The notes under the pieces were generated by a model that was given only the letters and a program-made list of their open reading frames with translations, ran no database searches and was not told the origin of the DNA. Shown piece by piece: positions 1 to 62,251 of a DNA stretch of 62,251 nt. The stretch is from a virus, in the IMG/VR virus record IMGVR_UViG_3300047409_000596, positions 1 through 62,251 of that record. One strand, 5' to 3'. Made by a program: the position numbers and the translations under genes. The number at the start of each line of letters is the position of its first letter. Position 1 is the stretch's first letter.

Positions 1-61
1 GTTGGGGGGGGGGGGGGGGGCCCCCCCCCCGCGGGCCGGGGGGGCCCCGCCGGGCCCGCTC
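1..61. other. G/C homopolymer window edge
   Basis: A long G run is followed by a C run and further G/C blocks. It looks like a contig edge or a low-complexity sequencing artefact. No gene is visible before position 112. Confidence 0.6.
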
Positions 62-111
62 TCGGCCTCGTTCTGTGGCCTGGACGACGGCATGACGCAT
101 CAGTCCCCCCT

Positions 112-462
112 TCATTTCGTCCTGTCGTCCGTCTGCTGCCTCTGTTCTTCGACCATGATTTTCGTCTGAACGACTGCGGTCGAGGCAACTTTTTTGAGCA
201 GGTTAGTCTGCTCCGTCAACTCGTTCGCCTGCCTCGACTGGATCTCAACCACCCGTTGTAGCATGTCCGCCTGTTCCCGCCCCGTCTTGTCCCGGCTCTC
301 CTGGGAGCGCTCCATCGCGTCGATGAACTCAAGGTGACGCTTGGCGATGGGCTGGAGGATTTGCGTCGTCAAGTAGGTCAGCGCCTTCCAGGCCGCGAAC
401 CCCAGGACGACCAGGCAGGCCCCCGGGAAGCCGACCGTCTGGACAGCCTGTGCGAAATCCAT
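112..462 (-). CDS. Small membrane protein with coiled-coil tail, holin-like candidate
   Basis: This 116 aa protein has one hydrophobic N-terminal segment (about residues 12-32, GACLVVLGFAAWKALTYL) followed by a charged, Gln/Glu-rich helical region typical of a coiled coil. It is the last gene of the tail module in the direction of transcription, where phages often place lysis or tail-tip genes. Single-span topology with a cytoplasmic coiled coil fits an accessory holin or spanin-like protein, but no family is recognised. If the ends of the window join, it would sit next to the similar coiled-coil membrane protein at the right edge. Confidence 0.75.
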   Translation of the reverse strand: MDFAQAVQTVGFPGACLVVLGFAAWKALTYLTTQILQPIAKRHLEFIDAMERSQESRDKTGREQADMLQRVVEIQSRQANELTEQTNLLKKVASTAVVQTKIMVEEQRQQTDDRTK

Positions 463-553
463 TACTCCCCCTCGGTCAAGAGACGCCAGGGCGCTCCGGC
501 GTCCGCACCAGCAGTTTATCTGCCGGGCGGCAGCGCGTGCAAACGCGGCAGGG

Positions 554-1543
554 TCAGGGTCGCGTCGTGTTGCCGATCAGCAGCCGCCCCTGTGCCAGGG
601 CTGTCTCATCGCCCGCGTCCGTCCGCCAGACGTCGAAATAATAGGAACCCACCGCCTGCTTCGTGTTGGTGCTCGACAGGTCGATGGTCCAGACACCGTT
701 GACCGCGTCAACCAGTGTAATCCCGGACCCGGACGTCTTGGTCACGATGACGGCGGGCGGGTCGGACCCCTGATCTTTCTTGAGCCAGAACCCGAGCGTC
801 CAGCCGGACACGCCGCTGGCGGGGGCCTCGTCCATCGTCAGGGTGATCTCGACGGCCTCGCCGTAGACGCAGCCGAGGGGTTGAAGAAGGCTACTCACGT
901 CGAGGCTCCCCACCAGGGACAGGGCGATTTCGACCCGGCCGGTCAAGAGCAGGGCGGTTTCGTCGTGGCCAGCCAGGGCAAGGGCGGTTTCGACACGGCC
1001 GGCCAGAGACAGCTTGCGGACCGGAATGACAACGACGGGCGGGGCCGGAACCTGAACGCTGTACAGCCAGCCGCCAGTGCCTCGCCCCAGCAATACGTCC
1101 CGCCAGGGTGCTTCGCCGCGGGTGCGTGCCAGCCAGGGAAGAGAATCAACCGCGGGGGGCACAACCGGAACGGTCCCCGGGTTCCAGACGAGGGGACGCG
1201 CTTCGCCCGGAGCGTCTGCCGGAACGGGACGAAGGACCCTTCGCCAGGACAGCTGCTCGGCGGCCGTAACGCCGCCCGCGCCCGGGTTCCAGCGCGACGG
1301 CGTTACGGCCGCTTCCGGTTGTGCCGCCGGAACCGCTGGCCGGCGTTGCCAGGGCAGGCCCGTGTCGACGGGGAACGGGGGCAGCCGTTTCGCGGCTGGG
1401 GGTTCTCCCGGTAGTTCCGCCGCAACCTGTTGCCGCTTGAGCCACGGCAGCTGCTCGACGGGCGGTGGCACCGCGGCCGTCATCCCGGTGTGCCAGCGCG
1501 AACGCGGGCGGACGACGATAGTCGTTTGGCGGAGGATCGCCAC
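554..1543 (-). CDS. Tail fibre or baseplate protein, Pro/Trp-rich with C-terminal beta domain
   Basis: This 329 aa protein starts with GTG. The N-terminal half repeats a loose unit ending in LPW or LSW followed by basic residues (LPWLKRQQ, LPWQRRP, LSWRRVLR, LPWLARTR). A short run of LAGRVETALALAG-type repeats follows (about residues 180-215). The last 110 residues look like an Ig- or BppU-like beta domain (VEITLTMDEAP, GVWTIDLSS, GSYYFDVWRTD). That domain type is common in receptor-binding and baseplate proteins of siphoviruses. It lies 3 bp downstream of the preceding ORF, in the distal tail operon. Host-binding is inferred from position and domain style. Confidence 0.8.
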   Translation of the reverse strand: MAILRQTTIVVRPRSRWHTGMTAAVPPPVEQLPWLKRQQVAAELPGEPPAAKRLPPFPVDTGLPWQRRPAVPAAQPEAAVTPSRWNPGAGGVTAAEQLSWRRVLRPVPADAPGEARPLVWNPGTVPVVPPAVDSLPWLARTRGEAPWRDVLLGRGTGGWLYSVQVPAPPVVVIPVRKLSLAGRVETALALAGHDETALLLTGRVEIALSLVGSLDVSSLLQPLGCVYGEAVEITLTMDEAPASGVSGWTLGFWLKKDQGSDPPAVIVTKTSGSGITLVDAVNGVWTIDLSSTNTKQAVGSYYFDVWRTDAGDETALAQGRLLIGNTTRP

Positions 1544-1546
1544 GGC

Positions 1547-2017
1547 TTACGACCCGCTTTCCTCGAACTCGATCCCGCCGGAAAACGCACACGTCCCCGT
1601 TACGGTCGAAAGCAGTTCAAAGGTAAACTGCTCGTTGAGCCCGATCACGGGCGGGTTGGGGAAGCTATAGTCTAATCCGGCGTAGTTGTGAACACCCTGG
1701 GCCATGAGTACGACCGCCGTCCCCGAGGTCGTGGATGGCGTGGTGTCATTGACGCGCGCCGTCGCCGCTGCCGCTGCGTCCCCCGGGTCGAGAGGAACCG
1801 GCGTCGGTGCCGTGCCGCCTAAACCGTTGGTCACAGTGGCCGGCAGATACCGGCAGCGCAGCCGTAGGCTCTGCGCCGTCTGGAGCGTGGTACTGGTCGC
1901 CCCCAGCCAAACGCGTTTGATCCGGCACGTCTTGCCCGTCGACCCCTTCACAACGGCCAGATCCTGCGCCGCCGAAATCGTGACGTTCTCGAACGATACC
2001 GTATAAGCCCGGGCCAT
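1547..2017 (-). CDS. Virion structural protein, tail region
   Basis: This 156 aa beta-rich protein starts MARAYTVSFENVTISAAQDLAVVKG and ends with an FELLSTVTGTCAFSGG segment, a composition typical of small phage tail or fibre-associated proteins. There is no signal peptide or transmembrane helix. It is co-directional with the fibre gene and separated from its neighbours by 3 and 9 bp. The exact role is unknown. Confidence 0.8.
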   Translation of the reverse strand: MARAYTVSFENVTISAAQDLAVVKGSTGKTCRIKRVWLGATSTTLQTAQSLRLRCRYLPATVTNGLGGTAPTPVPLDPGDAAAAATARVNDTTPSTTSGTAVVLMAQGVHNYAGLDYSFPNPPVIGLNEQFTFELLSTVTGTCAFSGGIEFEESGS

Positions 2018-2026
2018 GATTACCTC

Positions 2027-3433
2027 CTACACGAGTAGTGTTTCGTTGATGTACTGATCACCGGGGCGAAAGAGAACGGCAACCGGCGGGGCGGCAATCT
2101 GCCCGTCCACCAGCAGCCCCATCGCCGGCAGCGAGCTGATCAGGTCGTTACTCCAGTCCGTGGTAGCATTGGCGCGGGCGTAGTACAGATTGCCGCCCCC
2201 CGGCATGGCGGCGCGGAGGTTGGCGTCGGCACCCGTTCCGATGTCCAGGCGCTGGGGGCCACTGGTGACGGCGCCGGAGTAAGTCGCCACGATGCGGTAC
2301 TGCGTCCCGGCCAGGAGGGTGTAGGGCGTGCCGCCCGACGTCAGGCAGCCCAGGCGGTTGGCCGCGGCCCCGTACAGGATGTCTGTGGAAACGTTGCTCG
2401 CCGTCCCGGAAGGTCCATTGCTGCCCGTCCAGATTTCCAGGCCCGAGATGCTGGCGCTGGCAACCGTCCAGACGGCGCCGAAGATTGGTACATTGGCGAC
2501 CAGACCACTCGTTGTGATGACCAGGCCGCGGCGGTTGGTATCACTGGCGGGCGCCGTCCCGCCCGTGATCGGGTTCCCGAAAACGGTGGAGTCAGAGAAC
2601 GTCAGCACCATGTTGCCAACGACCGAGCCGGCTACAGAATTACCGGAGGCAAACCCGCCCGTGGTTGTGACCGAAAGCCACCGGCATAGGTGCTGACTGC
2701 CCGACGTCACGTCCATGAACGCCAGGCGAGTAGCGATGGTCGCGAAATCGGTAGCGCCGCCGTCCGCATCCCCGACGATGAAGTAGACACGAGCCAGGGC
2801 GGAAAGAACACTCGTCCAGCCCGTCGACTTGTTCCAGCCGGTCGTTGACGAGGGATTATACGTTTTGGACTCGGTCAGGGTAGCCGTGTCGGGCGACGCC
2901 GCCCCCGCACTCGCCTCGGGACGCAACTCCAGATTCAGGTCGTCGACATTGGCGGCCGTGCCGGTGAAAGACGAGATGTAAAAGTATACATTGTTGATCG
3001 TTTTACCACCGGGAGGGCACAGGTAGCGGACCGACAGAGCATTGCCGGACGTGCCCGCAACGTAGTTGTTGTTGAGGGCCAGCGTACCCACCGAACCGAG
3101 GGCCGCGTCACGGAGAATCTGAAAGGGGAAGACGTCGGCGCTGCTGAAGAGCGCCGCGACCCGCTCGCAGTCCCGCTCCCGCTTGAGCAGCCGCTCCGCC
3201 AGCCGCCTTTGCCGCCCCCGCGTGGGCTCCGCCTCCACCCGCTCCTTCCAGTGCCGCCACTTCCTTACAGCCTCTCGCTGGTCCTGGGACGGCCTCCACT
3301 CGTCGCGGGCCTCGCCCTTACCCAGGTACGGACGCAGCGCCTTGTCCCTGCGGTCGAGCACAAAGGGAGCGGACAACTCTCCCGTGGGGAGCCACCAGTT
3401 GCGAATCAGGTGGTAGCGGCCAGTAAAGGGCAC
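2027..3433 (-). CDS. Tail/adhesin-like structural protein
   Basis: This 468 aa protein starts with GTG, overlapping the upstream stop as TAGTG. Residues 1-95 are basic and helical (KWRHWKERVEAEP, RRLAERLLKRERD). From about residue 105 the protein is Ser/Thr/Gly/Ala-rich beta sequence of the kind seen in tail fibres and surface jelly-roll domains. The basic N-terminus could be a virion attachment part and the beta region a ligand-binding part; this is inferred from composition and context only. Confidence 0.8.
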   Translation of the reverse strand: MPFTGRYHLIRNWWLPTGELSAPFVLDRRDKALRPYLGKGEARDEWRPSQDQREAVRKWRHWKERVEAEPTRGRQRRLAERLLKRERDCERVAALFSSADVFPFQILRDAALGSVGTLALNNNYVAGTSGNALSVRYLCPPGGKTINNVYFYISSFTGTAANVDDLNLELRPEASAGAASPDTATLTESKTYNPSSTTGWNKSTGWTSVLSALARVYFIVGDADGGATDFATIATRLAFMDVTSGSQHLCRWLSVTTTGGFASGNSVAGSVVGNMVLTFSDSTVFGNPITGGTAPASDTNRRGLVITTSGLVANVPIFGAVWTVASASISGLEIWTGSNGPSGTASNVSTDILYGAAANRLGCLTSGGTPYTLLAGTQYRIVATYSGAVTSGPQRLDIGTGADANLRAAMPGGGNLYYARANATTDWSNDLISSLPAMGLLVDGQIAAPPVAVLFRPGDQYINETLLV

Positions 3434-3759
3434 TACTTCGACTCCGCGGTTGCCAAATGCGGCCAGGTCGCTTCGTCCAGAGTGAACCGGAGCACCTCAA
3501 AGCCGATACTTCTGACCTGCTCGCCATCAACGGTCGTTGTCACCGAGCGCTCGGGAATCGGGTCGGGTAACGGCTCACACAAGTACCACATGCCGTCCTG
3601 GAACTTCGACCGCCGCACGTCGCTGTAATGCGGGAAGGCCACCTGCGCGTGGGCGACGGCCTTTTCGAGGCTGGAGAACACCCCGAAAACGGCGTCGCTC
3701 TCGTGATCCGCCGATTCGTGCAGGATAAAGACCTCCATCGTAGCTCCTTTGAAAGGCAC
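3433..3759 (-). CDS. Small unknown phage protein
   Basis: The 108 aa ORF probably starts at its eighth residue (MEVFILHESADHESD). It alternates beta strands and helices and has no transmembrane segment. The pattern (IFILHES, FSSLEKAVAHA, WYLCEPLPD) resembles small phage proteins that occur as paralogues in planctomycete prophages; the 61 aa ORF at 23255-23440 has a similar ESLPPYSF/THKELVAYIE plan. Function unknown. Confidence 0.7.
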   Translation of the reverse strand: MPFKGATMEVFILHESADHESDAVFGVFSSLEKAVAHAQVAFPHYSDVRRSKFQDGMWYLCEPLPDPIPERSVTTTVDGEQVRSIGFEVLRFTLDEATWPHLATAESK

Positions 3760-3765
3760 GGAACC

Positions 3766-3993
3766 TCAGTACCGGAAGTCGTGGGCCGCTACCGCCGCCT
3801 TGGCGTCTTCTGTCAGGGTCGAGTAGCCCGCTTCACGCAGGAACGTGCCGATGTTGTTGATGACGGAGATGCTCGAATCATCGGGCGGCGTGAAGAGAGC
3901 GTCGACCGTGGTCCCGTAGCCGTAAGGCCCCATCTGGATCGTGACGTTGCCGCTTTCGTCGGGGCCGACGATGACGACGTTCTGGACGGCCAT
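3766..3993 (-). CDS. Small virion-associated protein
   Basis: A 75 aa protein starting MAVQNVVIVGPDESGN, chosen because an AGAGGAA ribosome site sits 4-5 bases upstream; the longer reading frame back to 4158 is a shadow of the neighbouring gene. The N-terminal half is beta-like (NVTIQMGPYGYGTT) and the C-terminal half helical. It lies in the tail operon between beta-rich genes. Function unknown. Confidence 0.7.
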   Translation of the reverse strand: MAVQNVVIVGPDESGNVTIQMGPYGYGTTVDALFTPPDDSSISVINNIGTFLREAGYSTLTEDAKAAVAAHDFRY

Positions 3994-4001
3994 AGATTCC
4001 T

Positions 4002-4280
4002 CTAGGTCAGGGTGACGATGTTCGTTGCCGCATTGAGGTTGATGGTGAGCGTCTTGCCGACGATGTTGGCGATGTTGAGGCCGGGGTCTTTCGCCTTCCA
4101 GACCCGGAACGCCAGGGCGAGGACGTCCTCTTCCGTGAGCGGATGGTCGTCGACCCACTGCGAAAACGCGGCGGCGGAGGCAAAGACGATGCCGCGACTG
4201 GCATCACCGTTGATCGTGTACTTCGCCTCGTAGCCGTTGGCGACGTTCTTCACGCCGGTAATCGAAAACGTAGTGGCCAT
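4002..4280 (-). CDS. Small tail-region protein
   Basis: This 92 aa protein begins MATTFSITGVKNVANGYEAKYTING. It combines a beta hairpin with a helical middle (LTEEDVLALAFRVWKAK) and ends with LTINLNAATNIVTL. Its start overlaps the upstream stop as TGATG, showing translational coupling in the tail operon. No family recognised. Confidence 0.75.
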   Translation of the reverse strand: MATTFSITGVKNVANGYEAKYTINGDASRGIVFASAAAFSQWVDDHPLTEEDVLALAFRVWKAKDPGLNIANIVGKTLTINLNAATNIVTLT

Positions 4281-4642
4281 CAGGCAGACTCCGTCCAGTG
4301 TGTCGCCGAGACATACCCTTTTACACTGGATCCGCCTGCGGCAAGGGTAATAATCATGGCCGTGTTCGGACTCCCTTCCTTGGCGGGCGTGAAGTTCAAA
4401 GGGCCAACCCCTGCCGAGGTAACGGGCAACTGAAAGACAACGTTGCCGGCGCCGTCCTCGATCGTGAGTTTGCCTGCGGTCGGCGCTCCGTCGTAACCGA
4501 AAAACAGCTGACCGACGACATGGCCTCGTCCACTCGCGGCCGCATAGGTAACGACGGCGGGCGTATTTGCGGCCGGAGCGGCGACGTCCTCGGGGCCAGC
4601 CACGACGCGGCCCGGAGTGCCGGTGTAGATTGCGGTGCCCAT
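4280..4642 (-). CDS. Tail structural protein, beta-rich
   Basis: A 120 aa protein read from MGTAIYTGTPGRVVAG; the longer frame to 4846 overlaps the upstream gene and is not expected to be coding. The sequence (GAPTAGKLTIEDGAGNVVFQLPVTSAG) looks like a compact beta-sandwich of a fibre- or decoration-type protein. The stop overlaps the next start. Confidence 0.75.
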   Translation of the reverse strand: MGTAIYTGTPGRVVAGPEDVAAPAANTPAVVTYAAASGRGHVVGQLFFGYDGAPTAGKLTIEDGAGNVVFQLPVTSAGVGPLNFTPAKEGSPNTAMIITLAAGGSSVKGYVSATHWTESA

Positions 4643-4653
4643 GATGGCCTCCT

Positions 4654-5541
4654 TCACTTCACGAACAAAACCCGGGCGCCAGAAGCCCCCAGAATGATCC
4701 GGTTGACCGCCGACGAATAGACGCACCCACCGGCCACGTTGGCGGGCAAGGTCGCGTTGATGTCTGTCACCGTCTTGTCCGTTTCGATCTTGGTCAACAG
4801 TGCATTGGCACGGCCGATATAAATACGCCCGTCCGCATCGCCGCACGCCTGGTTGTTGACATTCATCACGTTCGTAAAACCCTGTGCTGGACCGGCCCCC
4901 GTCGTGTTGCCGGCAGCCCCGGTCCCCAGGAGGACTTCCATGCGCTGCTGGCGGCGCAGAAACCGGAGCAGAATAGCCCCGCTCTGTCCCACCGACGCCA
5001 GGCCCGTGGCCGTGACGAGCAGGGAATCCGTGTCCCTGTCCACGACCCCCAGGCCAACCGGATTATGAACACTGCTGATATCGTAATAGTAGCTGGCCGT
5101 CACCGTGGGCACGTCGAAGGCGTAAATCTTCTTGGCAACATTGCCCTGGTTGCAAAGAAGCAACCGATTTACGTTGGCCGGGTCGAAAAGCATCGATCGC
5201 CACAGGCCCGTCTGTCCATCGAAATTGTTGACCGTCCCAAGCAGGGTGGCCGCAGGAGAGGCCACGGGGATGGTGTAAATCTGCCCGTTGTCCTGCAAGA
5301 CGTAGAGGGTCAGGTCATCCGGGGAAAGGCAGATCGCGGTGGGGGACGTCAGTCCCGTCACCGGCCAGGAGCCGCCAGAGGCTACCCCGGTGGCCACCGT
5401 GAACTGATAGACCTTACCGGCGCTGTTGGTGCAGTAAGCGAACGTCCCGGTCGAATCAATGCAGACGCCCGCCGTGGTACCGGAGCCGGCATTCACCTGG
5501 GTATTGAAGTCAATCGTCCCCGCGATGGCGCTGGGCATCAC
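4654..5541 (-). CDS. Beta-propeller-like tail protein
   Basis: The 295 aa protein starts GTG-ATG and overlaps the upstream stop by 4 bases. It repeats a strand pattern seen in YVTN/NHL-type propellers: DSTGTFAYCTNSAGKVYQF, SPDDLTLYVLQDNGQIYTI, NRLLLCNQGN, DGRIYIGRANALLTKI, VNRIILGASGARVLFVK. About five or six blades fit the length. Propellers occur in virion adhesins and carbohydrate-binding proteins. There is no signal peptide, so virion attachment rather than secretion is inferred. Confidence 0.8.
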   Translation of the reverse strand: MMPSAIAGTIDFNTQVNAGSGTTAGVCIDSTGTFAYCTNSAGKVYQFTVATGVASGGSWPVTGLTSPTAICLSPDDLTLYVLQDNGQIYTIPVASPAATLLGTVNNFDGQTGLWRSMLFDPANVNRLLLCNQGNVAKKIYAFDVPTVTASYYYDISSVHNPVGLGVVDRDTDSLLVTATGLASVGQSGAILLRFLRRQQRMEVLLGTGAAGNTTGAGPAQGFTNVMNVNNQACGDADGRIYIGRANALLTKIETDKTVTDINATLPANVAGGCVYSSAVNRIILGASGARVLFVK

Positions 5542-7355
5542 GTCACCGCCTGACTGCAGTTCAGCAACCAGTTGTACAGAGGGCAGCCGTCAATCGACAC
5601 TTCCGGGTCGCTGTCCCTGATATTGCCGCGAGCCGGATGAGAAAAGCTCCCTGCGTTATTGGAGCCGGCCGGGTTCATGCCCCAGCCGTAGTGCAGCACG
5701 AACGTGGACGGCGTCCCGGTGGGTGCCCCCGACAGGCCAACGGTCAGGTCCACCCCCGAGGCGGCAACGGCCACGGACGTCACCGTGACCGCGGCGCCGC
5801 TGTCGTCGAGGAACGTGAAGCCGCACACCCCCGTCGGGGAGACGAACGCCACGGTGGGCAGGCTGGTATAGCCCGTCCCCGCCGCCGTGACGGCGGTCGA
5901 GGTGATCGTGCCGTTGGCGTCCATCGTCGGGGTCGCGGTAGCGCCCGAGCCGGCCCCGCCCGAGAACGTGACCGTGGTTCCCGCGGGATAGGCCACCCCC
6001 CCGGCGGTCACGACGAGGGAGCTCACTCCCCAGGTAATCGTAAACGTGGGAACCCCGGCGCCGACTCCGCTCGTACTGCCCTGACTCACCGGGTTGGAGG
6101 GCAAAACCGTGTAAGTCCCTGCCGTCTGGACGCTGACCGTGGTGATGACACCGGCCGATACGCCCGTCACCAGCAGGACCACCGCCTGGGTGAACGTGCC
6201 TCCCGTGAGCGTCACTGTGTCGTTGACGGCGTACCCGGACGTCCCCCCGGCGACAACGACTGCCGAAACGGCCCCCAGTTTCGAGGCTGCGGTGGCCCCC
6301 GACCCCACAGGAACCGTGTTGGCGTCCAGTACCAGCGTCTTGTCGATCACCAGCGGCGGTGCGGGGACGTTGAGGTTGACCGTGATGGTCGAGCCCGACA
6401 GCGTGGCCTGTCGGATGTGCAGGGGAAACCAGTTTCCCTTGCCGAACAGGGTGCGGTACGCGGCCTTGGCGATCATGGCCCCATGCCAGCGCTGACTGCC
6501 GGGGGCCTGATGGATGCCGTCGCTGCAATACTGGTAGAGATACTGGGGGCCGGTCAGGAACAGCACGCGCCGGTTGGCCTGCCACGCCTGAATTTGCTGG
6601 ACGTCCACCGGCACCACGACCAGCGCTTGCCAGGCCGGCTGATAATACTCCTGCTGTGAAAAGAACGCCAGGACGGGCACCTGTTGCCCCGTGATGGCCT
6701 GGATGTCCTGCTGGAAGTCGATCTGCCACTGAGGAAGATCGGTGACATACGTGGCAGAAAAGACGGCGGCGTCCGTATAACCATGCAGGATCAAAAGATA
6801 GACGCGGTGGGGGATACCGCGCTGCCGGGCGTAATTGTAGCCGGCGGTGACCTGGGACAGGCCATTGCGGTAAGGCTGCGTGCCCTTCTTCATGAGGGCG
6901 TAGGCCGTGCCATCAATTCCACAGTTGGACACCAGGATCGTCTTGCCCCCGGCCCGGCGGGACAGTTCGCCGGCAAACGAGGACGCAATCGTTTCGCCAT
7001 GTCCCGCCGTTCCAGAAACGGACCAGTACCGATCGTCGATCTCACAAAGCGGCACGAACGACGTGATAGGCGGATCGACCGCGGCTTCCGTCCCTGGCAA
7101 GGGCGAAAGGCCGAGGCGCACGCCCTGGCTGGGCATCAGGTGTCGGAGGGATCGCGGGTAGGTCGTGACCGGCTCGGGGTCAGGGTAATTCTGGTAGGTG
7201 TAGGTGCCGTTGCTGTTGCTCTGCCCCAGTACCAAAAACTGGTACAGGGTCGGGTCGTAGCCACTTTTGCCCGCCCGCCGTCCGCGAGGGGCGCGCGGGC
7301 TGGGGCGGCGCAAGACCGGGGCATTACGACGGGGATGATCGAGGCCGGCGGTCAC
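5538..7355 (-). CDS. Tail spike with SGNH/sialate O-acetylesterase-like domain
   Basis: This 605 aa protein has an N-terminal esterase module. VLGQSN (Ser46 in the block I position) and SDGIH (Asp279, His282 in the block V position) match the layout of SASA/SGNH carbohydrate esterases, which remove acetyl groups from surface glycans. Block II/III-like Gly and Asn residues (NCGIDG) fall between them. From about residue 320 the protein is made of Gly/Thr/Val-rich beta repeats (GYAVNDTVTLTGGTF and similar), like trimeric tail spikes. It is the longest gene of the distal tail cluster. Deacetylation of host surface polysaccharide during adsorption is inferred from family and position. Confidence 0.85.
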   Translation of the reverse strand: MTAGLDHPRRNAPVLRRPSPRAPRGRRAGKSGYDPTLYQFLVLGQSNSNGTYTYQNYPDPEPVTTYPRSLRHLMPSQGVRLGLSPLPGTEAAVDPPITSFVPLCEIDDRYWSVSGTAGHGETIASSFAGELSRRAGGKTILVSNCGIDGTAYALMKKGTQPYRNGLSQVTAGYNYARQRGIPHRVYLLILHGYTDAAVFSATYVTDLPQWQIDFQQDIQAITGQQVPVLAFFSQQEYYQPAWQALVVVPVDVQQIQAWQANRRVLFLTGPQYLYQYCSDGIHQAPGSQRWHGAMIAKAAYRTLFGKGNWFPLHIRQATLSGSTITVNLNVPAPPLVIDKTLVLDANTVPVGSGATAASKLGAVSAVVVAGGTSGYAVNDTVTLTGGTFTQAVVLLVTGVSAGVITTVSVQTAGTYTVLPSNPVSQGSTSGVGAGVPTFTITWGVSSLVVTAGGVAYPAGTTVTFSGGAGSGATATPTMDANGTITSTAVTAAGTGYTSLPTVAFVSPTGVCGFTFLDDSGAAVTVTSVAVAASGVDLTVGLSGAPTGTPSTFVLHYGWGMNPAGSNNAGSFSHPARGNIRDSDPEVSIDGCPLYNWLLNCSQAVT

Positions 7356-7765
7356 GGTGTCACCTGATTATCAGTACCAAAGAAGAGAAAGTGCAGTTCG
7401 GCGCTTGCCGCAAGCGCCGTGCGTGCCTGCACCTTGAAGGAGGCCGTGCTCGGGATCGTCCAGTCGTCGAAACGCTCCTCGAACTGGAGCACATCCGTGT
7501 TATTCACCATAGGGAAGGCGGCTATTTCATAGTCGGCCGAACCGTCGTTGTACAGAATGGCGACCTTTGTTGTGCCGCCCGGCAGCGTGCCGTTAGACCA
7601 GACGCGGATTCTGTTGAGCCGCGTGCCGGCAGCAGGGGGCGCGAAGGTGACGGCCTTGGCGGTCGTGGTGTCGGTACTGGTTAATTTTGCCACGCCGTTG
7701 CGCGGTGGCCCGTCGAAGACGGGGGCGCTGGCGGCATAGGTCGGTGTGGTGGTTGTTGCGGCCAC
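7352..7765 (-). CDS. Virion structural protein, beta-rich
   Basis: A 137 aa protein with an Ala/Thr-rich N-terminus and a beta core (LNRIRVWSNGTLPGGTTKVAI, SFKVQARTALAASAELHF). It overlaps the spike gene start by 4 bases, so it is translationally coupled to it. The composition resembles small tail-tip or fibre proteins; similar composition is seen at 1547-2017. Function inferred from context only. Confidence 0.75.
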   Translation of the reverse strand: MAATTTTPTYAASAPVFDGPPRNGVAKLTSTDTTTAKAVTFAPPAAGTRLNRIRVWSNGTLPGGTTKVAILYNDGSADYEIAAFPMVNNTDVLQFEERFDDWTIPSTASFKVQARTALAASAELHFLFFGTDNQVTP

Positions 7766-7777
7766 TAGCTTGCTCCT

Positions 7778-8320
7778 TTATTTGAAGGCGGCACCCTGGA
7801 CTTCTAGCCACGGTCGCAGCAACACGAGGTCGGCGCCGGCCAGTTGCGGGGTCGTCAGTCCGTTACCGACGTGGCCCGCCAGTAGATAGCGGAAGCCGGC
7901 CAGCGCCTGATAGTCGAAGGTGTCGGCGGGCGGGCCGCCCCCGCCTCCTGTCGTCGTGGCACTCGCCGCCGTGGTAAATGCCGACGAGCCGTCCACGTTG
8001 AACGCCTGGATGCGATACCAGTATTTCGTCCCCGCTGTCAGGCCCGTATCTTGATACGCCAGCGCCGTCGGAGCGATCGTCGGTGCGATCGTGGCCCAGG
8101 TTCCGGGTGAGCCCGCCGAGTCGGGCGCCCGCTGGAGCAGGTAGCCTGTTTGTGTGCCCGGCGAGGTCCACGAGGCGTCGATCTCGGTGTCGGACGCCGC
8201 CACGACGGCGAAATTGCCGGGCGTGCCGGGCGGCGCGGGCGGGGGCGGTGGCGGACCGGCCCCGCTTCCGATCCCCAGCCCGGACAACCCCGACAGTCCG
8301 GACAACCCCGACAGGCTCAT
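7778..8320 (-). CDS. Fibronectin type III domain virion protein
   Basis: The 180 aa protein begins with four SGL repeats and a Gly/Ser stretch, then a poly-proline run, then one FnIII domain (about residues 35-125: GTPGNFAVVAASDTEIDASW, LTAGTKYWYRIQAFN). A Gly/Pro spacer and a short C-terminal beta part follow. FnIII modules on tail proteins help weak binding to cell-surface carbohydrate. The poly-Pro spacer next to a 2-oxoglutarate hydroxylase gene may be relevant. Confidence 0.8.
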   Translation of the reverse strand: MSLSGLSGLSGLSGLGIGSGAGPPPPPPAPPGTPGNFAVVAASDTEIDASWTSPGTQTGYLLQRAPDSAGSPGTWATIAPTIAPTALAYQDTGLTAGTKYWYRIQAFNVDGSSAFTTAASATTTGGGGGPPADTFDYQALAGFRYLLAGHVGNGLTTPQLAGADLVLLRPWLEVQGAAFK

Positions 8321-8511
8321 ACCGTTTCCTCGTCGGCCGGGTCCGTGGCCAGCCGGTACGCCAGCCAGGAGAAGAAGACGGCCAGCAGCAACTGCACGCA
8401 GACGTCGACCATGCGAGGCATGTTACCCGGCGCGGCCCCGTTCGGGCAAACGGGCGCGTTCGGCACGCAGCTGCTCCCTGGCAGGGTCGTGTTCGCCAGC
8501 AGGGCCGACAA
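8317..8511 (-). CDS. Small single-span membrane protein
   Basis: A hydrophobic helix (MVDVCVQLLLAVFFSWLAYRL) is preceded by a Cys/Pro-rich N-terminus. The first ATG gives 64 aa but overlaps the upstream gene by 89 bases; starts at 8421 or 8412 would give about 31-34 aa and no large overlap. Its stop overlaps the next start as ATGA. It could be a small holin-like or accessory membrane protein. Confidence 0.5.
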   Translation of the reverse strand: MSALLANTTLPGSSCVPNAPVCPNGAAPGNMPRMVDVCVQLLLAVFFSWLAYRLATDPADEETV

Positions 8512-9118
8512 ACAGCGCCCGCGGCCGGGTCGGAAAGCGCGGGGCCGGTCCGTACCACCAGCAGGCCAGCGTCTTGCGCTGATAACCCGGCGGACAGGTC
8601 AGCGGCCTTGGAACGCCGTGATAGGAGACGTCGGACGTCTCGAACACGACCAGCCGGCCGGGAGCGGGGTGGATATGCACGACGGGGCCGGTTCGCTCAG
8701 CGTCCCAGAACTCCAGGGCGCCGCCCCATTCGGCCGGCCAGTCGTCGAGGAAGAGTACGGCGTTGAGGCGGCGGGACAGGCCACAACCCGGATGGACGTC
8801 AGCGTCCAAATGGAGATCGAGGAAACCGCCCCGGCCCATGTCATGCATGCCACCGCCCCAGAGGTTCATGTCCGGGAGCAGTGGCGGGGTGAACAGGTGG
8901 TCGAGGCGCAATACCAGCATCCGGCGCAGCAAGTCTTTCACGGCCTCGGGGAACATCACCCATTCATTGCAGGTGCGTTTGCGCTCCAGGGGTGTGTCAT
9001 AGCGTGCCCCCCAGCCGGGCCAGTGCTCATCGGGCCAGACGGCGGCGGCGCGGGCACAGAGGACAGGTTCCCAGCCGTCCTCGATCGCGTGCCGGAAGGG
9101 TTCCGCGTACAGCTGCAT
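8423..9118 (-). CDS. 2-oxoglutarate/Fe(II) oxygenase (prolyl-hydroxylase-like)
   Basis: The 231 aa protein read from MQLYAEPFRHAIEDG has the iron-binding facial triad: HxD in LDLHLDADVH (His103, Asp105) and the distal His167 in DVSYHGVP. A basic residue pair, Arg181/Lys182, in the expected 2-oxoglutarate-binding position follows. The layout (RRLNAVLFLDDWPAEWGG before GALEFWD) is that of prolyl 4-hydroxylase-type enzymes, which hydroxylate protein side chains using O2 and 2-oxoglutarate. It heads a run of two methyltransferases and a glycosyltransferase-like gene inside the tail operon, so hydroxylation followed by glycosylation of a virion protein is a reasonable inference. The longer frame to 9403 is not supported. 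Confidence 0.88.
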   Translation of the reverse strand: MQLYAEPFRHAIEDGWEPVLCARAAAVWPDEHWPGWGARYDTPLERKRTCNEWVMFPEAVKDLLRRMLVLRLDHLFTPPLLPDMNLWGGGMHDMGRGGFLDLHLDADVHPGCGLSRRLNAVLFLDDWPAEWGGALEFWDAERTGPVVHIHPAPGRLVVFETSDVSYHGVPRPLTCPPGYQRKTLACWWYGPAPRFPTRPRALFVGPAGEHDPAREQLRAERARLPERGRAG

Positions 9119-9120
9119 GG

Positions 9121-9705
9121 TCAACTCCTGCGTGCCAGAATTTCGGCCCCCAGCCAGGCGGGGGCCTCGAAGTTCCACGTCCCGCCCGTGTCGTTCACAA
9201 GGGGAACCACCTTGCACAGCCGCAGGTGCCGGGTTGCCACGGCCCACCAGCCGCGGTCCGGAGCGAACAGTTCGCGCAGTGCGTCCGTGGTGAACCGCCA
9301 GTAATCGCCGGGATAGCCATGGACAGGGAACGTCTGCGGGACGTGGACGTAGAGCCACGCGCCCGGACGAAGCACCAGGGCCAGCTGGTCGGCTACCTCC
9401 CACGGCCGGCGGCAGTGTTCCAGGACGTCGACGGCGATTGCGGCATCGAAGTGGGCGCGGGGGAAGCGGCCGGACAGCTGGTGAGCGTCGCAGACAATAC
9501 CCACACCTTCGCCGTCCAGAAGGTCAACGCTCCACCAGTCGGCAAGGGAATTGGCTGTTAGGATCTTCTCACGATGATGCTTCGGCGGATTCCCGTTCCA
9601 GGCGCGCGTTCCCAATTCCAGGACGCTCAGCGCCGGCCCTTCTGCGAGCCGTTCCAGGAACATCGCCAGACAGTCCGGCTCATCAAACATCGTTGGTGAT
9701 GACAT
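9121..9705 (-). CDS. Class I SAM-dependent methyltransferase
   Basis: This 194 aa protein shows the Rossmann-fold SAM signature VLELGTRAWNG near residue 27, an acidic residue at the end of strand 2 (WSVDLLDG), and the motif IV region DAAIAVDVLEHCRRPWEV followed by LVLRPGAWLYVHVP. This matches type 11/12 small-molecule or sugar methyltransferases. It starts 3 bp from the hydroxylase gene and overlaps the next methyltransferase by 23 bases. The substrate is unknown; a glycan is likely given the neighbours. Confidence 0.88.
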   Translation of the reverse strand: MSSPTMFDEPDCLAMFLERLAEGPALSVLELGTRAWNGNPPKHHREKILTANSLADWWSVDLLDGEGVGIVCDAHQLSGRFPRAHFDAAIAVDVLEHCRRPWEVADQLALVLRPGAWLYVHVPQTFPVHGYPGDYWRFTTDALRELFAPDRGWWAVATRHLRLCKVVPLVNDTGGTWNFEAPAWLGAEILARRS

Positions 9706-10231
9706 CGAAGTAGTATCTGCACTCGTGGGCGGCGTTCGGGAACAACTCCATGATTTGCTGATCGGTCGCCCAGCCGATCAGCTCCTTCCACACGGCGAAC
9801 GCCTCGCCGGGAATAAACTCCGTGCGCAGGTGCCGTAGCCGCTTCTTCTGACCGGCCCACCAGTCGGCAATGAAGTCGACGCACCAATGCCGGATCTGCG
9901 TGGGCGGGACGGTGTGAAAGTGCCCCGAGCACATCGCCATCGAGGACAGCCAGTGCGGTGTTCGGATCTCGACCCGGGCGCCGACCCGGCAGACGCGGGC
10001 AATCTCGTGCAAGAGGTGCGAGTAGGCGCGGACGTGTTCCAGCGTGTGGCTGGTGTAGACCTCATCCGCGCTGTCGTCGGGGAAGGGCAACGGGTCGCTC
10101 TCAAAGTTGCAGCGCACCTGGACTTCGGGCGCGTCGAGGTAGTCAACGTTGACAAACCCTTCACCCCGCGGCCGTCTGCCGCCCCCGAGTTCGATCTTCG
10201 GCGCCGCTCCAATCGGTTCGCTCGTGTTCAT
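9683..10231 (-). CDS. Class I SAM-dependent methyltransferase (type 11-like)
   Basis: The 182 aa protein starts MNTSEPIGAAPKIELGGG. Motif I is degenerate (KIELGGGRRPRGEGFVNVD). It is followed by the FPDDSADEVYTSHTLEHV segment typical of glycan-cluster methyltransferases, and by EIARVCRVGARVEIRTPHW. These proteins are common in polysaccharide clusters. Its N-terminus overlaps the end of the glycosyltransferase-like gene by 71 bases in another frame. Tandem methyltransferases beside a glycosyltransferase suggest modification of a phage-made glycan. Confidence 0.85.
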   Translation of the reverse strand: MNTSEPIGAAPKIELGGGRRPRGEGFVNVDYLDAPEVQVRCNFESDPLPFPDDSADEVYTSHTLEHVRAYSHLLHEIARVCRVGARVEIRTPHWLSSMAMCSGHFHTVPPTQIRHWCVDFIADWWAGQKKRLRHLRTEFIPGEAFAVWKELIGWATDQQIMELFPNAAHECRYYFDVITNDV

Positions 10232-10937
10232 GCTCTCGCTTCCAAGCCTCATAACGGGGCAATACAATCCCACGCAGATAGCCCATTGAGTACAGGTCGA
10301 GGGTCGGCACGACGGACTCGTGAAACAGGCACCCCGCCTCGTCCGCTCCAAAGTGCAGCCCCGGGTAACTCTCCGTCCCCCACCATACCGGATCCACCCG
10401 GCGCCAGTCGCGCCGGAACAGTTCCACGTTCCGGGCCCAGTAGAACGTCCCCGAATAATGCCAACTGCTGTCCGATCCCGCAAACCCGCGGCCCACCTTC
10501 TTGAAGGTGCCGGCCAGAGGAAAACGTGCAAGCGTGCGTTCGACCAATGGCCAGTAGTCCAGGCACGTTTCGTACATCAGGCGCGTCCAGGTGTGAATCG
10601 TCGTGCCGGGGTTGACCGGGCGGGTGACGCCCTTGGCGTGCGCGTAGAAGGTGGCCTCGGACGGATCTTCCGTGCGGACGTGCGACCAGAGCGGCAGAAA
10701 CGTGGCCACCTCCCGGCGGCTGTAGCTGTTGGGCATCACCAGCCAGTCGCTCACCGTGCCGCGGAAGAGGTCTTTCACGGCGTCGGGCGGATCGAGTCCC
10801 GGGCCGGTCGAAATGGCCACGATCCGCTTGCCGTTGAACAGGTCGATTCGTTTCCGCAGCTGCAAGACGTTCCGCTGCCAGGTGCCATTGCCGCTCATCG
10901 GGCAGACGTGGTAGAGCAGGTGTCTTGTCCGAATCAT
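10161..10937 (-). CDS. Glycosyltransferase-like protein, part of an interrupted longer frame
   Basis: This 258 aa protein (MIRTRHLLYHVCPMSGNG) carries HAKGV near residue 95, conserved Trp/Tyr-rich blocks (WHYSGTFYWARN, DPVWWGTESYPG) and an acidic end. It resembles glycosyltransferase-like proteins I associate with planctomycete and phage structural clusters. The same frame continues upstream through a Cys-rich stretch (VFSCDKGHG, DCCSCDDY) to a TGA at 11055-11057 and beyond to an ATG at 11267. The gene therefore appears to be the 3-prime part of a 368 aa zinc-ribbon-glycosyltransferase broken by a stop. Translation from the internal ATG could still give a complete catalytic domain. Family assignment is moderate. 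Confidence 0.75.
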   Translation of the reverse strand: MIRTRHLLYHVCPMSGNGTWQRNVLQLRKRIDLFNGKRIVAISTGPGLDPPDAVKDLFRGTVSDWLVMPNSYSRREVATFLPLWSHVRTEDPSEATFYAHAKGVTRPVNPGTTIHTWTRLMYETCLDYWPLVERTLARFPLAGTFKKVGRGFAGSDSSWHYSGTFYWARNVELFRRDWRRVDPVWWGTESYPGLHFGADEAGCLFHESVVPTLDLYSMGYLRGIVLPRYEAWKREHEHERTDWSGAEDRTRGRQTAAG

Positions 10938-11057
10938 TGGCTGGCGGGGTTTGTCGTCAGGGCGATAGTCGTCGCAAGAGCAGCAGTCGAAGGACGTCTT
11001 GTGGCCGTGCCCCTTGTCGCAGCTGAAGACCTTCAGCTTTTTGGCGCCGCCCCGTCA
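10938..11057 (-). other. In-frame TGA and Cys-rich segment joining two ORFs
   Basis: Reading from 11267 down to 10161 is one continuous frame apart from a TGA at 11055-11057. After the stop the frame reads RGGAKKLKVFSCDKGHG and DCCSCDDY, a zinc-ribbon-like pattern. The TGA lies where a ribbon Cys (TGC) would be expected, and the residue three before it is Ala, not Cys, so the ribbon may already be decaying. It could be a point mutation, a sequencing error or recoding. Confidence 0.6.
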
Positions 11058-11267
11058 AGTCGGCGCGGTCCGCATCACGGGGCGGCCGCGTTCGTCCCGG
11101 ACGTCGGCGCCGCGATGGACGCAGGGAAGTTCCCGTTTGGCGGATTTCGGTCCCGCTGACAGAGGGCCGTCCCAGAGCCTGCGATAGGCCGGATCCGACA
11201 GGTAGAGGTAGCAGAGGCGACAGGCAGTGGCGTGGGCCTTCGGGTCCGTATGGCCACAGGGGATCAT
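11055..11267 (-). CDS. Zinc-ribbon N-terminal fragment of an interrupted glycosyltransferase gene
   Basis: This is a 70 aa ORF beginning [20 protein letters not shown] with Cys/His pairs that could bind zinc (CGH, CRLC, LPCVHRG). Its start overlaps the upstream stop as ATGA, which supports this start. It ends at the TGA described above. It may be a stand-alone small protein or the N-terminus of the glycosyltransferase-like protein downstream. Confidence 0.55.
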   Translation of the reverse strand: MIPCGHTDPKAHATACRLCYLYLSDPAYRRLWDGPLSAGPKSAKRELPCVHRGADVRDERGRPVMRTAPT

Positions 11268-12385
11268 GCGGTGATCCAGAAGGTAATGTTTCCAATGCAG
11301 AACGGCGCGGCGGACAACGCGCCGGTGAACGCCAGGAAGAACGGGTCGCAGCTGCACGCCGGCGAGTCCATCGGCGTGTGGTTAAAGGCGTAGGACGTTC
11401 CCTGGAACAGAAAGCCGCCGCAGCCGTTGCCGGGCGAATTGCAAATCAGGGTCCACTTGCGGCCGTTGTTGTCGAACCCCTCCCAGGCGACGGCGCCCGT
11501 GTTGTAGTTCAGGACAAAATCCGTGATCCCGCAGTTGCCGGTTTCGGCCTGGACGGTGACGTGCAGCGTCGCCGGCACGGGGTTGAAGGGACAGCAAGGG
11601 CTGGTGATCAACTCCCCGTAGCCGGAATAGCCGGATCCGCTGCGTGACGCGCCGGAACCGGAGCCTGATCCACTGCCACTGCCTGAACCGCTGCCGGAGC
11701 CCGATCCGCTGCCACTCCCAGAGCCAGAGCCGGAACCTGACCCGGAGCCGCTTCCGCTGCCACTGCCGGAACCTGACCCGCTTCCCGATCCGGAGCCGCT
11801 GCCGGAGCCCGACCCCGATCCACTGCCCGACCCCGAACCGCTCCCGCTGCCGCTTCCCGAGCCCGACCCGCTACCGCTGCCAGAGCCGCCACTTGCCCCC
11901 GAGCCGGACGCGCCCGACACGCCCGATCCGCTCTGCCCGCTGGCGCCGCTGGCGCCGCTGGCGCCGGAACCGCTGTCGCCGCTCGCCCCACTGCCACTGA
12001 CGCCGTAGCCCGAACCGCTCCCGTAGCCCGAGGGCAGAACGTCCTCGGGGCAGCAGGCGGCCGCGTAGACCTTCTTGCCGTCCGACGCCCTGCCGACCAG
12101 CAGCGAGGCGATAATGCCCTGGTCCGCCGTGCAGCACTCGGCGTTTCCGTACAACTTCTTGCCGTCGACTGCCTTGCCGACCAACAGGCCAAGATGCAGG
12201 CCCGGCGCTGCCGTGACGAAGCCGCGGCAGGCGAGGCCCGACACGCCCGATCCGGAGTCATACCCGTAGCCCGAACCGGAATGCACCGGATCGGCCCGGC
12301 ACAACCCGGCGTAGACCTTCTTCCCGTCGACGGCACGGCCCGCCAGGCAAGAGAGGAATCGCTGGGTCTGTACGGGTGCCGCCAC
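11264..12385 (-). CDS. Virion protein with long Gly-Ser repeat and Cys-rich repeats
   Basis: The 373 aa protein has three N-terminal repeats of a [14 protein letters not shown]-type unit (about residues 15-125), each ending in paired Cys. A Ser/Gly/Ala linker that becomes almost pure Gly-Ser follows (about residues 150-250), then a 110-residue C-terminal Cys-containing beta domain ([29 protein letters not shown]). The Gly-Ser tract is a flexible tether between a base and a displayed domain, as in fibre proteins. The repeat DNA is slippage-prone, so length may vary. Function is inferred. Confidence 0.8.
11644..12000. repeat. Gly-Ser coding tandem hexanucleotide repeat
   Basis: Imperfect tandem copies of a six-base unit encoding Gly-Ser on the minus strand fill this stretch, with occasional Ala, Val and Asp codons toward the 5-prime side of the gene. 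Codon third positions vary between copies, so this is an old, selected protein repeat, not a fresh expansion. Confidence 0.85.
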
Positions 12386-12397
12386 ACGCGCCGTCCC

Positions 12398-12946
12398 TCA
12401 TTGGTTGGCGTCTCTCCACCAACACTCTTCGCCGGGAATCCACACGAGCGTGACCGGGTCGAAGGTCATTTCGCGGGCCGGGTAAAAGCCTTCGGGCGAC
12501 TGTTCGAGGCTGAGGATCTGGATGAACCGCATGATGGGGTATGACCAGAAGGCCACGGCGTTGCCCTGTGCCGTCACCATCGCCAGCGGGTAGCTCTCCA
12601 TGTTCCGCGGGGCCTCGGTTCCCGTCATGGAGATGGCGGGCAAGTTCGAGTCCCCGACCATGCCGTCGGCCGGCACGAAGGGCACGGCGCCGTCGTCGAT
12701 GACCGCCTCTTTCCAGAGATGATAGGTCGGCGGGATCAGCCCTTCGGGGCGCTCCTTGAGACGCACCGTGATCGGCTTGGGGCTGTTCTCCAGCGGCACG
12801 GAAAGGGCCGTGCCGCCCGGCCCACTCGTCTGGTCGGCGCCGCCCCCGCCGGCGGCCTGCTGACGCAAGTCCTCGACTTCGGCCAGCAGGTCGTTCAGCG
12901 CCTCGGCCTGTTCGCGGTTCAGGGTGCCAGGTCGAAAAGGTTTCAT
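12398..12946 (-). CDS. Tail-region protein of unknown function
   Basis: This 182 aa protein starts with a short coiled coil (REQAEALNDLLAEVEDLRQQ) and continues as a globular domain rich in Pro, Trp and Gly ending PGEECWWRDANQ. Its start overlaps the upstream stop by 4 bases. A coiled-coil trimeriser plus small beta domain would fit a tail-tip or fibre component; no family recognised. Confidence 0.78.
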   Translation of the reverse strand: MKPFRPGTLNREQAEALNDLLAEVEDLRQQAAGGGGADQTSGPGGTALSVPLENSPKPITVRLKERPEGLIPPTYHLWKEAVIDDGAVPFVPADGMVGDSNLPAISMTGTEAPRNMESYPLAMVTAQGNAVAFWSYPIMRFIQILSLEQSPEGFYPAREMTFDPVTLVWIPGEECWWRDANQ

Positions 12947-13875
12947 CGTGAGATCAGGAACAGTTCCTCAAATTCGCTGGTCGGGAACGGCCCGACCGTC
13001 GGATTGTAAACGTAGCCGATCCGCTCCCGCGAGCCGGACGGATCGAGCGTCGTCTGCCAGGTAAACGGATCGTACAGGAAGGTAAACGTCACCTTGTAGA
13101 GCAGGGGCGAGCGCTTGAAATCGTGGTTGAAAAGGGACAGTTCCAGGGGGCTGATCATGGCCAGCTCATCGTCGATGTCGACGTGAGAGAAGTAGAGCCG
13201 CTCGGGCTGGATGCCGGCGAACGCGGTCTTGTTGACCGTCCCCAGACCCGCCATGATCCGTAGCGGCAGACGGTCCTCGTTGAGTAGGTATGTTTCGGGC
13301 ACACGACGCCAGACCCAGACGAACCCGATCCGCCGCAGGGGGATCGACTTCGCCAGCTTGAGCCGGTCGAGACCAGCTACCGCGTAGGCGCCCGTCACGA
13401 ACTTGAACGCGCCCGGCCCGGTGTTGACGTATTCGACCGTGGCCGTGATCTTGCTTCGCTCCGTGTAGCGCTGCCACTCGCTCTCTACAATCCCATCCTC
13501 GACCACGTCGTACTTGGTCGGCTGGTAGAGGACCGTGAAGAGGATGTTTTCGTAGCGGTCGATGAACTGCCCGTTGAAGAGTTGCTCCTTGCCGTTGGGC
13601 GACTCGCCGCGCAGGGAGACGCGCGAGGCCCGCAGCCAGTCATGGGCCGGGTGCCGCGGCGAGGGCTTGCGGGAAATCAATTGCTCGCGCACCGTTTCGG
13701 CGGTGTCGCAGAAATAGAGGACGGCCTCTTCCCGCTCGTCCCACGGCACCCGGAAGGTAAGAACCGCGTTACTGGCGTCCGTCTCGAACGTGGCCTGGGA
13801 CAGGGATTGGGCCGCGTCGTCGACGACGACCGGCCACCTTGAACCGTCCAGCAAGACGACGCCGATTTCCGCCAC
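12943..13875 (-). CDS. Probable distal tail / baseplate protein
   Basis: The 310 aa protein follows the tape measure gene in transcription order, the usual place of distal tail (Dit) and tail-associated proteins. It begins MAEIGVVLLDGSRWPVVVDD with a beta-rich N-terminal part, then mixed strands (LFNGQFIDRYENILFTVLYQ, YKVTFTFLYDPFTW). No catalytic motif is seen. The Dit-like role is a positional inference. Confidence 0.75.
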   Translation of the reverse strand: MAEIGVVLLDGSRWPVVVDDAAQSLSQATFETDASNAVLTFRVPWDEREEAVLYFCDTAETVREQLISRKPSPRHPAHDWLRASRVSLRGESPNGKEQLFNGQFIDRYENILFTVLYQPTKYDVVEDGIVESEWQRYTERSKITATVEYVNTGPGAFKFVTGAYAVAGLDRLKLAKSIPLRRIGFVWVWRRVPETYLLNEDRLPLRIMAGLGTVNKTAFAGIQPERLYFSHVDIDDELAMISPLELSLFNHDFKRSPLLYKVTFTFLYDPFTWQTTLDPSGSRERIGYVYNPTVGPFPTSEFEELFLISR

Positions 13876-14009
13876 CCATGCCCTCCCTTTCGGGACGCAT
13901 TATGACGAATACAAAAGCGAAAGGGCAAACGCGCGAGGTCTTGACGCGGCGCTCATCGGCGCGCAAAGTGACGGAGTGCGGCCCCGTACCCTGTCAACGG
14001 AATCACGTC

Positions 14010-14216
14010 ATGCGCACGAACCGCTATCACACCGCCGGCCACCTGTTGCTGATGGCCGGCGGTGTGGTGATCTTCATCACCCTGTTCCTCGACACTTCGG
14101 TCGGCTCGGTCCACAATCTCGGCCTGCTAACGAATCGCATCTGCCTTACCGTCATCGGCGCGGCCCTGGGAGTAATCGGCGCCATCTTTCTGACCGCTCC
14201 CGCCGACCGGGGTTAG
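14010..14216 (+). CDS. Two-span membrane protein, opposite to its neighbours
   Basis: This 68 aa protein (MRTNRYHTAGHLLLMAGGVV) has two hydrophobic helices (about residues 9-27 and 42-62). It is the only plus-strand gene inside the tail module, filling the gap between the tape measure (its stop overlaps the tape measure stop) and the next tail gene. That layout is typical of a moron expressed separately from the late operon, for example in the lysogen, but no good promoter was seen. A longer start at 13839 overlaps the neighbouring gene and is less likely. Confidence 0.55.
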   Translation: MRTNRYHTAGHLLLMAGGVVIFITLFLDTSVGSVHNLGLLTNRICLTVIGAALGVIGAIFLTAPADRG

Positions 14217-15502
14217 GTGTTCATGGCGTCCCGGGCGTCCCCCTTCGCCTCGGACACCCCGGATTGCGGCTTCAGGCGATCCTTGAGCAGGTTCTTGATG
14301 TCCCCCACGTCATCCGCCGTGCGCTCAGCTGCCGGCTTGCCCCCCGCCGTAAGGCCCGCCTCCAGGATTTTCTTTTGCAGGGCCTCGCCGGAAAGGAAGG
14401 TCGGCGCAATCGGGGCGGCGCCGACGGAACTCTTTGTGCCCGCGGTGGCGGAAGTACCGGTCTTCCCGGAAATCAAGTCCAGCGCATAAGCGACGATGCC
14501 GCCCTGAATTCCGAAGGCACCGGCGCCGGCGCCGACGCGCCCCGCCGTCTTGCTACCCGCTTCTGAACTGTTGCCGAGGATCGAAGAGATTCCTTCAGCG
14601 ACGACACCTATCGTATTCGCCAGGAAGGTCAAGAGCGGTTCCACGGCCTTGAGCACCACTCCGATCAGGCTCGCCACGGCCGACAGCGCCGCCGCCACGC
14701 CTTGCAGAGAGCTACCCAGTGCCCTGAACACGGATTGTGCCAGCCGTGCCAGCACGTTGACGATCGGTTCGACCGCTTTGAACAATGCCCCAAACGCCTG
14801 TCCTACCGCGGCCAGCGATTTGCCCAGACCGGCAAAGGTTGCGCCCCCCTTGCCCTGGGCAATCAACCCCAGCAGGCCCACCACAAGAGCCAGTACGGCC
14901 CCCGCGCCCGTGGCCCCCAGGGCGACGTTGAGGGCGAGCACACCGGCCCTCATTGCCGTCAAGGCGCCCAGCACGGGGCCGGCAATAGTTGCAACCAGCT
15001 TCAGGCCAACGGCAAAGGTGGCGAAGTTCACAATCACCCGCTGTGTCGGCTCGTCCAGGTTCAGGAAGAAATCCGCAACCGATCGAGTCATCTCCGTGAG
15101 TTTTTCCAGGGCCGGAACCAGGGTCTGACCGACGACGGCGGCAAGGTCCGCCGTGGAACGCTGCCACAGCTCGAATTGCGCGGGGGCGCCGACGGAAACG
15201 GTCCGCGTCACACCCGCGGCGATCTGCGCAAACGCCAGTGCGCCAGCCGCACCCACGCCGGCCAGGGCAAGCTTGGCCCTTGCCGATTTCTGGTCGAGGT
15301 CTGCCACCTCCTTGCCCAGCAGATTCGCTTTCATGCCGGCTTCGGCCAGGTCGAGGGCGGTCGCGCGGATCTGTTTGCCCAGTGCGGCGATGTCTGCTGG
15401 GTTTGTTGCCGCTTCCTTGGCACGGCGCAGCGCAAGCATCCCCTCCTGGAGACGCTTGACGTCGTCCTGCGTCTGCTGCAGTTCCTCGCGCTGATCAGCC
15501 AT
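14213..15502 (-). CDS. Tail tape measure protein
   Basis: This 429 aa protein begins with a coiled coil (EELQQTQDDVKRLQEGMLALRR) and continues as long Ala/Leu/Val/Gly-rich hydrophobic helices (for example LALAGVGAAGALAFAQIAAG and LVATIAGPVLGALTAM), ending in a charged Lys-rich tail. This is the usual composition of tape measure proteins, which set tail length and are ejected with DNA. It directly follows the frameshifted chaperone gene pair. At 429 residues it is short for the family and predicts a short flexible tail. Confidence 0.88.
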   Translation of the reverse strand: MADQREELQQTQDDVKRLQEGMLALRRAKEAATNPADIAALGKQIRATALDLAEAGMKANLLGKEVADLDQKSARAKLALAGVGAAGALAFAQIAAGVTRTVSVGAPAQFELWQRSTADLAAVVGQTLVPALEKLTEMTRSVADFFLNLDEPTQRVIVNFATFAVGLKLVATIAGPVLGALTAMRAGVLALNVALGATGAGAVLALVVGLLGLIAQGKGGATFAGLGKSLAAVGQAFGALFKAVEPIVNVLARLAQSVFRALGSSLQGVAAALSAVASLIGVVLKAVEPLLTFLANTIGVVAEGISSILGNSSEAGSKTAGRVGAGAGAFGIQGGIVAYALDLISGKTGTSATAGTKSSVGAAPIAPTFLSGEALQKKILEAGLTAGGKPAAERTADDVGDIKNLLKDRLKPQSGVSEAKGDARDAMNT

Positions 15503-15803
15503 GCTCCTTCACCTCCCCGCGGGCCACCTTCTCTTTCCACCGTGCCAGGATCTGCTCTTGCGTCCAACCGCGGGACTTCCACACGTCCCAGAACCACTCG
15601 CGGTAGCTGCCGTACTTGCTCGGCGTGGACGTGGGCCGGCGTCTCGCGGCCTTTTTCTCCGGCCGACACAGGATCTCGTTAATCTGGTAGTCCGTCAGGT
15701 CCGCGATCTGGTCGAAGGACAGGTTATACGGCTCGACGATGAGTTTCTGGTAGAGTTCCTCGACGTCCGGGAAAGGATTCAGCTGTCCTTCCCGGCCCCG
15801 GCG
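15495..15803 (-). CDS. Tail assembly chaperone, -1 frameshift extension (gpT-like part)
   Basis: This stretch is open in the -1 frame relative to the upstream ORF and has no good start codon. It reads, after the slip, through PFPDVEELYQKLIVEPYN and SKYGSYREWFWDVW to a TGA at 15495-15497, overlapping the tape measure start. Joined at the slippery site it gives a protein of about 254 aa: 152 residues of the upstream ORF plus about 102 of this frame. A G/G-T pair immediately before the tape measure gene is a conserved siphovirus arrangement; the ratio of the two products is needed for tail assembly. Confidence 0.72.
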   Translation of the reverse strand, partial: RRGREGQLNPFPDVEELYQKLIVEPYNLSFDQIADLTDYQINEILCRPEKKAARRRPTSTPSKYGSYREWFWDVWKSRGWTQEQILARWKEKVARGEVKEHG

Positions 15804-16258
15804 TTTGGGTCGCCGTCCTCCTTGTCGAACCAGTCGGGGTGAAGTGCCCGCAAGCCCTCGTTGACCTGTTCGCCCCGTTCGGCCAGCAGCCTTTCCGCCA
15901 GTGCCTGAGTGGCGTCGGCGCCGTGTTTCTTGGCGAGCATCAGCCGTAGCATCTCGACCATGCCCTCGACACTATTGAGCATGGCCTGCACCCGCGGACC
16001 GTACAGGGCGTATTCCCTGCCGGCCAGGGAAGAGGCCATGTCCTCCCGCAGCTGTCGGTATTCGTCGGGAGTGAGGTAGTCCTTTGCCGCGCGAACTTCC
16101 GCCCAGGCGCGCTTGCGTACCCACGCCTCGATGCCGGCCTTGTCACGCTGGGTGAAGGGGAGAAGGGTATACGTCTTGCCGTCCAGCTCGACGTCGTAAC
16201 CCGGGCCGGACGCGCCCAGCGCCTGCGAGACGGTGCCGCCCTGGTTGCCGGTGGCCAC
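15779..16258 (-). CDS. Tail assembly chaperone (gpG-like)
   Basis: The 159 aa protein (MATGNQGGTVSQALGASGPG) is mostly helical, with a short beta start DGKTYTLLPFTQRDKAGIEA. It lies between the tail tube-type protein and the tape measure, where the lambda G-like chaperone sits. Its last codons contain C CCA AAC in frame, a canonical -1 slippery heptamer, seven codons before the stop. Confidence 0.78.
   Translation of the reverse strand: MATGNQGGTVSQALGASGPGYDVELDGKTYTLLPFTQRDKAGIEAWVRKRAWAEVRAAKDYLTPDEYRQLREDMASSLAGREYALYGPRVQAMLNSVEGMVEMLRLMLAKKHGADATQALAERLLAERGEQVNEGLRALHPDWFDKEDGDPNAGAGKDS
15803..15809 (-). promoter_or_regulatory. Slippery heptamer CCCAAAC for -1 ribosomal frameshift
   Basis: On the minus strand the heptamer is phased as C CCA AAC (codons 150-152 of the upstream chaperone ORF), matching X XXY YYZ. 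Re-reading one base back opens the frame to 15495. A GC-rich stretch follows within 10-20 bases, but I did not compute a stimulatory fold. Confidence 0.65.
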
Positions 16259-16270
16259 GTTGGAAACTCC

Positions 16271-16327
16271 AAATCACAAATCCGAAATCCAAAGGAAGAC
16301 GGCCGTCTTTTTGGATTTCGGATTTGG
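16271..16327. repeat. Intergenic palindrome, AAATCCGAAATCC family
   Basis: Arms containing AAATCCGAAATCCAAA face each other around an inner palindrome AAGACGGCCGTCTT, making a hairpin of about 24 bp stem in the 92 bp gap between two tail genes. The same arm sequence occurs at 45899-45963, with a degraded version at 25760-25790. It looks like a dispersed host-type palindromic element that could act as a terminator or attenuator. Confidence 0.75.
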
Positions 16328-16350
16328 CTTTTTCTTCTTCCGCGGAGCGG

Positions 16351-16746
16351 TCACTCTCCGGGTGCGAAATAGTCGTCGTGCGACTTGCCGCGGATCGAAA
16401 AATCAACGCGGCCGTCGACCTCGTCGGACGTCTCGACCTCGTCGATGTTCAGAAAGGGAAAGTTCCAGCAGAGGCCGGACACGCGGTCGATGAACAGCTT
16501 GAAATCGCCCACCCGCGAGCGGGCGCGGAAGTTGGGCGGGTCGGCGGTCGGGGTCAGGTCACGGTCGAAGTATCCGCTCGCCTCGACGTCACAGCCCGCG
16601 AGTCCGTAGATATTCTTCCGCTTGTCGCTCTCGAAATCGTTGGCGGGGACGTTCGTTCCCGACTCGCGGACACGCCACTTTTCGAGGTAGATGATCGTGC
16701 CGTCGCAGGTGATACGCCCTTCGGTTCCGCTGTAAGGATCAGCCAC
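16351..16746 (-). CDS. Tail tube-like protein
   Basis: A 131 aa protein with a compact beta pattern (EGRITCDGTIIYLEKWRVRES, GCDVEASGYFDRDL, EVDGRVDFSIRGKS). Length, strand pattern and position, upstream of the chaperone pair, fit a small major tail or tube protein of the siphovirus type. No direct signature beyond context. Confidence 0.6.
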   Translation of the reverse strand: MADPYSGTEGRITCDGTIIYLEKWRVRESGTNVPANDFESDKRKNIYGLAGCDVEASGYFDRDLTPTADPPNFRARSRVGDFKLFIDRVSGLCWNFPFLNIDEVETSDEVDGRVDFSIRGKSHDDYFAPGE

Positions 16747-16757
16747 CGGAAACCTCC

Positions 16758-17303
16758 TTAGCGGCAGAACAGGGTGATGCGAACGGCGGCGGCGACAGCC
16801 GCGTCGTTGTTGACGATCTTGATCGTGTCGACGGTGCCGTTGGCCACCGTGAGGCCCGCCGAGTGGTCGGAGCCCGCCCGGAAGTCACCGTTGTGGATCG
16901 TATCCGTCGCGGCCGCGCTCATGCCGAACTGGAAGGGCTGCGTGGCGTGGTTGCCAATCGTGATCCCGGAACAGGCCGTGCCGAGCACGTTGCCATTGGC
17001 GTCCTTGTCCGAGGTCGAGAGCAGCTCGACCAGCCAGAGGACGACCTTCGTCACCGGCACGGCCAGGTCGTTGACGACGTTGGTCAGGGCGGTGGCAATG
17101 TCGACGTTGGCCGTTGCCGCGGCAGCGATGGAGACGATGGTCGAAATCATCTCCTGGAACTGATCAGCCGACGAACCCAGAGACAGGGAAACGGTCCGCT
17201 TCACGGAGTCGTTGGAGGGCAGGTTGGGCAGGCCGGACCGTGCCTTGGACACGGTCCACTGCGCCTGCACCGTCAGCTTTCCCTGTGCCGCGCTCAGCGT
17301 CAT
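16758..17303 (-). CDS. Virion/tail structural protein
   Basis: The 181 aa protein (MTLSAAQGKLTVQAQWTVSK) is rich in Ala, Thr and Val and includes a hydrophobic helical centre (EMISTIVSIAAAATANVDIATAL) flanked by beta segments. It could itself be the major tail protein; the two neighbours 16351-16746 and this gene compete for that role. The longer frame to 17519 overlaps the next gene and is rejected. Confidence 0.72.
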   Translation of the reverse strand: MTLSAAQGKLTVQAQWTVSKARSGLPNLPSNDSVKRTVSLSLGSSADQFQEMISTIVSIAAAATANVDIATALTNVVNDLAVPVTKVVLWLVELLSTSDKDANGNVLGTACSGITIGNHATQPFQFGMSAAATDTIHNGDFRAGSDHSAGLTVANGTVDTIKIVNNDAAVAAAVRITLFCR

Positions 17304-17305
17304 AT

Positions 17306-17725
17306 TCAGGCCCCCCTTCGATGCAGTCGCGCGTGAAACACCAGTTCCGTCCGCGTTACCCGCCGCGTCCCGGTGCTGCGAAGCCGGTCCAGGCTCACGC
17401 GGTAGTCGTCGACCCGCATTCGCAGCAGCTGGGCGTTGTCGATGTCCAGCGGCTTCAGGTCGAAGGCCCTCCGGATCAACCCGCCCAGCGTTTCGGCCGA
17501 AGCCGTCCCCTCGAACCACCAGCGGAACGTCCAGGTGGCGTCCACCTGCCGCCCGCCCTCGAAGTCGTCCGGCTTCTCCGGCTGTTCCAGGCTGGCGAGG
17601 ACCACAAAGGTTCCCAGGGGCGTCCCTTCTCGCGGCTCCTCATTGAACAGCGAAACGGCCGCCGTCTGCAAACCGCCGTCGTCGCCCCAGACCTCATGAA
17701 TCGCCCCCAGCAGTGTCGCACTCAT
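17306..17725 (-). CDS. Tail terminator-like / minor tail protein
   Basis: This 139 aa protein starts MSATLLGAIHEVWGDDGG and shows the alpha-beta layout of tail-completion proteins (LGTFVVLASLEQPE, WTFRWWFEGTASAETLGGLI, RTELVFHARLH). It lies between the head-tail adaptor genes and the tail tube, exactly where gpU-type terminators occur. Its start overlaps the upstream stop by 4 bases. The role is inferred from order. Confidence 0.65.
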   Translation of the reverse strand: MSATLLGAIHEVWGDDGGLQTAAVSLFNEEPREGTPLGTFVVLASLEQPEKPDDFEGGRQVDATWTFRWWFEGTASAETLGGLIRRAFDLKPLDIDNAQLLRMRVDDYRVSLDRLRSTGTRRVTRTELVFHARLHRRGA

Positions 17726-18081
17726 TGCAGCCGGATCTCTTCCCCCAGGATCTCCGTGAACGGCCCGATCCCGCCCCGTCGTCTCACCCGCTTGACCGTG
17801 GCCACGCGCAGGTACGTCGTCACGCCCGCCTCGTCCGTAACCTTCAGTCGCTGGCCGAGTACGATTCCTTCTTGCTCCGTGACCACGCTCCAGTCGACTT
17901 TCTGGCCGGCGATGGCAAAGTCCGCCATGCGGGCGGCGGACAGAGGCGTCAGGACACACGGCACAGCCGTCAGGACCGCCGCCCAGGTTGAATCGTCGAT
18001 GCCCCCGCTCGAGTCGCGAGGCGGGCTGGCGGCAATGGCCTCGACGTCCATCACATGCGTCAGCAGTGAGGCGATGCTCAA
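17722..18081 (-). CDS. Head-tail joining protein
   Basis: A 119 aa product is expected from a TTG start at 18081, which has a purine-rich site (GGTGG) just upstream; a short ATG alternative begins at 18051. The conserved-looking end (EGIVLGQRLKVTDEAGVTTYLRVATVKRV) is beta-rich, like stopper/joining proteins. It overlaps the next gene by 4 bases. The position after the adaptor gene fits a stopper role. Confidence 0.6.
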   Translation of the reverse strand: MSIASLLTHVMDVEAIAASPPRDSSGGIDDSTWAAVLTAVPCVLTPLSAARMADFAIAGQKVDWSVVTEQEGIVLGQRLKVTDEAGVTTYLRVATVKRVRRRGGIGPFTEILGEEIRLQ

Positions 18082-18119
18082 CCTACCACCCCCGCGGCCG
18101 TTTCCGCAAACGAGCCCGC

Positions 18120-18851
18120 TCAGGTCCCCGTTCCAACCGCCGGCAAGCGGTAGCGAGCAAGCAGGCTCCTCGTTTCTCCCAGCTCCGGCCTGTTCTGGAG
18201 CCCGGCCAGGGCATACGAATAGCCTGCCAGACTTTCCGAGGTGAGTACCCGCCCGCCCGTCACCGTGTATTTCAAAAACCAACACGCCAACTCGTTGCAG
18301 GCCTGACTGAGGTCCGCCGGCACAGGGTTGAAACCCGCCTTCAAGTTCGTGATCTTGACGTTGCCATAGCCCCTGTACCAGAACGGCGCCTGCCTTGCCG
18401 CCAGCCGGCCGCGACCCCAACTGCCCCACCCCCAGCCGCTGCCATCCAGAAGGCTCAGCGAGGTTACACTGCCGCTGCCCCCTGCGATCCGCCGGAGCAA
18501 CCCGCCCTTGCTGGCCGGCCCGGTCCCGTCGCCGTCCTGGACAATGACCCAGTCGGTGCCCTCGAGGATCTGCGACGAGGCGGGAAAGGCCCCGGCGCGC
18601 TTGCCGAAGTACCCGTTGGAATCCAGGTAGACGGCGTCAATGCTCGTGACGGGGTAGTGGGGCAGGATCAGGTCTTCGATGCCGTTACCGCTCAGGTAGA
18701 GCGTGGCAATGGTCTGTTCGTCCAGGACGTTCCGCATCGTGTACCGGCGGATCGCCTCATCCGCCGCGTCCAGGGCCGCCTGCAGCTGCGGCGTCGTGTA
18801 GGTGGCCAGCCCCGGCACGATCGACAGGGCGCCCGGACTGGATAGCGCCAC
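18120..18851 (-). CDS. Head-tail connector adaptor (gp6-like)
   Basis: The 243 aa protein opens with a helical domain (TPQLQAALDAADEAIRRYTMR), then a beta part (SIDAVYLDSNGYFGK, NVKITNLKAGFNPVPADLSQACNELA) and a closing helix. This is the layout of HK97 gp6/SPP1 gp15 adaptors: a helical bundle that docks on the portal plus a region beginning VPADL. An inserted Gly/Trp-rich loop (about residues 135-160) is unusual. It follows the capsid genes, as expected. Confidence 0.78.
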   Translation of the reverse strand: MALSSPGALSIVPGLATYTTPQLQAALDAADEAIRRYTMRNVLDEQTIATLYLSGNGIEDLILPHYPVTSIDAVYLDSNGYFGKRAGAFPASSQILEGTDWVIVQDGDGTGPASKGGLLRRIAGGSGSVTSLSLLDGSGWGWGSWGRGRLAARQAPFWYRGYGNVKITNLKAGFNPVPADLSQACNELACWFLKYTVTGGRVLTSESLAGYSYALAGLQNRPELGETRSLLARYRLPAVGTGT

Positions 18852-18854
18852 GGT

Positions 18855-19073
18855 TCACGCCCCCTTCCGCTCGTGCGGGTCGAAGTCCTTGCCGCACACG
18901 CCGCACATCACCACCGTCCGGCCCTGGTGGATCCGCACGCACCCCCTGAATCCGGACCGGCGCACGCCTGCCGCGCTGCCTCGATCGTACTGCGCCGCCA
19001 CGGCCCGGCAGTGCGGGCAGTGGATGCCGGTTGCGGCCGGACGCAGCATGCGGTCGTGGTAGGTGCGTGTCAT
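18855..19073 (-). CDS. Small zinc-ribbon protein
   Basis: A 72 aa protein with two CxxC knuckles, HCPHC and CGVCG, about 35 residues apart, the pattern of a zinc ribbon. It sits 3 bp downstream of one virion gene and 3 bp upstream of another, so it is part of the late operon. Function unknown. Confidence 0.75.
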   Translation of the reverse strand: MTRTYHDRMLRPAATGIHCPHCRAVAAQYDRGSAAGVRRSGFRGCVRIHQGRTVVMCGVCGKDFDPHERKGA

Positions 19074-19076
19074 CCG

Positions 19077-19391
19077 TTACCCCTTCTCCGCCTCCCGGAG
19101 CAATTGCAGCTCCACGGCAGCCGTGGTCGGGTACGACCACGGCAGAGGCGGAATGCGCGTCTGGTAGACGTCCTCTTCCTTCCCCTCCCTGGTCTTCTGC
19201 GTGCCGATCTTCACCTGCTCGGGCGGTCCGTTGCTGCCCAGCGGATCGGACCAGAGGCCGCCTTCCTGGGACCAGCCGGACCAGGCAAGGAACGCTTCCG
19301 GCTCGACCACGGGGTCGGGGCGTCGACCCCGTGGCGAGTCCGTCGTCACGGCGGAGAAGGGTTCCTCAGTCTGTGTTTCGCGGCGTGCCAT
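19077..19391 (-). CDS. Unknown late-operon protein
   Basis: A 104 aa protein rich in Pro, Trp, Glu and Gln (WSGWSQEGGLWSDPLG). It lacks hydrophobic segments and recognisable motifs. It immediately precedes the zinc ribbon gene and follows a palindromic repeat, so it may begin a new transcript segment. Confidence 0.65.
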   Translation of the reverse strand: MARRETQTEEPFSAVTTDSPRGRRPDPVVEPEAFLAWSGWSQEGGLWSDPLGSNGPPEQVKIGTQKTREGKEEDVYQTRIPPLPWSYPTTAAVELQLLREAEKG

Positions 19392-19413
19392 GATCCAATC
19401 CTTTCGCCAGAAG

Positions 19414-19502
19414 ATTAGCCACAGAGATCACAGAGGACTCAGAGGGAAAGCGCGGTCTGGCTTTTCTTCCCCTCGGTGTTCTCTGTGTCCTCTGTGGCTA
19501 AT
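19414..19502. repeat. Dispersed palindrome, TTAGCCACAGAG family, copy 1
   Basis: Inverted arms ATTAGCCACAGAG and CTCTGTGGCTAAT enclose a spacer containing AGAGGACTCAGAGG-type sequence. Two more copies lie at 21539-21634 and 24908-25004. The fusion gene next to it ends inside this copy, so its last ~20 residues (LATEDTENTEGK) are repeat-encoded. Confidence 0.85.
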
Positions 19503-20908
19503 CTTTGTGAGCGATGCCGATACTGATGATCTGCTGGCCGGATCACCGCCAGCGAGCCGATCACCTCGACCAGCGTGGCCCCGTCACTCACCAGCCGGTC
19601 CACAACCGTCGTCACGTCCGGGTCGACCGGCGAGCCGTAGTCGTGGAACACGAGCACGCCACCCTTGCGCAGCACACCAAGGCACAGTTCCACGTCGCTG
19701 GACACGCTCGCCTCGTCGTGGGCGCCGTCGATGAAGCAGAGGTCGAAGCGGTCGCCACGTTCGCGGAACAATGGTAGCAAGGCTCCACTCTCGCCCTGAC
19801 AGACCTTGACCTTGGGACGCACGCCGTACTGATTCAGGTTGTGTTGAAAAATTGCCAGTGTGTTCCGCTTCTCCGCCCCCTCGATGCCGCGGCCGTCGAA
19901 CGTGTCGAAGGCCCAAACACTCGCCGCCGTGCTCGCCAGCCAGAGCGTCGATCGACCGCAGTAGGAGCCGATTTCGAGGCAAATCTTGCCGCTGGCCAGC
20001 CTTGCCAGCGCCCGCCCCTCGCCGTCCGTCAGCCAGCCCTCGACGTCGGGGTATTGCTCGGACAGGGTGCAGGGACGTCGTTGCGCAATCGTTGCGCCGT
20101 TGTTGCGCCACTTGCTGGCCGTGTTTTCGTCCTGCTTGAACTCGCCCCACGGCTCGCTGTTGGGGTAAGGGATCTCGCCCATGTGCTTGAGGGCCACGCG
20201 GCGGGTACACATCACCTTGCCGCCGAGCCTGCCGAGTTGACGGCTGAAGTTCCAGTCCTCGGACATGTTCTGAGCCTGGAAAGTGCCTTCAAGATTGGGG
20301 AAGTTGCCGGCCTCTGCCGGGTCCGTCCACCAGCCGTCCTCGGTCCGGAACATGATCCGGTCGTTGATCTCGAAGTGGACCTTGAACCGCCACGGCTGAT
20401 CGAAACGACACACCCAGCAACCCGTATTGGCCAGCAGCAGCCGGTCGTGGTAGCCGAAGTCCGCCGCGCCGAAGACTTCCGGCAGCGCGTGAACCTCGGT
20501 CATCGTCAGCCGGCGGTAGACGCACCAGGGATCATCGGGATCATCAACGGCGGTGGACGAAAGCCCCCGCGAGTCCTTGAGTGGGGGTACGGCTGCCATG
20601 AGGTCCGCGCCCGACTCGTCGAGATCGTGAAGCAGTTGATCGAGCCACCAGTCGGCGGGAATGATGTCCGCATGGAGCATCGCGAAGTATCGGACGTCGA
20701 CGCCGGATCGCTGGGCGTTCAAACACTCGCACCAGTACGAGTTGAACTGGTTGGCCAGGAGCGAAGAACCGTGCGGCTCCGGATAGATGCGGGGCATGTC
20801 CTTGTACGGGCCCGTGGGATCCGTGGCGCGTGCCCAGAACTGCTTCGCCGATCGCGGGTCGACGAAGTTGTAAGCGGGTTGGCAGCAGAAGACGGCGCCT
20901 TCGGTCAT
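19439..20908 (-). CDS. Glycosyltransferase-like / class I methyltransferase fusion
   Basis: This is a 489 aa two-domain protein. Residues 1-260 resemble a glycosyltransferase family 2-type domain without an obvious DxD: FAMLHADIIPADWWLDQ, an aspartate-rich segment, and NDRIMFRTEDGWW. Residues 290-460 are a class I methyltransferase of the Methyltransf_24 type: motif I CLEIGSYCGRSTLWLA, then SVWAFDTFDGRG, CFIDGAHDEASVSSD and GVLVFHDYG. The pair could transfer and methylate a sugar on a virion or host glycan. The C-terminal LATEDTENTEGKKSQ comes from the adjoining palindromic repeat. Confidence 0.85.
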   Translation of the reverse strand: MTEGAVFCCQPAYNFVDPRSAKQFWARATDPTGPYKDMPRIYPEPHGSSLLANQFNSYWCECLNAQRSGVDVRYFAMLHADIIPADWWLDQLLHDLDESGADLMAAVPPLKDSRGLSSTAVDDPDDPWCVYRRLTMTEVHALPEVFGAADFGYHDRLLLANTGCWVCRFDQPWRFKVHFEINDRIMFRTEDGWWTDPAEAGNFPNLEGTFQAQNMSEDWNFSRQLGRLGGKVMCTRRVALKHMGEIPYPNSEPWGEFKQDENTASKWRNNGATIAQRRPCTLSEQYPDVEGWLTDGEGRALARLASGKICLEIGSYCGRSTLWLASTAASVWAFDTFDGRGIEGAEKRNTLAIFQHNLNQYGVRPKVKVCQGESGALLPLFRERGDRFDLCFIDGAHDEASVSSDVELCLGVLRKGGVLVFHDYGSPVDPDVTTVVDRLVSDGATLVEVIGSLAVIRPADHQYRHRSQRLATEDTENTEGKKSQTALSL

Positions 20909-21077
20909 GCAATCAATCCCTCATCCGCCAAACGCACCCGGCCGGTCCTGCCCCGGCTTGCCGGCATCTCCAGCCTTGCGGCTGACGTAATCGCGTGCGG
21001 TCGACCTGGCAGTACGCCGCCGGCTTCAGATCCCTCAGCGTGTCATCTCGCCACGCCGCGGGTGCTCTCCCGGCTGC
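20909..21077. other. Intergenic gap without a recognised gene
   Basis: A gap of 169 bases lies between the fusion gene start and the end of the next virion gene. No convincing ORF or hairpin was found; it may hold the start signals of the fusion gene. Confidence 0.5.
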
Positions 21078-21515
21078 TTACGTTACGGCCCTGTTTGCGA
21101 TCAGATTGGCCACGTCGGCACCTGAAGCGGGTTTATTTACGGCTTCGCCGCCGAGCACGATCACGCCGAAGAACGAGGCCCCCGTGTTGACGATGAACAC
21201 CGGCCGCACGTAGCGCGTATTGGCCGGCAGCTGATCCGCCCGGACCTCCATGAACAGGGCGCGATTCGCCACGTTCGCCGTCACGGGAATGGACGCCGCC
21301 ACGTTGGTCACGACGTTCATGTTGGCCTGCGCGCTGGCCTCCCAGTAGCCCTGCACGTTGGCGTTCAAGACGCCAATGCAGCCGATCGCCAGCAGCCGCT
21401 TGAACTTGGAAGCGTCGATGCCGGCGATGGTGTTGTCCGTATTGGCGGCATGGTTCGAGGGCGGAATGTACCCGACCACGGCCAGCGCCTCGGACATCTG
21501 CTCTGTAAAACTCAC
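21078..21515 (-). CDS. Virion structural protein near the capsid genes
   Basis: This 145 aa protein starts with GTG after a GGAG site. It is Ala/Val/Asn-rich with a beta-sandwich style (NVVTNVAASIPVTANVANRALF, RYVRPVFIVNTGASFFGVIVLG). It lies just downstream of the PASTA protein and capsid genes, so a minor capsid or head-decoration role is possible. Not assigned to a family. Confidence 0.75.
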   Translation of the reverse strand: MSFTEQMSEALAVVGYIPPSNHAANTDNTIAGIDASKFKRLLAIGCIGVLNANVQGYWEASAQANMNVVTNVAASIPVTANVANRALFMEVRADQLPANTRYVRPVFIVNTGASFFGVIVLGGEAVNKPASGADVANLIANRAVT

Positions 21516-21538
21516 AGTTGAGGTCTCCAGTCAGGAAA

Positions 21539-21634
21539 ATTAGCCACAGAGATCACAGAGAGCACGGAGAGTAAAACCGAAGACAGGTCCCTTGCTTTCC
21601 TTCCCCTCTGAGTCCTCTGTGATCTCTGTGGCTC
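21539..21634. repeat. Dispersed palindrome, TTAGCCACAGAG family, copy 2
   Basis: The same inverted arms (ATTAGCCACAGAGATC facing GATCTCTGTGGCT) are separated by a spacer with GTAAAACCGAAGA, which it shares with copy 3. It lies in the gap between the PASTA gene stop (21667) and the next gene start (21515). Symmetric arms could fold as a terminator-like hairpin. Confidence 0.85.
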
Positions 21635-21666
21635 ACTCTGCTGCCTATCGAAGGGCGAGGCCGTGG

Positions 21667-22113
21667 TTAGTGGTGGCTCCGCTTGTGGTGCCGGGTGTGC
21701 GGCTCTTCCGGCTCCTCGGGCGGGGGCTCTGGCGGGGGCGGTTCGGGCGGCGCCGGCACGGCTAGCGTCACCGTCACGGTGCTGCCCGCGTCGACCTCCG
21801 TCCAGATGGACGGCTCCTGACTCGTCACGACGCCCGCCGCGTCGCCGGAGAACGAGGCTTGCAGGCCGGCGTCCGAGAGGGCGGCCGCGGCCTCGTCCCA
21901 CGTCTGGCCGGTCAGGTCCGGCACCGTGACCTTCGCCGCCGGGTTGAGCGTGACGGTGCCCAGCCAGTCGAGGAACGCCGTCGCCTCGTCGCCGGACAGG
22001 GTGAGACAGGCGCCCTTGGTGTCGATCGATACGGTTCCATCGTCGTTGACGTCGACGCCGTGGACGTCATTGACGTTAACGCGGCGAGAACCGACGCGGA
22101 TGAACTCAGCCAT
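21667..22113 (-). CDS. PASTA-domain virion protein
   Basis: The 148 aa protein has an N-terminal segment (MAEFIRVGSRRVNVNDVHGV) and then a PASTA-type domain (about residues 61-120): VPDLTGQTWDEAAAALSDAG and PSIWTEVDAGSTVTVTL. A Pro/Glu spacer and a His/Arg-rich tail follow. PASTA domains bind muropeptides or beta-lactam-like ligands and are normally found in kinases and penicillin-binding proteins. Here the gene follows the capsid gene by 14 bp, so a displayed capsid decoration that touches the cell wall is inferred. Confidence 0.82.
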   Translation of the reverse strand: MAEFIRVGSRRVNVNDVHGVDVNDDGTVSIDTKGACLTLSGDEATAFLDWLGTVTLNPAAKVTVPDLTGQTWDEAAAALSDAGLQASFSGDAAGVVTSQEPSIWTEVDAGSTVTVTLAVPAPPEPPPPEPPPEEPEEPHTRHHKRSHH

Positions 22114-22127
22114 TGTCAGTACCCCTC

Positions 22128-23258
22128 TCAGTTCAGCACGACGGCAGCTGCTGCCGTCGCGGCTCCGTCAGCGAGGACGACCGAAGAGTTGAGCCTCAGC
22201 CGTCCATCGGCCCGGAACGTCACGCGAATGACACTCTGATTCTTGGTGAATGCCGTGGGCTCTTCCCGGGTAATCATGATCTCGACTTCCTGGCGGATGC
22301 CGACCAGGAACAGCTTCGGCACGAAGAGCGCGACATCCCCGCGGGTGCCGAGATTCGACAGCTTCTCGGTCACGTAGATCGGCGAGCCGTTCAAATAGTA
22401 CGCGCCCGGCTCGTCAACCTTGCCGGCTCCGGGCGGCTGGCCAATCTGCCAGCTCGCCAGGGCGAACAGTTTGGCCTGCACCGAAGGATGAATCGCCCAG
22501 CAGGCAGTCGGACCATCGAATGCCCCCGACCCGGCCGGAATCAGCTTCGCCGCCATGTTGGCCAGGTCGGCAACCTGCACGTCTCCGCCAGCCGTCCGGC
22601 TTACGGAAAGGGCGCCGGGCGAGTTGATCAGTCCCAACGGCTTGCCTACTCCATCGCCGCGGAAGCAGGCGAGGTCGAAGTACCAGGCCGCTGCCCGGCC
22701 CAGCAACTCCCGGAGATACTTGCCCAGCGGCCCGTCCTCGACGTCCTCCAGCATCTGATTGGAGATCAGGGCGTATCCGGCCAGCGTGTGGCTCGTTAGC
22801 GACGTCGTGAAGAACGTCGGCTCCGTCTCGTTCAGGGCCGCGCCCTGTCCCGGCTGCCACGAAAAGACAGCCCCGCCGTAGAACGGGGATATGCCCGCCG
22901 CGCCGCCAGTAACGCTGGCGTGCGGGACGTTCGTTTCGCGCGTGGTCAGAGGAACCTGCGTTCCCAGTTGCAAGAAGAACGAGTGTTCCGCAGCCTCGGT
23001 CAGCGCCGCCGCTGCCATGTGGACCGGGACGAGGTAGCCGCCGACCGTTCCGCCCGCTCCTTCGGCAAGGGCTGCCTTGGTCTGGTAGCGCTTCCAGAGG
23101 GTTTCCTGGTCGTTCCGCCAGGCCAGACGCATCCAGTCGCCAAATACAGCGTCCTTGTCTGTCGGATCAGGCCGATGACGCCAATGGGGCGGGATCACGC
23201 CGCCGGTAACGCCGTCGCCGTTGCCCACCTTCGTCACGATGTCTGCCAGTCGACTCAT
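22128..23258 (-). CDS. Major capsid protein, HK97 fold (copy 1)
   Basis: This 376 aa protein matches HK97-type capsid proteins: an N-terminal helical/linker region, the KAALAEGAGGTVGGYLVP start of the fold, the ETEPTFFTTSLTSHTLAGYALIS core, then CFRGDGVGKPLGLINS and the C-terminal SVIRVTFRADGRL strand. A second capsid-like gene (23447-24826) shares this layout. It has a shorter delta region than that copy. It forms, or contributes to, the icosahedral shell. Confidence 0.9.
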   Translation of the reverse strand: MSRLADIVTKVGNGDGVTGGVIPPHWRHRPDPTDKDAVFGDWMRLAWRNDQETLWKRYQTKAALAEGAGGTVGGYLVPVHMAAAALTEAAEHSFFLQLGTQVPLTTRETNVPHASVTGGAAGISPFYGGAVFSWQPGQGAALNETEPTFFTTSLTSHTLAGYALISNQMLEDVEDGPLGKYLRELLGRAAAWYFDLACFRGDGVGKPLGLINSPGALSVSRTAGGDVQVADLANMAAKLIPAGSGAFDGPTACWAIHPSVQAKLFALASWQIGQPPGAGKVDEPGAYYLNGSPIYVTEKLSNLGTRGDVALFVPKLFLVGIRQEVEIMITREEPTAFTKNQSVIRVTFRADGRLRLNSSVVLADGAATAAAAVVLN

Positions 23259-23440
23259 TTGGTCTCACCGACTCGTTTGGCTTTGGAGTCCCTGTTCCGA
23301 AGAACCGTCTCGATGTAAGCGACCAGTTCCTTGTGGGTGGCGAAAGTCACCACATACTCGTAGTCACCGAGCCGCTCGTGAAAACTGTACGGCGGCAGTG
23401 ATTCACACATCCACAGTCTGTCCTTCGGCTTTTCTTCCAT
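23255..23440 (-). CDS. Small ORF between the two capsid genes
   Basis: A 61 aa mixed-charge protein (MEEKPKDRLWMCESLPPYSF) with a helix HKELVAYIETVLRNRD. It sits in the 190 bp between the two capsid genes, overlapping the downstream start by 4 bases. It resembles the plan of the 108 aa tail-region ORF at 3433-3759. Function unknown. Confidence 0.65.
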   Translation of the reverse strand: MEEKPKDRLWMCESLPPYSFHERLGDYEYVVTFATHKELVAYIETVLRNRDSKAKRVGETK

Positions 23441-23446
23441 TTCAAC

Positions 23447-24826
23447 TCACTGCGTAAGAATCACGAAGGGACTCTGCGTAAACGTCCCGTCACTGAGCGT
23501 CACGGGGTTGTTGAGCCAGCTTCGTCCGTCCATGCGGGCGATGAGGCGCCACATCATTTGATTCGTGGTGAACCGAGGGATCTGGCTGGCCTCGATTTGC
23601 AGTTCCATCCGGTCGCCGATGACGTAGAAGGGGAAGCAGAAGCAGCCGATGCAACCCGTGGTTCCCAGGGCAGGCAGCTTGTCGGTGATGAACAGGGGTC
23701 GGCCGAGCAGCTGGGCGGTGAACTTGTTTTGTACCGGGCCGGACTCGGACGGGGGCGCGGGGTTAAGCCAGACCAGCCGGCCGGCGCCGGAGCCCGCCGA
23801 GTTGTCCGTCATCTGAAGCAGTTGCGGCAGAACGCTCGGATGAGCCAGCCAGATCACGTCCTGCCAGTTGAGGTAGTAGACCTTGCTGAGCATCGTGGCG
23901 ATGTCCGCGAAGCGCACACTCGATGCCGCCGCCCGCGTGACCTGAAGCGTGGCCGGCGAATTGAGCACGCCCAGCGGCATGCTGTTGCCGGCGCCGCGGC
24001 CTTGCAAGAAGGCGTAGTCGCTGAACCAGGCCAGCGCCTGCTTGAACAGCTGCGTCAGAAGGGCGTCGAGGGCCACCCCGTTGTCGGCCAGCAGCTGATT
24101 CGACGCCACGCACAGCATGACGAGGTCCCAGGCGGTCAGCTCCATCTGCCGGAACGTCGGTTCGGATTCGCCGATCGTCGACGCTTCAGGCTGCCACTGG
24201 GCGAAGATGCCGCCGAGCTGGGGTGGCGTGCCCGCAGCCTGCGCCGTGGTCACGTCCAGGGTGGGGATCGTCAGAGTCCGCGTCGTCATCGGCATGACGG
24301 TGGCGTACTGGCGAACGATCGCCTCTTCCACCGCGATACGAAGCAGGTTCTGCGAGAACGCGGGCGGGACGATGTAGCCGCCCGTCACGCCGGAGCCCTC
24401 GGCAAGGGCCGCCTTCGTGACGTGGCCCCAGGCGTTCTTGCGCCCCCCTTCGGGGACGTGCATGGCCGGCGACCAGCCGTCCTTTTCCAGTTTGGCGAAG
24501 TCGGGACGCCCCAGGTTCGGATTGGCCCCCTTGGCGACCTCGCACAGCGCCTCGCCCATGCCGACGCCCTTGAACAGGGGGCGCCGACCAGGAAAGAGCG
24601 GATCGTAACCGCCCGGCAAACTGAACTTGCGGTAGCCGGCGCCGTCGTTGCCGGCCACCGCATGGCCGGTCATCAGCGCCATCACCTGCTCGGGCGAGAG
24701 CATGGTGTTCGAGGCGACGCCGGCCTTGTTGGCCGGCGTCTTGAGGGCAGAGATGGCCTTGTCCATCGCGCCCTGACGTTCGATGATCCGATTGACGGCT
24801 TCCGCCAGTTCGGCGATTTGCGACAT
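23447..24826 (-). CDS. Major capsid protein, HK97 fold (copy 2, larger)
   Basis: This 459 aa protein starts MSQIAELAEAVNRIIERQG, chosen for its AGAAGAG ribosome site; the frame to 24904 extends into intergenic repeat. Residues 1-135 are a long helical delta/scaffold-like region. The HK97 core follows (TKAALAEGSGVTGGYIVPPA, ESEPTFRQMELTAWDLVMLC, FLQGRGAGNSMPLGVLNS, MMWRLIARMDGRSWL). It differs from copy 1 mainly by about 75 extra N-terminal residues. The pair could build a mixed shell with distinct hexamer and pentamer proteins, or one may be minor. Confidence 0.88.
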   Translation of the reverse strand: MSQIAELAEAVNRIIERQGAMDKAISALKTPANKAGVASNTMLSPEQVMALMTGHAVAGNDGAGYRKFSLPGGYDPLFPGRRPLFKGVGMGEALCEVAKGANPNLGRPDFAKLEKDGWSPAMHVPEGGRKNAWGHVTKAALAEGSGVTGGYIVPPAFSQNLLRIAVEEAIVRQYATVMPMTTRTLTIPTLDVTTAQAAGTPPQLGGIFAQWQPEASTIGESEPTFRQMELTAWDLVMLCVASNQLLADNGVALDALLTQLFKQALAWFSDYAFLQGRGAGNSMPLGVLNSPATLQVTRAAASSVRFADIATMLSKVYYLNWQDVIWLAHPSVLPQLLQMTDNSAGSGAGRLVWLNPAPPSESGPVQNKFTAQLLGRPLFITDKLPALGTTGCIGCFCFPFYVIGDRMELQIEASQIPRFTTNQMMWRLIARMDGRSWLNNPVTLSDGTFTQSPFVILTQ

Positions 24827-24907
24827 GGCAACTCTCTTCTCTGATCGGGTGCGGGTTTCCGAGGCCCGCGCCCTGCCCCCTGCTCTGTTCCAGCCCGCCC
24901 GCAAGAG

Positions 24908-25004
24908 TTAGCCACAGAGGTCACAGAGGACTCAGAGGGTAAAACCGAAGAGAGGCCCCCTGCTTTTCTTCCCCTCTGTGCTCTCTGTGATCTCTGTGGC
25001 TAAT
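24908..25004. repeat. Dispersed palindrome, TTAGCCACAGAG family, copy 3
   Basis: Arms TTAGCCACAGAGGTCACAGAG and CTCTGTGATCTCTGTGGCTAA are separated by GTAAAACCGAAGAGAGG and CTTTTCTTCCCCTC, the same spacer type as copy 2. It lies between the capsid and protease-AAA+ genes. Confidence 0.85.
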
Positions 25005-25019
25005 CTTCTTCTGCCCCGC

Positions 25020-28000
25020 TCAGATCCGCGTTCCCGTCAACTTGAAGAACTCTCCGGCCGTCCGGTCGAACGCCCCGTTAAGCTTCGCCAGGGCGTCAGA
25101 GAGGAGTTTTTCCTCGCGCTCCTTCTCCTTGTCGTCCTCGTCCGGTTTCTCGCCGTCTCCATCCTTGTCCGGCTTGTCACCGTCGCCGTCCTGATCCTGA
25201 CTCTCGCCCTCTTCCTTCGGCCAGCCGAAGTCGTGCTCCCTGTAGTCCGCGCTGGCCTTGCGCCAGACACCGACCGTCTGCTTGATCGCCTTGACAATGG
25301 GCGGATGTTCCTGCATCGGCCCGTGTTCGTCGATCGCTGCCTTGATCGCCTTCGTCATCGTGACCCCGGGCGGACAGCCCTTGTCCTGCTGCGCATCATC
25401 CTTGCCGCTTTGCGGCTTGTCTGTCAAACTGCCGCCCGTGGCCGCCGCTGCTTCGCTGAGGTCTTTCAGGCGGGCCAGGGTCTTTTCGTCGTCACCCACC
25501 TTGCCGAACGCCGTCAGTTGGCGCTGTGCAAGCGTCTCGTGCCTGTCATGCGACTTGATGATGTTCGTGATCTCTTTTCGGGTCGCGCGCTCCACCGCAC
25601 TCTTGACTTTGGCGGGGAGCAAATCGATGAGCGTCGTCACAAACTTCAAGAGTCCGTTCTCTGAAATCGCAGACTTGTCGGCACACCGCGCACACGTTCC
25701 ATTCTTGCCGGCCACGTTCTTCACCTCCCCATTGCTCGCCGCGGGCGGTGCCTCTTCGTTTGGCTTTTCGGATTTGGGATTTGAGGTTTGCGTGCAGTAG
25801 ACCACCTCGCAGCCGTCGTCGAGGGCCTCCCGCCGCGCCGTCTCGGGCTGACAATCGGCCGGCTCGAACTGGATGAATGCCCAGGCGTCGCCGGCGTCCT
25901 CCATGTCCGAGGCGTCGAGGCCAGTCTGCTGGACGTAGGAGGCCGCCTCTTCGGGCGTGGCGTAAGTCGCCTTGGGGCAGAGCACGGCCTGGATGGCTTC
26001 GCCGTTGGCGGGGGCGGGCTGTTGCTCCTGCTGCTGCTGGCCGGGTTGCTGCTGGGCAGCAGGGGGTGATTGCTCGCCTTGCTTTTCGCGTCGCTTCCGG
26101 GCCCGTTCTTCGCGTCGCCGTGCCAGCCCTGCCTTCAATTCCACGGCGCCCATACGCTTCTCCTCTTCTTGTTCCGGAGCTTCGGCGAACGCGGTATCGT
26201 GGGCTTCGTCGAATCGTTCCTGCATCAATCGCGGGAATTCGGCTGCCGCTTCCTGGCAGGCTTCCAGGTTGCTGCGGAACTCATTGATGAGCGAATCCTG
26301 GACTTCATCGTCCTCACCCTCTTCGACCGCGTTGGCATAAGCCAGGAAGCTTTCCCGTGCTTGATTGATCGCATAGTTCAGATCCGAGGCCAGGGCTTGT
26401 GTCATCTCGTGAAAGTCTTCGGCGGCCTGTGGAGCCAGGTCTTCCACGTAATCACCCAGCTCCTCTGTGAGCATGGTCGAGAAGTGCTCATAAAAACCAC
26501 TGGCGTGCTCATTCACGGCGGCTTGCATTGCCTCGAACTGGTGATCGACTTTCTCGGCAGACTCCGAAGCATTGCCAGCGTCCAGGCCGTCGAAGGCCGA
26601 TTCCATCGAGGCAAGAAAGCCAGACGCGACCGAAGCCCCCTTGTCCGGCGAATCGGAGCCGAATGTGGCCTCTTCTTCGGACGGAGCGGAAGCACCTGAT
26701 CCGCTCTCGTCCCCCTGCCCGGACTTCGGCAGTCCTACAATGGGCCGCCCCTCGTCATCCTTGCCCTGTTCAACAAGCCGGCCCGTATTGACCAGGCCGT
26801 CAATCACCTGCTCGGCTTGCGCCCGGTCCACATCCTCGGTGTCCGTGGCGTAAAGCACGGCCGCTTCCCAGTTCAGTTCGCCGTCTGGAGCATCCGCCAC
26901 GCCAGCCAGAACAGCGTCCCGCGCTTCGGGGTAGAAGTCGGCCGGACCGCCGCCGACCCGGTATTCTGTCTCGCCGGACTCGTTGCGCGATTCCTCCAGA
27001 TAGCCATCATGAACAAGTTCCTCGACAATCGTGCCGGCGTCGTCGCGGGACAAATCCTCGTCCGCATCCATCGCCGCTAACACCGCCTGTTCGCGCGAAA
27101 TAGAGTCGTACTCCCGTGCTTGGTCAATGACGGAAACGGCGGAATCGGCCAAACTCGTTGACGACCCGCTGCCACCAGTAGACGGTTTCTCCTTGCCGCT
27201 CCCGCCCTCGTCCCCCTGCCCCGACGGCTTGCAGTGGCCCGCCTCGTCGCGCGGGCATTCACCGAAGTAGCTCTCGCCGCCCTTGCTGATCACGCCCTGT
27301 CGCTTCAGCAGCCGCCACGTCCGACCCTTGGCATAGCTGGCCAATTGATCCGGCAGCGCCCGCCGGCGCAGACCGCTGCCCGCGGACGTCGAGGCAATGA
27401 GCCGTCGTTGCTCCTTCACCTTCTCCAGCGCCTCGACCACGGCCGTAGGGAAGTCCTTGCCCTCTTCCTCGTGGAGCACGCGCGCGAAGTGGCATAGCTC
27501 GTAAACGTGTGCCCCCGAGTAGCCGGCCGTGCCGCTTACGGCCGCGGCGAGGTCACTGCCGGCCAACTCCGGGAGCCACTTCCCTATCATCGCCCTGCGA
27601 ATGGCGTCGTCGGGCAGACCGAAATTGAGGACGTCGTGGAAGCGGCCGGGGCGGTCGATGAGGGCCTCGGGCAGGCGCTCCGGGAAGTTGGTGGTCAGGA
27701 TCGTCCACACGCCCTTGTAGCGGCCGATACCGTCCATCTCTGTCTTGAGCAGGTCGACCGAGTACGAGTCGAGCCAGTGGTCGACGTCCTCGAAGAACAG
27801 CACCGTGGGAGACAGTTCCCGCGCCAGCTCAAAGGCGTAGGAGAAGCCGCCGAACGCCCCGGAGCGGTAAAAGTCCGCTGTGGAAATCCAGACGAACGTG
27901 GCATCCACCTCGTTGCGCAGCACACGACCGCTAAGCGTTTTTCCGGTTCCCGGCGGACCGAGAAAAATGGTCCCGCGGTTGGCGAACTTCTCCTGACGGT

Positions 28001-29357
28001 CGTTCAGTTGCTTCAGCGTCAGCGACAGCTGCCGGGTGATCTTCTCGGGCAGGAAGATGTCCTGCCACGTCTCGCCCGTCTTCGGCAGGAACTCGCCGGA
28101 CAGGGCGAACGCTTCGCCCTTGAGGTAGTTGTGCCGCTCCTTCGTCGCCGTCCAGGTCTTGTCCAGCAAATCAAGACCCCGCTGCCGTTCATCGGCGCGG
28201 GTGTAGAGCGTCAGCCCCAGGCCGTACCAGGACTTCGACAGTTCGGCCACGGCGCGGAAGGGGCCTTCGAGAAAGACCAGGCCGTCGACCAGGAAGTCCC
28301 GCGTCTTCTCGCTGTTGAGTCGGATCACCTCGTAACGGGGCGGCGACTCACTGCCGCTGCCGTTGATGTTGCGGACGTCCGTCTTCTTGAAGGGCGCGGT
28401 TTCTTCTTCCCAGGCCGACAGGAAGCCGCCCAGCTTTGCGGCGGGAACATGGGTGGCCGATTCGTAGACCTCCTTGATCTGCACGCCGAGATGCCGGGCC
28501 ACGAAGTCATAAACCACGCTGGACGGCCGCAAGTCCTGATTGCTGATATCGAAAGCGGGAGAGTCGTCCTCCTGGAACTTCACCGTGGCACCATCCTTCG
28601 CACTATCGCCCGTCTGCCACAGCCTTCTACGCAGCCGGTACGGCTCCATGCCCTTGGCCAGCGGCTCCGCAATTTGCCGGCCTGCCAGGCGGTTCTTGCC
28701 CAGGACCATCGAGACGGTTTCTCGGTTGCAGGGCACGAAACACACAGCCCATTCGACCACTTCCCATTCCGTGAAGTCAAAGCCGGGGAAGTCGAAGGAC
28801 ACCTCATCGCGGCTCATACCGCCCTGTGGCTCCGCAAAGTCGAGCCGACGTGCCAGGTGAGGGATGAATCCCAGACTCGCGCCCTTCAGCACCTTGAGCG
28901 TGACCAACTCAAACGCTTGCTCACTCAGTTCCGTCGACAAGTGGAAATGGGCCGTCGAGGTGATGCGGTCCGCGGCAATATCCCACGAGAGAGGGCCCTC
29001 TCCGGGTCCGGCACTGGCAATAGGCATCTCGACTGCTTGCGTCAGATGGTTGTACGAGATGACGTTGTTGGCCCGGTAGCTGTCCAAGTATTTGCGGCAG
29101 CCGGCGGGCCGGACGACGTCGCCGCTGCGGTCCTGGGAGACGACGCTGACCGTAAACGTCGCTGTTGCCTTGCTCTCGCTGACCGCATCGACGTCGAGTC
29201 CTTCCTCGCGGTTAGGTAAGAGGACCAGGCCATCCGCCTCGCGCTGGCGGGCGAAGCGGGACGCACGGGACAGGGCGGGGTGGGCGAGGTCGCCCGAACG
29301 CAGGACGGCGTCCAGGCGCTTGCGGCGAAGTGCCAGAATGTCGGCGATGGCAGACAT
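25020..29357 (-). CDS. Prohead protease fused to AAA+ ATPase and helical cargo domains
   Basis: This is an unusually long 1445 aa gene at the protease position of the head module. Residues 65-240 match HK97-type (S78) prohead protease: His104 in SYNHLTQ and Ser161 in KGASLGF. Residues ~260-660 are an AAA+ ATPase with Walker A GPPGTGKT (467-474), Walker B VLFFEDVDHW (~518), a sensor-1-like TTNFPERLPEALI and GYSGAHVYEL, close to FtsH/BCS1-type proteins. A Gly-rich linker (HCKPSGQGDEGGSG, ~700) leads to two winged-helix-like units (~735-865). A second linker (KSGQGDESGSG) leads to long helical regions (~885-1040), a Gln-rich tract, a Cys motif CARCADK and an acidic Asp/Lys end. Usual proteases of this family are about 150-250 aa. 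The ATPase could drive maturation or be an internal protein ejected with DNA; this is inferred. Confidence 0.82.
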   Translation of the reverse strand: MSAIADILALRRKRLDAVLRSGDLAHPALSRASRFARQREADGLVLLPNREEGLDVDAVSESKATATFTVSVVSQDRSGDVVRPAGCRKYLDSYRANNVISYNHLTQAVEMPIASAGPGEGPLSWDIAADRITSTAHFHLSTELSEQAFELVTLKVLKGASLGFIPHLARRLDFAEPQGGMSRDEVSFDFPGFDFTEWEVVEWAVCFVPCNRETVSMVLGKNRLAGRQIAEPLAKGMEPYRLRRRLWQTGDSAKDGATVKFQEDDSPAFDISNQDLRPSSVVYDFVARHLGVQIKEVYESATHVPAAKLGGFLSAWEEETAPFKKTDVRNINGSGSESPPRYEVIRLNSEKTRDFLVDGLVFLEGPFRAVAELSKSWYGLGLTLYTRADERQRGLDLLDKTWTATKERHNYLKGEAFALSGEFLPKTGETWQDIFLPEKITRQLSLTLKQLNDRQEKFANRGTIFLGPPGTGKTLSGRVLRNEVDATFVWISTADFYRSGAFGGFSYAFELARELSPTVLFFEDVDHWLDSYSVDLLKTEMDGIGRYKGVWTILTTNFPERLPEALIDRPGRFHDVLNFGLPDDAIRRAMIGKWLPELAGSDLAAAVSGTAGYSGAHVYELCHFARVLHEEEGKDFPTAVVEALEKVKEQRRLIASTSAGSGLRRRALPDQLASYAKGRTWRLLKRQGVISKGGESYFGECPRDEAGHCKPSGQGDEGGSGKEKPSTGGSGSSTSLADSAVSVIDQAREYDSISREQAVLAAMDADEDLSRDDAGTIVEELVHDGYLEESRNESGETEYRVGGGPADFYPEARDAVLAGVADAPDGELNWEAAVLYATDTEDVDRAQAEQVIDGLVNTGRLVEQGKDDEGRPIVGLPKSGQGDESGSGASAPSEEEATFGSDSPDKGASVASGFLASMESAFDGLDAGNASESAEKVDHQFEAMQAAVNEHASGFYEHFSTMLTEELGDYVEDLAPQAAEDFHEMTQALASDLNYAINQARESFLAYANAVEEGEDDEVQDSLINEFRSNLEACQEAAAEFPRLMQERFDEAHDTAFAEAPEQEEEKRMGAVELKAGLARRREERARKRREKQGEQSPPAAQQQPGQQQQEQQPAPANGEAIQAVLCPKATYATPEEAASYVQQTGLDASDMEDAGDAWAFIQFEPADCQPETARREALDDGCEVVYCTQTSNPKSEKPNEEAPPAASNGEVKNVAGKNGTCARCADKSAISENGLLKFVTTLIDLLPAKVKSAVERATRKEITNIIKSHDRHETLAQRQLTAFGKVGDDEKTLARLKDLSEAAAATGGSLTDKPQSGKDDAQQDKGCPPGVTMTKAIKAAIDEHGPMQEHPPIVKAIKQTVGVWRKASADYREHDFGWPKEEGESQDQDGDGDKPDKDGDGEKPDEDDKEKEREEKLLSDALAKLNGAFDRTAGEFFKLTGTRI
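25760..25790. repeat. Degraded AAATCCGAAATCC-family repeat inside a coding region
   Basis: The segment with CTTTTCGGATTTGGGATTTG is related to the palindrome at 16271-16327. It is read in frame in the protease-AAA+ gene as a low-complexity insertion (SNPKSEKPNEE, ~residue 1190), so the element has been absorbed into the protein. Confidence 0.5.
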
Positions 29358-29404
29358 GGGAGTACAAGGTAGCGAAGATGCCGCCGGCGTGGCAAACGGA
29401 CGGG

Positions 29405-32400
29405 TCAGTCCTCCGAACCGTTACTGGCCTCGCGCTCCTGCCAGGCCTCGTCCAGCAGTGCCTCTTCCTCCGGAGTCAGGTCGATCTCTTCGCGCTGCTC
29501 TTCCTCGGCCGGACTGTTCATGGCGACCCGACTCTTCTTCCAGTGCTTCTCAGACTTTGCCGCGGAGCCGCGCTTCGCCAGGTACGCTTCCAGTACCTGC
29601 CGTGAACGATGCCCTTCGCGCAGGTCGAAACGCGCGTCCAACAGATCAACGCCCTTCTCCTTCCAGAAGTCGCGGCCCTCCTGTGTCTCCATGATGTCCA
29701 GAACGCTTTTTGCTTTCGGGAACTTCTCGCGGACCTCTCGCATTAGCCCGGCCCCGTTTTCGACTTCCAGGGAATCAAGCGTCTGATCGTAGCCGAGCCG
29801 GGGCCACGTATAGTAGCCGTTGAAGGCGTTGGGATCGTCGTTCTCCGCGCGCGAGGCGTGGCAGCGGATAAAGGCGAAGCCGTTCTCGGCACACTGTTCA
29901 ACCTGACGTGCAAATATTTGAGTGCCCAGTCCGGTGCCGCTGGCGTTGATCTTGATGTACTCGTTTTCGCACACCAGCTCGCCGGCGTCGGTGCGCTTCA
30001 AAACCCGCTGCGCCGTGTAGCCGTTGCCCCTGAACGTGACGCGCAGCGATTCAGGATCAGCGGCTACCACGTTCACGGTTGCATCATCGGGCGCGCCGAC
30101 CAGCGAAGCGAAAGGAACGTCGTCAAGGCGGACGTCCTTGCCGAACACTTCCTTTGCTGCCCTTTCAACCGATTCGCGACGGCCAATCTCCACCTTCGCC
30201 TTGCTCGGTCCCAGCTTGCCCGGCTTCTTTCCGGCGGCCGGCTTGTCCGCAACCGTTGTGCTCCCACCGCCCCCGCCTCCTGACGTGAACTGTCCGCCCC
30301 CCTCGCCCGCGGGCTTGTGCTCGTGGCCGGAAGCATCGGCGGTCTTGCGGCGCGGACGCCGCACGGACTTCTTGCCCCCGGGTCGCTCGAAGCCGGGTGC
30401 GTCGGGCTCGTCGGGGTACTCCGGCTCGTCGGGCTGTTCGGGCTCATCAGGGTAGTCGGGCTCGTCTGGTTCAGCCGGGAAGTCGTAGCGTTCGCCGTCG
30501 TCCTTTTCCGGTTCGGTATCGTCCTGCTCTTCATTCTCGATTCGCTTGTCGAGGCGTTCAATCAGGTCGTCGCTGAACGCCTCTGCCTTTTCCTGGAAAG
30601 ACCCCCAGACCGTCTCACACTTTTCCAAAGCCGTATTCACCTTTTCTTCCACGGCATAGGTTCGCTCTTCCTCCTCCTGATTGCGATCGTACGCCGCATC
30701 GTACCTGGCCTGCCATACCTCCCTTTCCCGGTCGTAGCGAGCCTCGTCTTCGGGGTTGTCATCCTCAAACCCTTCGGGCTCTTCAGCCAGCAGTTGCTGT
30801 TCAGCCTTATCCGCTTTTTCCCACTTCTCCAGGGCCGCGTTGTGCTTTTCAACGGCGGCCAGCCAGCGGACGTTTACTTTTGCGATCGCCTCCGGGGCCC
30901 TGGCCGTGATGCTGTCCAGCTTTACCAGGTCCTCGTCCGTTGCTCCGATGGCGCGAAGTCTATCACCGACCAGGCCAGTAGAACCGAACACAGAGGTAAA
31001 GGCGTTTGGCTCCGACTCGGCATAGGCTTTCGCCTCGGCAAGATAGCGCTCCCGCTCTTCGGTGTTCGACTGCGGATTACTTGTGTCGAAGGGTGCCTTG
31101 GCATCCTGCGCAGTTTGTTCATCCTTGTGCCACGATCTCAATCTCTCGTCCTTGATAAGACCAACCCGCCTGGCGCGGTCCTCATCCCGCTCGTTCCAGG
31201 CGGCAACGTCCGCCTTGAAACGCGCATCAACGACCGCATAGGCTTCTTGCCAGGCGTCGTAATCGTCTGCATAACGAGCCCGCAGCCGCTCCGTGTCCTC
31301 TTCCCAGCGCACGTACTCGCGGTCGTACTCCGCTTTCTCCTTGTCGTACGCAGCCTGGATTTCATCAGTCTCCTTCTCCCAGGCCGCGTGTTCCTCGTCG
31401 TAAGCCTGCCAGTCGGCCGCGCTGTCGTCAGTCTCCTCTTCCTCTTCTTCTTCCTCTTCTTCGGGCTCCGGCGTGTCCTGTTCTTCCTCGTCGTCCTCTT
31501 GCCCACCGCCGCCGCCATCCGACGTGAACTGTCCACCCCCGGGGCCGGCCGGCTTGTGCTCGTGGCCGGAAGCATCAGCGGTCTTCAGCAGGACGGAATC
31601 GATCAGCGAGGCCGCCAGCCGGCCGTTGCCCGACCCCGCGCCGGCTGTGCCGGCTGTAGCCCCGTTAGCGGCGACACGCCCGCCAGGGACACCGTTTGAC
31701 CCGGGCAATGCTACGCGTCCGTTGCTTCCCGGCAACGCTCCGGCAGGTTGCGGGGGAGGCGTGTCGCCCGGAAACACGGCCGGCTGAAGACTGCTCGGGA
31801 TGAGCGGTCGATCACCCCAATCCTCGAACGGCGTCAGACCGCGGCGGCTGCGGATCTCGTTGGGCGTCACGGCGCCGGCCCGAAAGTCCGTGTTGATGTC
31901 CTCGTTGACCTGCTTGGGGTCGTCAGGCGTCGGATCCTCGTGCCAGATCCGAAGGGGCGGGTCGTACAGCACGCCAACGCGCCGAGAGAGCATCGAGCCC
32001 AGCGACTTCAGCCGCGGCGAGATCACAAAACGGCAGAAGAACCGCAGGGGCGCATACCAGCTCAGGTCCGTACCGATCGGCTGCGTACCCGTCAGCTCCT
32101 TGGGCACCCGCAACATGGACAGGACAAACGCCTGCATCTGTTCGGCACTGTCGAAGTACCCCATCTCTTCCGGACTGAAGCTGATCTTCGACACCTTCCC
32201 GCCGTTGCGGGTCACGATCGGCAGGCCATGCTTGTCCACGCCCTCGAAGCGCGCCCGCAGCTTGGCGTAGATACGGTCCATCTCGGCATCGTCCGCAACC
32301 CCTTCGTCCTCGGACAGTTCGATGTGCAGCCCCGGTTGCATTCCGCGGTTGAAGTGACTCCAGCGCGAGGTGTTGATCGCCTCGCTGACGTCGATGATCT

Positions 32401-33097
32401 CGGCGCCAGCCGTCAAGGGACTGTAGCCGTCGACCTTGTGCAGCGGATGCTTCTCGCGGAAATGAATCATCTCCTCGACAGGGATCATATACTCGCCGGT
32501 GCCGCCGGTGATCCCGTAGGGCGCCAGCCAAAAGCCGTCTACCAGCCGATCTTTCCCCGGGACAGCGCGGACCCACTGAGACGGAAGGACCCACATCTCG
32601 CACGGCAGTCCCGCCCCGTTGAACGGAGTCCACAGGTATCCATTGCCAGTGAGGCAGAGGAAGAGTTCCAGCTCGAAGTAGATGTCTTCCAGCGAGTCGT
32701 AAGGGTTAGGGCATTTCAGCAGCTGCACCAGCGGGTGGTCGTTCTCGGCCGGGTGCAGCTCCTCGTGGGGCCGCGGACGATTCACGGCCTTGACGCGGGC
32801 GCGCAGCGTGTGCGCGTTGACGAGGGCCACGCGGGAAGACGATTGCTCGTGGACGTAGTCGACGTGGGGCTCGTGGCGGGCCATCTCATGGGCGCGGGCC
32901 TGGATTCCAGAGTAGACGAATCCGCGATAATGGCGGGCCTGCTCCGAACGGTCTTGCGACCAGTTGCCCAGCCAGCCGTAGGGACTTGCGGAGGACATGC
33001 CGCCGATGAGCCGTTCGCCGCGCGAGCGCCGGGCGGCGAGGCGGGAAGCGGACCGTTTGCGAAGTGCCTCACGGAGGCGAAGGTCGACGATGCCCAT
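29405..33097 (-). CDS. Portal protein fused to coiled coil and C-terminal GNAT-like domain
   Basis: The product is about 1230 aa from MGIVDLRLREALRKRSA, nearly three times a normal portal. Residues 1-470 are an HK97/SPP1-type portal: PLVQLLKCPNPYDSLEDIY, FLCLTGNGYLW, SWYAPLRFFCRFVISPRL and NEIRSRRGLTPFEDWGD. Residue 505 begins a linker, KTADASGHEHKPAG plus GGGQFTS and a Gly run. An acidic/charged coiled coil (~540-890) and PDEPEYPDEP-type repeats follow. At ~918 the linker repeats almost exactly. The last ~270 residues include a GNAT-like pattern: GTGLGTQIFARQVEQ (acetyl-CoA loop) and NGYYTWPRLGYD. The tail domain is probably a virion-carried effector; the portal part is certain. Confidence 0.85.
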   Translation of the reverse strand: MGIVDLRLREALRKRSASRLAARRSRGERLIGGMSSASPYGWLGNWSQDRSEQARHYRGFVYSGIQARAHEMARHEPHVDYVHEQSSSRVALVNAHTLRARVKAVNRPRPHEELHPAENDHPLVQLLKCPNPYDSLEDIYFELELFLCLTGNGYLWTPFNGAGLPCEMWVLPSQWVRAVPGKDRLVDGFWLAPYGITGGTGEYMIPVEEMIHFREKHPLHKVDGYSPLTAGAEIIDVSEAINTSRWSHFNRGMQPGLHIELSEDEGVADDAEMDRIYAKLRARFEGVDKHGLPIVTRNGGKVSKISFSPEEMGYFDSAEQMQAFVLSMLRVPKELTGTQPIGTDLSWYAPLRFFCRFVISPRLKSLGSMLSRRVGVLYDPPLRIWHEDPTPDDPKQVNEDINTDFRAGAVTPNEIRSRRGLTPFEDWGDRPLIPSSLQPAVFPGDTPPPQPAGALPGSNGRVALPGSNGVPGGRVAANGATAGTAGAGSGNGRLAASLIDSVLLKTADASGHEHKPAGPGGGQFTSDGGGGGQEDDEEEQDTPEPEEEEEEEEEETDDSAADWQAYDEEHAAWEKETDEIQAAYDKEKAEYDREYVRWEEDTERLRARYADDYDAWQEAYAVVDARFKADVAAWNERDEDRARRVGLIKDERLRSWHKDEQTAQDAKAPFDTSNPQSNTEERERYLAEAKAYAESEPNAFTSVFGSTGLVGDRLRAIGATDEDLVKLDSITARAPEAIAKVNVRWLAAVEKHNAALEKWEKADKAEQQLLAEEPEGFEDDNPEDEARYDREREVWQARYDAAYDRNQEEEERTYAVEEKVNTALEKCETVWGSFQEKAEAFSDDLIERLDKRIENEEQDDTEPEKDDGERYDFPAEPDEPDYPDEPEQPDEPEYPDEPDAPGFERPGGKKSVRRPRRKTADASGHEHKPAGEGGGQFTSGGGGGGSTTVADKPAAGKKPGKLGPSKAKVEIGRRESVERAAKEVFGKDVRLDDVPFASLVGAPDDATVNVVAADPESLRVTFRGNGYTAQRVLKRTDAGELVCENEYIKINASGTGLGTQIFARQVEQCAENGFAFIRCHASRAENDDPNAFNGYYTWPRLGYDQTLDSLEVENGAGLMREVREKFPKAKSVLDIMETQEGRDFWKEKGVDLLDARFDLREGHRSRQVLEAYLAKRGSAAKSEKHWKKSRVAMNSPAEEEQREEIDLTPEEEALLDEAWQEREASNGSED

Positions 33098-33172
33098 CCC
33101 GGCATTGTGGCCGGAATGGCGGGGGACGGGCAAACGAGGGATCAGAGGACGGGTTGGCTGACGATGTTCATC

Positions 33173-33469
33173 TCAGTTCCTGGCCGGGTGGATCTTCTGC
33201 CAGCAGTCCTCGCACACCACAAAATCACACTCTTCAAGAGACACCGGGCCAAAGTGACTTTCCCTCTCTGTCACGGCGTCTTCGTCCGAGCGGCCCTTCT
33301 CGAAAACACCATGACAGAAGGCACAGGTGAATTCGTTTGGACTCGGAGCAGGTGTCGCCTCGGCCGCAATGACAGGCTGAAGCAGGTTCATTGACCCGCG
33401 CCAGCGGCACAGCGCACTGTGGCCGAACGTTGCGCCACAATGGGGACAGGGTTCGTTCGGTTTGTTCAT
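33173..33469 (-). CDS. Small zinc-ribbon protein
   Basis: A 98 aa protein with three CxxC pairs, CPHC, CAFC and CEDC, spread over about 70 residues, likely two zinc sites. It sits between the portal and terminase genes. Such small Cys-rich proteins recur throughout this phage. Function unknown. Confidence 0.75.
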   Translation of the reverse strand: MNKPNEPCPHCGATFGHSALCRWRGSMNLLQPVIAAEATPAPSPNEFTCAFCHGVFEKGRSDEDAVTERESHFGPVSLEECDFVVCEDCWQKIHPARN

Positions 33470-33488
33470 ACCCTCATCCTATCCCTTC

Positions 33489-34811
33489 TCAAACCCCGAT
33501 CCATGCCCGCTTCCGGTTTTTCTTCAGCACACTCACGACGTAGCGCATCGCGTCCGCGCAATGAAACGAGTGCGGGTCTTCCAGTTTGTCCGTAGGCTCG
33601 CCTCGTTCGTCCAGTTCATAGCTGTACGTCTCCAGTTCATTCCGCAGCTCGGTCAGATCGTCGAACACCAGGATCTGATTGAGCCGAAACGCCGCGTACA
33701 CGCGGTCAATGCCCGGCTCCACCCGGTCCAGGTCCGGCTCTTTCACCGGCAAGCCCGCGGCTTTGAAGGCGTCCCGCCAGCCCTGTTCGATGCGGGGGGC
33801 TCCCCCCACGGCGGTCGGAATGCCGCGTTCACCCTTGAGCAACTCCTTGACGTGTTCAGCCGAACTGCGGTTGCCGGCGTGGTACTCGCGATAGGCGTAC
33901 ACGCGGCCCGTGGGCAGCTTGGGACCGCCGAGGCCGTCATGGGGTTCGGCCATCTCCTCGGCGAAAAACACGGCGGCCGTGTTGACCGGACCGAAGTCGA
34001 GGCCCACCCAACGGGGCCAGTCAGAGGGCAGGGGGAAGCGAGGGACGACGTGCAGGGCGGAATCGAAGCAGTCGTAGACCAGACCGGGCGGGCGGGTGAA
34101 GAGGCCCTCGTAGGCCATGCTGAACTTCCAAGGGGGCATTGTCTTCTTGGCACGGTCCCACTCCGCGCGGGGAAAGGAGGGGTTGTCAATGGACCGAAAG
34201 TTGATGATGTCGATGTAAGGGTGGTTCTTTTTGGCCTGCTCCCAGAGATCGTAGAGCTTCTGCTTGATCCAGCCCAGATCATAGGGCCGAGTGGTCAACA
34301 GACACCGACCCTCGTTCAGAGAAAGACGGCCCTGAATGGCATCCCAGGAAGCGGCGCGGAACCCCTTCTGACCGGCCTCATCCAGCCAGGCGGCTTTGAG
34401 CGTGGCCGATTCGAGCGAGTCGGGATCGCCAGCATGACCGAGGAACACCTGGACTGGATCCAAAGGGACGTAGCCGAAGAGCCGTTTGCATCCTTTGGGA
34501 CTGAACGTGAAACAGTTCTTGGGGTGGCCGGAGAACTCGCCCAGCTTGAAAACCCGCTTGAAAAGGCGAAGGAACTCGGGCAGCACCTTCTTCTGCATCA
34601 GGGGGTAAGTCGGCGAGGCGATGAGGTAATCGCCGGGGCCACAGGCGCGGATCTCGTTCAGCATCCAGGGGGGGCCGATAACGGTCTTGCCGGATTGCCA
34701 GCCGGCCAGGACGAGGACGAACCGCTTCGTACTCTCCAGGGCCCGCCGCTGGCCGCGGTGAATCGCCATCTCGAAGTAGCCGTCAGGGGCCTGTCGCGTC
34801 TGTTCCAGCAT
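33489..34811 (-). CDS. terL: Terminase large subunit
   Basis: This 440 aa protein starts MLEQTRQAPDGYFEM, overlapping the small subunit by 29 bases. It has the packaging ATPase motifs: an adenine-binding region, Walker A AGWQSGKT (36-43), Walker B AAWLDE (Asp144, Glu145) and a coupling segment LLTTRP. The C-terminal RNase H-like nuclease includes Asp272 in WVGLDFG and a late HSFHCADAMRY motif. It cuts concatemeric DNA and drives packaging into proheads. Adjacent terS and portal confirm the call. Confidence 0.95.
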   Translation of the reverse strand: MLEQTRQAPDGYFEMAIHRGQRRALESTKRFVLVLAGWQSGKTVIGPPWMLNEIRACGPGDYLIASPTYPLMQKKVLPEFLRLFKRVFKLGEFSGHPKNCFTFSPKGCKRLFGYVPLDPVQVFLGHAGDPDSLESATLKAAWLDEAGQKGFRAASWDAIQGRLSLNEGRCLLTTRPYDLGWIKQKLYDLWEQAKKNHPYIDIINFRSIDNPSFPRAEWDRAKKTMPPWKFSMAYEGLFTRPPGLVYDCFDSALHVVPRFPLPSDWPRWVGLDFGPVNTAAVFFAEEMAEPHDGLGGPKLPTGRVYAYREYHAGNRSSAEHVKELLKGERGIPTAVGGAPRIEQGWRDAFKAAGLPVKEPDLDRVEPGIDRVYAAFRLNQILVFDDLTELRNELETYSYELDERGEPTDKLEDPHSFHCADAMRYVVSVLKKNRKRAWIGV

Positions 34812-35106
34812 CGTCCGCCGAGGGAAGGGAGTTGACGAAGCGAATGCCCAGGGGGATCTCGCCGCCGTCCGGGCCACTCACGCTGGCTGCACTGAGCCGC
34901 GGGTGGATGTACGGGGCGGCGTCCTTGGCGATGGCGGCCGCGTCGTCGAACCGCTTCTTGTCGTAATGGTCGCGCATCACGGCGAGCATCACTTCGAGAG
35001 GGGTGATGCCCTGTTCGGCGGCGGCACGGGCGAGCTCCCGTTCCTTGCTCGTCTTGCTGCCCGCCTTGCGGCCGGCGCCGTCACGTTTGCCGCCGTGCCC
35101 GTTCAT
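34783..35106 (-). CDS. terS: Terminase small subunit
   Basis: A 107 aa protein with a Lys/Gly-rich N-terminus (MNGHGGKRDGAGRKAGSKT) and helices ELARAAAEQGITPLEVMLAV. The GGKRDGAGRK start is a hallmark of many phage small terminases, which recognise the packaging site. It is the first late gene. A TACAAT hexamer 7 bases upstream of its ATG could be the -10 of a late promoter with an almost leaderless transcript. Confidence 0.85.
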   Translation of the reverse strand: MNGHGGKRDGAGRKAGSKTSKERELARAAAEQGITPLEVMLAVMRDHYDKKRFDDAAAIAKDAAPYIHPRLSAASVSGPDGGEIPLGIRFVNSLPSADDAGTDATGP

Positions 35107-35274
35107 GATTTGATTGTAGCTTGGTTAAGAATCAAAGCGGAACGAACGACCCCACCCTCCCCAAGATCGACTTCGCCGCAAGGCGACAGTCAATAGTCTC
35201 CGCGCCTCTCTCCGTAGTAGTCGTACTACGTCCCAAGAGAGTTAACGTATCCGCAGATGTTTTTCGTACAGGAG
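35107..35274. other. Early/late junction, non-coding
   Basis: This is 168 bases between the regulator gene and terS. It contains the palindrome listed separately, an AT-rich stretch and TACAAT near terS. No ORF is supported. Likely the late control region. Confidence 0.5.
35213..35230. promoter_or_regulatory. Palindromic operator candidate
   Basis: CGTAGTA and TACTACG form perfect 7-base arms around GTCG. It lies between a probable wHTH regulator and terS, about 110 bases upstream of terS, so it is a reasonable operator for late transcription. Confidence 0.4.
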
Positions 35275-35775
35275 TTACCCGACTGCGGACAGGGCTCCCG
35301 GGGCGAGGACGTAGCGTTTTCGTTGGCCGGCAAGGCCGTGTGATTCGACCAGTCCGAGGCGGCGCAGGCGCCCGAGGTAGTGCCGGCCGTTACTGCGCAG
35401 GTGGCGGACACCCAGCTGTTCGGCCATCTGCGGCCGGGTCAGGGGCCTGCCCTCCTCGCGCAGCAAGGCGAGGATGTCCGACTCGCGGTGTCTCAGGATC
35501 AGGTCCGGCAGCAGGTGGCCGAAGCCCTGGTGCATCTGGTGGACCCGGCGGCGGTGCCAGACGTCCGGTGATTTTAGCGGCACGCACTCGCCGTCCTGGG
35601 CCACGCGATCATCCTCGTGCAGGTGGTAGTGGACCTGCCGGCGGGTGAATGTCTGGCCGGGGTGCATCTGCATCAGCTGCCGGGCGATGGCCGCATGGGA
35701 CAGGCCGCGGGCGGCGAGACGTTCAAGGTCTTGCCGCCAAGGGCCTGCCCGTGCGTAGCTGATGCGTGCCCACAT
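35275..35775 (-). CDS. DNA-binding regulator with helix-turn-helix motifs
   Basis: The 166 aa protein read from MWARISYARAGPWRQDLE has an N-terminal HTH-like segment (RLAARGLSHAAIARQLMQMH, then RRQVHYHLHEDD). Its C-terminal winged-helix-like segment reads ILALLREEGRPLTRPQMAEQLG, HYLGRLRRLGLVESH. It lies at the early/late junction upstream of terS, so it may activate late genes. The longer frame to 36021 is unsupported. Confidence 0.7.
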   Translation of the reverse strand: MWARISYARAGPWRQDLERLAARGLSHAAIARQLMQMHPGQTFTRRQVHYHLHEDDRVAQDGECVPLKSPDVWHRRRVHQMHQGFGHLLPDLILRHRESDILALLREEGRPLTRPQMAEQLGVRHLRSNGRHYLGRLRRLGLVESHGLAGQRKRYVLAPGALSAVG

Positions 35776-35792
35776 GCAGGAGATGGTAGCGA

Positions 35793-36014
35793 TCAGTCGG
35801 GCGGGAGGTCTAACGGCGCGTCCCGCTCCCGCGTGAACAGGGCCGGTTCGGACTCCTTCAACACATGCCCCGGCGAGTCGTTCCGCTCTGCCCACAGCCG
35901 GGCCAACTCCTCCTGGCAAAGGCGTTGCAGGGCCTGGAGCGTGGCGATCCGCTCCGCGTCGTCCAGCTGCGGAATCAGCCACAGCAGCAGTTCGGCACGC
36001 TGTTCCGGTGTCAT
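35793..36014 (-). CDS. Small unknown protein, early region
   Basis: A 73 aa helical protein (MTPEQRAELLLWLIPQLDDA, LQALQRLCQEELARLW) with an acidic, proline-containing tail. It overlaps the downstream start of its neighbour by 4 bases. No family recognised; the helical pattern suggests a small oligomerising protein. Confidence 0.65.
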   Translation of the reverse strand: MTPEQRAELLLWLIPQLDDAERIATLQALQRLCQEELARLWAERNDSPGHVLKESEPALFTRERDAPLDLPPD

Positions 36015-36259
36015 CGCTCACCCACCTTCTTCCGCAATTCGAGCACCTCTCGGATCAGGCGCGGGGCCAGTTCTCGCGCGAGAGTGAGCGCGTGGGCGTC
36101 CGCATGAGCCCTTGCCTTGTCGGCCGTTTCGGGACTCAGGCCTGCCTTGAACAGGGAGGCTTCGCCGCGATCGCCGGGCCGTTCCCAGACCACCAGACCG
36201 GCGATCGGGTTCATGGCCTCGATCTGCGTGAGGGCCGCCAGGAGTCCGTCGTTACTCAT
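36011..36259 (-). CDS. Small unknown helical protein
   Basis: An 82 aa protein from MSNDGLLAALTQIEAMNPIAG to LIREVLELRKKVGER. It is mostly helical with a Gly/Pro loop (WERPGDRG). It overlaps the Mom-like gene stop by 4 bases, so the two are co-translated. Function unknown. Confidence 0.65.
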   Translation of the reverse strand: MSNDGLLAALTQIEAMNPIAGLVVWERPGDRGEASLFKAGLSPETADKARAHADAHALTLARELAPRLIREVLELRKKVGER

Positions 36260-36771
36260 CGCTCGCTCTCCCCCTCGGCCCGGACGTTGACCGGGATGGC
36301 AGACAGATGTTTCTCCCACCGCTGCTTTACAGCGGCGCTCTGTGAAGGTACACGCTGACGATTCGGGCGCACCCAATCATTTGCCGCCCGGGAAGTTGCG
36401 ATCCAGCCAGCCGCTCGATAGATGGTTCCGGAATGAACCTCGGTATCTTGATAGGACACGAGGACGCGGATTTTCGGAAGCCGTTTCCGTATGTCCCGAA
36501 CCATCCAGCCAAGCATTCTGCTTGCAGTGTTTTTTGGTGCGTCAGGAGCAATGGCAAGGCGCCTCAGTTCCAGCCAGGTATCCTGTGGCAATAGCCTCGC
36601 TATGGGATTCGTCCAAACTGCCGTCGCATAGAACAGTCCCTTGTACTCTGCCACATAGCAGACAGAATGTACGGTTCGCAAGACGTTGGATTTTTTGAGC
36701 ACCGGGAGACGAGAATGCCACAGGCGGTTGAGATCGCAAGCCGTCTGCACTTCCACGGGACGGAAGAACAA
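36256..36771 (-). CDS. Mom-like DNA-modification protein (GNAT fold)
   Basis: This protein of about 171 aa is read from a TTG at 36771, because the longer frame begins inside a tRNA-like sequence. It carries features of the phage Mu Mom family: LELRRLAIAPDAPKNTAS (acetyl-CoA-type GNAT motif) and SYQDTEVHSGTIYRAAGW. Mom adds a carbamoylmethyl group to adenine N6 and protects phage DNA from restriction. Its last residues LSAIPVNV...SER resemble the end of the upstream zinc-ribbon protein. The family call is strong from motifs; the start is inferred. Confidence 0.75.
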   Translation of the reverse strand: MFFRPVEVQTACDLNRLWHSRLPVLKKSNVLRTVHSVCYVAEYKGLFYATAVWTNPIARLLPQDTWLELRRLAIAPDAPKNTASRMLGWMVRDIRKRLPKIRVLVSYQDTEVHSGTIYRAAGWIATSRAANDWVRPNRQRVPSQSAAVKQRWEKHLSAIPVNVRAEGESER

Positions 36772-36772
36772 T

Positions 36773-36848
36773 TGGAGCGCCGAGGTCGGACTCGAACCGC
36801 CCCCTTCAGCTTGGAATAGCGGATATGCCACCCGTACACCATCGGCGC
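36773..36848 (-). tRNA. tRNA-Gly-like sequence (TCC), unusual
   Basis: The 76-base minus-strand sequence has a perfect 7 bp acceptor stem (GCGCCGA with TCGGCGC), a T at position 73 and an encoded CCA. It has a T-loop TTCGAGT with a 4/5 stem and TCC at canonical positions 34-36 after T33. The anticodon stem does not pair well in the canonical register; TCCGC/GCTGA pairs 4 of 5 with an eight-base loop. One base also appears shifted between the T-arm and acceptor. It ends 1 base before the Mom-like TTG start. It could be a divergent tRNA, a degenerate pseudo-tRNA or a specialised aminoacyl donor. Confidence 0.5.
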
Positions 36849-36865
36849 CCATGATTGCCCTCAGC

Positions 36866-37066
36866 CTAACGTTCGCTAACGTCTTCTTTGATGACGTTCA
36901 CGGGAATTGCACTGAGCCCGCTTCCGCAGCGCTCACACCAACACGCCTCCAGCGGCGCGTCTCCGTGGGCCGGACCGTCGCCGACGTCGAAGCGGCGGAC
37001 GCGGTCACGGCACCCACATCCCGGACAAACCGGGAAGTAAGAAACATCCTCTTCCCGAATAGACAT
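36866..37066 (-). CDS. Small zinc-ribbon protein
   Basis: This 66 aa protein has CPGCGC and CERCGSG knuckles. It ends GLSAIPVNVIKEDVSER, closely matching the end of the Mom-like protein (LSAIPVNV then SER). The tRNA-like element begins 17 bases downstream of its stop. The shared tail suggests duplication or an insertion event in this segment. Confidence 0.7.
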   Translation of the reverse strand: MSIREEDVSYFPVCPGCGCRDRVRRFDVGDGPAHGDAPLEACWCERCGSGLSAIPVNVIKEDVSER

Positions 37067-37080
37067 GGCTACTCTCCTTT

Positions 37081-37302
37081 TCAGTGGGAGGACATTGCAT
37101 ATTCCATTTCCGCCAGGCAGTCGTCACAGCGGCCGAAGGGTGCCGTTGGCAGTCTCGGCTTGCCGCACCAGTCACACAGCACTGCCTCGACCGCCGTCGT
37201 CGGAAAGCCGGGGTCGGCGGGACGTATACAGCGACGACAACTGCCAGGATCGGCCGCGTACAGACGCTTGCAATCCTGATTCGAGCACTGGTATGCGATC
37301 AT
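37081..37302 (-). CDS. Small Cys-rich zinc-ribbon protein
   Basis: A 73 aa protein starting MIAYQCSNQDCKRLYAADPG, chosen over a longer frame because of GGGAGGGAAATC upstream. Cys pairs CSNQDC, CRRC, CDWC and CDDC suggest two zinc sites. It lies in a series of similar small genes. Confidence 0.7.
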   Translation of the reverse strand: MIAYQCSNQDCKRLYAADPGSCRRCIRPADPGFPTTAVEAVLCDWCGKPRLPTAPFGRCDDCLAEMEYAMSSH

Positions 37303-37319
37303 GATTTCCCTCCCGCATT

Positions 37320-37562
37320 TCACTCCTCATACCCATACTGCCAGCCCCTGCGCGCCGCCGCATGAAGGTCGAGTTGGCGCAACTGCTCCAGTGTGCAGCG
37401 TTTCCCGTCGCGCCTGTCCGGGTCCAGACAGGGGCGGTCCGCCGTGCAGATGCACCTTCCGTCCGGTCCGATGACGAGTGCCGGCAGCTCCGTGAAGGTG
37501 TGCAGGGAAAAGCCGGCCGATGCCAGAGGGCAACGTTCGTACTTGTCGGTTTCGACGATCAT
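37320..37562 (-). CDS. Small Cys-containing protein
   Basis: An 80 aa protein (MIVETDKYERCPLASAG) with a hydrophobic strand (LPALVIGPDGRCICTA) and a C-terminal helix (RCTLEQLRQLDLHAAAR). Its start overlaps the upstream stop by 4 bases. No transmembrane segment. Function unknown. Confidence 0.65.
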   Translation of the reverse strand: MIVETDKYERCPLASAGFSLHTFTELPALVIGPDGRCICTADRPCLDPDRRDGKRCTLEQLRQLDLHAAARRGWQYGYEE

Positions 37563-37792
37563 GGCTGGCCCTCCGCACGCTCCAGAGCTTCCAGTCGTTG
37601 AATTTCCCGAGCGAGATACCATTGTGCCTTCCGCAGGTCTTCCAAGGCGTTGCCCTTCTTGCCCGCCCGGCAGATGTACTTCAGGGAATTGCCGAGACAG
37701 AACCCCAAGCCCCACGCTTCTATCACGTTGATGGCCTCAAAGGGGTTGCCGTCGCCGCCGTAATGAGCCGGATGATCGACCGTCTCGCTCAC
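37559..37792 (-). CDS. DUF3310-like phage protein
   Basis: A 77 aa protein from GTG after GGGAGGAAAATC. It contains HPAHYGG, EAINVIEAWG, CLGNSLKYICRAGKKG and LEDLRKAQWYLAREI, which fit the DUF3310 family (HY...GN.IKY..R...K....DL.KA..YL) found in many phages. The family may act in nucleotide metabolism, but its role is unclear. Its start overlaps the upstream ORF as GTGA. Confidence 0.85.
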   Translation of the reverse strand: MSETVDHPAHYGGDGNPFEAINVIEAWGLGFCLGNSLKYICRAGKKGNALEDLRKAQWYLAREIQRLEALERAEGQP

Positions 37793-37932
37793 GATTTTCC
37801 TCCCGATCCCCACACCAGGAACACACACCCCGCGGCCAGGAACCACGGCCAGCCCTCGCGCCCCTGGCAGGCGATGGCGCCGGCCAGGCCGAGGCAGAGC
37901 AGGCCGCTGAGCAGCTTTGTGAATCGCCTCAT
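37789..37932 (-). CDS. Small double-hydrophobic peptide
   Basis: A 47 aa protein (MRRFTKLLSGLLCLGLAGAI) with two hydrophobic segments (about residues 6-22 and 29-41) around CQGREGW. Its stop overlaps the DUF3310 start as GTGA. A membrane or secreted small protein. Confidence 0.6.
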   Translation of the reverse strand: MRRFTKLLSGLLCLGLAGAIACQGREGWPWFLAAGCVFLVWGSGGKS

Positions 37933-37946
37933 GCTTCACCTCCGTG

Positions 37947-38186
37947 TTACGGATCGGACACCTCGAACTCGAAGGGCTCGACCCCGTATTCGTTGTCGAA
38001 ATCCTGGACGAAAACAGCGGCTTCGTCCGGCAGAACGAACCGGCCCCCGTCGCCGTTCTCCGCCTCCGAGGCGTCGACCTTCCAGGGCCGGCCCGTTTGC
38101 CGCAGCAGGGCCAGGGCGATCGGGCAACGCTCGTTGTCACACGGCACACCCGCGGCGATGTCTTCCGCAGTCACTCGGACCTTCAT
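37947..38186 (-). CDS. Small unknown phage protein
   Basis: A 79 aa protein from MKVRVTAEDIAAG, with a strong GGGAGGTG site 8 bases upstream. It has a Cys pair (PCDNERCPIALALL) and an acidic C-terminus (FVQDFDNEYGVEPF). Function unknown. Confidence 0.7.
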   Translation of the reverse strand: MKVRVTAEDIAAGVPCDNERCPIALALLRQTGRPWKVDASEAENGDGGRFVLPDEAAVFVQDFDNEYGVEPFEFEVSDP

Positions 38187-38191
38187 CACAA

Positions 38192-38533
38192 TCACCTCCC
38201 GTTGCAGTCCGTATCTCTACCCATCTCCTTGACCAGCGCCGCCGTCAGCGCTCCCCTGGCCGGTGAGATCCCAACCACGAGCGCCAACCCCATCAACAGG
38301 CACGTCTGCCGCCCCACCCGCCGCGGACACCAGGGCACGTCGCACCGGCACCGGCAGCTCGCCGCCAACTCGTCGAGGAGGCACAGGGCGTTGCCCCGGC
38401 ACACCTCGGCGACCTCGACGTCTCCCGCGGTCAGGGGCCCGCGCAGGACGGCGACGGACCATTGCTCCATCTCGCGACGGACAAGGGCGGCAAGGGGACG
38501 CCAAAAAGCCACGCTGTCGGTGGGCAAGCGCAT
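38192..38533 (-). CDS. Unknown protein with Cys cluster and hydrophobic C-terminus
   Basis: The 113 aa protein has a basic/helical N-terminus, then CRCRCDVPWCPRR (four close Cys), then one transmembrane-like stretch (QTCLLMGLALVVGISPARG). It may be a small membrane protein with a metal site. Function unknown. Confidence 0.6.
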   Translation of the reverse strand: MRLPTDSVAFWRPLAALVRREMEQWSVAVLRGPLTAGDVEVAEVCRGNALCLLDELAASCRCRCDVPWCPRRVGRQTCLLMGLALVVGISPARGALTAALVKEMGRDTDCNGR

Positions 38534-38553
38534 CAGGGCTCCTTGTTTGTCAG

Positions 38554-38739
38554 CTATTCGGGTAACTCCTTGTGGGCCCGTTCGGGACAGAGGTCATGCC
38601 CGAAATGCCGCCGGCAGCAATCGGGACAGGCCGGCTTGCCGCAAAGGTCGCACACAAACGCCGCGCTGCGGTCGCAGTGCGAGCATTTCGGTTCAGCCTC
38701 GCGACGATCTCTATCAGGAGCCAGATGGATACTGGACAC
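38554..38739 (-). CDS. B-box-like zinc-finger protein
   Basis: A 61 aa protein with Cys/His spacing of a B-box or RING-like finger: KCSHCDRSAAFVCDLCG, CPDCCRRHFGHDLCP. These are eukaryote-like in look but occur in phages and bacteria as small binding modules. It immediately precedes the TGT-like gene. Confidence 0.7.
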   Translation of the reverse strand: MSSIHLAPDRDRREAEPKCSHCDRSAAFVCDLCGKPACPDCCRRHFGHDLCPERAHKELPE

Positions 38740-38748
38740 GATGTGTCC

Positions 38749-39408
38749 TTAAAAGAGAGTGGGCTGTTCGATCCGTTCCCGCTCCAGTTGCTCCAGAAAG
38801 TCCAAGTGCCGTTCCAGGAGCATGTCGGTCCGCCCCTTGGACCGGGCCACAGCCGCGAACCGCGAATAGCCCGACCCGTCGCAACTGTCCGCCCCGAAGT
38901 CGAACGCCGTCCGCAGCCGCCGGAGACTGTTGACCCGCCCAACGTGAACGTGACATCCCCGCCGGCGGGCCTCCGTACACAGGTCGGCACTGACCTGGCT
39001 CAGCTTCCAGCGCGTCGAGCCGCCGACGAAATAGGCGTCCAGGTCGTCAGGCAGCGGAAGCGACTCCTGCCCGTCCTGGCCCACGAAGGCCACCGGCAGG
39101 CCCCGAGCACGGATCAGCACCGACCACCACGGCCACGCCGCCAGGGTGGCCTTCGCGTCCACCACGACGTCGGGAGCCACGACGAAGAGGCAGCCCGGTT
39201 GTCCCTGGCAGCGATCAAGGAGGCGGAGGAATCGAGCTTCGTCGAAACCGCTGAACGCCCCGTTATCCACGGCCCACGGCAGTCCGAGCTTCACGACCGA
39301 GCGCACGCTGTTCCGGTTGGCTGGCGCGAGCAGGATTCCCAGGTTCGCCGCGTAACGACCGGCCAGGGTGCGGACCATTTTCATCGTGCCGGAAACGAGT
39401 AGTCGCAT
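38749..39408 (-). CDS. TGT/DpdA-like nucleobase-exchange protein
   Basis: This 219 aa protein from MRLLVSGTMKMVRTL has motifs that line up with tRNA-guanine transglycosylases and their DNA relatives (DpdA): DNGAFSGFD (active-site Asp region), VAPDVVVDAK, VGGSTRWKL (GG substrate loop) and FGADSCDGSG (nucleophile-type Asp). It lacks the zinc Cys cluster of bacterial TGT. DpdA exchanges guanine for 7-deazaguanine in DNA. No 7-deazaguanine biosynthesis genes are visible here, so the precursor would come from the host. Assignment is moderate. Confidence 0.55.
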   Translation of the reverse strand: MRLLVSGTMKMVRTLAGRYAANLGILLAPANRNSVRSVVKLGLPWAVDNGAFSGFDEARFLRLLDRCQGQPGCLFVVAPDVVVDAKATLAAWPWWSVLIRARGLPVAFVGQDGQESLPLPDDLDAYFVGGSTRWKLSQVSADLCTEARRRGCHVHVGRVNSLRRLRTAFDFGADSCDGSGYSRFAAVARSKGRTDMLLERHLDFLEQLERERIEQPTLF

Positions 39409-39803
39409 CAGGGCTCCTCTGCCGCCGCCGCGGCGCGTTCGGCCAGCGACTCGATTGCCGCGACCAGGTCGGAGGGCTCGTCCCACGCCTGCCCCGGCCG
39501 GCCGGTGACGTCAGCGTGGAGCAGTCCCGCCGCGTCCCAGCAGCGCGTGAGCAGGCCGCACAGGCGTTCGACTTCGGACCGCAGGTGTTCGACTTCCTGG
39601 CCAGCCGGCAGCAGCAAGTGTGACTCGGGAGGGGCCATCCGCGTTTCGGTCAGATCCTTGATAGTCTGTGCCTGCACCAGAACCTGCCGGCAGACGACGG
39701 CAAGCGCCTCTTTCCAGTTTGAGCCGATTGGCCATTCTCCGTCCCAACCGCAACGGGCCAGCAGCGCCTGCACTTCGGCGACGGTCAGCATCATATCGCT
39801 CAC
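39408..39803 (-). CDS. Coiled-coil phage protein of unknown function
   Basis: The 131 aa protein (MSDMMLTVAEVQALLARCGW) contains a long helix with a heptad pattern (VEHLRSEVERLCGLLTRCWD) and an Ala-rich end. It resembles Ea22-like or NinX-like accessory proteins of phages in style only. Overlaps: 1 base with the TGT-like gene, 4 with the next. Confidence 0.65.
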   Translation of the reverse strand: MSDMMLTVAEVQALLARCGWDGEWPIGSNWKEALAVVCRQVLVQAQTIKDLTETRMAPPESHLLLPAGQEVEHLRSEVERLCGLLTRCWDAAGLLHADVTGRPGQAWDEPSDLVAAIESLAERAAAAAEEP

Positions 39804-40003
39804 GGTGCCTCCACGAATGTTCGGGCCGCCTCGCGCAGGACGTCCGGCGGCCGGGTCAAAAGTGCCCGGGCAAGCTTCCGGTAGCGCCGCCTTCTGGTCG
39901 GGCTCAAGTCGTCCCAGGACGTCCAGTCGGCCTCGGACTCCCCGGTCGTGTCGTGCAGCCAGTGGGCCAGCCGTTCGATGGTATCGCCTTTGGCGTCGCT
40001 CAT
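39800..40003 (-). CDS. Small helical protein
   Basis: A 67 aa protein (MSDAKGDTIERLAHWLHDTT) with basic helix RRRRYRKLARALL. Similar mini proteins with an initial helix and Trp occur in phage early regions. It overlaps the nuclease gene stop by 4 bases. Function unknown. Confidence 0.65.
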   Translation of the reverse strand: MSDAKGDTIERLAHWLHDTTGESEADWTSWDDLSPTRRRRYRKLARALLTRPPDVLREAARTFVEAP

Positions 40004-40371
40004 TTCAGCAGCCTTTCCAGCCAGGCCAGCGCCCGGCCGTCGTTTAGTTGCTCCGGCGTGAACCGGCCGACACGCCAACCCATTGCCGCAGCCAGGTTGT
40101 ACTTTTCCAGGTCCGACTTCAGACGTTCGATACTGGTGTGGGCACCGACCGCCTTGCGCCCGCACAGCGGACACCGCTTGCCCCTGCCGAACAGTCCGCC
40201 TTCCTGCTCCACGGCTACCCGCTGCGCTTCCCAGGCGAAGTCAAACGCGAAGCGCCGCGGCGGGGCGAAGCGGAACTCGATCACGGGCGCCGGCAGTCCC
40301 ACGGCCTTGCAGACGGCGCCGAAGAGGCTCACGACGTCCTCGCTCTCCTGTGCTTCGAGGCACCGGGGCAT
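40000..40371 (-). CDS. VSR/PD-(D/E)XK-like endonuclease
   Basis: A 123 aa protein with FAFDFAWEAQRVAVEQEGGLFG (Asp then Glu-x-Glu), a CPLC zinc pair, GAHTSIERLKSDLEKYNLAAAMGW and RFTPEQL. The order (catalytic acidic, then G-H, then D..K..N.A...GW.V) matches VSR-like and DUF559-type nucleases. Such enzymes are used in phage recombination or resolution. The role is inferred. Confidence 0.75.
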   Translation of the reverse strand: MPRCLEAQESEDVVSLFGAVCKAVGLPAPVIEFRFAPPRRFAFDFAWEAQRVAVEQEGGLFGRGKRCPLCGRKAVGAHTSIERLKSDLEKYNLAAAMGWRVGRFTPEQLNDGRALAWLERLLK

Positions 40372-40556
40372 GTCGCGAAGTGGCTGACGTGCCGCTTCAC
40401 GGACGGCTCGACCGGCACGACGTAGGCAATCCCGTTGGCTCCGAGGTCAATGTTGCCGCCCTCGACGGGCTCGGGGTCGATCGGTGAGGGCGTGTCGTTG
40501 ATCGTCTTCGCCCAGAGGATTCGCTTGCCGCAGCTCCTGCATTTGCCAACGTTCAC
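40329..40556 (-). CDS. Zinc-ribbon phage protein
   Basis: A 75 aa protein from a GTG with AGGAGAGG upstream. It contains CRSCGKRILWAKT and PIDPEPVEGGNIDLG, and CPGA near the end. This plan is found in small phage ribbon proteins of unclear function. It overlaps the nuclease start by 43 bases in another frame. Confidence 0.7.
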   Translation of the reverse strand: MNVGKCRSCGKRILWAKTINDTPSPIDPEPVEGGNIDLGANGIAYVVPVEPSVKRHVSHFATCPGASKHRRARTS

Positions 40557-40762
40557 AGCGCCTCTCCTTTGCGTCCGGGTGTCTTCCCCTGTTCCATTAC
40601 CAGCAGGTCGACGAAGCGCTCGCCGGCCGTCACCTCGCGGAGCTTTTCGAGGGCCTCGTCGCGCGTGGCACGGCAGCGGACCAGGCAGCGCCAGCGGCCG
40701 CGCGGCGTGCGCGCCCAGCCGGCGAACAGGGGAGAAGGGGGAACGGGTGCGGGGGTAGCCAT
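40553..40762 (-). CDS. Small basic unknown protein
   Basis: A 69 aa protein from MATPAPVPPSPLFAGWARTP. It is basic with a helix (RATRDEALEKLREVTA). It overlaps the upstream metallopeptidase stop by 1 base. Function unknown. Confidence 0.6.
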   Translation of the reverse strand: MATPAPVPPSPLFAGWARTPRGRWRCLVRCRATRDEALEKLREVTAGERFVDLLVMEQGKTPGRKGEAL

Positions 40763-41316
40763 CACGTCCCCACCTTTCCCGCCACCTGCTCGGCGAAGAG
40801 GGGTGTCTGGCGTGCCTGCGCGCACGCGGCCGCGAAGGATTCCAAGTCGCCCTTGTAGAGTCCGTGGCGGGCCACAATGTCCCTGAACTCCTCGACGTCG
40901 TGCTGCCGAAGCCGATAACAGAGACGACCCCGCTCGTCGCGCACCGGCGAGCCTTCCTTCTTCGCGACCGCGAAGTGCATCAGCTCGTGATCGACCAGCG
41001 CCTCCCGCTGCGCCGGCGTCAGGTCGAGCCAGGCGTCCTGGTTGAGCAGGATGACGAGGTCGTGGTCACTGAACTCCCGGCTGAGGTCCGACGCCTTGCG
41101 GGCCTCGCCGAGAGTCAGCTTGCCGTCCTTGTCCTCCTTGACGCCCTTCGCCCAGACCAGGGCGATACGGGCCTCGGACAGGTGCGCGTGGTGCGCCTCC
41201 CGCAGCCGATCGAGGATCTCGTAGGGCTCGACGCGGACGTTGTCCTTGCGCGGGCCGATCCACTCGGGAATCAGCTCCACCTTGATCTTCTTTTCGCCCT
41301 TCGCTTTTTTGGCCAT
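40762..41316 (-). CDS. Phage metallopeptidase-like protein
   Basis: The 184 aa protein carries HELMH (His110, Glu111, His114) in ILLNQDAWLDL-TPAQREALVDHELMHF, typical of the small phage metallopeptidase family. There is a basic N-terminus (MAKKAKGEKKIKV). The zinc-protease motif is clear. The biological substrate is unknown; family members are often near replication or regulation genes. Confidence 0.85.
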   Translation of the reverse strand: MAKKAKGEKKIKVELIPEWIGPRKDNVRVEPYEILDRLREAHHAHLSEARIALVWAKGVKEDKDGKLTLGEARKASDLSREFSDHDLVILLNQDAWLDLTPAQREALVDHELMHFAVAKKEGSPVRDERGRLCYRLRQHDVEEFRDIVARHGLYKGDLESFAAACAQARQTPLFAEQVAGKVGT

Positions 41317-41332
41317 GAGCTTTCCTTTCGTG

Positions 41333-43030
41333 TCAGTCGGTGAGGTTAACGCACGTCGGCGAAGCCCCGTTGCAGATCACCAGTCCTTCGCGGGCGCGGG
41401 TGAGCATGACGTAGAACAGGCGCACGATCCCGTCATGCCCTTCGGGGTCGATGATCCAGGCTTCCCAGCCCTTCGCCGAGAGGTCCGGGAACACGATCGC
41501 GACGTCTGCCTCGGACCCCTTGAGGGAGTGTCCCGTGCCGATCGTGATAAGCGGCCGGTCGCGCAGGGCCTTGCCGCCGCGCGCCTGTTGTACGCGGGCC
41601 GGATAGGCGTACTTCGACCGCTCCTTGAGCGACACGCGCGACAGCCACCAGCGCAGGGCCAGCGTGCATTCCTTGCGCGAGGAGAAGGGCAAGCGCTCCA
41701 GGTCGTTGAGGATGTCCGGTCGAAAGAGCCCTTCGGCTGTCCCCCAATCAAACGGTCCGGCGTCCCCCTTCAGGAGTTTCAGCTTGCTCTTGGCGCCGTG
41801 CATCAGACAGCCTTTCGTGTCCAGCAGCGAGGCCCAGGCACAGACGTCGCGGCCCTGCCAGAGGCAGGCATCTGCCCCCCACGTCTCGTGATCGGGGCGC
41901 AGGAAGGAAAGCATCCGGTCCACGGGCATGAGGCATGGCGGGTCAGCAGCAGCGCCCGACGTCAGAGGGTTCCAGTCGCCCCGCTTGACCCGCCACGGGT
42001 TGTGGAAAGGCAGGCCGCGCTGACGCAGGAGCGCCTTGAGCGGGCCAAGCATGTAGGAGCAGGCAGCCATCAGCATGACCGACTTGCCTTCCCCGGCGAA
42101 ACGCTCCGCCAAGTCGACCGCCTCGTCGGGCCGCTTGAAGTTGGCCGAGCAGCGCCGCAAGAAGCCTTCCGCGTCACGGGGGTCATACTGCTTGTCTTCG
42201 CGATGATGCAGGCGCTTGACCCAACGACTCGCGACCGCATGGACGGCACGCGGCACGCGGTAGGACTGGCGCAGGTAACGCTTGTCGATGTCCTCGCAGG
42301 GGAAGTCCAGGAACGACTTCGCGTCGGCGCCCGCCCAGAAGTAAATGGCCTGGTCGTCGTCGCCGGCCAGGATAAGCCGCTGCGCGTTCCGTCCCCACTG
42401 CTGAAGGATGTCCGCTTGCAGCTGCGAGGCGTCCTGCGCCTCGTCGAAGAAGATCGCGGCCGGGTTGCCCGGGGCCGACTCGAAATCCGAGAGGCAGGTT
42501 TCCAGGAGGTCGGTGAAGTCGAGGAGTCCGGCATCCTCTTTCCACTTCTCGTAAGCAGCGGCGAAGGGCAAGATACGCGGCGACCACTTCTCACGGGGAA
42601 TACGACGGGCGCGGAGCAAATCCATTTCCGAACGGAGCTTGTCCCCGCGCGTCTCCTTCTTCTGCTCAAAGGGTTCGTCGATCTTGGACTTGCCGGCCTC
42701 TCCGGCGTCGTCGGTCCCCGCGTCCGTCTTCGAGCGCCTGGCGTGCGTCGTGAGCGCGAACGAGGGATGAAGCTTGCCGAACTCGCCTTCGCGGCCCTCC
42801 GTCAGGTCCGGGTAGTCCAGGGCGCGGTAGCAGATCGAATGGAGTGTCCCCACGTTCCGCTTCGGCAGGTCGGGAAGACGCCCCCCGATCTCCGCCGCCG
42901 CCGCCCGGGTGAAGGATGCCACCAGGACATTTCTCGCGCCAAAGTTATACGCGGCACGCTCGACCCAGTTCTTGCAGGTCGTTGTCTTGCCCGTGCCGGG
43001 CGGCCCAAAGAGCAAGTGAACTGTTGCCAT
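41333..43030 (-). CDS. SF1 (UvrD/Rep-like) DNA helicase
   Basis: This 565 aa protein has Walker A GPPGTGKT (9-16), VGTLHSICYRAL (motif Ic-like), IFFDEAQDAS (motif II), GDDDQAIYFWAG (motif III), LRQSYRVPRAV (motif IV-like), GHSLKGSEADVAIV (motif V) and MLTRAREGL (motif VI). This is the order of a superfamily 1A helicase. It is somewhat shorter than UvrD (~720). It probably serves replication or recombination; the candidate iteron cluster is immediately upstream. Confidence 0.9.
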   Translation of the reverse strand: MATVHLLFGPPGTGKTTTCKNWVERAAYNFGARNVLVASFTRAAAAEIGGRLPDLPKRNVGTLHSICYRALDYPDLTEGREGEFGKLHPSFALTTHARRSKTDAGTDDAGEAGKSKIDEPFEQKKETRGDKLRSEMDLLRARRIPREKWSPRILPFAAAYEKWKEDAGLLDFTDLLETCLSDFESAPGNPAAIFFDEAQDASQLQADILQQWGRNAQRLILAGDDDQAIYFWAGADAKSFLDFPCEDIDKRYLRQSYRVPRAVHAVASRWVKRLHHREDKQYDPRDAEGFLRRCSANFKRPDEAVDLAERFAGEGKSVMLMAACSYMLGPLKALLRQRGLPFHNPWRVKRGDWNPLTSGAAADPPCLMPVDRMLSFLRPDHETWGADACLWQGRDVCAWASLLDTKGCLMHGAKSKLKLLKGDAGPFDWGTAEGLFRPDILNDLERLPFSSRKECTLALRWWLSRVSLKERSKYAYPARVQQARGGKALRDRPLITIGTGHSLKGSEADVAIVFPDLSAKGWEAWIIDPEGHDGIVRLFYVMLTRAREGLVICNGASPTCVNLTD

Positions 43031-43050
43031 AGTTAGTCACCGATGTATAA

Positions 43051-43215
43051 GTTTCGGTTCCTCCAGTTCCTCCACCGTTCCTACACAAAAAACGGAACTG
43101 AAAGGAGGAACGGGAACTGAAAATTTCCAGTCTAATCCGTCCGTTCCTCCAGTTCCTCCGCAATTTCCCGAACGCATTTTTCACCCCCCTCTGTGTTGGA
43201 GGAACTGGAGGAACC
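43051..43215. repeat. Iteron-like cluster, candidate origin of replication
   Basis: GTTCCTCCAGTTCCTCC occurs at 43057-43073 and 43143-43159, and its perfect inverse GGAGGAACTGGAGGAAC at 43198-43214. Further GGAACTG/GGAGGAAC pieces at about 43092-43120 interleave. The last copies lie in the 3-prime end of the 281 aa gene and could fold as a 17 bp stem. The position between a helicase and a likely replication gene fits an origin or terminator. Confidence 0.45.
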
Positions 43216-43977
43216 GTCTTCTTCTCCCGTAATGAGGGCAAAATATCCTTTAGGGCTAACCCAGGATCGGCACTGCTTGCGCTGGCCGGCGGAGGTTTCC
43301 CGTCCCGCCGGTTTGTAGTCCATTCGCACGGACTCGAAACCGTCGCGGTGCAGGCGTTGAATCAGATCGTTGCGGGCAATCCGGACCGGACTCAAAGCCA
43401 ACAAAGCGCTTGCAAACTTGGGGAGGGAGAGGTAGACTCTGTCTACCTCGTCCACGGCAATGCCCGCGACGGTAAGAGCGTCGATCAATTCTCCCTTGTC
43501 GGTTGAAGACACCGGGGCGGCACTGGCCCCGGCCCTGTACTCGGCAATCCACTCGTGCAGTTCGGCTTGCTGATCGGAGCCGACGTCGATCACTTCGGCC
43601 AGTTCCAAGAGTGCCGTTGCTACGGGCGTCCATTCCCAATCCTTCATGGGCGGTAGCACCAGGGGCGGGTTGGCGTCCGCCAGGACGGCCCTCGTCTTGC
43701 GGAAGCTCATCACGTCGGTGGCGGGACCGAGCGAGAGCACCTGTCCGTCCTCAAGGTGGAGGTCAAAGACGCCGAGTTTCGTGCCGATCTTTTCGACGCT
43801 CGCCACATTGATCTTGTAACTCTTGAGCAAGTCGAAGGGCCGCTTGTACTTGTCTCCGGCAGCCTGCGCTCCCAGCGGAACGTGCATCCCGTCGGAGCCG
43901 GTTCCGTTGGCGGAGGCGCGCAACTCCTGCTGCCTCTCCTCCTTGACACGACGCCGGGCCTCCTCCAGAGAACTCAT
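43132..43977 (-). CDS. Unknown protein of the replication region
   Basis: A 281 aa protein (MSSLEEARRRVKEERQQELR) with a strand-rich middle (YKINVASVEKIGTKLGVFDL, VLSLGPATDVMSF) and a C-terminal winged-helix-like part (LIQRLHRDGFESVRMDY, CRSWVSPKGYFALI). Part of its coding sequence carries the repeat cluster noted above. Its place between an annealing-type protein and the helicase suggests a replication or regulator role; none is proven. Confidence 0.65.
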   Translation of the reverse strand: MSSLEEARRRVKEERQQELRASANGTGSDGMHVPLGAQAAGDKYKRPFDLLKSYKINVASVEKIGTKLGVFDLHLEDGQVLSLGPATDVMSFRKTRAVLADANPPLVLPPMKDWEWTPVATALLELAEVIDVGSDQQAELHEWIAEYRAGASAAPVSSTDKGELIDALTVAGIAVDEVDRVYLSLPKFASALLALSPVRIARNDLIQRLHRDGFESVRMDYKPAGRETSAGQRKQCRSWVSPKGYFALITGEEDGSSSSSNTEGGEKCVREIAEELEERTD

Positions 43978-44288
43978 TTGCGTTTCTCCAGCCGCGCAAC
44001 GGCCTCGGCGATCGGGTACAGCTCCGCCCGCATCCCCCCCGCCAGCGCCTGACACAACTGCTCCGGCCGGTGCTCCGCCGCGTAGCGGAGCATCAACAGA
44101 AACAGGTCCGCCAGCCCGTCCGCCGCGGCCCAGAAGTCCGCCGCCGCTTCCCGCTTCTCGTCTTCGGCGGCCTTCGCCTGGTCGGGGTCGGACATGGCCT
44201 GTGCCCTCTTGAGTCGCGCATCCGCCGCCTCGAATCGCTCCGTGATGCGGGCGATCTCGGCGCGGACGAGGGAGCGTGTGTCGGTCAT
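43974..44288 (-). CDS. Small helical protein
   Basis: A 104 aa Ala/Glu-rich helical protein (EIARITERFEAADARLKRAQ). It overlaps the next start by 4 bases. It may be an accessory coiled-coil. No family recognised. Confidence 0.65.
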   Translation of the reverse strand: MTDTRSLVRAEIARITERFEAADARLKRAQAMSDPDQAKAAEDEKREAAADFWAAADGLADLFLLMLRYAAEHRPEQLCQALAGGMRAELYPIAEAVARLEKRK

Positions 44289-44299
44289 CGTGACTCCGT

Positions 44300-45388
44300 T
44301 CAGGCGTTGACCGTCTCCGGCTGAGCATCGCGTGCCCGGTCCGCTTGCAGTTTCTCCAGCCGGGCAATGAGCTGTTGCGCCTCGTTCTGCGTCAGCCGTC
44401 CCGGCGTGGCGTGGCCGAAGTCCTTCTTCACCTGACCCTCCAGCTGTCTGGCCGTTATGCCGAGGACCTGGCAGAGGTCGCCGATCCGACCGCCCTGCGC
44501 ATCGGAGATCGGTGCCACGTCAGGGGCGGACGGCGTTTGCGCCGGCAGGTTGGCGATGGGTTGTGGCTCGACCGATACCGGCACCGACGCCAGCTCCGTT
44601 TCGTCGAGCCACCCCAGCCCGCACACGCTGAGCGTGGCCCGCCGCTTCGCCTTGGTGAGCGCCTTCATGTGCGCGTTGGCGAGGGCCTCGCCCTTCAGTC
44701 CGGTGACGCTCACACAACCCAGCTCCACGTCGCGCCGACCCTGACCGTCCGTGACGTGGACCTCGACGGTGAGCACCCCTTCCTCAATGCTCCGCTGCAC
44801 GGACGCCACGCTCACGCCGCGCAGCCGCCGCAGCTGGTCGGTGCAATCGCGTTTGGCGTAGAGCCGCATTTTGCCCTGAAACGTGAGGTAGTCGAAGGGG
44901 CTTGTGTGCGGGTTGAGTCCCAGCGATTCGCACACGCGCAGGTAGTGCTCTACCCGCTGCTCCGGGTTGAGGTTGGCTAGGTTGCCCTGCACCAGGGCCT
45001 CCTCAACGGCGCGTGACAACGCCCGTCGTTCCTCGACGTGATTCAGGCCGCGAGCCTCGTTGACAGGCTCGCGGGCGGGTGTTTCGGTTGCTTGCATGAT
45101 CGGTTGTTCCTGATGAGATGGTTTCGGTTCGGTCAGGGCGACTTCGGCCTGCTCGCGCAGGCGTTCCTCTAGTCGGCGGCGAAGGGCGAAGACGTGCTTG
45201 CAACCTCCGTCCGGCTTCCGATACTTGCTGTCCGGACAGTTGCACGTCCACGCCCCGTGGTGGCAGTGGACGTAATAGACGTTGCCTTCGTCGCTCTCCA
45301 GGGTGCCGGTGTAGTGGTTGGCATGGACACGCTCGAAGAGAGAGTAGGTCCGCCCCGCGATGTCGATCTCACTGGTGTCGGGGTGCAT
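44300..45388 (-). CDS. SWIM zinc finger plus annealing-recombinase-like protein
   Basis: The 362 aa protein begins with a SWIM finger (Cys49-x-Cys51 and Cys63-x-His65: WTCNCPDSKY and GGCKHVF), then a linker. The main domain includes EHYLRVCESLGLNPHTSPF, GKMRLYAKRDCTDQLRRL, VEVHVTDGQGRRDVELG and NAHMKALTKAKRRATLSVCG, then LDETEL. That domain resembles a family of phage proteins often placed with RecT/Erf-like annealing genes. A C-terminal helical part (LEGQVKKDFGHATPGRL) follows. The SWIM part may bind DNA. The annealing role is inferred. Confidence 0.65.
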   Translation of the reverse strand: MHPDTSEIDIAGRTYSLFERVHANHYTGTLESDEGNVYYVHCHHGAWTCNCPDSKYRKPDGGCKHVFALRRRLEERLREQAEVALTEPKPSHQEQPIMQATETPAREPVNEARGLNHVEERRALSRAVEEALVQGNLANLNPEQRVEHYLRVCESLGLNPHTSPFDYLTFQGKMRLYAKRDCTDQLRRLRGVSVASVQRSIEEGVLTVEVHVTDGQGRRDVELGCVSVTGLKGEALANAHMKALTKAKRRATLSVCGLGWLDETELASVPVSVEPQPIANLPAQTPSAPDVAPISDAQGGRIGDLCQVLGITARQLEGQVKKDFGHATPGRLTQNEAQQLIARLEKLQADRARDAQPETVNA

Positions 45389-45487
45389 GATACTACTCGG
45401 TCGAAGTTCCCCCGCCCGCCCCTGCGCCGGCAACACACCGGCGCAGCCTTGCAATTGACGGGGTAGAGCCTGAGGCGGGCGGGGGAA

Positions 45488-45569
45488 AACCAGGGACGGG
45501 AATCGAACCCGTGTTTTCCGCGCGGATGGGCGTCCGGAGAGCGGCGCTAGCCAACGTAGCTGCCCTGGC
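45488..45569 (-). tRNA. tRNA-like sequence with long variable region, undetermined type
   Basis: 82 minus-strand bases. Acceptor GCCAGGG pairs with CCCTGGT (G1:T72 wobble), D-arm GCTA/TAGC, T-arm ACGGG TTCGATT CCCGT. There is no encoded CCA. The 33 bases between D- and T-arms suggest a long variable arm (CCGCGCGG stem), but no canonical 5/7/5 anticodon arm fits, so the type is not assigned. Confidence 0.45.
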
Positions 45570-45736
45570 TTCCGCGCCCCGGCGCACGCTGCGCCGCCCC
45601 GTCACTCTCGGGGACGCGGACCACTTCTCCGTCACAAGTGACCCGCGTGGGCGTGGTAGAATGCGGCCGGCGACGGTTTCAGCCTCGCGGGTGCAACCAC
45701 GAGTCGCACCCGCGCCCCACGGCGCCGGCCGCAGTT
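45570..45736. other. Intergenic stretch after the tRNA-like sequence
   Basis: 167 GC-rich bases without a supported ORF. It may contain leader sequence for the next minus-strand transcript, but no clear signals were seen. Confidence 0.4.
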
Positions 45737-45967
45737 TCAGCCGGCCATCCCGGCGCAGTCCCTCGGCAGGACGCGCGGCGTGGCCAGCGAACACACATGG
45801 TTCGCCACGAGGGCGTACTCGACGTTGGTGGCCCGGGCCACGGCGGCGCGGACTTCCGCCAGCGGGTCTTCCGCGGAAGCCACGGAAGAAGAAAGACTCA
45901 AATCCGAAATCCAAACCGGACCGAACGGCCCTGTTTCGGATTTGTGATTTGTGTTTTGAGATTTCAT
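45737..45967 (-). CDS. Small unknown protein, paralogue-like tail motif
   Basis: The 76 aa protein (MKSQNTNHKSETGPF) starts within a repeat-derived segment and contains DPLAEVRAAVARATNVEYA, very similar to DPLASVRAAVARARNV at the end of the 92 aa protein at 46362-46640. The two likely arose by duplication. Function unknown. Confidence 0.55.
   Translation of the reverse strand: MKSQNTNHKSETGPFGPVWISDLSLSSSVASAEDPLAEVRAAVARATNVEYALVANHVCSLATPRVLPRDCAGMAG
45899..45963. repeat. Palindrome, AAATCCGAAATCC family, second copy
   Basis: CTCAAATCCGAAATCC arms face TTTCGGATTTGTGATTTG. It overlaps the start of the 76 aa gene (45967), so its first residues are repeat-encoded. Related to 16271-16327. Confidence 0.75.
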
Positions 45968-46365
45968 GAGTGCTCCTTTACTGCGGCCCAGCCCGCGGGC
46001 GTGAGCCTGACATACGTTCGTTCGCGGGCGAACCAGGCGGACAACTTGATCGTGCGGTCGACGCGATTTCGAGTCCATCCCAGGTCTGCCGCCAACCACC
46101 GCCGCGCCGCTCGTCCCTCCCGCGAGGCGCGGTAGGAGGCAACAGCCAGGCGGTCTGCGGACGCTTCCGCCTTGGCACGGGACCGGGCAAACACCTCGGG
46201 GTGGTGGATCAGTTCGGCCTGGACGCGCTCCGTTTCGGCGGCGATTCTGGCCTCATGGCGGGCCAGCCAGGCGGCGGACAGGTCGTCGCGGGAGTAGCTG
46301 CGCGACGGCTCGCCGCGGTATTCCGGCCGGACAGGGCGGTAGGTGCGTTGGGTTGTGTCCGTCAT
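45964..46365 (-). CDS. Small DNA-binding-like protein
   Basis: A 133 aa protein (MTDTTQRTYRPVRPEYRG) with a long basic helix and an HTH-like part: AARRWLAADLGWTRNRVDRTIK, then RTYVRLTPAGWAAVKE. It overlaps its neighbour by 4 bases. May be a regulator. Confidence 0.6.
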   Translation of the reverse strand: MTDTTQRTYRPVRPEYRGEPSRSYSRDDLSAAWLARHEARIAAETERVQAELIHHPEVFARSRAKAEASADRLAVASYRASREGRAARRWLAADLGWTRNRVDRTIKLSAWFARERTYVRLTPAGWAAVKEHS

Positions 46366-46640
46366 CGCGACTCCTTCCGGGCGAATTCGCCCCGGGCGTA
46401 CACGTTCCGCGCTCGCGCCACGGCGGCGCGGACGCTGGCCAGGGGGTCTGTCACAACCGGCGCCTTGTGGCCCGTCCACTGCCGGTCGCACGCCTTGCAC
46501 TGCCACTGCTGGCCGGAATGGGCCAGGCAGCGGCGCCGGCAGTACGGGCAGGGACTGGACGTCGTCAGCACCTCGCGCCGGTGGTTGGCCTCATTGCGGT
46601 TGAACGGGCCACCGCGCGGCCCTCGGGGTACAGGGATCAC
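46362..46640 (-). CDS. Zinc-ribbon protein
   Basis: The 92 aa protein from GTG (GGGAGGTGAG upstream) has CPYCRRRC and CKACDRQW knuckles, then DPLASVRAAVARARNV. It shares this motif with the 76 aa gene at 45737. Probably binds zinc and nucleic acid; unproven. Confidence 0.7.
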   Translation of the reverse strand: MIPVPRGPRGGPFNRNEANHRREVLTTSSPCPYCRRRCLAHSGQQWQCKACDRQWTGHKAPVVTDPLASVRAAVARARNVYARGEFARKESR

Positions 46641-46786
46641 CGTCTCACCTCCCTTCTCCGGCGCAGGGCGAGCCTGCGCAGCCGGGCCAGTTCGTCGTAC
46701 ACCCAGTCGACACGGACCTGCCGCACCGGCTTCGGCCGGTTCCGCGGGTAGGGGCTCCGGTCGCGGGGATTCGGTACACGTTGCAT
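46637..46786 (-). CDS. Small basic protein
   Basis: A 49 aa Arg-rich protein (MQRVPNPRDRSPYPRNRPKP). The longer frame begins in the tRNA-like element and is not used. Overlaps the next start by 4 bases. Function unknown. Confidence 0.5.
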   Translation of the reverse strand: MQRVPNPRDRSPYPRNRPKPVRQVRVDWVYDELARLRRLALRRRREVRR

Positions 46787-46864
46787 GGCATCCTCCCGTG
46801 CATCGGCGCGCAAAACGGACGTTGGCCCGAACGCCGGGCCGTTCCGCGTGTGCCTGGTGGTCAG

Positions 46865-46939
46865 TACCGGGGGTGGGGATCGAACCCACATCAGCCAGAC
46901 GGCGTCCCGCCTGCGCCTCTCCATTTGGGCTACCCCGGC
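46865..46939 (-). tRNA. tRNA-like sequence, undetermined type
   Basis: 75 minus-strand bases. Acceptor GCCGGGG pairs with CCCCGGT (G1:T72), D-arm GCCC...GGC and a perfect T-arm GTGGG TTCGATC CCCAC. The anticodon region folds best as AGGCG/CGTCT around a six-base GGACGC loop without T33, so the identity is unclear. No CCA is encoded. It may be a decayed or specialised tRNA. Confidence 0.5.
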
Positions 46940-47060
46940 GTGCGGGGGCGGAAGTCACACCGCCCCCGCGAGCATTCTCCAGAGACCGTCTCGAGACCCT
47001 CCGTGCTGGCCAGGGGCGATGAAAAATAGATTACCTGCGCCTACGTGGCGTTACGGCGTG
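46940..47060. other. Intergenic gap, no gene seen
   Basis: 121 bases upstream of the tRNA-like element in the direction of transcription. CGGGGGCGG and CCGCCCCCG could form a hairpin at about 46943-46968. No convincing gene. Confidence 0.4.
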
Positions 47061-47276
47061 TCACGCTGCCGGATTTTCCGGCACATCCACGGGCGCCAGC
47101 CGCCCCTCGCGGTCGACCTTCAGCCGGCCCTGACCGACCAGCACCAGCACCGTCCCGGCCATGCCGCTGATCGGCGCCGTGCAGTCCTGCGCGACGCGGG
47201 CAATGATCTGGCCGAACGTCCGCGCACCAGCGGCGACGGCGGACAGCACGCGTTCTTGCAGGTCCAGCGAGTTCAT
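47061..47276 (-). CDS. Winged-helix-like small protein
   Basis: A 71 aa protein (MNSLDLQERVLSAVAAGART) with a winged-helix pattern: ERVLSAVAAGARTFGQIIARV, then LVLVGQGRLKVDREGRL. Probably DNA-binding. It lies 3 bp from the next gene. Confidence 0.6.
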   Translation of the reverse strand: MNSLDLQERVLSAVAAGARTFGQIIARVAQDCTAPISGMAGTVLVLVGQGRLKVDREGRLAPVDVPENPAA

Positions 47277-47279
47277 GGC

Positions 47280-47483
47280 TCACCTCTCCAGTTGGAACAC
47301 TGCCCGCGGCGTCTCGACGCGCCGGCCGTTCCGCAGCCGCATCCGTACCGCGTGCCGGCGCTGCATCGGCTTCGTCGACACCGGCAGCGTGGTATCCCGC
47401 GACTTCGATGCCAGGGCGAGCACGGCCACGTCCAACTCCATCCGGTTCGTGCTGCCGTCTCGTTTCCAGGTGCGGATCACCAC
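47280..47483 (-). CDS. Small basic beta-rich protein
   Basis: A 67 aa protein (MVIRTWKRDGSTNRMELDVA) with basic strands (AVRMRLRNGRRVETPRAVF). No family recognised. Confidence 0.6.
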   Translation of the reverse strand: MVIRTWKRDGSTNRMELDVAVLALASKSRDTTLPVSTKPMQRRHAVRMRLRNGRRVETPRAVFQLER

Positions 47484-47537
47484 GGGAAAACTCCCGGTTG
47501 TGCGAGTCGGGCGAAGAAGAAATCCTAACTCGACGTT

Positions 47538-47792
47538 TCAAGTTGACTCGTCGTCCCGGCTATTTGCGTCTTCCTGCGTCTCCCTGCGTCGGACTTCTTG
47601 CTCTTGACGAGCCTCTTCGGCCCGTGCCAGGTAGAGTAAAACGTCGCTTTCCGTGAAGCGGGGTCCGACGCCCGCGTACCCCTTTGGTGCGGCGAGCAGG
47701 CCGCGCTTGACGAGCCGGCGTACCGTGTCGTCCGAACAGTCCAGCCACTCGGCGACGGACGCATACGTGAGTAGCTGTTCGCGCCGAGCCAC
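47538..47792 (-). CDS. MerR/AlpA-type helix-turn-helix protein
   Basis: The 84 aa protein has LTYASVAEWLDCSDDTVRRL and VGPRFTESDVLLYLARAEE, the HTH_17 pattern of excisionase/AlpA-type regulators. A charged tail follows. It may be an excisionase or early regulator. The integrase is ~6 kb away, where another HTH_17 gene sits. Confidence 0.75.
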   Translation of the reverse strand: MARREQLLTYASVAEWLDCSDDTVRRLVKRGLLAAPKGYAGVGPRFTESDVLLYLARAEEARQEQEVRRRETQEDANSRDDEST

Positions 47793-47826
47793 CTGCGGCC
47801 CTCCGTGTCCGGGTCAGGGGTTCGGT

Positions 47827-48060
47827 TCAGGCGTCGGGCGGTAGCCACTCCAGCCCGGTCAGCAGCTCGGCGAGCATAACCCCTACCGTCCCTAGCGTGT
47901 GCGGGTGCGCACGCACGTTGGACACGGCCGCGAAGATCGCTTCAGGCCGCACGCCCTCGGTCAGCGCGAACGCTAGCAGCGGTCGCAGACGGATCATTTG
48001 CGTGGCGACGATGCGGTCGACCAGCGGGCCGGCGCCCCTGACGCGGAAGCGGGGGATCAT
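47827..48060 (-). CDS. Small unknown protein
   Basis: A 77 aa protein from MIPRFRVRGAGPLVDRIVAT with a helical body (RLRPLLAFALTEGV). Overlaps the next start by 4 bases. Function unknown. Confidence 0.6.
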   Translation of the reverse strand: MIPRFRVRGAGPLVDRIVATQMIRLRPLLAFALTEGVRPEAIFAAVSNVRAHPHTLGTVGVMLAELLTGLEWLPPDA

Positions 48061-48344
48061 GGGGACTCCTTCGGAGACGGGGACTCGTTCGACCAGCCGG
48101 GCAGGCCAGCGGCGATACACTCGGCGACGGTCGCGCAATTCGGGTCCGCGCATTCCACCTCGACAACCTGGAGAGAGGGAGGGCCGCTGTCCCAGATCCC
48201 GTACCACGTCCGCGCCACTTCCGGAGAGCTGAACACACAGACCGTGTCCTGGCCGGCCGGGTCGAGCTTCGTCCAGAATCCCAGCCCCATGAAGGAGCCG
48301 AGGTAGACGCCCCACTCCTCGCTGTAGAGCACATAGCGTTTCAC
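48057..48344 (-). CDS. Small unknown phage protein
   Basis: A 95 aa protein from a GTG (VKRYVLYSEEWGVYLGSFMG) with beta/alpha pattern and a Cys pair at the end (CADPNCATVAEC). Overlaps the upstream gene by 4 bases. Phage early-region style; function unknown. Confidence 0.65.
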   Translation of the reverse strand: MKRYVLYSEEWGVYLGSFMGLGFWTKLDPAGQDTVCVFSSPEVARTWYGIWDSGPPSLQVVEVECADPNCATVAECIAAGLPGWSNESPSPKESP

Positions 48345-48634
48345 GATGGCTCCTTCGCGGGCGGGGACTCGTTGCAGGTGCGACGGACAGCGGCGCACAG
48401 CCGGTCCATGCTGGGAATGAACGAACGCATTCCCTCGCCGCGCGTCAGGTAGGCGTGATACTCCGCAGTCGCTCCTTCCGCCGCAGCCAGCAGCTCTAGG
48501 ACGTCGATGCACAGCGACGTGCAGCGGCAGAGCACCTCCTCGACCAGGTAGCAGCGGCCGTCGTTGGCGTTGATCGCGTGACCGAGGTCGATTAGCAGGG
48601 CCTCGACGTCGGCGCGGGTGAGGGGCTTGTTCAC
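48341..48634 (-). CDS. Small helical protein
   Basis: A 97 aa protein starting with GTG (NKPLTRADVEALLIDLGHAI) with two helices and Cys residues (CRCTSLC). Overlaps its neighbours by 4 bases each. Possibly an early regulator; unknown. Confidence 0.65.
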   Translation of the reverse strand: MNKPLTRADVEALLIDLGHAINANDGRCYLVEEVLCRCTSLCIDVLELLAAAEGATAEYHAYLTRGEGMRSFIPSMDRLCAAVRRTCNESPPAKEPS

Positions 48635-48969
48635 GGGGACTCCTTGTGTTCTCCGATGGCGCGGACGTGCCGGATCAGTACGACGTGTCCGGCGCGGGCA
48701 TCGGCCAGGCTGCTGTAACGCTGCTGTTCATCAGCGAGCGGGTAGCCGTTGGGGGCAAAGACCATGCTTTCCCAGAGGATCGCGGGCCCCTTGCCGCTCC
48801 AGTTGTGGTCGATGCCGAGGAACACGGTGGACACCGTGACGCCGGGAAAGACCTCGTCCTGTGCCACGATTCGCTGACGGCCGCACGCCTCGAACCAGTG
48901 GGCCCAGGCGAGCAGGTCGGGCTCCCGGTGGGGCAGGCCGTCCTCGTCGAGGATGTACTTGTCGAGCAT
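48631..48969 (-). CDS. Small conserved-type phage protein
   Basis: A 112 aa protein (MLDKYILDEDGLPHREPDLL) with an EPDLLAWAHWFE start, a VSTVFLGIDHNW strand and a PLADEQQRYSSLADARAGHV segment. I recognise this plan from uncharacterised phage proteins but no function. Followed by a 25 aa peptide. Confidence 0.75.
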   Translation of the reverse strand: MLDKYILDEDGLPHREPDLLAWAHWFEACGRQRIVAQDEVFPGVTVSTVFLGIDHNWSGKGPAILWESMVFAPNGYPLADEQQRYSSLADARAGHVVLIRHVRAIGEHKESP

Positions 48970-48973
48970 CGTC

Positions 48974-49051
48974 TCACCTTCCTTTCGGCCGTGCGCCCAG
49001 CCAGCCGATGAATCCGGCCAGCAGGGCGAGCGTGGTCACGAGGGTCAGCAT
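48974..49051 (-). CDS. 25-residue membrane peptide
   Basis: MLTLVTTLALLAGFIGWLGA followed by RPKGR: one hydrophobic span and a basic end. It sits between two early genes, 4 bases before the next start codon. Mini membrane peptides of this type occur in phage early operons. Confidence 0.5.
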   Translation of the reverse strand: MLTLVTTLALLAGFIGWLGARPKGR

Positions 49052-49070
49052 GTCCGAAATCCTTTCGTGT

Positions 49071-49361
49071 TCAGAATGGCAACTCTTCATCATCCGGCCC
49101 CGGCACCTCGCCGAGGGCCGCGCGTTCGGCCTCAAGCTGGGCGTCTAGTTCGTCGGCGAACGCGGCTGTGAGGCCCGCCAGCAGTAGTCGGGATTCGTCG
49201 AGGGCCAACCAGGATGCGCAGGGGTCATCCTGCCGATAGGCCCAGCCCGAGTTGCGCAGCTCGGAGAGGAGACTCTCCAGCCACGCGATTCTGTGCTCCG
49301 CCCAGCCCGCGTCGAGGGCGAGGGCCTTGCGAATGGCGTCGAGGCGTTCGCGGTCGGTCAT
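49071..49361 (-). CDS. Small helical unknown protein
   Basis: A 96 aa protein (MTDRERLDAIRKALALDAGW) with an Ala/Leu helix (DESRLLLAGLTAAFADEL) and an acidic end PDDEELPF. A similar MTD/MTE start recurs in several plus-strand small ORFs at 52-53 kb. Function unknown. Confidence 0.65.
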   Translation of the reverse strand: MTDRERLDAIRKALALDAGWAEHRIAWLESLLSELRNSGWAYRQDDPCASWLALDESRLLLAGLTAAFADELDAQLEAERAALGEVPGPDDEELPF

Positions 49362-49375
49362 ATGAGGAGTTTCCT

Positions 49376-49777
49376 TTAATTTGATGAGCCGTGGCCGTAG
49401 CCGTCGCCGGAGCCGTCGCCGTGGCCGTAGCCGTCGCCGTCGCCGGAGCCGTCGCCGGAGCCGTCGCCGTGGCCGTAGCCGTCGCCGTAGCCGTAGCCGG
49501 AGCCGTAGCCGTAGCCGTCGCCGTAGCCGTAGCCGTCGCCGTAGCCGTAGCCGGAGCCGTAGCCGTAGCCGTCGCCGTCGCCGTAGCCGTAGCCGGAGCC
49601 GTCGCCGTAGCCGGAGCCGTCGCCGTAGCCGGCCAAGAAATAGGGGGGTGGCGAGTAGATGCCCGCCCGGAATGCGGCGGCAGTAACAGGATGATCCGAT
49701 TCCTCCAGGAAGTCAGCGGCGATCTTCCAGGTGTCTCCCGAAGAAGCCGTCAGGCCGAATCGTGTGAAAATGTCCAC
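49376..49777 (-). CDS. Tyr/Gly/Asp repeat protein
   Basis: The 133 aa protein is read from GTG at 49777 with AAGGAG 7 bases upstream. Residues 1-50 are a folded part (DTWKIAADFLEESDHPVTAA). The rest is a repeat of YGDG/YGYG/SGDG units. This type of repeat is a trait of Gemmata-like planctomycetes. The minisatellite is likely unstable in length. Confidence 0.7.
   Translation of the reverse strand: MDIFTRFGLTASSGDTWKIAADFLEESDHPVTAAAFRAGIYSPPPYFLAGYGDGSGYGDGSGYGYGDGDGYGYGSGYGYGDGYGYGDGYGYGSGYGYGDGYGHGDGSGDGSGDGDGYGHGDGSGDGYGHGSSN
49381..49636. repeat. GYGDG-coding minisatellite
   Basis: Tandem six-base-type units (GCCGTC/GCCGTA/GCCGGA on the plus strand) encode the Tyr/Gly/Asp repeat on the minus strand. 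This is a slippage-prone array, not a CRISPR: no spacers. Confidence 0.85.
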
Positions 49778-49781
49778 AAAA

Positions 49782-50066
49782 TTACTCCTTGCCCCAGCGT
49801 GACTGTTCCAGGTTCGCACGCGCCGCCGCGGTGCATGGGATCACCTCAATCGCCTCTGTCAAAAGAATGCGCGGTACGGGCTCTGAAATCCGCGTCCATT
49901 TCATGTCGGCCCCGTGCAGGGCCAGTTCGTGAATGCTGTTGGCGCCGCGCCATCGCCAGATTCGCCGGGCGTCTGTTAGCAGGATGGCCGTCCCGGCTGA
50001 CTCGGCGAGCACGCCGCAATGGATGCCGGCTGAGCGGGTGCGGCAAAGCACAAATTCATTTATCAC
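49782..50066 (-). CDS. DUF6948-like phage protein
   Basis: The 94 aa protein has the pattern MINEFVLCRTRSAGIHCGVL, TDARRIWRWRGANSIHELAL and LLTEAIEVIPCTAAARANLE, which I associate with DUF6948 phage proteins. Function unknown. Overlaps the HNH gene end by 4 bases. Confidence 0.75.
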   Translation of the reverse strand: MINEFVLCRTRSAGIHCGVLAESAGTAILLTDARRIWRWRGANSIHELALHGADMKWTRISEPVPRILLTEAIEVIPCTAAARANLEQSRWGKE

Positions 50067-50653
50067 TTGACATGCCTCCAGGTTTTGCGATTGATAACGT
50101 CACATATGCATGGGTGTGTTACGTTGAATCGCGTTGCGAGCTTCCGTTGTGTCCAACCTTCTTCCGCAAGTCGGCGAATTTCCCTGACCTCGATTTCTGT
50201 GAGGCGTGCAGATCCTTTGCGTTCTCCACGGGGAACAAGTTCGGGCCTTCGCCTTGACCAGTGATTGTCTCCCCGCGGAGGATTCATCGCTTCTGGGTGA
50301 GTCCTCCAACCGTGTCGCTCTCCGCTCGCACACTGCTTTTTGACGGCTCGATCCCGGCCGTTCTCGACTTGTGTCCCCAGGTAGAGATGAGCCGGATTGA
50401 CGCATCGCTTGTTGTCTCCGTCAGGGCAATTGTGAAGGACGTGCATCCCCTTCGGAATAGGTCCATGATGGATCATCCAGGAAACCCGCGAGGCACTCTT
50501 AGTCTTGCGGTCGATGGCAAAGGACCCATAACCGCCCGATTTGAGACTTCCAATCCACAGCCAACATTCGTGAGTTTCTCTTTTCTGAACCTTTTTCCAG
50601 AAGTTGCAGACGGTTCGCTCAGGATCTTTTCCCAGCACAAATTCTCCTACCAT
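50063..50653 (-). CDS. HNH homing endonuclease with C-terminal HTH
   Basis: The 196 aa protein has the HNH core CWLWIGSLKSGGYG, HVLHNCPDGDNKRCVNPAHLYLGT (His, Asn and zinc Cys) and a C-terminal helix-turn-helix-like part (IEVREIRRLAEEGWTQRKLA). These group-I-intron-type or free-standing endonucleases are common mobile genes in phages. Its codon use and lower GC than neighbours suggest recent arrival. Confidence 0.88.
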   Translation of the reverse strand: MVGEFVLGKDPERTVCNFWKKVQKRETHECWLWIGSLKSGGYGSFAIDRKTKSASRVSWMIHHGPIPKGMHVLHNCPDGDNKRCVNPAHLYLGTQVENGRDRAVKKQCASGERHGWRTHPEAMNPPRGDNHWSRRRPELVPRGERKGSARLTEIEVREIRRLAEEGWTQRKLATRFNVTHPCICDVINRKTWRHVK

Positions 50654-50710
50654 CGTTCGCTCTCTTTCGGGCGAGGGGCCGGCCCAGGGGGCGAGGCCCC
50701 GTGCCTCGAA

Positions 50711-50995
50711 TCACTCCCCACACGCTCTACACTGGACTCCGTCCGAGTCGAGGTCGCCCGCGGCCGGACCGCCGTTGCCGAGGCAGACTGGACAGACCGG
50801 CGCGAGGCGATCCGGCGCGAGGCGGTAGTAGTAGCGCCGCGCGGCGATGATCGGCTCCGGCGGGCCAGCGTCCAGTCCCCAGGATTTCAGACGCTCGTGT
50901 CTCTGGACTCGCCGGAGCCAGCGAACCACGATCGATGGCGGCACCGTCCGGACGTCCTGCCAGGGTTGGGCGAGGTTGGTTGTGCGCTGCCACAT
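50711..50995 (-). CDS. Zinc-ribbon protein
   Basis: A 94 aa protein from MWQRTTNLAQPWQDVRTVPP with a basic middle (VRWLRRVQRHERLKSW) and CPVC/CRAC knuckles near the C-terminus. Overlaps the upstream SWIM gene by 1 base. Confidence 0.7.
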   Translation of the reverse strand: MWQRTTNLAQPWQDVRTVPPSIVVRWLRRVQRHERLKSWGLDAGPPEPIIAARRYYYRLAPDRLAPVCPVCLGNGGPAAGDLDSDGVQCRACGE

Positions 50996-51360
50996 CACTT
51001 GGCCTCCGCGTGGATGTTCGGCAACTTGCCGGCCGCGGTCAGGGCCTGAAGCCCCTGAAGGTGTTTGCAACGGCCCCACCTTGAGCAGCCCTTGCAATCA
51101 CAGCTCGATCCGAAGTCGCTGTCGAGCACGACGTGATACGTCTTGCCGAGCGACTGCTGAGAGGTCGGGCTGGCGATTTGCTGGACGATCCAGCAAGGGG
51201 CCGTGCCGCCCGCGCACGTGCCGGGTGTGAGATCGTAGTAGTACGCCTCGCCGTCCTGCGTGATGCGGACGGTGTAGATCAGGACGTCGGCCGCACGCTT
51301 CAGCAACTGGATGCTGCGCGTCGGGCGGTTCGCGGTGCGGGGCTTGCGGGTCTTCTGCAT
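50995..51360 (-). CDS. SWIM zinc-finger protein
   Basis: The 121 aa protein has a basic start (MQKTRKPRTANRPTRSIQLL), a beta part, and the SWIM motif DCKGCSRWGRCKHLQGL (CxCx7-8CxH). It resembles the SWIM half of the annealing-like protein at 44300. Probably binds DNA or protein. Confidence 0.78.
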   Translation of the reverse strand: MQKTRKPRTANRPTRSIQLLKRAADVLIYTVRITQDGEAYYYDLTPGTCAGGTAPCWIVQQIASPTSQQSLGKTYHVVLDSDFGSSCDCKGCSRWGRCKHLQGLQALTAAGKLPNIHAEAK

Positions 51361-51372
51361 GGTCGTGTCTCC

Positions 51373-51558
51373 TCAGCCAGCCGTCCGCACTTCCAGCACC
51401 CCGTCCCACTCCACCCCGAGCCGGCCACCCATCTCGTCCGCCGCATCCACCGCGGCCTTCTCACTGGCGAACCCCTCGGCCAGCACCTCGCACACCCGGT
51501 CGCCGTCCTCGTCCGTCCACTTCCCCACCACCACCCACTCTTGCGTCTGAGTTGCCAT
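51373..51558 (-). CDS. Small early protein
   Basis: A 61 aa protein from MATQTQEWVVVGKWTDEDGD with a mixed alpha/beta pattern (FASEKAAVDAADEMGGRLG). First gene of the leftward early operon, preceded by a promoter-like region. Function unknown. Confidence 0.65.
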   Translation of the reverse strand: MATQTQEWVVVGKWTDEDGDRVCEVLAEGFASEKAAVDAADEMGGRLGVEWDGVLEVRTAG

Positions 51559-51604
51559 CGTTGTGTTCCCTTGTATATCGTCCCTTGACTTTACCTCTAT
51601 AAGT

Positions 51605-51633
51605 ATGGTATCATAGTTATGGGATGATGTCAA
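51605..51633 (-). promoter_or_regulatory. Early leftward promoter with operator-like palindrome
   Basis: On the minus strand TTGACA, a 17-base spacer and TACCAT form a sigma70-type promoter; the -10 overlaps the near palindrome TATGGTATCATA (plus-strand text). It lies between the leftward early genes and the rightward repressor gene, as in lambda-like control regions. Confidence 0.6.
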
Positions 51634-51690
51634 GCATCCTTTTTCGGCTTGCTCTAGAATTTCTGCTTATTCCTCTGGTAGCATGTACCT

Positions 51691-51948
51691 ATGACTACAA
51701 CCGTGGCCGCCGGAGGAAGGGACTCTGTGACCGGCAAGCAACGATCAACCTTGGCTCGCCGCCTCCGCGACCTGCGCGAGGCGAAGGATCTCACCCGACA
51801 GGCGCTTGCAACGACCGCCGGGCTGAGCATGTCTGTTGTCGCTGCGATCGAACAGGGTCGAATTCCAGACCCGAGAAGTAGCACGCTTCGCGCGCTCGCT
51901 ACTGCATTGGGAGTCGCCCTTGACGAACTGTTGCCTGCCCCCGAGTAG
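51691..51948 (+). CDS. XRE-family repressor (Cro/CI-type)
   Basis: The 85 aa protein contains a classical HTH: LARRLRDLREAKDLTRQALA, then TTAGLSMSVVAAIEQG, then STLRALATALGVALDELL. It is divergent to the early operon with only ~130 bases between, where a promoter with a palindrome lies. Likely the lysogeny repressor; no separate oligomerisation domain, so it may be Cro-like. Confidence 0.85.
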   Translation: MTTTVAAGGRDSVTGKQRSTLARRLRDLREAKDLTRQALATTAGLSMSVVAAIEQGRIPDPRSSTLRALATALGVALDELLPAPE

Positions 51949-52041
51949 GAGCCCGATTACGCCGCGGCCGCTGGCACGCCCGTCCTCGCACGGGAGGGCC
52001 GTGCCGGCGCCGCGGCAACCTTGTCCCCCGAGTGACCCGCC

Positions 52042-52260
52042 GTGACTGAAGCCGATCTCGCCGAAGCTGCCGACTGGACGCGGGGAGAACACCCCGACGC
52101 ACGCCGTCACATTCTCGCCCTGGTCGCCGAGGTTCGTCGGCTCCGTGCGGCCCTGGCAACCTTCGTACAGCCTACCTGGCGTGACGGTCGTTACGTCGCG
52201 ATCGCTATTCAGGACCAGTGGGCCGCCGCCGTGGCCGCCGCGGAAAAAGCCCTCTCCTGA
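52042..52260 (+). CDS. Small helical protein, plus-strand cluster
   Basis: A 72 aa protein from GTG (TEADLAEAADWTRGEHPDAR) with LALVAEVRRLRAALATF. Similar EVRRLR helices recur in the next genes (52479, 52747), so these are paralogues of an Ea22-like/accessory type. Function unknown. Confidence 0.65.
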   Translation: MTEADLAEAADWTRGEHPDARRHILALVAEVRRLRAALATFVQPTWRDGRYVAIAIQDQWAAAVAAAEKALS

Positions 52261-52292
52261 CGCCCGCCCTCGACAACAAGGAGTGATCCGCC

Positions 52293-52472
52293 GTGGACGA
52301 CTACTCTCGCTGGTGCGTTGAACACGGCTGTTCCCACGGACATTGTCCCCTCTCTTGCGAGCACCCGCAGCCGGCCCTGGCGGACGGCGTCCTCGTGTGC
52401 GGGCGCTGCTTGGTGATCGACAACATCGTGTCGCCGATGGTCCCCTGTACGCCCGCCACCTGCCAGGAGTGA
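52293..52472 (+). CDS. Cys-rich small protein
   Basis: A 59 aa protein from GTG (VDDYSRWCVEHGCSHGHCPL) with Cys/His clusters (CEH and CGRC), likely a zinc ribbon. It lies between the two MTE-type ORFs. Function unknown. Confidence 0.55.
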   Translation: MDDYSRWCVEHGCSHGHCPLSCEHPQPALADGVLVCGRCLVIDNIVSPMVPCTPATCQE

Positions 52473-52478
52473 GCCACC

Positions 52479-52721
52479 ATGACCGAGGCCGAACTGGAAC
52501 GCATCGAACACGAGATCACATTCGGCACCGACCGGCTGTTCGCCGCCCACATCGTCGCCGGGCTGCTGCTCGAGGTCCGCCGGCTGCGCAAAATCTGCGC
52601 CGACACCCTGCCCGTCATGGAGACAGCCCTGCGCGCCGGACTCGACTTCGACGAGGCCACGACACAAATGATCATCACCAGCCACGCCACGATCAAGGCC
52701 CTTCGCTCCGCCCTTTCCTGA
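52479..52721 (+). CDS. Small helical paralogue of neighbouring ORFs
   Basis: An 80 aa protein (MTEAELERIEHEITFGTDRL) with HIVAGLLLEVRRLRKICADT. It shares the VRRLR motif with the ORFs at 52042 and 52747. Probably an accessory phage protein. Confidence 0.65.
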   Translation: MTEAELERIEHEITFGTDRLFAAHIVAGLLLEVRRLRKICADTLPVMETALRAGLDFDEATTQMIITSHATIKALRSALS

Positions 52722-52746
52722 CGCCCGCCACCATGGAGTTTCTGTC

Positions 52747-53013
52747 GTGACGGACACCGAACTTTCTGAGTACGAAGCACTAGCTGCCGCAGCGACGCCC
52801 GGCCCCTGGCGGGCTGAACGCGATCACCTCGGACACTGGCGGATCACTTGGCCCCACTCGCAAAACTCCAGCATCTTGCGGAAGCAGAAGGTTTTCAGCG
52901 ACGAGGACGTTGCCTTTATCGCCGCCGCTCGCGAAGCAGTTCCGGCTCTGGTTGCCGAAGTCCGGCGCTTGCGGGAGGCACTGGACGTCGCCTCCGAAAC
53001 CTGCGACCACTGA
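52747..53013 (+). CDS. Ea22-like accessory protein
   Basis: The 88 aa protein from GTG has the ATPGPWRAERD start and FIAAAREAVPALVAEVRRLR, a common plan of Ea22-like and ead-type phage proteins. The repeat GPW and AAREAVPAL motifs are characteristic. Role unknown. Confidence 0.75.
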   Translation: MTDTELSEYEALAAAATPGPWRAERDHLGHWRITWPHSQNSSILRKQKVFSDEDVAFIAAAREAVPALVAEVRRLREALDVASETCDH

Positions 53014-53070
53014 CGCCCGCCACTCTACCCCGGGCCCGGCCAGAGTCGGTATCAGACCCGGTCACACGTC

Positions 53071-53460
53071 TCAGTCAGCGCCTCCCGGCGCGGGCCGGTC
53101 CGCCGGCCAGTAGCGACGGTCCCCGTCGACGATTACCAGTCTTTTCTCTTTTAATTCGGACATGACATCTCGGAAATGAGAGTTGTACTTGAGTCCCGCG
53201 CGGGTGGCCACGGTACAGCCCTTCATGGGTCGTTCAGCCTTTGCGAGGACGGCCAGCACCGCCTTTTCCCGGTCACTCAGTGGGGGCTTGACCGGCTCAC
53301 CTTTCGCGTCTGGCCCAGCCGCGGGCATCATGCCGTCCAGGCTGTACGTGTCGATCTTCCCGTCCGGCCAAAGCAGTTGCAGGAATGCCGGACGCCGGCC
53401 CTGGCTTTTGGCCAGCGCGATGCGGAACGCTTCCAGGGCGGCAGCGGCCTGCGGGTCCAT
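53071..53460 (-). CDS. wHTH-like DNA-binding protein
   Basis: The 129 aa protein (MDPQAAAALEAFRIALAKSQ) has a winged-helix-like C-terminus (LSDREKAVLAVLAKAERPMKG, SHFRDVMSELKEKRLV). It faces the plus-strand cluster and lies ahead of the excisionase-like gene; it may regulate integrase expression. Function inferred. Confidence 0.65.
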   Translation of the reverse strand: MDPQAAAALEAFRIALAKSQGRRPAFLQLLWPDGKIDTYSLDGMMPAAGPDAKGEPVKPPLSDREKAVLAVLAKAERPMKGCTVATRAGLKYNSHFRDVMSELKEKRLVIVDGDRRYWPADRPAPGGAD

Positions 53461-53645
53461 CTTCGGACCTCACACGGATTACCGGACTCTTGAGGCTAAG
53501 TGTACCGAAATTCAGTATACGGAATCAGTCAACTGACGGGGCAGAAGTTACTATACCCCAGAGACGTTCACGAGATTTACACTAATCAATTTTCACGACT
53601 TTCTCGCCCCGGCAATAATTCGCGTTGCGAGAGGAAAACAGAACC
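53461..53645. other. Intergenic control region
   Basis: About 185 AT-richer bases divide the minus-strand wHTH gene from the excisionase-like gene. TCAGTATACGGAATCAGTCAACTGA holds short inverted pieces (TCAGT/ACTGA), likely operator sequence. No ORF. Confidence 0.45.
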
Positions 53646-53939
53646 GTGGCACCCAAACGCACGACTTCATCCGACTTCGACCGACTTCACCCGACTTCGC
53701 CCCACGTCGTCGTGCCCACGGCGGTCTACACCGCGGAGCAGGTGCAGCGGCTGCTCGGTCTGAAGCCGTCGAGCCTGCGCACGGCGAAGCGTGAGAGTGG
53801 CCTGGTCTGTATTCGTCGCGTGAACCGCGACTGGTATCTCGGCGAGGACTTGCTGGCCTGGCTGCGTGCGGGTCGCTCTTCGCGCGGCGGCAACGGCAGG
53901 GTAGAAGGGGCGCCGTCGCCCGAAGTCAAGGAGGACTGA
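53646..53939 (+). CDS. Excisionase-like HTH_17 protein
   Basis: The 97 aa protein from GTG (GAGAGGAAAACAG upstream) contains VYTAEQVQRLLGLKPSSLRT and NRDWYLGEDLLAWLRAG, the HTH_17 pattern of AlpA/excisionase-type proteins. It ends 1 base before the integrase start, strongly suggesting an integrase partner. Confidence 0.78.
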   Translation: MAPKRTTSSDFDRLHPTSPHVVVPTAVYTAEQVQRLLGLKPSSLRTAKRESGLVCIRRVNRDWYLGEDLLAWLRAGRSSRGGNGRVEGAPSPEVKED

Positions 53940-53940
53940 C

Positions 53941-55026
53941 ATGGGACAGGAGCGCATCGAGGTCAAGGTGATCCCGTTCGCGGATCGGCCGGCGTTACAA
54001 CTGCAATGGTACTGTCCACAAACCGGGTTGCGGAAAACCCGCTCGGCGAAGACGGCGGACCCGGACGAGGCGGAGCGAGCACGGGCGGACCTGGAGTACG
54101 AGTTATCGCACGGCCTTCACGCCTCCAGCGTCCGCACGGGCTGGGCACGATTCCGCGAGCTGTTCGAGGACGAGTACCTGCCGGGCGTCCGGCCGCGCAC
54201 GGCGAAGCAGTTCGGTGTTGTGCTCGACCACTTCGAGCGGATCTGCCGGCCGGTAACGATGGAGGGAGTTTCGGCGCGGACGCTTTCCCAGTTCCTGGCT
54301 GGCCTGCGACAGGTTCCCGGCCGCGGGCCCGCCGGTCGGAACGGAATGCAGCCCTCGACGCTGGCCGTTCGCCTGGAGTACCTCCGCTCGGCGCTGTCGT
54401 GGGCGCAGCGGCAGGGAATGCTGACCGCGGTCCCGTCCTTCCCGGAAGTGAAACTGCCGAAGCGGCGACCGCAACCCGTGGCCACCGATCTCTTCGAGAG
54501 GCTCTTTCTCGCAGCCCAGACGCCCGAGTTGCGGGCCTACCTGGCGTGCGGCTGGCTCGACGGCCTGCGCCTCGGCGAGGCCCAGCAGCTGCGCTGGGAG
54601 TCGTCCGACGAGGCCCCGTGGCTCGACCTAGCCCGGGACCGGATCTGGCTGCCCGCCGCGGCGGTCAAGGGTGTCGAGGACCAGTGGCTGCCCCTGGCGC
54701 CCGAACTGCGACAGCTATTGGCCGGCCTACCGAGGAAAGGCCCCCATGTCTTTCCCTGGCACGACTACAGTCAGGGCGGCATGTCGAACGTGATCCGCCG
54801 GCTGGCCGCCCGTGCCGACGTGCCGCTGACGATGCGGAGCCTGCGCCGCGGCTTCGGCTGCCGCTACGCCGGGATCGTGCCGGCTCAGACGCTGCAACGT
54901 CTCATGCGTCACGCCGACATCCGCACGACTCTCGGCTACTACGTTTCGCTCGACCAGGCTGCCGAGGACGCTGTTCTCCGCAACACTTCTGCAACACCCG
55001 GTCTGCCGAAGCCTAGCAATCCCTGA
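53941..55026 (+). CDS. int: Tyrosine recombinase (phage integrase)
   Basis: The 361 aa protein has an N-terminal arm-binding-like domain, a SAM-like core (GWARFRELFEDEYLPGVRPR) and a C-terminal catalytic domain: Arg210 (LDGLRLGEAQ), Lys243 (AVKGVEDQW), MRSLRRGFG (Arg at the usual His place; Arg302), His324 (LMRHADIRTT) and Tyr333 (LGYYVS). It integrates the phage at attB. The His-to-Arg change in the HxxR motif is unusual but tolerated. The attP site should be near 55027-55260; none was identified. Confidence 0.93.
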   Translation: MGQERIEVKVIPFADRPALQLQWYCPQTGLRKTRSAKTADPDEAERARADLEYELSHGLHASSVRTGWARFRELFEDEYLPGVRPRTAKQFGVVLDHFERICRPVTMEGVSARTLSQFLAGLRQVPGRGPAGRNGMQPSTLAVRLEYLRSALSWAQRQGMLTAVPSFPEVKLPKRRPQPVATDLFERLFLAAQTPELRAYLACGWLDGLRLGEAQQLRWESSDEAPWLDLARDRIWLPAAAVKGVEDQWLPLAPELRQLLAGLPRKGPHVFPWHDYSQGGMSNVIRRLAARADVPLTMRSLRRGFGCRYAGIVPAQTLQRLMRHADIRTTLGYYVSLDQAAEDAVLRNTSATPGLPKPSNP

Positions 55027-55185
55027 AAAAATCAGTCATTCTGACACATTGAAATAGTTGAGCGTGTAGTACGCTTCGTCAACGCGGGTGCAATCTAACT
55101 CAAGCTGGGGTGGAAAAACGGGCTGGGCAGGCGCCGAACGCCGGCCCAGTTCCCCCGACCGTTCCAGTCGGTCCGGTGAACGGAT

Positions 55186-55201
55186 GTCTGTTGCAACAGA
55201 C
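55186..55201. promoter_or_regulatory. Perfect 16 bp palindrome GTCTGTTGCAACAGAC
   Basis: A symmetric 16-base sequence in the gap between integrase and the ribbon-helix-helix gene; suitable as an operator or part of attP arm sites. The region 55027-55260 has no ORF. Confidence 0.5.
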
Positions 55202-55225
55202 GCAACAACACCCCGACTACTGGCC

Positions 55226-55254
55226 TTGCCTTTGCCTTGGCAAGTCGATAGGAT
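55226..55254 (+). promoter_or_regulatory. Promoter with TGCCTTGGCA operator
   Basis: TTGCCT (-35), a 17-base spacer and TAGGAT (-10) precede the RHH-like gene. The spacer holds TTGCCTTGGCAA, a partial palindrome, related to the operator before the gene at 55610. Confidence 0.55.
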
Positions 55255-55284
55255 GGATCGTTGCCCCTTCTCATGGAGACGATC

Positions 55285-55512
55285 ATGCCATCCATCCGCC
55301 GCGAGGGCAAGGTTACGACGGCCTTCGACTTCGACCTCATTCTGCGCGACCGCTTGCTCGCCTTTGCTGGCGAGCGAGGAACCACCCTCACGCATGAGCT
55401 ACACGAGGCGGTTCGGCGTCATCTCGCCTACCCGCCGCCCGCGTCTGTGCCGGCCCCGCTGGACGACGCGCCGCGCCCGCGAGCACGCAAGAAGGTGGCC
55501 AAGAAATCTTGA
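55285..55512 (+). CDS. Ribbon-helix-helix-like regulator
   Basis: A 75 aa protein from MPSIRREGKVTTAFDFD (GGAG 6 bases before). VTTAFDFDLILRDRLLAFAG then RGTTLTHELHEAVRRHL is the strand-helix-helix plan of Arc/MetJ-type DNA-binding proteins; the Lys/Arg tail (RARKKVAKKS) is consistent. It could autoregulate through the TGCCTTGGCA-type sites before itself and the next gene. Confidence 0.65.
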   Translation: MPSIRREGKVTTAFDFDLILRDRLLAFAGERGTTLTHELHEAVRRHLAYPPPASVPAPLDDAPRPRARKKVAKKS

Positions 55513-55527
55513 ACAATCTTCCCGGAT

Positions 55528-55559
55528 TGCCTTGACAATGCCAAGGCATGTGGTAGATA
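55528..55559 (+). promoter_or_regulatory. Promoter with TGCCTTG...CAAGGCA operator
   Basis: TTGACA (55532-55537), a 16-base spacer and TAGATA form a promoter. Inverted arms TGCCTTG and CAAGGCA overlap it. The arms match the palindrome before the RHH-like gene. Confidence 0.55.
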
Positions 55560-55609
55560 GAGGTGTAAGGACGTCCGATCCTTACGCGACACCAAATGGG
55601 AGACGAACG

Positions 55610-55702
55610 ATGCAACGAATCATCAGACTGTGGCGGTGCTGGGTATGCGGGACTGAAAACCCCGGCACCCAGAATGCCTGCCAGTGCGGCAAGTCACGCT
55701 AA
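55610..55702 (+). CDS. Small zinc-ribbon peptide
   Basis: A 30 aa peptide (MQRIIRLWRCWVCGTENPGT then QNACQCGKSR) with CWVCG and CQCG knuckles. GGGAGACG precedes the ATG. It is transcribed from the operator-controlled promoter. Function unknown. Confidence 0.55.
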   Translation: MQRIIRLWRCWVCGTENPGTQNACQCGKSR

Positions 55703-55763
55703 CCCCCCCCCGGCCCCGCCGCGCTCTCACCCGGGCGGGGCCGATTTCGGGCAGGAGAGGAGC

Positions 55764-56525
55764 ATGAACACGACCGCCGAGGCTGGCCTGCTGCATGCGA
55801 TCATTGACGAGCGCGCGGACGACGGGTTGCGGCTCTTCCTGGCCGATCTCCTGGAAGAGCGGGGCGACCCGCGCGGCACGTTCATCCGGACACAGGTCGA
55901 GCTGGCAAAGGCACCAGCTTGCCTGGGCCTCCGACGGGCAGGACATCAGCGACCATGCCGCTTGTGCCAGCCCTTCGAGGCCCTCCGCCGTCGCGAGCGG
56001 GAGTTGGAAACGAACATCGCCGGACTAGGCCAGCCGATCCCCGGCTACATCTCGGCCCTGTCGTTGGAGGGCGAGCATGTTCTCTTCGACATGCGTGGCA
56101 AAGAGGTGGGGCGGTTCGTCTTCCGCCGCGGTTTTGTCGCCGAGATCACCTGCACGTTGGAGGGCTGGTGCGGGACGGAGTGCCCCAACTGTGGCAATGG
56201 CAGGTGGATCGCGACAGCCAGGTGCCCTCGCTGCCACGGCGCCGGCCGCGTCAACGCCCACGGCCCGGCCCTCGTGCAGCACTGTCCGCTGGAGTGCGTG
56301 ACGTTGACGGACAAAAAGCCGCACTGCCACACGTCGCCGGGCCATGTTTTCTTTCGCTACTACATCGGCGACGAGGGTGTCGATGAACTGCCTGAAGATC
56401 TGTGGCACCTGATGCACGACGGCCGTAGCGACTGGCACCAGCCAACGGCTGAAGCACTCAATGTCCAGCTCTCCTCTGCCCTGCTCGCCTGGGCGCGGGC
56501 CCAGCCCGTCCCCGCTCTCGCCTGA
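55764..56525 (+). CDS. Gemmata-type repeat-companion (TIGR02996-like) protein
   Basis: The 253 aa protein starts MNTTAEAGLLHAIIDERADD. Its first ~45 residues, with DDGLRLFLADLLEERGDPRG, match the TIGR02996 domain found mostly in Gemmata-like planctomycetes and Leptospira. A Cys pair (CRLC), a CPNC/CPRC pair and further Cys/His follow. In bacteria this domain precedes leucine-rich-like repeats; here the rest is Cys-rich and short. It is a marker of the host group and may be a captured host gene. Confidence 0.78.
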   Translation: MNTTAEAGLLHAIIDERADDGLRLFLADLLEERGDPRGTFIRTQVELAKAPACLGLRRAGHQRPCRLCQPFEALRRRERELETNIAGLGQPIPGYISALSLEGEHVLFDMRGKEVGRFVFRRGFVAEITCTLEGWCGTECPNCGNGRWIATARCPRCHGAGRVNAHGPALVQHCPLECVTLTDKKPHCHTSPGHVFFRYYIGDEGVDELPEDLWHLMHDGRSDWHQPTAEALNVQLSSALLAWARAQPVPALA

Positions 56526-56572
56526 TCTCTCCTTCTTTGCCCCGCAAAGCTTGCCCCCGCCGCGCAAACAAA

Positions 56573-56617
56573 CCGGGGCCGGCCCGCCAGGGATGGACTG
56601 GCGAGACACGGCCCCGG
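56573..56617. terminator. Bidirectional hairpin between convergent genes
   Basis: CCGGGGCCG at 56573-56581 pairs with CGGCCCCGG at 56609-56617, with an inner GCCAG/CTGGC stem. It sits between the plus-strand Gemmata-type gene and the minus-strand gene ending at 56657, where a terminator is expected. No long U-run. Confidence 0.5.
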
Positions 56618-56656
56618 CGGCAACCGACGCTCTTACGGTCGGTGCCCCTCGATCTG

Positions 56657-56902
56657 CTACGGTTTCCGCTTCGGCGCGGCGGACGGCATCGGGCCGGGCG
56701 GGATCGGATTGGCGGGGTCGCTGGCGATCCCCTCCAGCCGCGTGGCCACGGCGTCCAGCGAACCCTTCACGGCGTCGACGTCGGCCTGGCTCATGCCGGT
56801 GCCGATCTGGTCGCGGAGACTCTTGACGACACCGGCCAGGGCGGTCGTGTCGTCGTCGATCTTCTTCAGGGCGTCAGTCAATGCTTGTGGAACGGCCATC
56901 AT
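56657..56902 (-). CDS. Small coiled-coil protein
   Basis: An 81 aa protein (M-MAVPQALTDALKKIDDDT) with a heptad helix (TALAGVVKSLRDQI, then DVDAVKGSLDAVATRLEGI) and a Pro-rich basic tail. It resembles small structural or trimerising proteins beside the lysis genes. Function unknown. Confidence 0.65.
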   Translation of the reverse strand: MMAVPQALTDALKKIDDDTTALAGVVKSLRDQIGTGMSQADVDAVKGSLDAVATRLEGIASDPANPIPPGPMPSAAPKRKP

Positions 56903-56941
56903 TCACCTCTCTGTTGATGTGAGCGAAATCATGCGGGCGGC

Positions 56942-57160
56942 TTAGCCGATTCCTTCCAGTTTGACGGCGTGGTCTTGCAGCTGCTTCGTGACCGCGGCGA
57001 GGTCCGCGGACGTGGCGCCGCTGCCGCGGAAGCGGGAGAGCACGTCAAGCAGCTCTTCCGCTCGTTGCTCGCGGATAACGTGTGCCGTCCGTTCGGCGGC
57101 AAGGGCGGTCTTGAACGCTTCCAGGGCCGCCAGCACGTCGTCCAGGGTCGGATTACTCAA
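56942..57160 (-). CDS. Small coiled-coil protein, paralogue-like
   Basis: A 72 aa protein from TTG with GAGAGGGGG upstream. Its helical layout (DDVLAALEAFKTALAAERTA, VTKQLQDHAVKLEGIG) matches the neighbour at 56657 in style; both end VAT/VTK...LEGI-type helices. Function unknown. Confidence 0.6.
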   Translation of the reverse strand: MSNPTLDDVLAALEAFKTALAAERTAHVIREQRAEELLDVLSRFRGSGATSADLAAVTKQLQDHAVKLEGIG

Positions 57161-57242
57161 GAGACACCCCCTCTCGGAAACGGCCAAAGGCTAAGTTGTC
57201 GCGCCGCTCGGAGTACCCTCCTCTCCGATTCACCGTCTAACC

Positions 57243-57293
57243 CCGTGGGATTCGCAGCCCGTGGTGTCGGGCCCGCGGGAGACCACGGCGCGG
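57243..57293. repeat. Structured intergenic repeat, copy 1
   Basis: CCGTGGGATTCGCAGCCCGT and the following CGTGGT/ACCACG arms form a hairpin of GC-rich type. A second copy lies at 59629-59682 with ~85 percent identity by eye. Both lie just after a gene stop. Possible terminator or RNA-processing element. Confidence 0.65.
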
Positions 57294-57307
57294 CACTCGC
57301 GCCCGTT

Positions 57308-57637
57308 TCACGGCTGGCTGAGAGAAGCCACCAGTCCCGGCAGGCCGGTCCCGGCAGCCGGCGCCGGCACCGCCGCGGCCGGAGACTGCGGGCTGCCCCA
57401 GGACGGGTCCTGAAGCGCCGCCAGCAGGGCCGCGTAGAAAATCTTGTGCGCTCCCCACTGGACCGCGACCAGGGCGGCAAGCTGAGCGTCCTTGAAAGTC
57501 GGATCGAGTGACGACGTCGGCAGCGAAAACGCCTGTACGATCCCGGCGGCCAGCGTGGCGGCGGCCAGATGCAGGGACTCGCGGGCCGGCAGGTCGGCAT
57601 TACTCGGGGCCGGTGGAACCGCTGGAGTCGGAGCCAT
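57308..57637 (-). CDS. Small Ala-rich protein, lysis-side cluster
   Basis: A 109 aa protein (MAPTPAVPPAPSNADLPARE) with one hydrophobic helix (LHLAAATLAAGIVQAFSLP) and an Ala/Pro end. It could be a small membrane-associated protein. It is followed by the structured repeat. Confidence 0.6.
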   Translation of the reverse strand: MAPTPAVPPAPSNADLPARESLHLAAATLAAGIVQAFSLPTSSLDPTFKDAQLAALVAVQWGAHKIFYAALLAALQDPSWGSPQSPAAAVPAPAAGTGLPGLVASLSQP

Positions 57638-57641
57638 TGAA

Positions 57642-58328
57642 TCACCTCTTGGTTATTGGACGAAGATAGACGACCGGAACATAGACTCGGACATATCGAG
57701 TCAGGCGCGGGTGCCAGACGGCGTACTGCTGATAGCCGGTGGGTGGCAGGCTCGCGGCGGGCGGCATGATCGGGGGAGCGGACCCGCCAGGCAGGGTGAT
57801 GGGGGGAGCCGATCCTTTCGGCAGTGTGATCGGCGGTGCGGACCCGCCGGGAAGTGTGATCGGGGGGGCACTGCCCGGTGGCAAGACGATCGGCGGCGCG
57901 GACCCGCCGGGAATTACCGGCGGCGTATTGGGATCTATCCCCCCCCCACCGTCGATGATGATCGGTGGCCCCGGCGGACAGCCAGGCGCAGGCGGCGCCA
58001 CCTGGAGAGCGTGCAGCCTGTCGATGATGAGCTTCTGGTTGGCGAGTATGTTCTGCAACATCGCCACGATCGCCGGGTCAGGGCCGACAGGCGCGGCAGG
58101 TGCCTGGAAAATCTGCGGCGAGGGCTGAACAACGATCGGTGCAGGCGCAGGTGCCGGGCGGACGACGATAACGCGACACGTCGGGACGACACCAGTCTTG
58201 CCCTGAATCCACGCGACCTCCTCGCCCACCGCCGGGCGTCGCGCCGGCGGCTGCGCCGGGAACACCAGGGACGGCAGGGCCAACGTGGCAGTCACCACGA
58301 CCAGCAGCAGACAGTTTCCATATTTCAT
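57642..58328 (-). CDS. Secreted protein with Pro-rich GGSAPPI repeats
   Basis: The 228 aa protein has a signal peptide (MKYGNCLLLVVVTATLALPS, cleavage near VFPAQ), a folded N-terminal part, a Pro/Ala linker, then four to six repeats of GGSAPPITLP/KGSAPPI type and a Tyr/Arg-rich end (YVRVYVPVVYLRPITKR). It may be a surface or periplasmic protein. It sits next to a secreted protease. Confidence 0.72.
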   Translation of the reverse strand: MKYGNCLLLVVVTATLALPSLVFPAQPPARRPAVGEEVAWIQGKTGVVPTCRVIVVRPAPAPAPIVVQPSPQIFQAPAAPVGPDPAIVAMLQNILANQKLIIDRLHALQVAPPAPGCPPGPPIIIDGGGGIDPNTPPVIPGGSAPPIVLPPGSAPPITLPGGSAPPITLPKGSAPPITLPGGSAPPIMPPAASLPPTGYQQYAVWHPRLTRYVRVYVPVVYLRPITKR

Positions 58329-58371
58329 TGCTGACCTCCCCGGCTCCACACTGGAGCCGTGTTTGTTAGCG

Positions 58372-59043
58372 TCATGTTCCGCCCGGAGCGCATCCGGGCG
58401 GTGCCGAATACCTGGGTTGTGGCGACGGGGTGTATTGTTGCGGCGGCGGAGTCCTGATAAAGGACAGAATGGCGTCGTGTGAGACATACATACCGCGCTG
58501 CTGGTCGTTTACCTCGTATCCCTGTACTACCCCGATCAACTGCCCCTGTTCGTCAATCAGGCCCCCCCCGCTGCGCCCGTGCCACGGTTTTTCGGCCGTG
58601 TAGATGGTTTTGCCCTGGATACTCACGATAGTTGCCATCTTCATTTTTGGGGGTAATTCCATGTCGTCATATCCCACCGACAAGCAACGCCTGGAGTGCA
58701 GGCTGCTCGGTGGGGCAATCGGGCACACGTAAGGAAGCGGTCCCGCGCTGATGTGGATGAGCGCCAGGTCAAGCCGGTAATCCACCGCTACCACGGTCGG
58801 CTGCACCCTCTGCACATGCACGGTCGGTGCCACGGTGGGTACGTCCAGTCTGATCGGCTTGTGTCTGTTTCCGCCCTCGAATGCGTGCGCGCAGGTGAGG
58901 ATGTAGGTGCTGCCAGCAGCGGTCTGCACGACAGTCCCACTAGCCCCGTGTGACTTGATGCGCAGGACTGCGTGCTGCGCGTACTGCGCCTGGCACGGAG
59001 CGGCGAACAACAACGCCAGAAAACCGACCAGCAACCTCAGCAT
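58372..59043 (-). CDS. Secreted trypsin-like serine protease (S1)
   Basis: The 223 aa protein has a signal peptide (MLRLLVGFLALLFAAPCQAQ) and the trypsin triad: His53 (LTCAHAF), Asp92 (DYRLDLALIH) and Ser158 (GRSGGGLID). It resembles small secreted DegP-like or trypsin-like proteases. Being on the late/lysis side it could act in the periplasm during lysis or be a lysogenic conversion factor. Confidence 0.88.
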   Translation of the reverse strand: MLRLLVGFLALLFAAPCQAQYAQHAVLRIKSHGASGTVVQTAAGSTYILTCAHAFEGGNRHKPIRLDVPTVAPTVHVQRVQPTVVAVDYRLDLALIHISAGPLPYVCPIAPPSSLHSRRCLSVGYDDMELPPKMKMATIVSIQGKTIYTAEKPWHGRSGGGLIDEQGQLIGVVQGYEVNDQQRGMYVSHDAILSFIRTPPPQQYTPSPQPRYSAPPGCAPGGT

Positions 59044-59550
59044 CTATTTGACCCCTTTGAGCAGGTGTTCGGCTACCCTGGCCGACGCCTTGTGACCGTA
59101 GAGCGTGCCTGTGTGGAGCGGCCCGCCGATGTCCGAGACGGCGTGAATGCAGTTGAGTGCCCACGGTCGCGAGGCACCGTCCAGTACCTTGTACATCACG
59201 TATCCGCTGTCGAGAATCGCAGCCTGACTCCTGGCGACCTTGAACGTCTCGGCGTCGATCGCATACGGCCCGTAGGTCGTCACGGTCGCCCCCTGGCGCC
59301 GTGCTTCGTCCAGCGTCTCGGCCTCCCCCCGGTTGCGACCCGGTACGGCGCCGCCGAACAGTCGCCACCTGTCCCTCGGTCCCCAGCTAATACAGATTCT
59401 CTGGCCGGGGCCAGCGAAGACGGCCCAGGTGTGCGAGTGTCCCGGCCGGTGCTCGCCCTTCTGGTAGCCGTACACGGTCATCGTGTAGGCTTGCGCCCGC
59501 GCGACGGCGGGAACCAATGCTATGCCAGCCAACAGGAGTATTGATCTCAT
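59044..59550 (-). CDS. Secreted protein of unknown function
   Basis: The 168 aa protein has a signal peptide (MRSILLLAGIALVPAVARAQ). The mature part has HTWAVFAG, RICISWGPRDRW and CIHAVSDIGG; the His and Cys spacing may be structural. It abuts the protease gene (0 bp gap), so they are probably coregulated. Confidence 0.75.
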   Translation of the reverse strand: MRSILLLAGIALVPAVARAQAYTMTVYGYQKGEHRPGHSHTWAVFAGPGQRICISWGPRDRWRLFGGAVPGRNRGEAETLDEARRQGATVTTYGPYAIDAETFKVARSQAAILDSGYVMYKVLDGASRPWALNCIHAVSDIGGPLHTGTLYGHKASARVAEHLLKGVK

Positions 59551-59628
59551 GTCCTTACTCCGGGCGATGGTCGATTTGTAAAAGTCGCCGCACCGCTCAA
59601 CCGACTCGCACGGTTGATACACCTCTGT

Positions 59629-59682
59629 CCCGCGGGATTCGCAGCCCCGGTGGTATCAGGCCTGCGGGAGGCCACGGCGCGG
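59629..59682. repeat. Structured intergenic repeat, copy 2
   Basis: Second copy of the hairpin at 57243-57293, between the papain-like peptidase stop (59694) and the next gene start. Same arms and a GGGATTCGCAGCC core. Confidence 0.65.
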
Positions 59683-59693
59683 CCGTTCCTCGC

Positions 59694-60788
59694 TCAGTCC
59701 AGGGGCGATTCGTCAAGGGCGGCCTCCCCGGTCGAATTCGCCGGGGCGTACACGTCAAGCTTACTCCCGAGCGGAATGTCCACGGGGGCGGCGAACGACA
59801 CCGTGCTGCCCCTCCTGACCGCCCTGATAAACGTCTTCTCGGGAAACAGTGGGGTGAGAGGAAGCGGACCCACGTCAGCGACGCATTTCTGCTGCCCGAC
59901 GTCCCAGTGCTGGCCCGCGGGGCAGACGGGAAGCGGAGGGTCGATCGGAGGGACGGTCCCTCCCCCCACCTTCTGGAGGTCCGCCCGGAGCGTCGCGACG
60001 TCGACCCCCGAAGGCGCCAGCTTGTCGGACCCGTACCAGTCGGGGGCGAGAAGGGCGTAGCACTCCTCCAGCCACTCCGTCGACTGGAACGCCGCCCAAG
60101 TGATCGTGTAAATGCGACCCCAGGAACTGATCTGCACGCCCTGTGCGTTGTAACCGACGCCGAATACCAGATGCCCCCCGACGATCTGCGTGTTGGTCAC
60201 GTCCCAGACCGCGGCCGACGTCCAGGCGTTGGGCAAATTGATGCCAATTTCCAGACCGCCGAACAGGTAGATCGACGCCTGGACCAGTGTCTTGTTGCGC
60301 CAGTTGCAGTTGATGTACCCGTCGATCTTGTGGGGCACCCCACCGAACGGCAAGCCATTGGCCCGCATGTAGTCGAGTACGTCGGTGATAACGCAGCCGT
60401 TGTCGCCCGGCCCGCAGATCGTCTGGTAAGAGGAGTAGACCTCGCTGTCGGAACCGAGGACGGGACTCCCGGCGTCGTTGCCGGACCACAGCCCTACCGC
60501 GTGGTACTTGCCGGCGATGACGCAATCGCCGTACTGGTCGTTGAGATACATCCTCGACAGGGCCGCCATCGCCTTGGCGGCGTAGTCCACCGAGGGCGGT
60601 GGCGGTGAGGCGGCAAGAGCCTCGGCGCTGAGGTAGTTGGACAGGGCCAGGGCGAGCGGGCGGGCCTTGGGGCGGATGCGCCCCAGCCTCACCGTCTCGG
60701 GCAGGGAGGGCAACAGTCCGGCGGACAGGAGGTGCGGGGCAATCCCGGTCAGGGCGGATCCGGTCAAGGTGATGGTTGGGACGCTCAC
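59694..60788 (-). CDS. Papain-like cysteine peptidase (C1/C39-type), lysin candidate
   Basis: The 364 aa protein is read from GTG at 60788. It contains MYLNDQYGDCVIAGKYHAVG (Cys89 in an NDQxGDC motif), GGHLVFGVGYNAQG (catalytic His) and ISSWGRIYTITW (Trp-Gly). These are hallmarks of papain-fold peptidases found in bacteria and phages. The N-terminal region and C-terminal PAGQHWDV part are extra. It may be the endolysin or a virion/host-surface protease; no peptidoglycan hydrolase of another type was seen. Confidence 0.78.
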   Translation of the reverse strand: MSVPTITLTGSALTGIAPHLLSAGLLPSLPETVRLGRIRPKARPLALALSNYLSAEALAASPPPPSVDYAAKAMAALSRMYLNDQYGDCVIAGKYHAVGLWSGNDAGSPVLGSDSEVYSSYQTICGPGDNGCVITDVLDYMRANGLPFGGVPHKIDGYINCNWRNKTLVQASIYLFGGLEIGINLPNAWTSAAVWDVTNTQIVGGHLVFGVGYNAQGVQISSWGRIYTITWAAFQSTEWLEECYALLAPDWYGSDKLAPSGVDVATLRADLQKVGGGTVPPIDPPLPVCPAGQHWDVGQQKCVADVGPLPLTPLFPEKTFIRAVRRGSTVSFAAPVDIPLGSKLDVYAPANSTGEAALDESPLD

Positions 60789-60824
60789 TGGGGTGTAGCC
60801 TCTTTCCAGGGCGATGACAGACAC

Positions 60825-60974
60825 TCAGAAGCCGATGGGGACGTGCCCAAGGACGACGAGCACGATGATGAGCACCAGTCCCAGAATGCTGACGGGACCG
60901 TTGCCCCAGCTCTCTCGCTGGGAGAAGCCGCCGCACAGGAGCAGGATCAGGAGGATGAGGAGAATCAGGCCCAT
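60825..60974 (-). CDS. DUF3309-like small membrane protein
   Basis: The 49 aa protein (MGLILLILLILLLCGGFSQR then SILGLVLIIVLVVLGHVPIG) has two hydrophobic spans. It resembles DUF3309 proteins. GAGGTGATCTC precedes the ATG. Function unknown; possible membrane accessory. Confidence 0.75.
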   Translation of the reverse strand: MGLILLILLILLLCGGFSQRESWGNGPVSILGLVLIIVLVVLGHVPIGF

Positions 60975-60978
60975 GAGA

Positions 60979-61185
60979 TCACCTCGGGTTGACGATGATG
61001 GGCGCCGGACCCGGAGAAAGGGCGCCGAACACGAACAGTCCGAGAATCAGAACGGCGAGCCACGGAATCAGGCAGTAGGTTCCGAACCACACCGGATTGG
61101 CGTTGGGGCCGCTGTACGTCGCATAGCCTCCTCCGAAGATCCAGAATAGCATTAAAAATACCCAAACTACCAGCCATACGCTCAT
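60979..61185 (-). CDS. Membrane protein, two spans
   Basis: A 68 aa protein from MSVWLVVWVFLMLFWIFGGG, with a second span (CLIPWLAVLILGLFVFGA). It may be a holin or holin-associated protein. It lies 4 bp from the DUF3309-like gene. Confidence 0.65.
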   Translation of the reverse strand: MSVWLVVWVFLMLFWIFGGGYATYSGPNANPVWFGTYCLIPWLAVLILGLFVFGALSPGPAPIIVNPR

Positions 61186-61196
61186 CACACACCTCT

Positions 61197-61295
61197 CTAC
61201 TTGTTCCGTCTCCGCCACACCAGCCACAACGCCACGGACACCGCGACCACCTCCAGCGAGCACACCACCAGGGCAAACGCGACGGGGAAGCTCAT
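61197..61295 (-). CDS. 32-residue single-span membrane peptide
   Basis: MSFPVAFALVVCSLEVVAVS followed by VALWLVWRRRNK: one hydrophobic helix and a basic end. Its start overlaps the holin-like gene stop by 4 bases. Suits a small holin/antiholin partner. Confidence 0.55.
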   Translation of the reverse strand: MSFPVAFALVVCSLEVVAVSVALWLVWRRRNK

Positions 61296-61588
61296 GGACT
61301 CGTCTTGCTCTCCGATGCCGACACGTCTCCAACCCGAATGCTGGACGAGTCGGCGCTTTTGGAGGGTGCCATGATTGCCGCGGCTTTGAGCTGAGTACGG
61401 CTTTTGAGGTAATGAACCACCACCAGGGCGTTGGCGATCAGGGCCCCGAGGGCCGTCGCTCCCTTCGTCAGGGCGTCCTGCGCCGGCTCACTGCCGCTGC
61501 CCGCGTTGGCGAACAGGAACACGGAGACGAACTGCACGAGCAGCGTTACCCAGAATTCTGTCGACCGGGCGCCGCTCTTGACTTCCAT
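61292..61588 (-). CDS. Holin-like membrane protein
   Basis: The 98 aa protein has two hydrophobic segments (EFWVTLLVQFVSVFLFANAG and ALGALIANALVVVHYLK) and a charged end, the usual holin layout. It lies in a run of small membrane proteins. Assignment rests on topology and context. Confidence 0.6.
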   Translation of the reverse strand: MEVKSGARSTEFWVTLLVQFVSVFLFANAGSGSEPAQDALTKGATALGALIANALVVVHYLKSRTQLKAAAIMAPSKSADSSSIRVGDVSASESKTSP

Positions 61589-61597
61589 CTGTGGACC

Positions 61598-62251
61598 TCA
61601 GTGAGCCTTGATGGCGATCGTAACGACGATGGCGGCAATGGCTACCAGAAGGCCAACCGCCCCGATACAGGCTGCGATGATGGACACGACATGCGTGCTC
61701 GATTCCTGGCCCCGCTTCTCGCTCGTGTCCCTGCCCAGTCCCATCGCCTCCATCCGCGTCAATCGCTCCTTGGTGTCGTTGAACTTGTCGCCGAGGCCCC
61801 GCGTTTCGGTCTGGATCAGCTGACCCATCGCTTCGATCTGCTTATTGAAGCCGTCCTCCGCTTTCGCGGTCGCGGCGCCAAACGCCTCGTTCTGCTTTTG
61901 CACCGCTTTTTCAGCAGCTTGCAGGGCCGCGTCCACGGCGACCTTGGTAGCGATGGCGGTTTCCTTGACCCGGTCATCCCGCAGCGAAAACTCCGTCTGA
62001 ACCGCGTCAAACTTCACCTGGAGTGTCTTGAAGGTTTCGTACACCAGTTCCTTGAGGAGGGCTATCTGCTTCGCGGTATTCTCGGGAAAGTGGTCAATGA
62101 TCTTCTCGAACAGCAAGTGCAGTTTGTCCACGCCGTCCAAGCGAGATTCGATCTTCTCCTGAGAAGCTTTCAGCTCGCGCCGCAGCATCTCCACCGCAGC
62201 CGCAACAGCCTGATTGGTCAGGGTCGTTGGGTCGGGTACGGGTCGCCAACC
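61598..62251 (-). CDS. Coiled-coil protein with C-terminal membrane anchor, partial at window edge
   Basis: The frame is open to the right edge, so the true start is outside. A GTG at 62194 would give 198 aa, but upstream residues (RPVPDPTTLT) look coding. The protein is mostly coiled coil (LRRELKASQEKIESRLDGVD, HLLFEKIIDHFPENTAKQIA) and ends with a hydrophobic segment (SIIAACIGAVGLLVAIAAIV). I associate this plan with planctomycete phage lysis modules. Possible tail- or lysis-associated protein. Confidence 0.75.
   Translation of the reverse strand, partial: GWRPVPDPTTLTNQAVAAAVEMLRRELKASQEKIESRLDGVDKLHLLFEKIIDHFPENTAKQIALLKELVYETFKTLQVKFDAVQTEFSLRDDRVKETAIATKVAVDAALQAAEKAVQKQNEAFGAATAKAEDGFNKQIEAMGQLIQTETRGLGDKFNDTKERLTRMEAMGLGRDTSEKRGQESSTHVVSIIAACIGAVGLLVAIAAIVVTIAIKAH

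Follow-up and report, generated by a model that had tools for sequence, protein, structure and literature searches.

An uncultured phage known from a 62,251-base IMG/VR virus record, which was analysed over its full length and is referred to here as the window, encodes between its portal and capsid genes a protein of 1445 residues in which an S78-type prohead protease and an AAA+ ATPase share a single chain. The explanation that we favour, and to which we would give about an even chance of being correct, is that this protein serves head morphogenesis in a temperate tailed phage, with the ATPase tethered to the maturation protease. The case is built on observations, namely the architecture of the protein, the integrity of its active sites, the recurrence of the fusion across some 20 distinct viral lineages, the order of the genes, the fold class and the lineages in which the two parts are split. 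If the explanation is true, a dedicated chaperone driven by ATP, so far undescribed, would serve head assembly or maturation in some phages. To our knowledge, HK97-type head maturation needs the protease and no ATPase other than the DNA-packaging motor, and no description of prohead-protease fusions with AAA ATPases or of phage Bcs1-like proteins was found in titles and abstracts of the open-access literature, a source of partial coverage.

Gene context and protease domain

The fusion gene sits between the portal gene and two tandem capsid genes of the HK97 type, and the presence of an integrase in the window indicates that the phage is temperate. The relevant features are as follows.

25020..29357, minus strand: fusion ORF of 1445 aa, comprising S78 protease, AAA+ ATPase of Bcs1 type, linkers and repeated unit, helical region and C-terminal helix; a single frame by codon-position GC
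29405..33133, minus strand: portal gene, upstream of the fusion ORF; 1242 aa, with the portal domain in the N-terminal third and a long C-terminal extension
33489..34877, minus strand: terminase large subunit
23447..24904, minus strand: major capsid protein 1, downstream of the fusion ORF, HK97 fold family
22128..23258, minus strand: second tandem major capsid protein, HK97-type
53941-55026: integrase
28644..29195, minus strand: S78 prohead protease domain (residues 55-238), with H104, S161 and probably E202 as catalytic residues

The initial annotation had read positions 25020-29357 as one 1445-residue frame with protease residues His104 and Ser161 and a Walker A motif GPPGTGKT at residues 467-474; all of these are found where it placed them, the codon-position GC keeps the same phase along the whole ORF, and the strand, which had been left unstated, is minus.

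Residues 55-238 of the window protein, searched alone, match no Pfam family at E<=1. L002, a phage protein of 704 aa, shares 33% identity over 228 aa at its N-terminus with the S78 domain (E 2e-31) and itself matches PHROG_80 'head maturation protease' (E 1.6e-14); an alignment scan yields 25 viral loci with such proteins. The only residues invariant across 22 S78 domains are D76, R77, H104, S161, G163, F164, P166 and E202, which fits a His-Ser-Glu catalytic set with E202 probably as its third member. In an AlphaFold2 model of the protease part (pLDDT 74.6), the T4 gp21 capsid protease is the only credible PDB match by Foldseek (prob 0.96, E 0.03). The earlier assignment to the S78-type prohead proteases is thus upheld by homology through L002, by the invariant H104, S161 and E202 and by the fold match to T4 gp21, and membership in Peptidase S78 is further matched by the position of the gene from portal to capsid; among the proteins bearing the ATPase module, PF04586 is matched by 10/20 and PHROG_80 by 13/20. 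In its location by the portal and major capsid genes and in its conserved His/Ser/Glu set, the window protein resembles S78 prohead proteases such as HK97 gp4 (PF04586), and T4 gp21 is its best relative in fold, but it differs from both in that its 1445-aa chain holds an AAA+ ATPase and other domains between the protease and the C-terminal helix.

Several other features of the window may be recorded here. Past its portal domain, the portal ORF carries two near-identical linkers, TADASGHEHKPAG(P/E)GGGQFTS(D)GGGGG, at portal residues ~517-545 and ~930-958, to which the protease ORF linker EAGHCKPSGQGDEGGSG is related; its C-terminal extension comprises an acidic coiled region and a C-terminal domain without an identified family, and a GNAT domain suspected by eye at the portal C-terminus found no support. 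Directly after the capsid genes, a 489-aa ORF (19439-20908, minus strand) has a C-terminal methyltransferase domain (PF13578). Positions 1-60 of the record contain G and C runs resembling an assembly artefact.

The ATPase module and its class

The protease is followed by a conserved module of 400 residues, whose parts are listed below.

27381..28583, minus strand: ATPase module (residues 259-659), Bcs1-like N-domain and AAA core; 42% identity, E 3e-107 to L039; 31 loci; AlphaFold2 pLDDT 83.8
28068..28583, minus strand: alpha/beta N-domain of the module (residues 259-430), covered by the full-length Foldseek match to YjoB and Bcs1
27936..27959, minus strand: Walker A GPPGTGKT (residues 467-474)
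27780..27803, minus strand: Walker B VLFFEDVD (residues 519-526), in E-D order; E523, D524 and D526 invariant in 22 sequences
27639..27689, minus strand: sensor 1 N557 and arginines R569 and R572 in NFPERLPEALIDRPGRF (residues 557-573), invariant in 22 sequences

Pfam AAA (PF00004) matches residues 464-580 with an E-value of 1.8e-15. No variation is seen at the Walker A, Walker B, sensor 1 and arginine positions in 22 sequences, of which the others are 35-42% identical to that of the window, so the ATPase is under selection; the E-D order of its Walker B is also that of Bcs1. The AlphaFold2 model of residues 255-694, made from the 22-sequence alignment (pLDDT 83.8, pTM 0.79), consists of an alpha/beta N-domain and then an AAA domain, and its top PDB matches by Foldseek are Bacillus subtilis YjoB and Bcs1 (7w42, 9gsn, 6ukp) over almost the whole length, with TM-scores of about 0.4-0.5 and high rmsd, such that the support is a domain-level rather than a whole-chain superposition and the orientation of the domains differs or is uncertain. 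Matches in the viral library include BCS1-type proteins of giant viruses.

Searches by sequence alone favour Cdc48 D2, since mostly the AAA core is visible to them, and also match FtsH. The pore-loop-1 region is variable in the module family alignment, with no conserved aromatic motif, and the model of residues 255-694 contains no N-terminal transmembrane helix of the kind present in Bcs1 proper, the module being preceded by the protease domain. On the strength of intact ATPase motifs and a Bcs1-like N-domain ahead of the AAA domain, we place the ATPase, which has its own N-domain, with the Bcs1/YjoB class rather than with the threading unfoldases; the earlier description of a protease fused to an AAA+ ATPase, which the Pfam match, the complete motifs and the S78 homology bear out, is thereby sharpened.

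The closest structural relative, YjoB (PDB 7w42), a putative chaperone, shares with the module its own N-domain and a single AAA domain over nearly all 440 residues, but it is a free cellular protein of ~16% sequence identity, whereas the window module is fused to a phage head protease or, in relatives, encoded beside one. The mitochondrial AAA translocase Bcs1 has the same N-domain and AAA layout, with full-length Foldseek matches, and differs by a membrane helix that the modelled part of the window protein lacks. Stand-alone AAA ATPases of rhizobial plasmids (L037, L038) are likewise composed of N-domain and AAA, at 27% identity over 373 aa, but they are separate genes outside phage head clusters and are joined to the phage clade by a very long branch. 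AAA proteins of the Bcs1/YjoB type handle folded or aggregation-prone clients. For Bcs1, translocation of a fully folded substrate, a departure from the threading model, has been described (PMC11143374). A member of this class would form a homo-oligomeric ring with chaperone or translocase activity.

Fused, split and AAA-less relatives

A scan with an AAA alignment led to L039, in which residues 214-615 have 42% identity (E 3e-107) to residues 259-659 of the window protein. In L039 the module likewise comes after an S78 protease within a single ORF, with portal and capsid genes on either side; the protease parts of the two proteins are not alignable by BLASTP. With a two-sequence alignment of the module, 31 viral loci are recovered at 38-45% identity to the module, a count that leaves out the weak 29% match of L094 and that corresponds to about 21 distinct sequences when near-identical records are counted once. 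When the full protein or segments of a single sequence served as query, only two protease relatives were returned; the ATPase family was reached only by alignments. The S78 domain and the module lie in one ORF in 26 loci, 23 by the S78 motif and three by PHROG (L085 and its copies L086 and L090); L071 has a protease motif just upstream of the module in a different frame, and L092 and L093 are truncated at the ends of their contigs. A capsid gene comes after the fusion in nearly all fused loci on contigs that are long enough, and a portal gene lies ahead of it in many, the E-values of these neighbours being inflated by the iterated profile from which they derive. Conservation of the fusion across phages was what the initial annotation had looked to for support, and the recurrence of the S78-AAA join in 26 viral loci supplies it.

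Two capsid genes after the S78-AAA fusion, as in the window (22128-24904), are also seen in L067, L069, L073, L077 and L079. In the record that holds L039, the portal of this S78-AAA phage (L064, 1952-6286) bears insertions of intein type (LAGLIDADG, Intein_splicing, DUF559 endonuclease) and has a MuF domain fused to it. Among the 50,697 phage records of INPHARED, tblastn with the window protein or the L039 fusion found no S78-AAA fusion, and the three phage AAA proteins whose surroundings were inspected are separate genes with no adjoining annotated portal or capsid gene. The N-domain found no match in 398 Pseudomonadota genomes, in a search that had no positive control.

In two loci the ATPase has a gene of its own, with the portal and protease genes as its immediate neighbours.

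L075 and L076, gene order, all separate: portal (phrog_113), ATPase, head maturation protease (phrog_80/976), short ORF, capsid protein (phrog_371)

The ATPase ORF of L075 shares a few bases with that of the protease, and in both loci the major capsid protein belongs to a different family. This order implies that the ATPase is tied to the head cluster independently of the fusion, thereby weakening any reading of it as pure cargo on the protease, and the separate adjacent genes may be taken as Rosetta-stone evidence for a functional link between protease and ATPase. An ATPase encoded as a separate non-virion gene in homologues had been named at the outset as grounds for abandoning the idea; the gene is indeed separate in these two, but it lies inside the head cluster, between portal and protease.

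Beyond the module, the remainder of the window protein comprises the following parts.

26718..27131, minus strand: a unit of ~45 aa present twice (within residues 743-880); a repeat by shuffle test, of no confident family
26103..26645, minus strand: helix-rich region (residues 905-1085), no homologue found
25023..25148, minus strand: C-terminal helix (residues 1404-1445) with FFKLTGTRI at its end; homologous to the LFEVTGKR C-terminus of the AAA-less S78 relatives

The two Gly-rich linkers described earlier are real, lying as Gly/Ser-rich segments at residues ~703-742 and ~876-905, whereas the claim of a winged-helix-like pair holds in part: the two units do repeat each other (0/2000 shuffles as good), but their winged-helix fold, with weak Pfam matches and no PDB sequence match, is unconfirmed. 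The long helical tail is likewise present as a helix-rich region, and its end can now be specified as the conserved C-terminal helix of the protease family. No homologue was found for residues 660-1400. The last residues, DALAKLNGAFDRTAGEFFKLTGTRI, align with the very end of the relatives' C-terminus, 8 of 200,000 shuffles scoring as high and every other called gene in the window scoring no higher than zero; we propose this helix as a capsid-targeting or scaffold-like end.

The AAA-less relatives of the protease, 12 distinct and complete proteins of 600-924 aa, all have in common the N-terminal protease part and, at the C-terminus, a helix whose last residues are LKSNQDALNRRLFEVTGKR or nearly so, and their middle is a slot holding different, apparently unrelated sets of cassettes, one of which matches DUF5824. 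Since both ends of the window protein match these relatives, the ATPase and more occupy the slot between protease and C-terminal helix, and a natural insertion slot in a head-cluster protease is thus exposed. Within L005-L029, the slot cassettes occur in varying combinations: KYKKETNMS..ELKAWS, SVYRRGAGAFSSSHRP (DUF5824) and AWDGP..LPHHDAKTL.

The S78 tree separates the window, together with the AAA-less proteins, from all fused ones (100/100, with long branches present), and in the module tree the window nests with L085 and L063 (97/95 and 94/95); a basal position of the window AAA is not rejected by the AU test (p 0.225). These trees suggest that the module was transferred into a different protease lineage, and an ancestral fusion followed by losses is a possible alternative history. 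AAA genes in the genomes of AAA-less relatives were considered as 'split' copies and discarded on inspection, two being of another type, which we take to be Ycf46-like, and one being a MoxR-like ATPase. In L034 and L035, both AAA-less relatives, a separate AAA gene of Ycf46-like appearance away from the head cluster is followed by a conserved ORF of 313-325 aa.

A proposed role in head morphogenesis and competing explanations

We propose that the ATPase forms a ring and spends ATP on chaperoning or remodelling folded head proteins (the portal, the capsid protein or the scaffold) as procapsids assemble. With the protease fused at one end and the C-terminal helix at the other, the ATPase would lie inside or at the nascent procapsid; once activated, the protease might sever the linkers and so free or degrade the ATPase, either ahead of DNA packaging or while it proceeds, such that an ATP-dependent step of assembly or maturation would be added to the usual ATP-free protease step. 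Ring formation, the client, the timing, entry into the procapsid and cutting of the linkers are what we infer in this scheme. The wider proposition, that an unrecognised class of phages uses a dedicated Bcs1-type ATPase coupled to the prohead protease and that procapsid maturation is under ATP control inside or at the procapsid, is put forward tentatively, with rather less than an even chance of being right. A point against the favoured explanation is that heads are presumably made by the AAA-less relatives, whose protease ends are the same, so that S78 maturation in general would not require the ATPase. With a conserved protease-chaperone fusion and lineages in which the two are neighbouring genes, the use of ATP in shell assembly or maturation becomes directly testable, and L075 and L076 supply a smaller, unfused ATPase suited to biochemistry.

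The initial annotation had left it between an ATPase that powers or controls maturation and extra domains that are virion proteins ejected with the DNA, a choice that lies beyond sequence alone and in which the split gene order leans toward morphogenesis. The latter alternative, the main rival, which we regard as unlikely though worth keeping, holds that the ATPase, the repeated unit and the helical domains enter the procapsid on the protease and the C-terminal helix, are released by the protease, remain in the virion and are ejected with the DNA to act on a new host. Reasons to retain it are that the slot differs among the relatives, with different cassettes in proteins of 600-924 aa, that the portal here also bears large extra domains on the same kind of linker, and that effectors fused to head proteins are known, multi-domain polyvalent or MuF-fused effectors riding on MuF and portal proteins being an established theme (PMC5512222); phage SPN3US, moreover, has documented ejection proteins together with cleavage of head proteins by the prohead protease (PMC7411985). 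The window protein is similarly multi-domain and rides on a head protein, but a single conserved ATPase type recurs in ~20 lineages where diverse effectors would be expected, it is also encoded unfused beside the protease without a visible packaging tag, and Bcs1/YjoB-type AAA proteins are chaperones or translocators rather than known effectors.

Considerably less probable is an ATP-dependent protease in the manner of FtsH or Lon, whose AAA ring would unfold scaffold or delta domains and thread them into the attached S78 protease. An AAA domain and a protease in one chain, along with the sequence matches to Cdc48 D2 and FtsH, agree with such a layout, but the whole-module structural matches are YjoB and Bcs1 and not FtsH, the aromatic pore-loop-1 motif that is conserved in FtsH/Lon-type proteases is variable here, and the protease is of the S78 type, not M41 or S16. 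Furthermore, HK97 S78 proteases cleave folded precursors without ATP. We deem it slightly more improbable still that a captured chaperone-like ATPase is carried along as an oligomerisation or spacer domain with no ATP-dependent role: mosaic late genes are common and AAA-less relatives hold other cassettes in the same slot, but the ATP-binding, hydrolysis and arginine positions are all invariant across 22 sequences that are only 35-42% identical to that of the window. Finally, the merging of separate genes by an assembly or frameshift error, toward which the extreme ORF length and the absence of a second contig over the exact locus (L004 spans only the portal start) might point, is highly improbable given the codon-position GC in one phase and a C-terminus that matches S78 relatives in the same frame, and as a reading of the S78-AAA join it is refuted at the sequence level by the same join in 26 loci.
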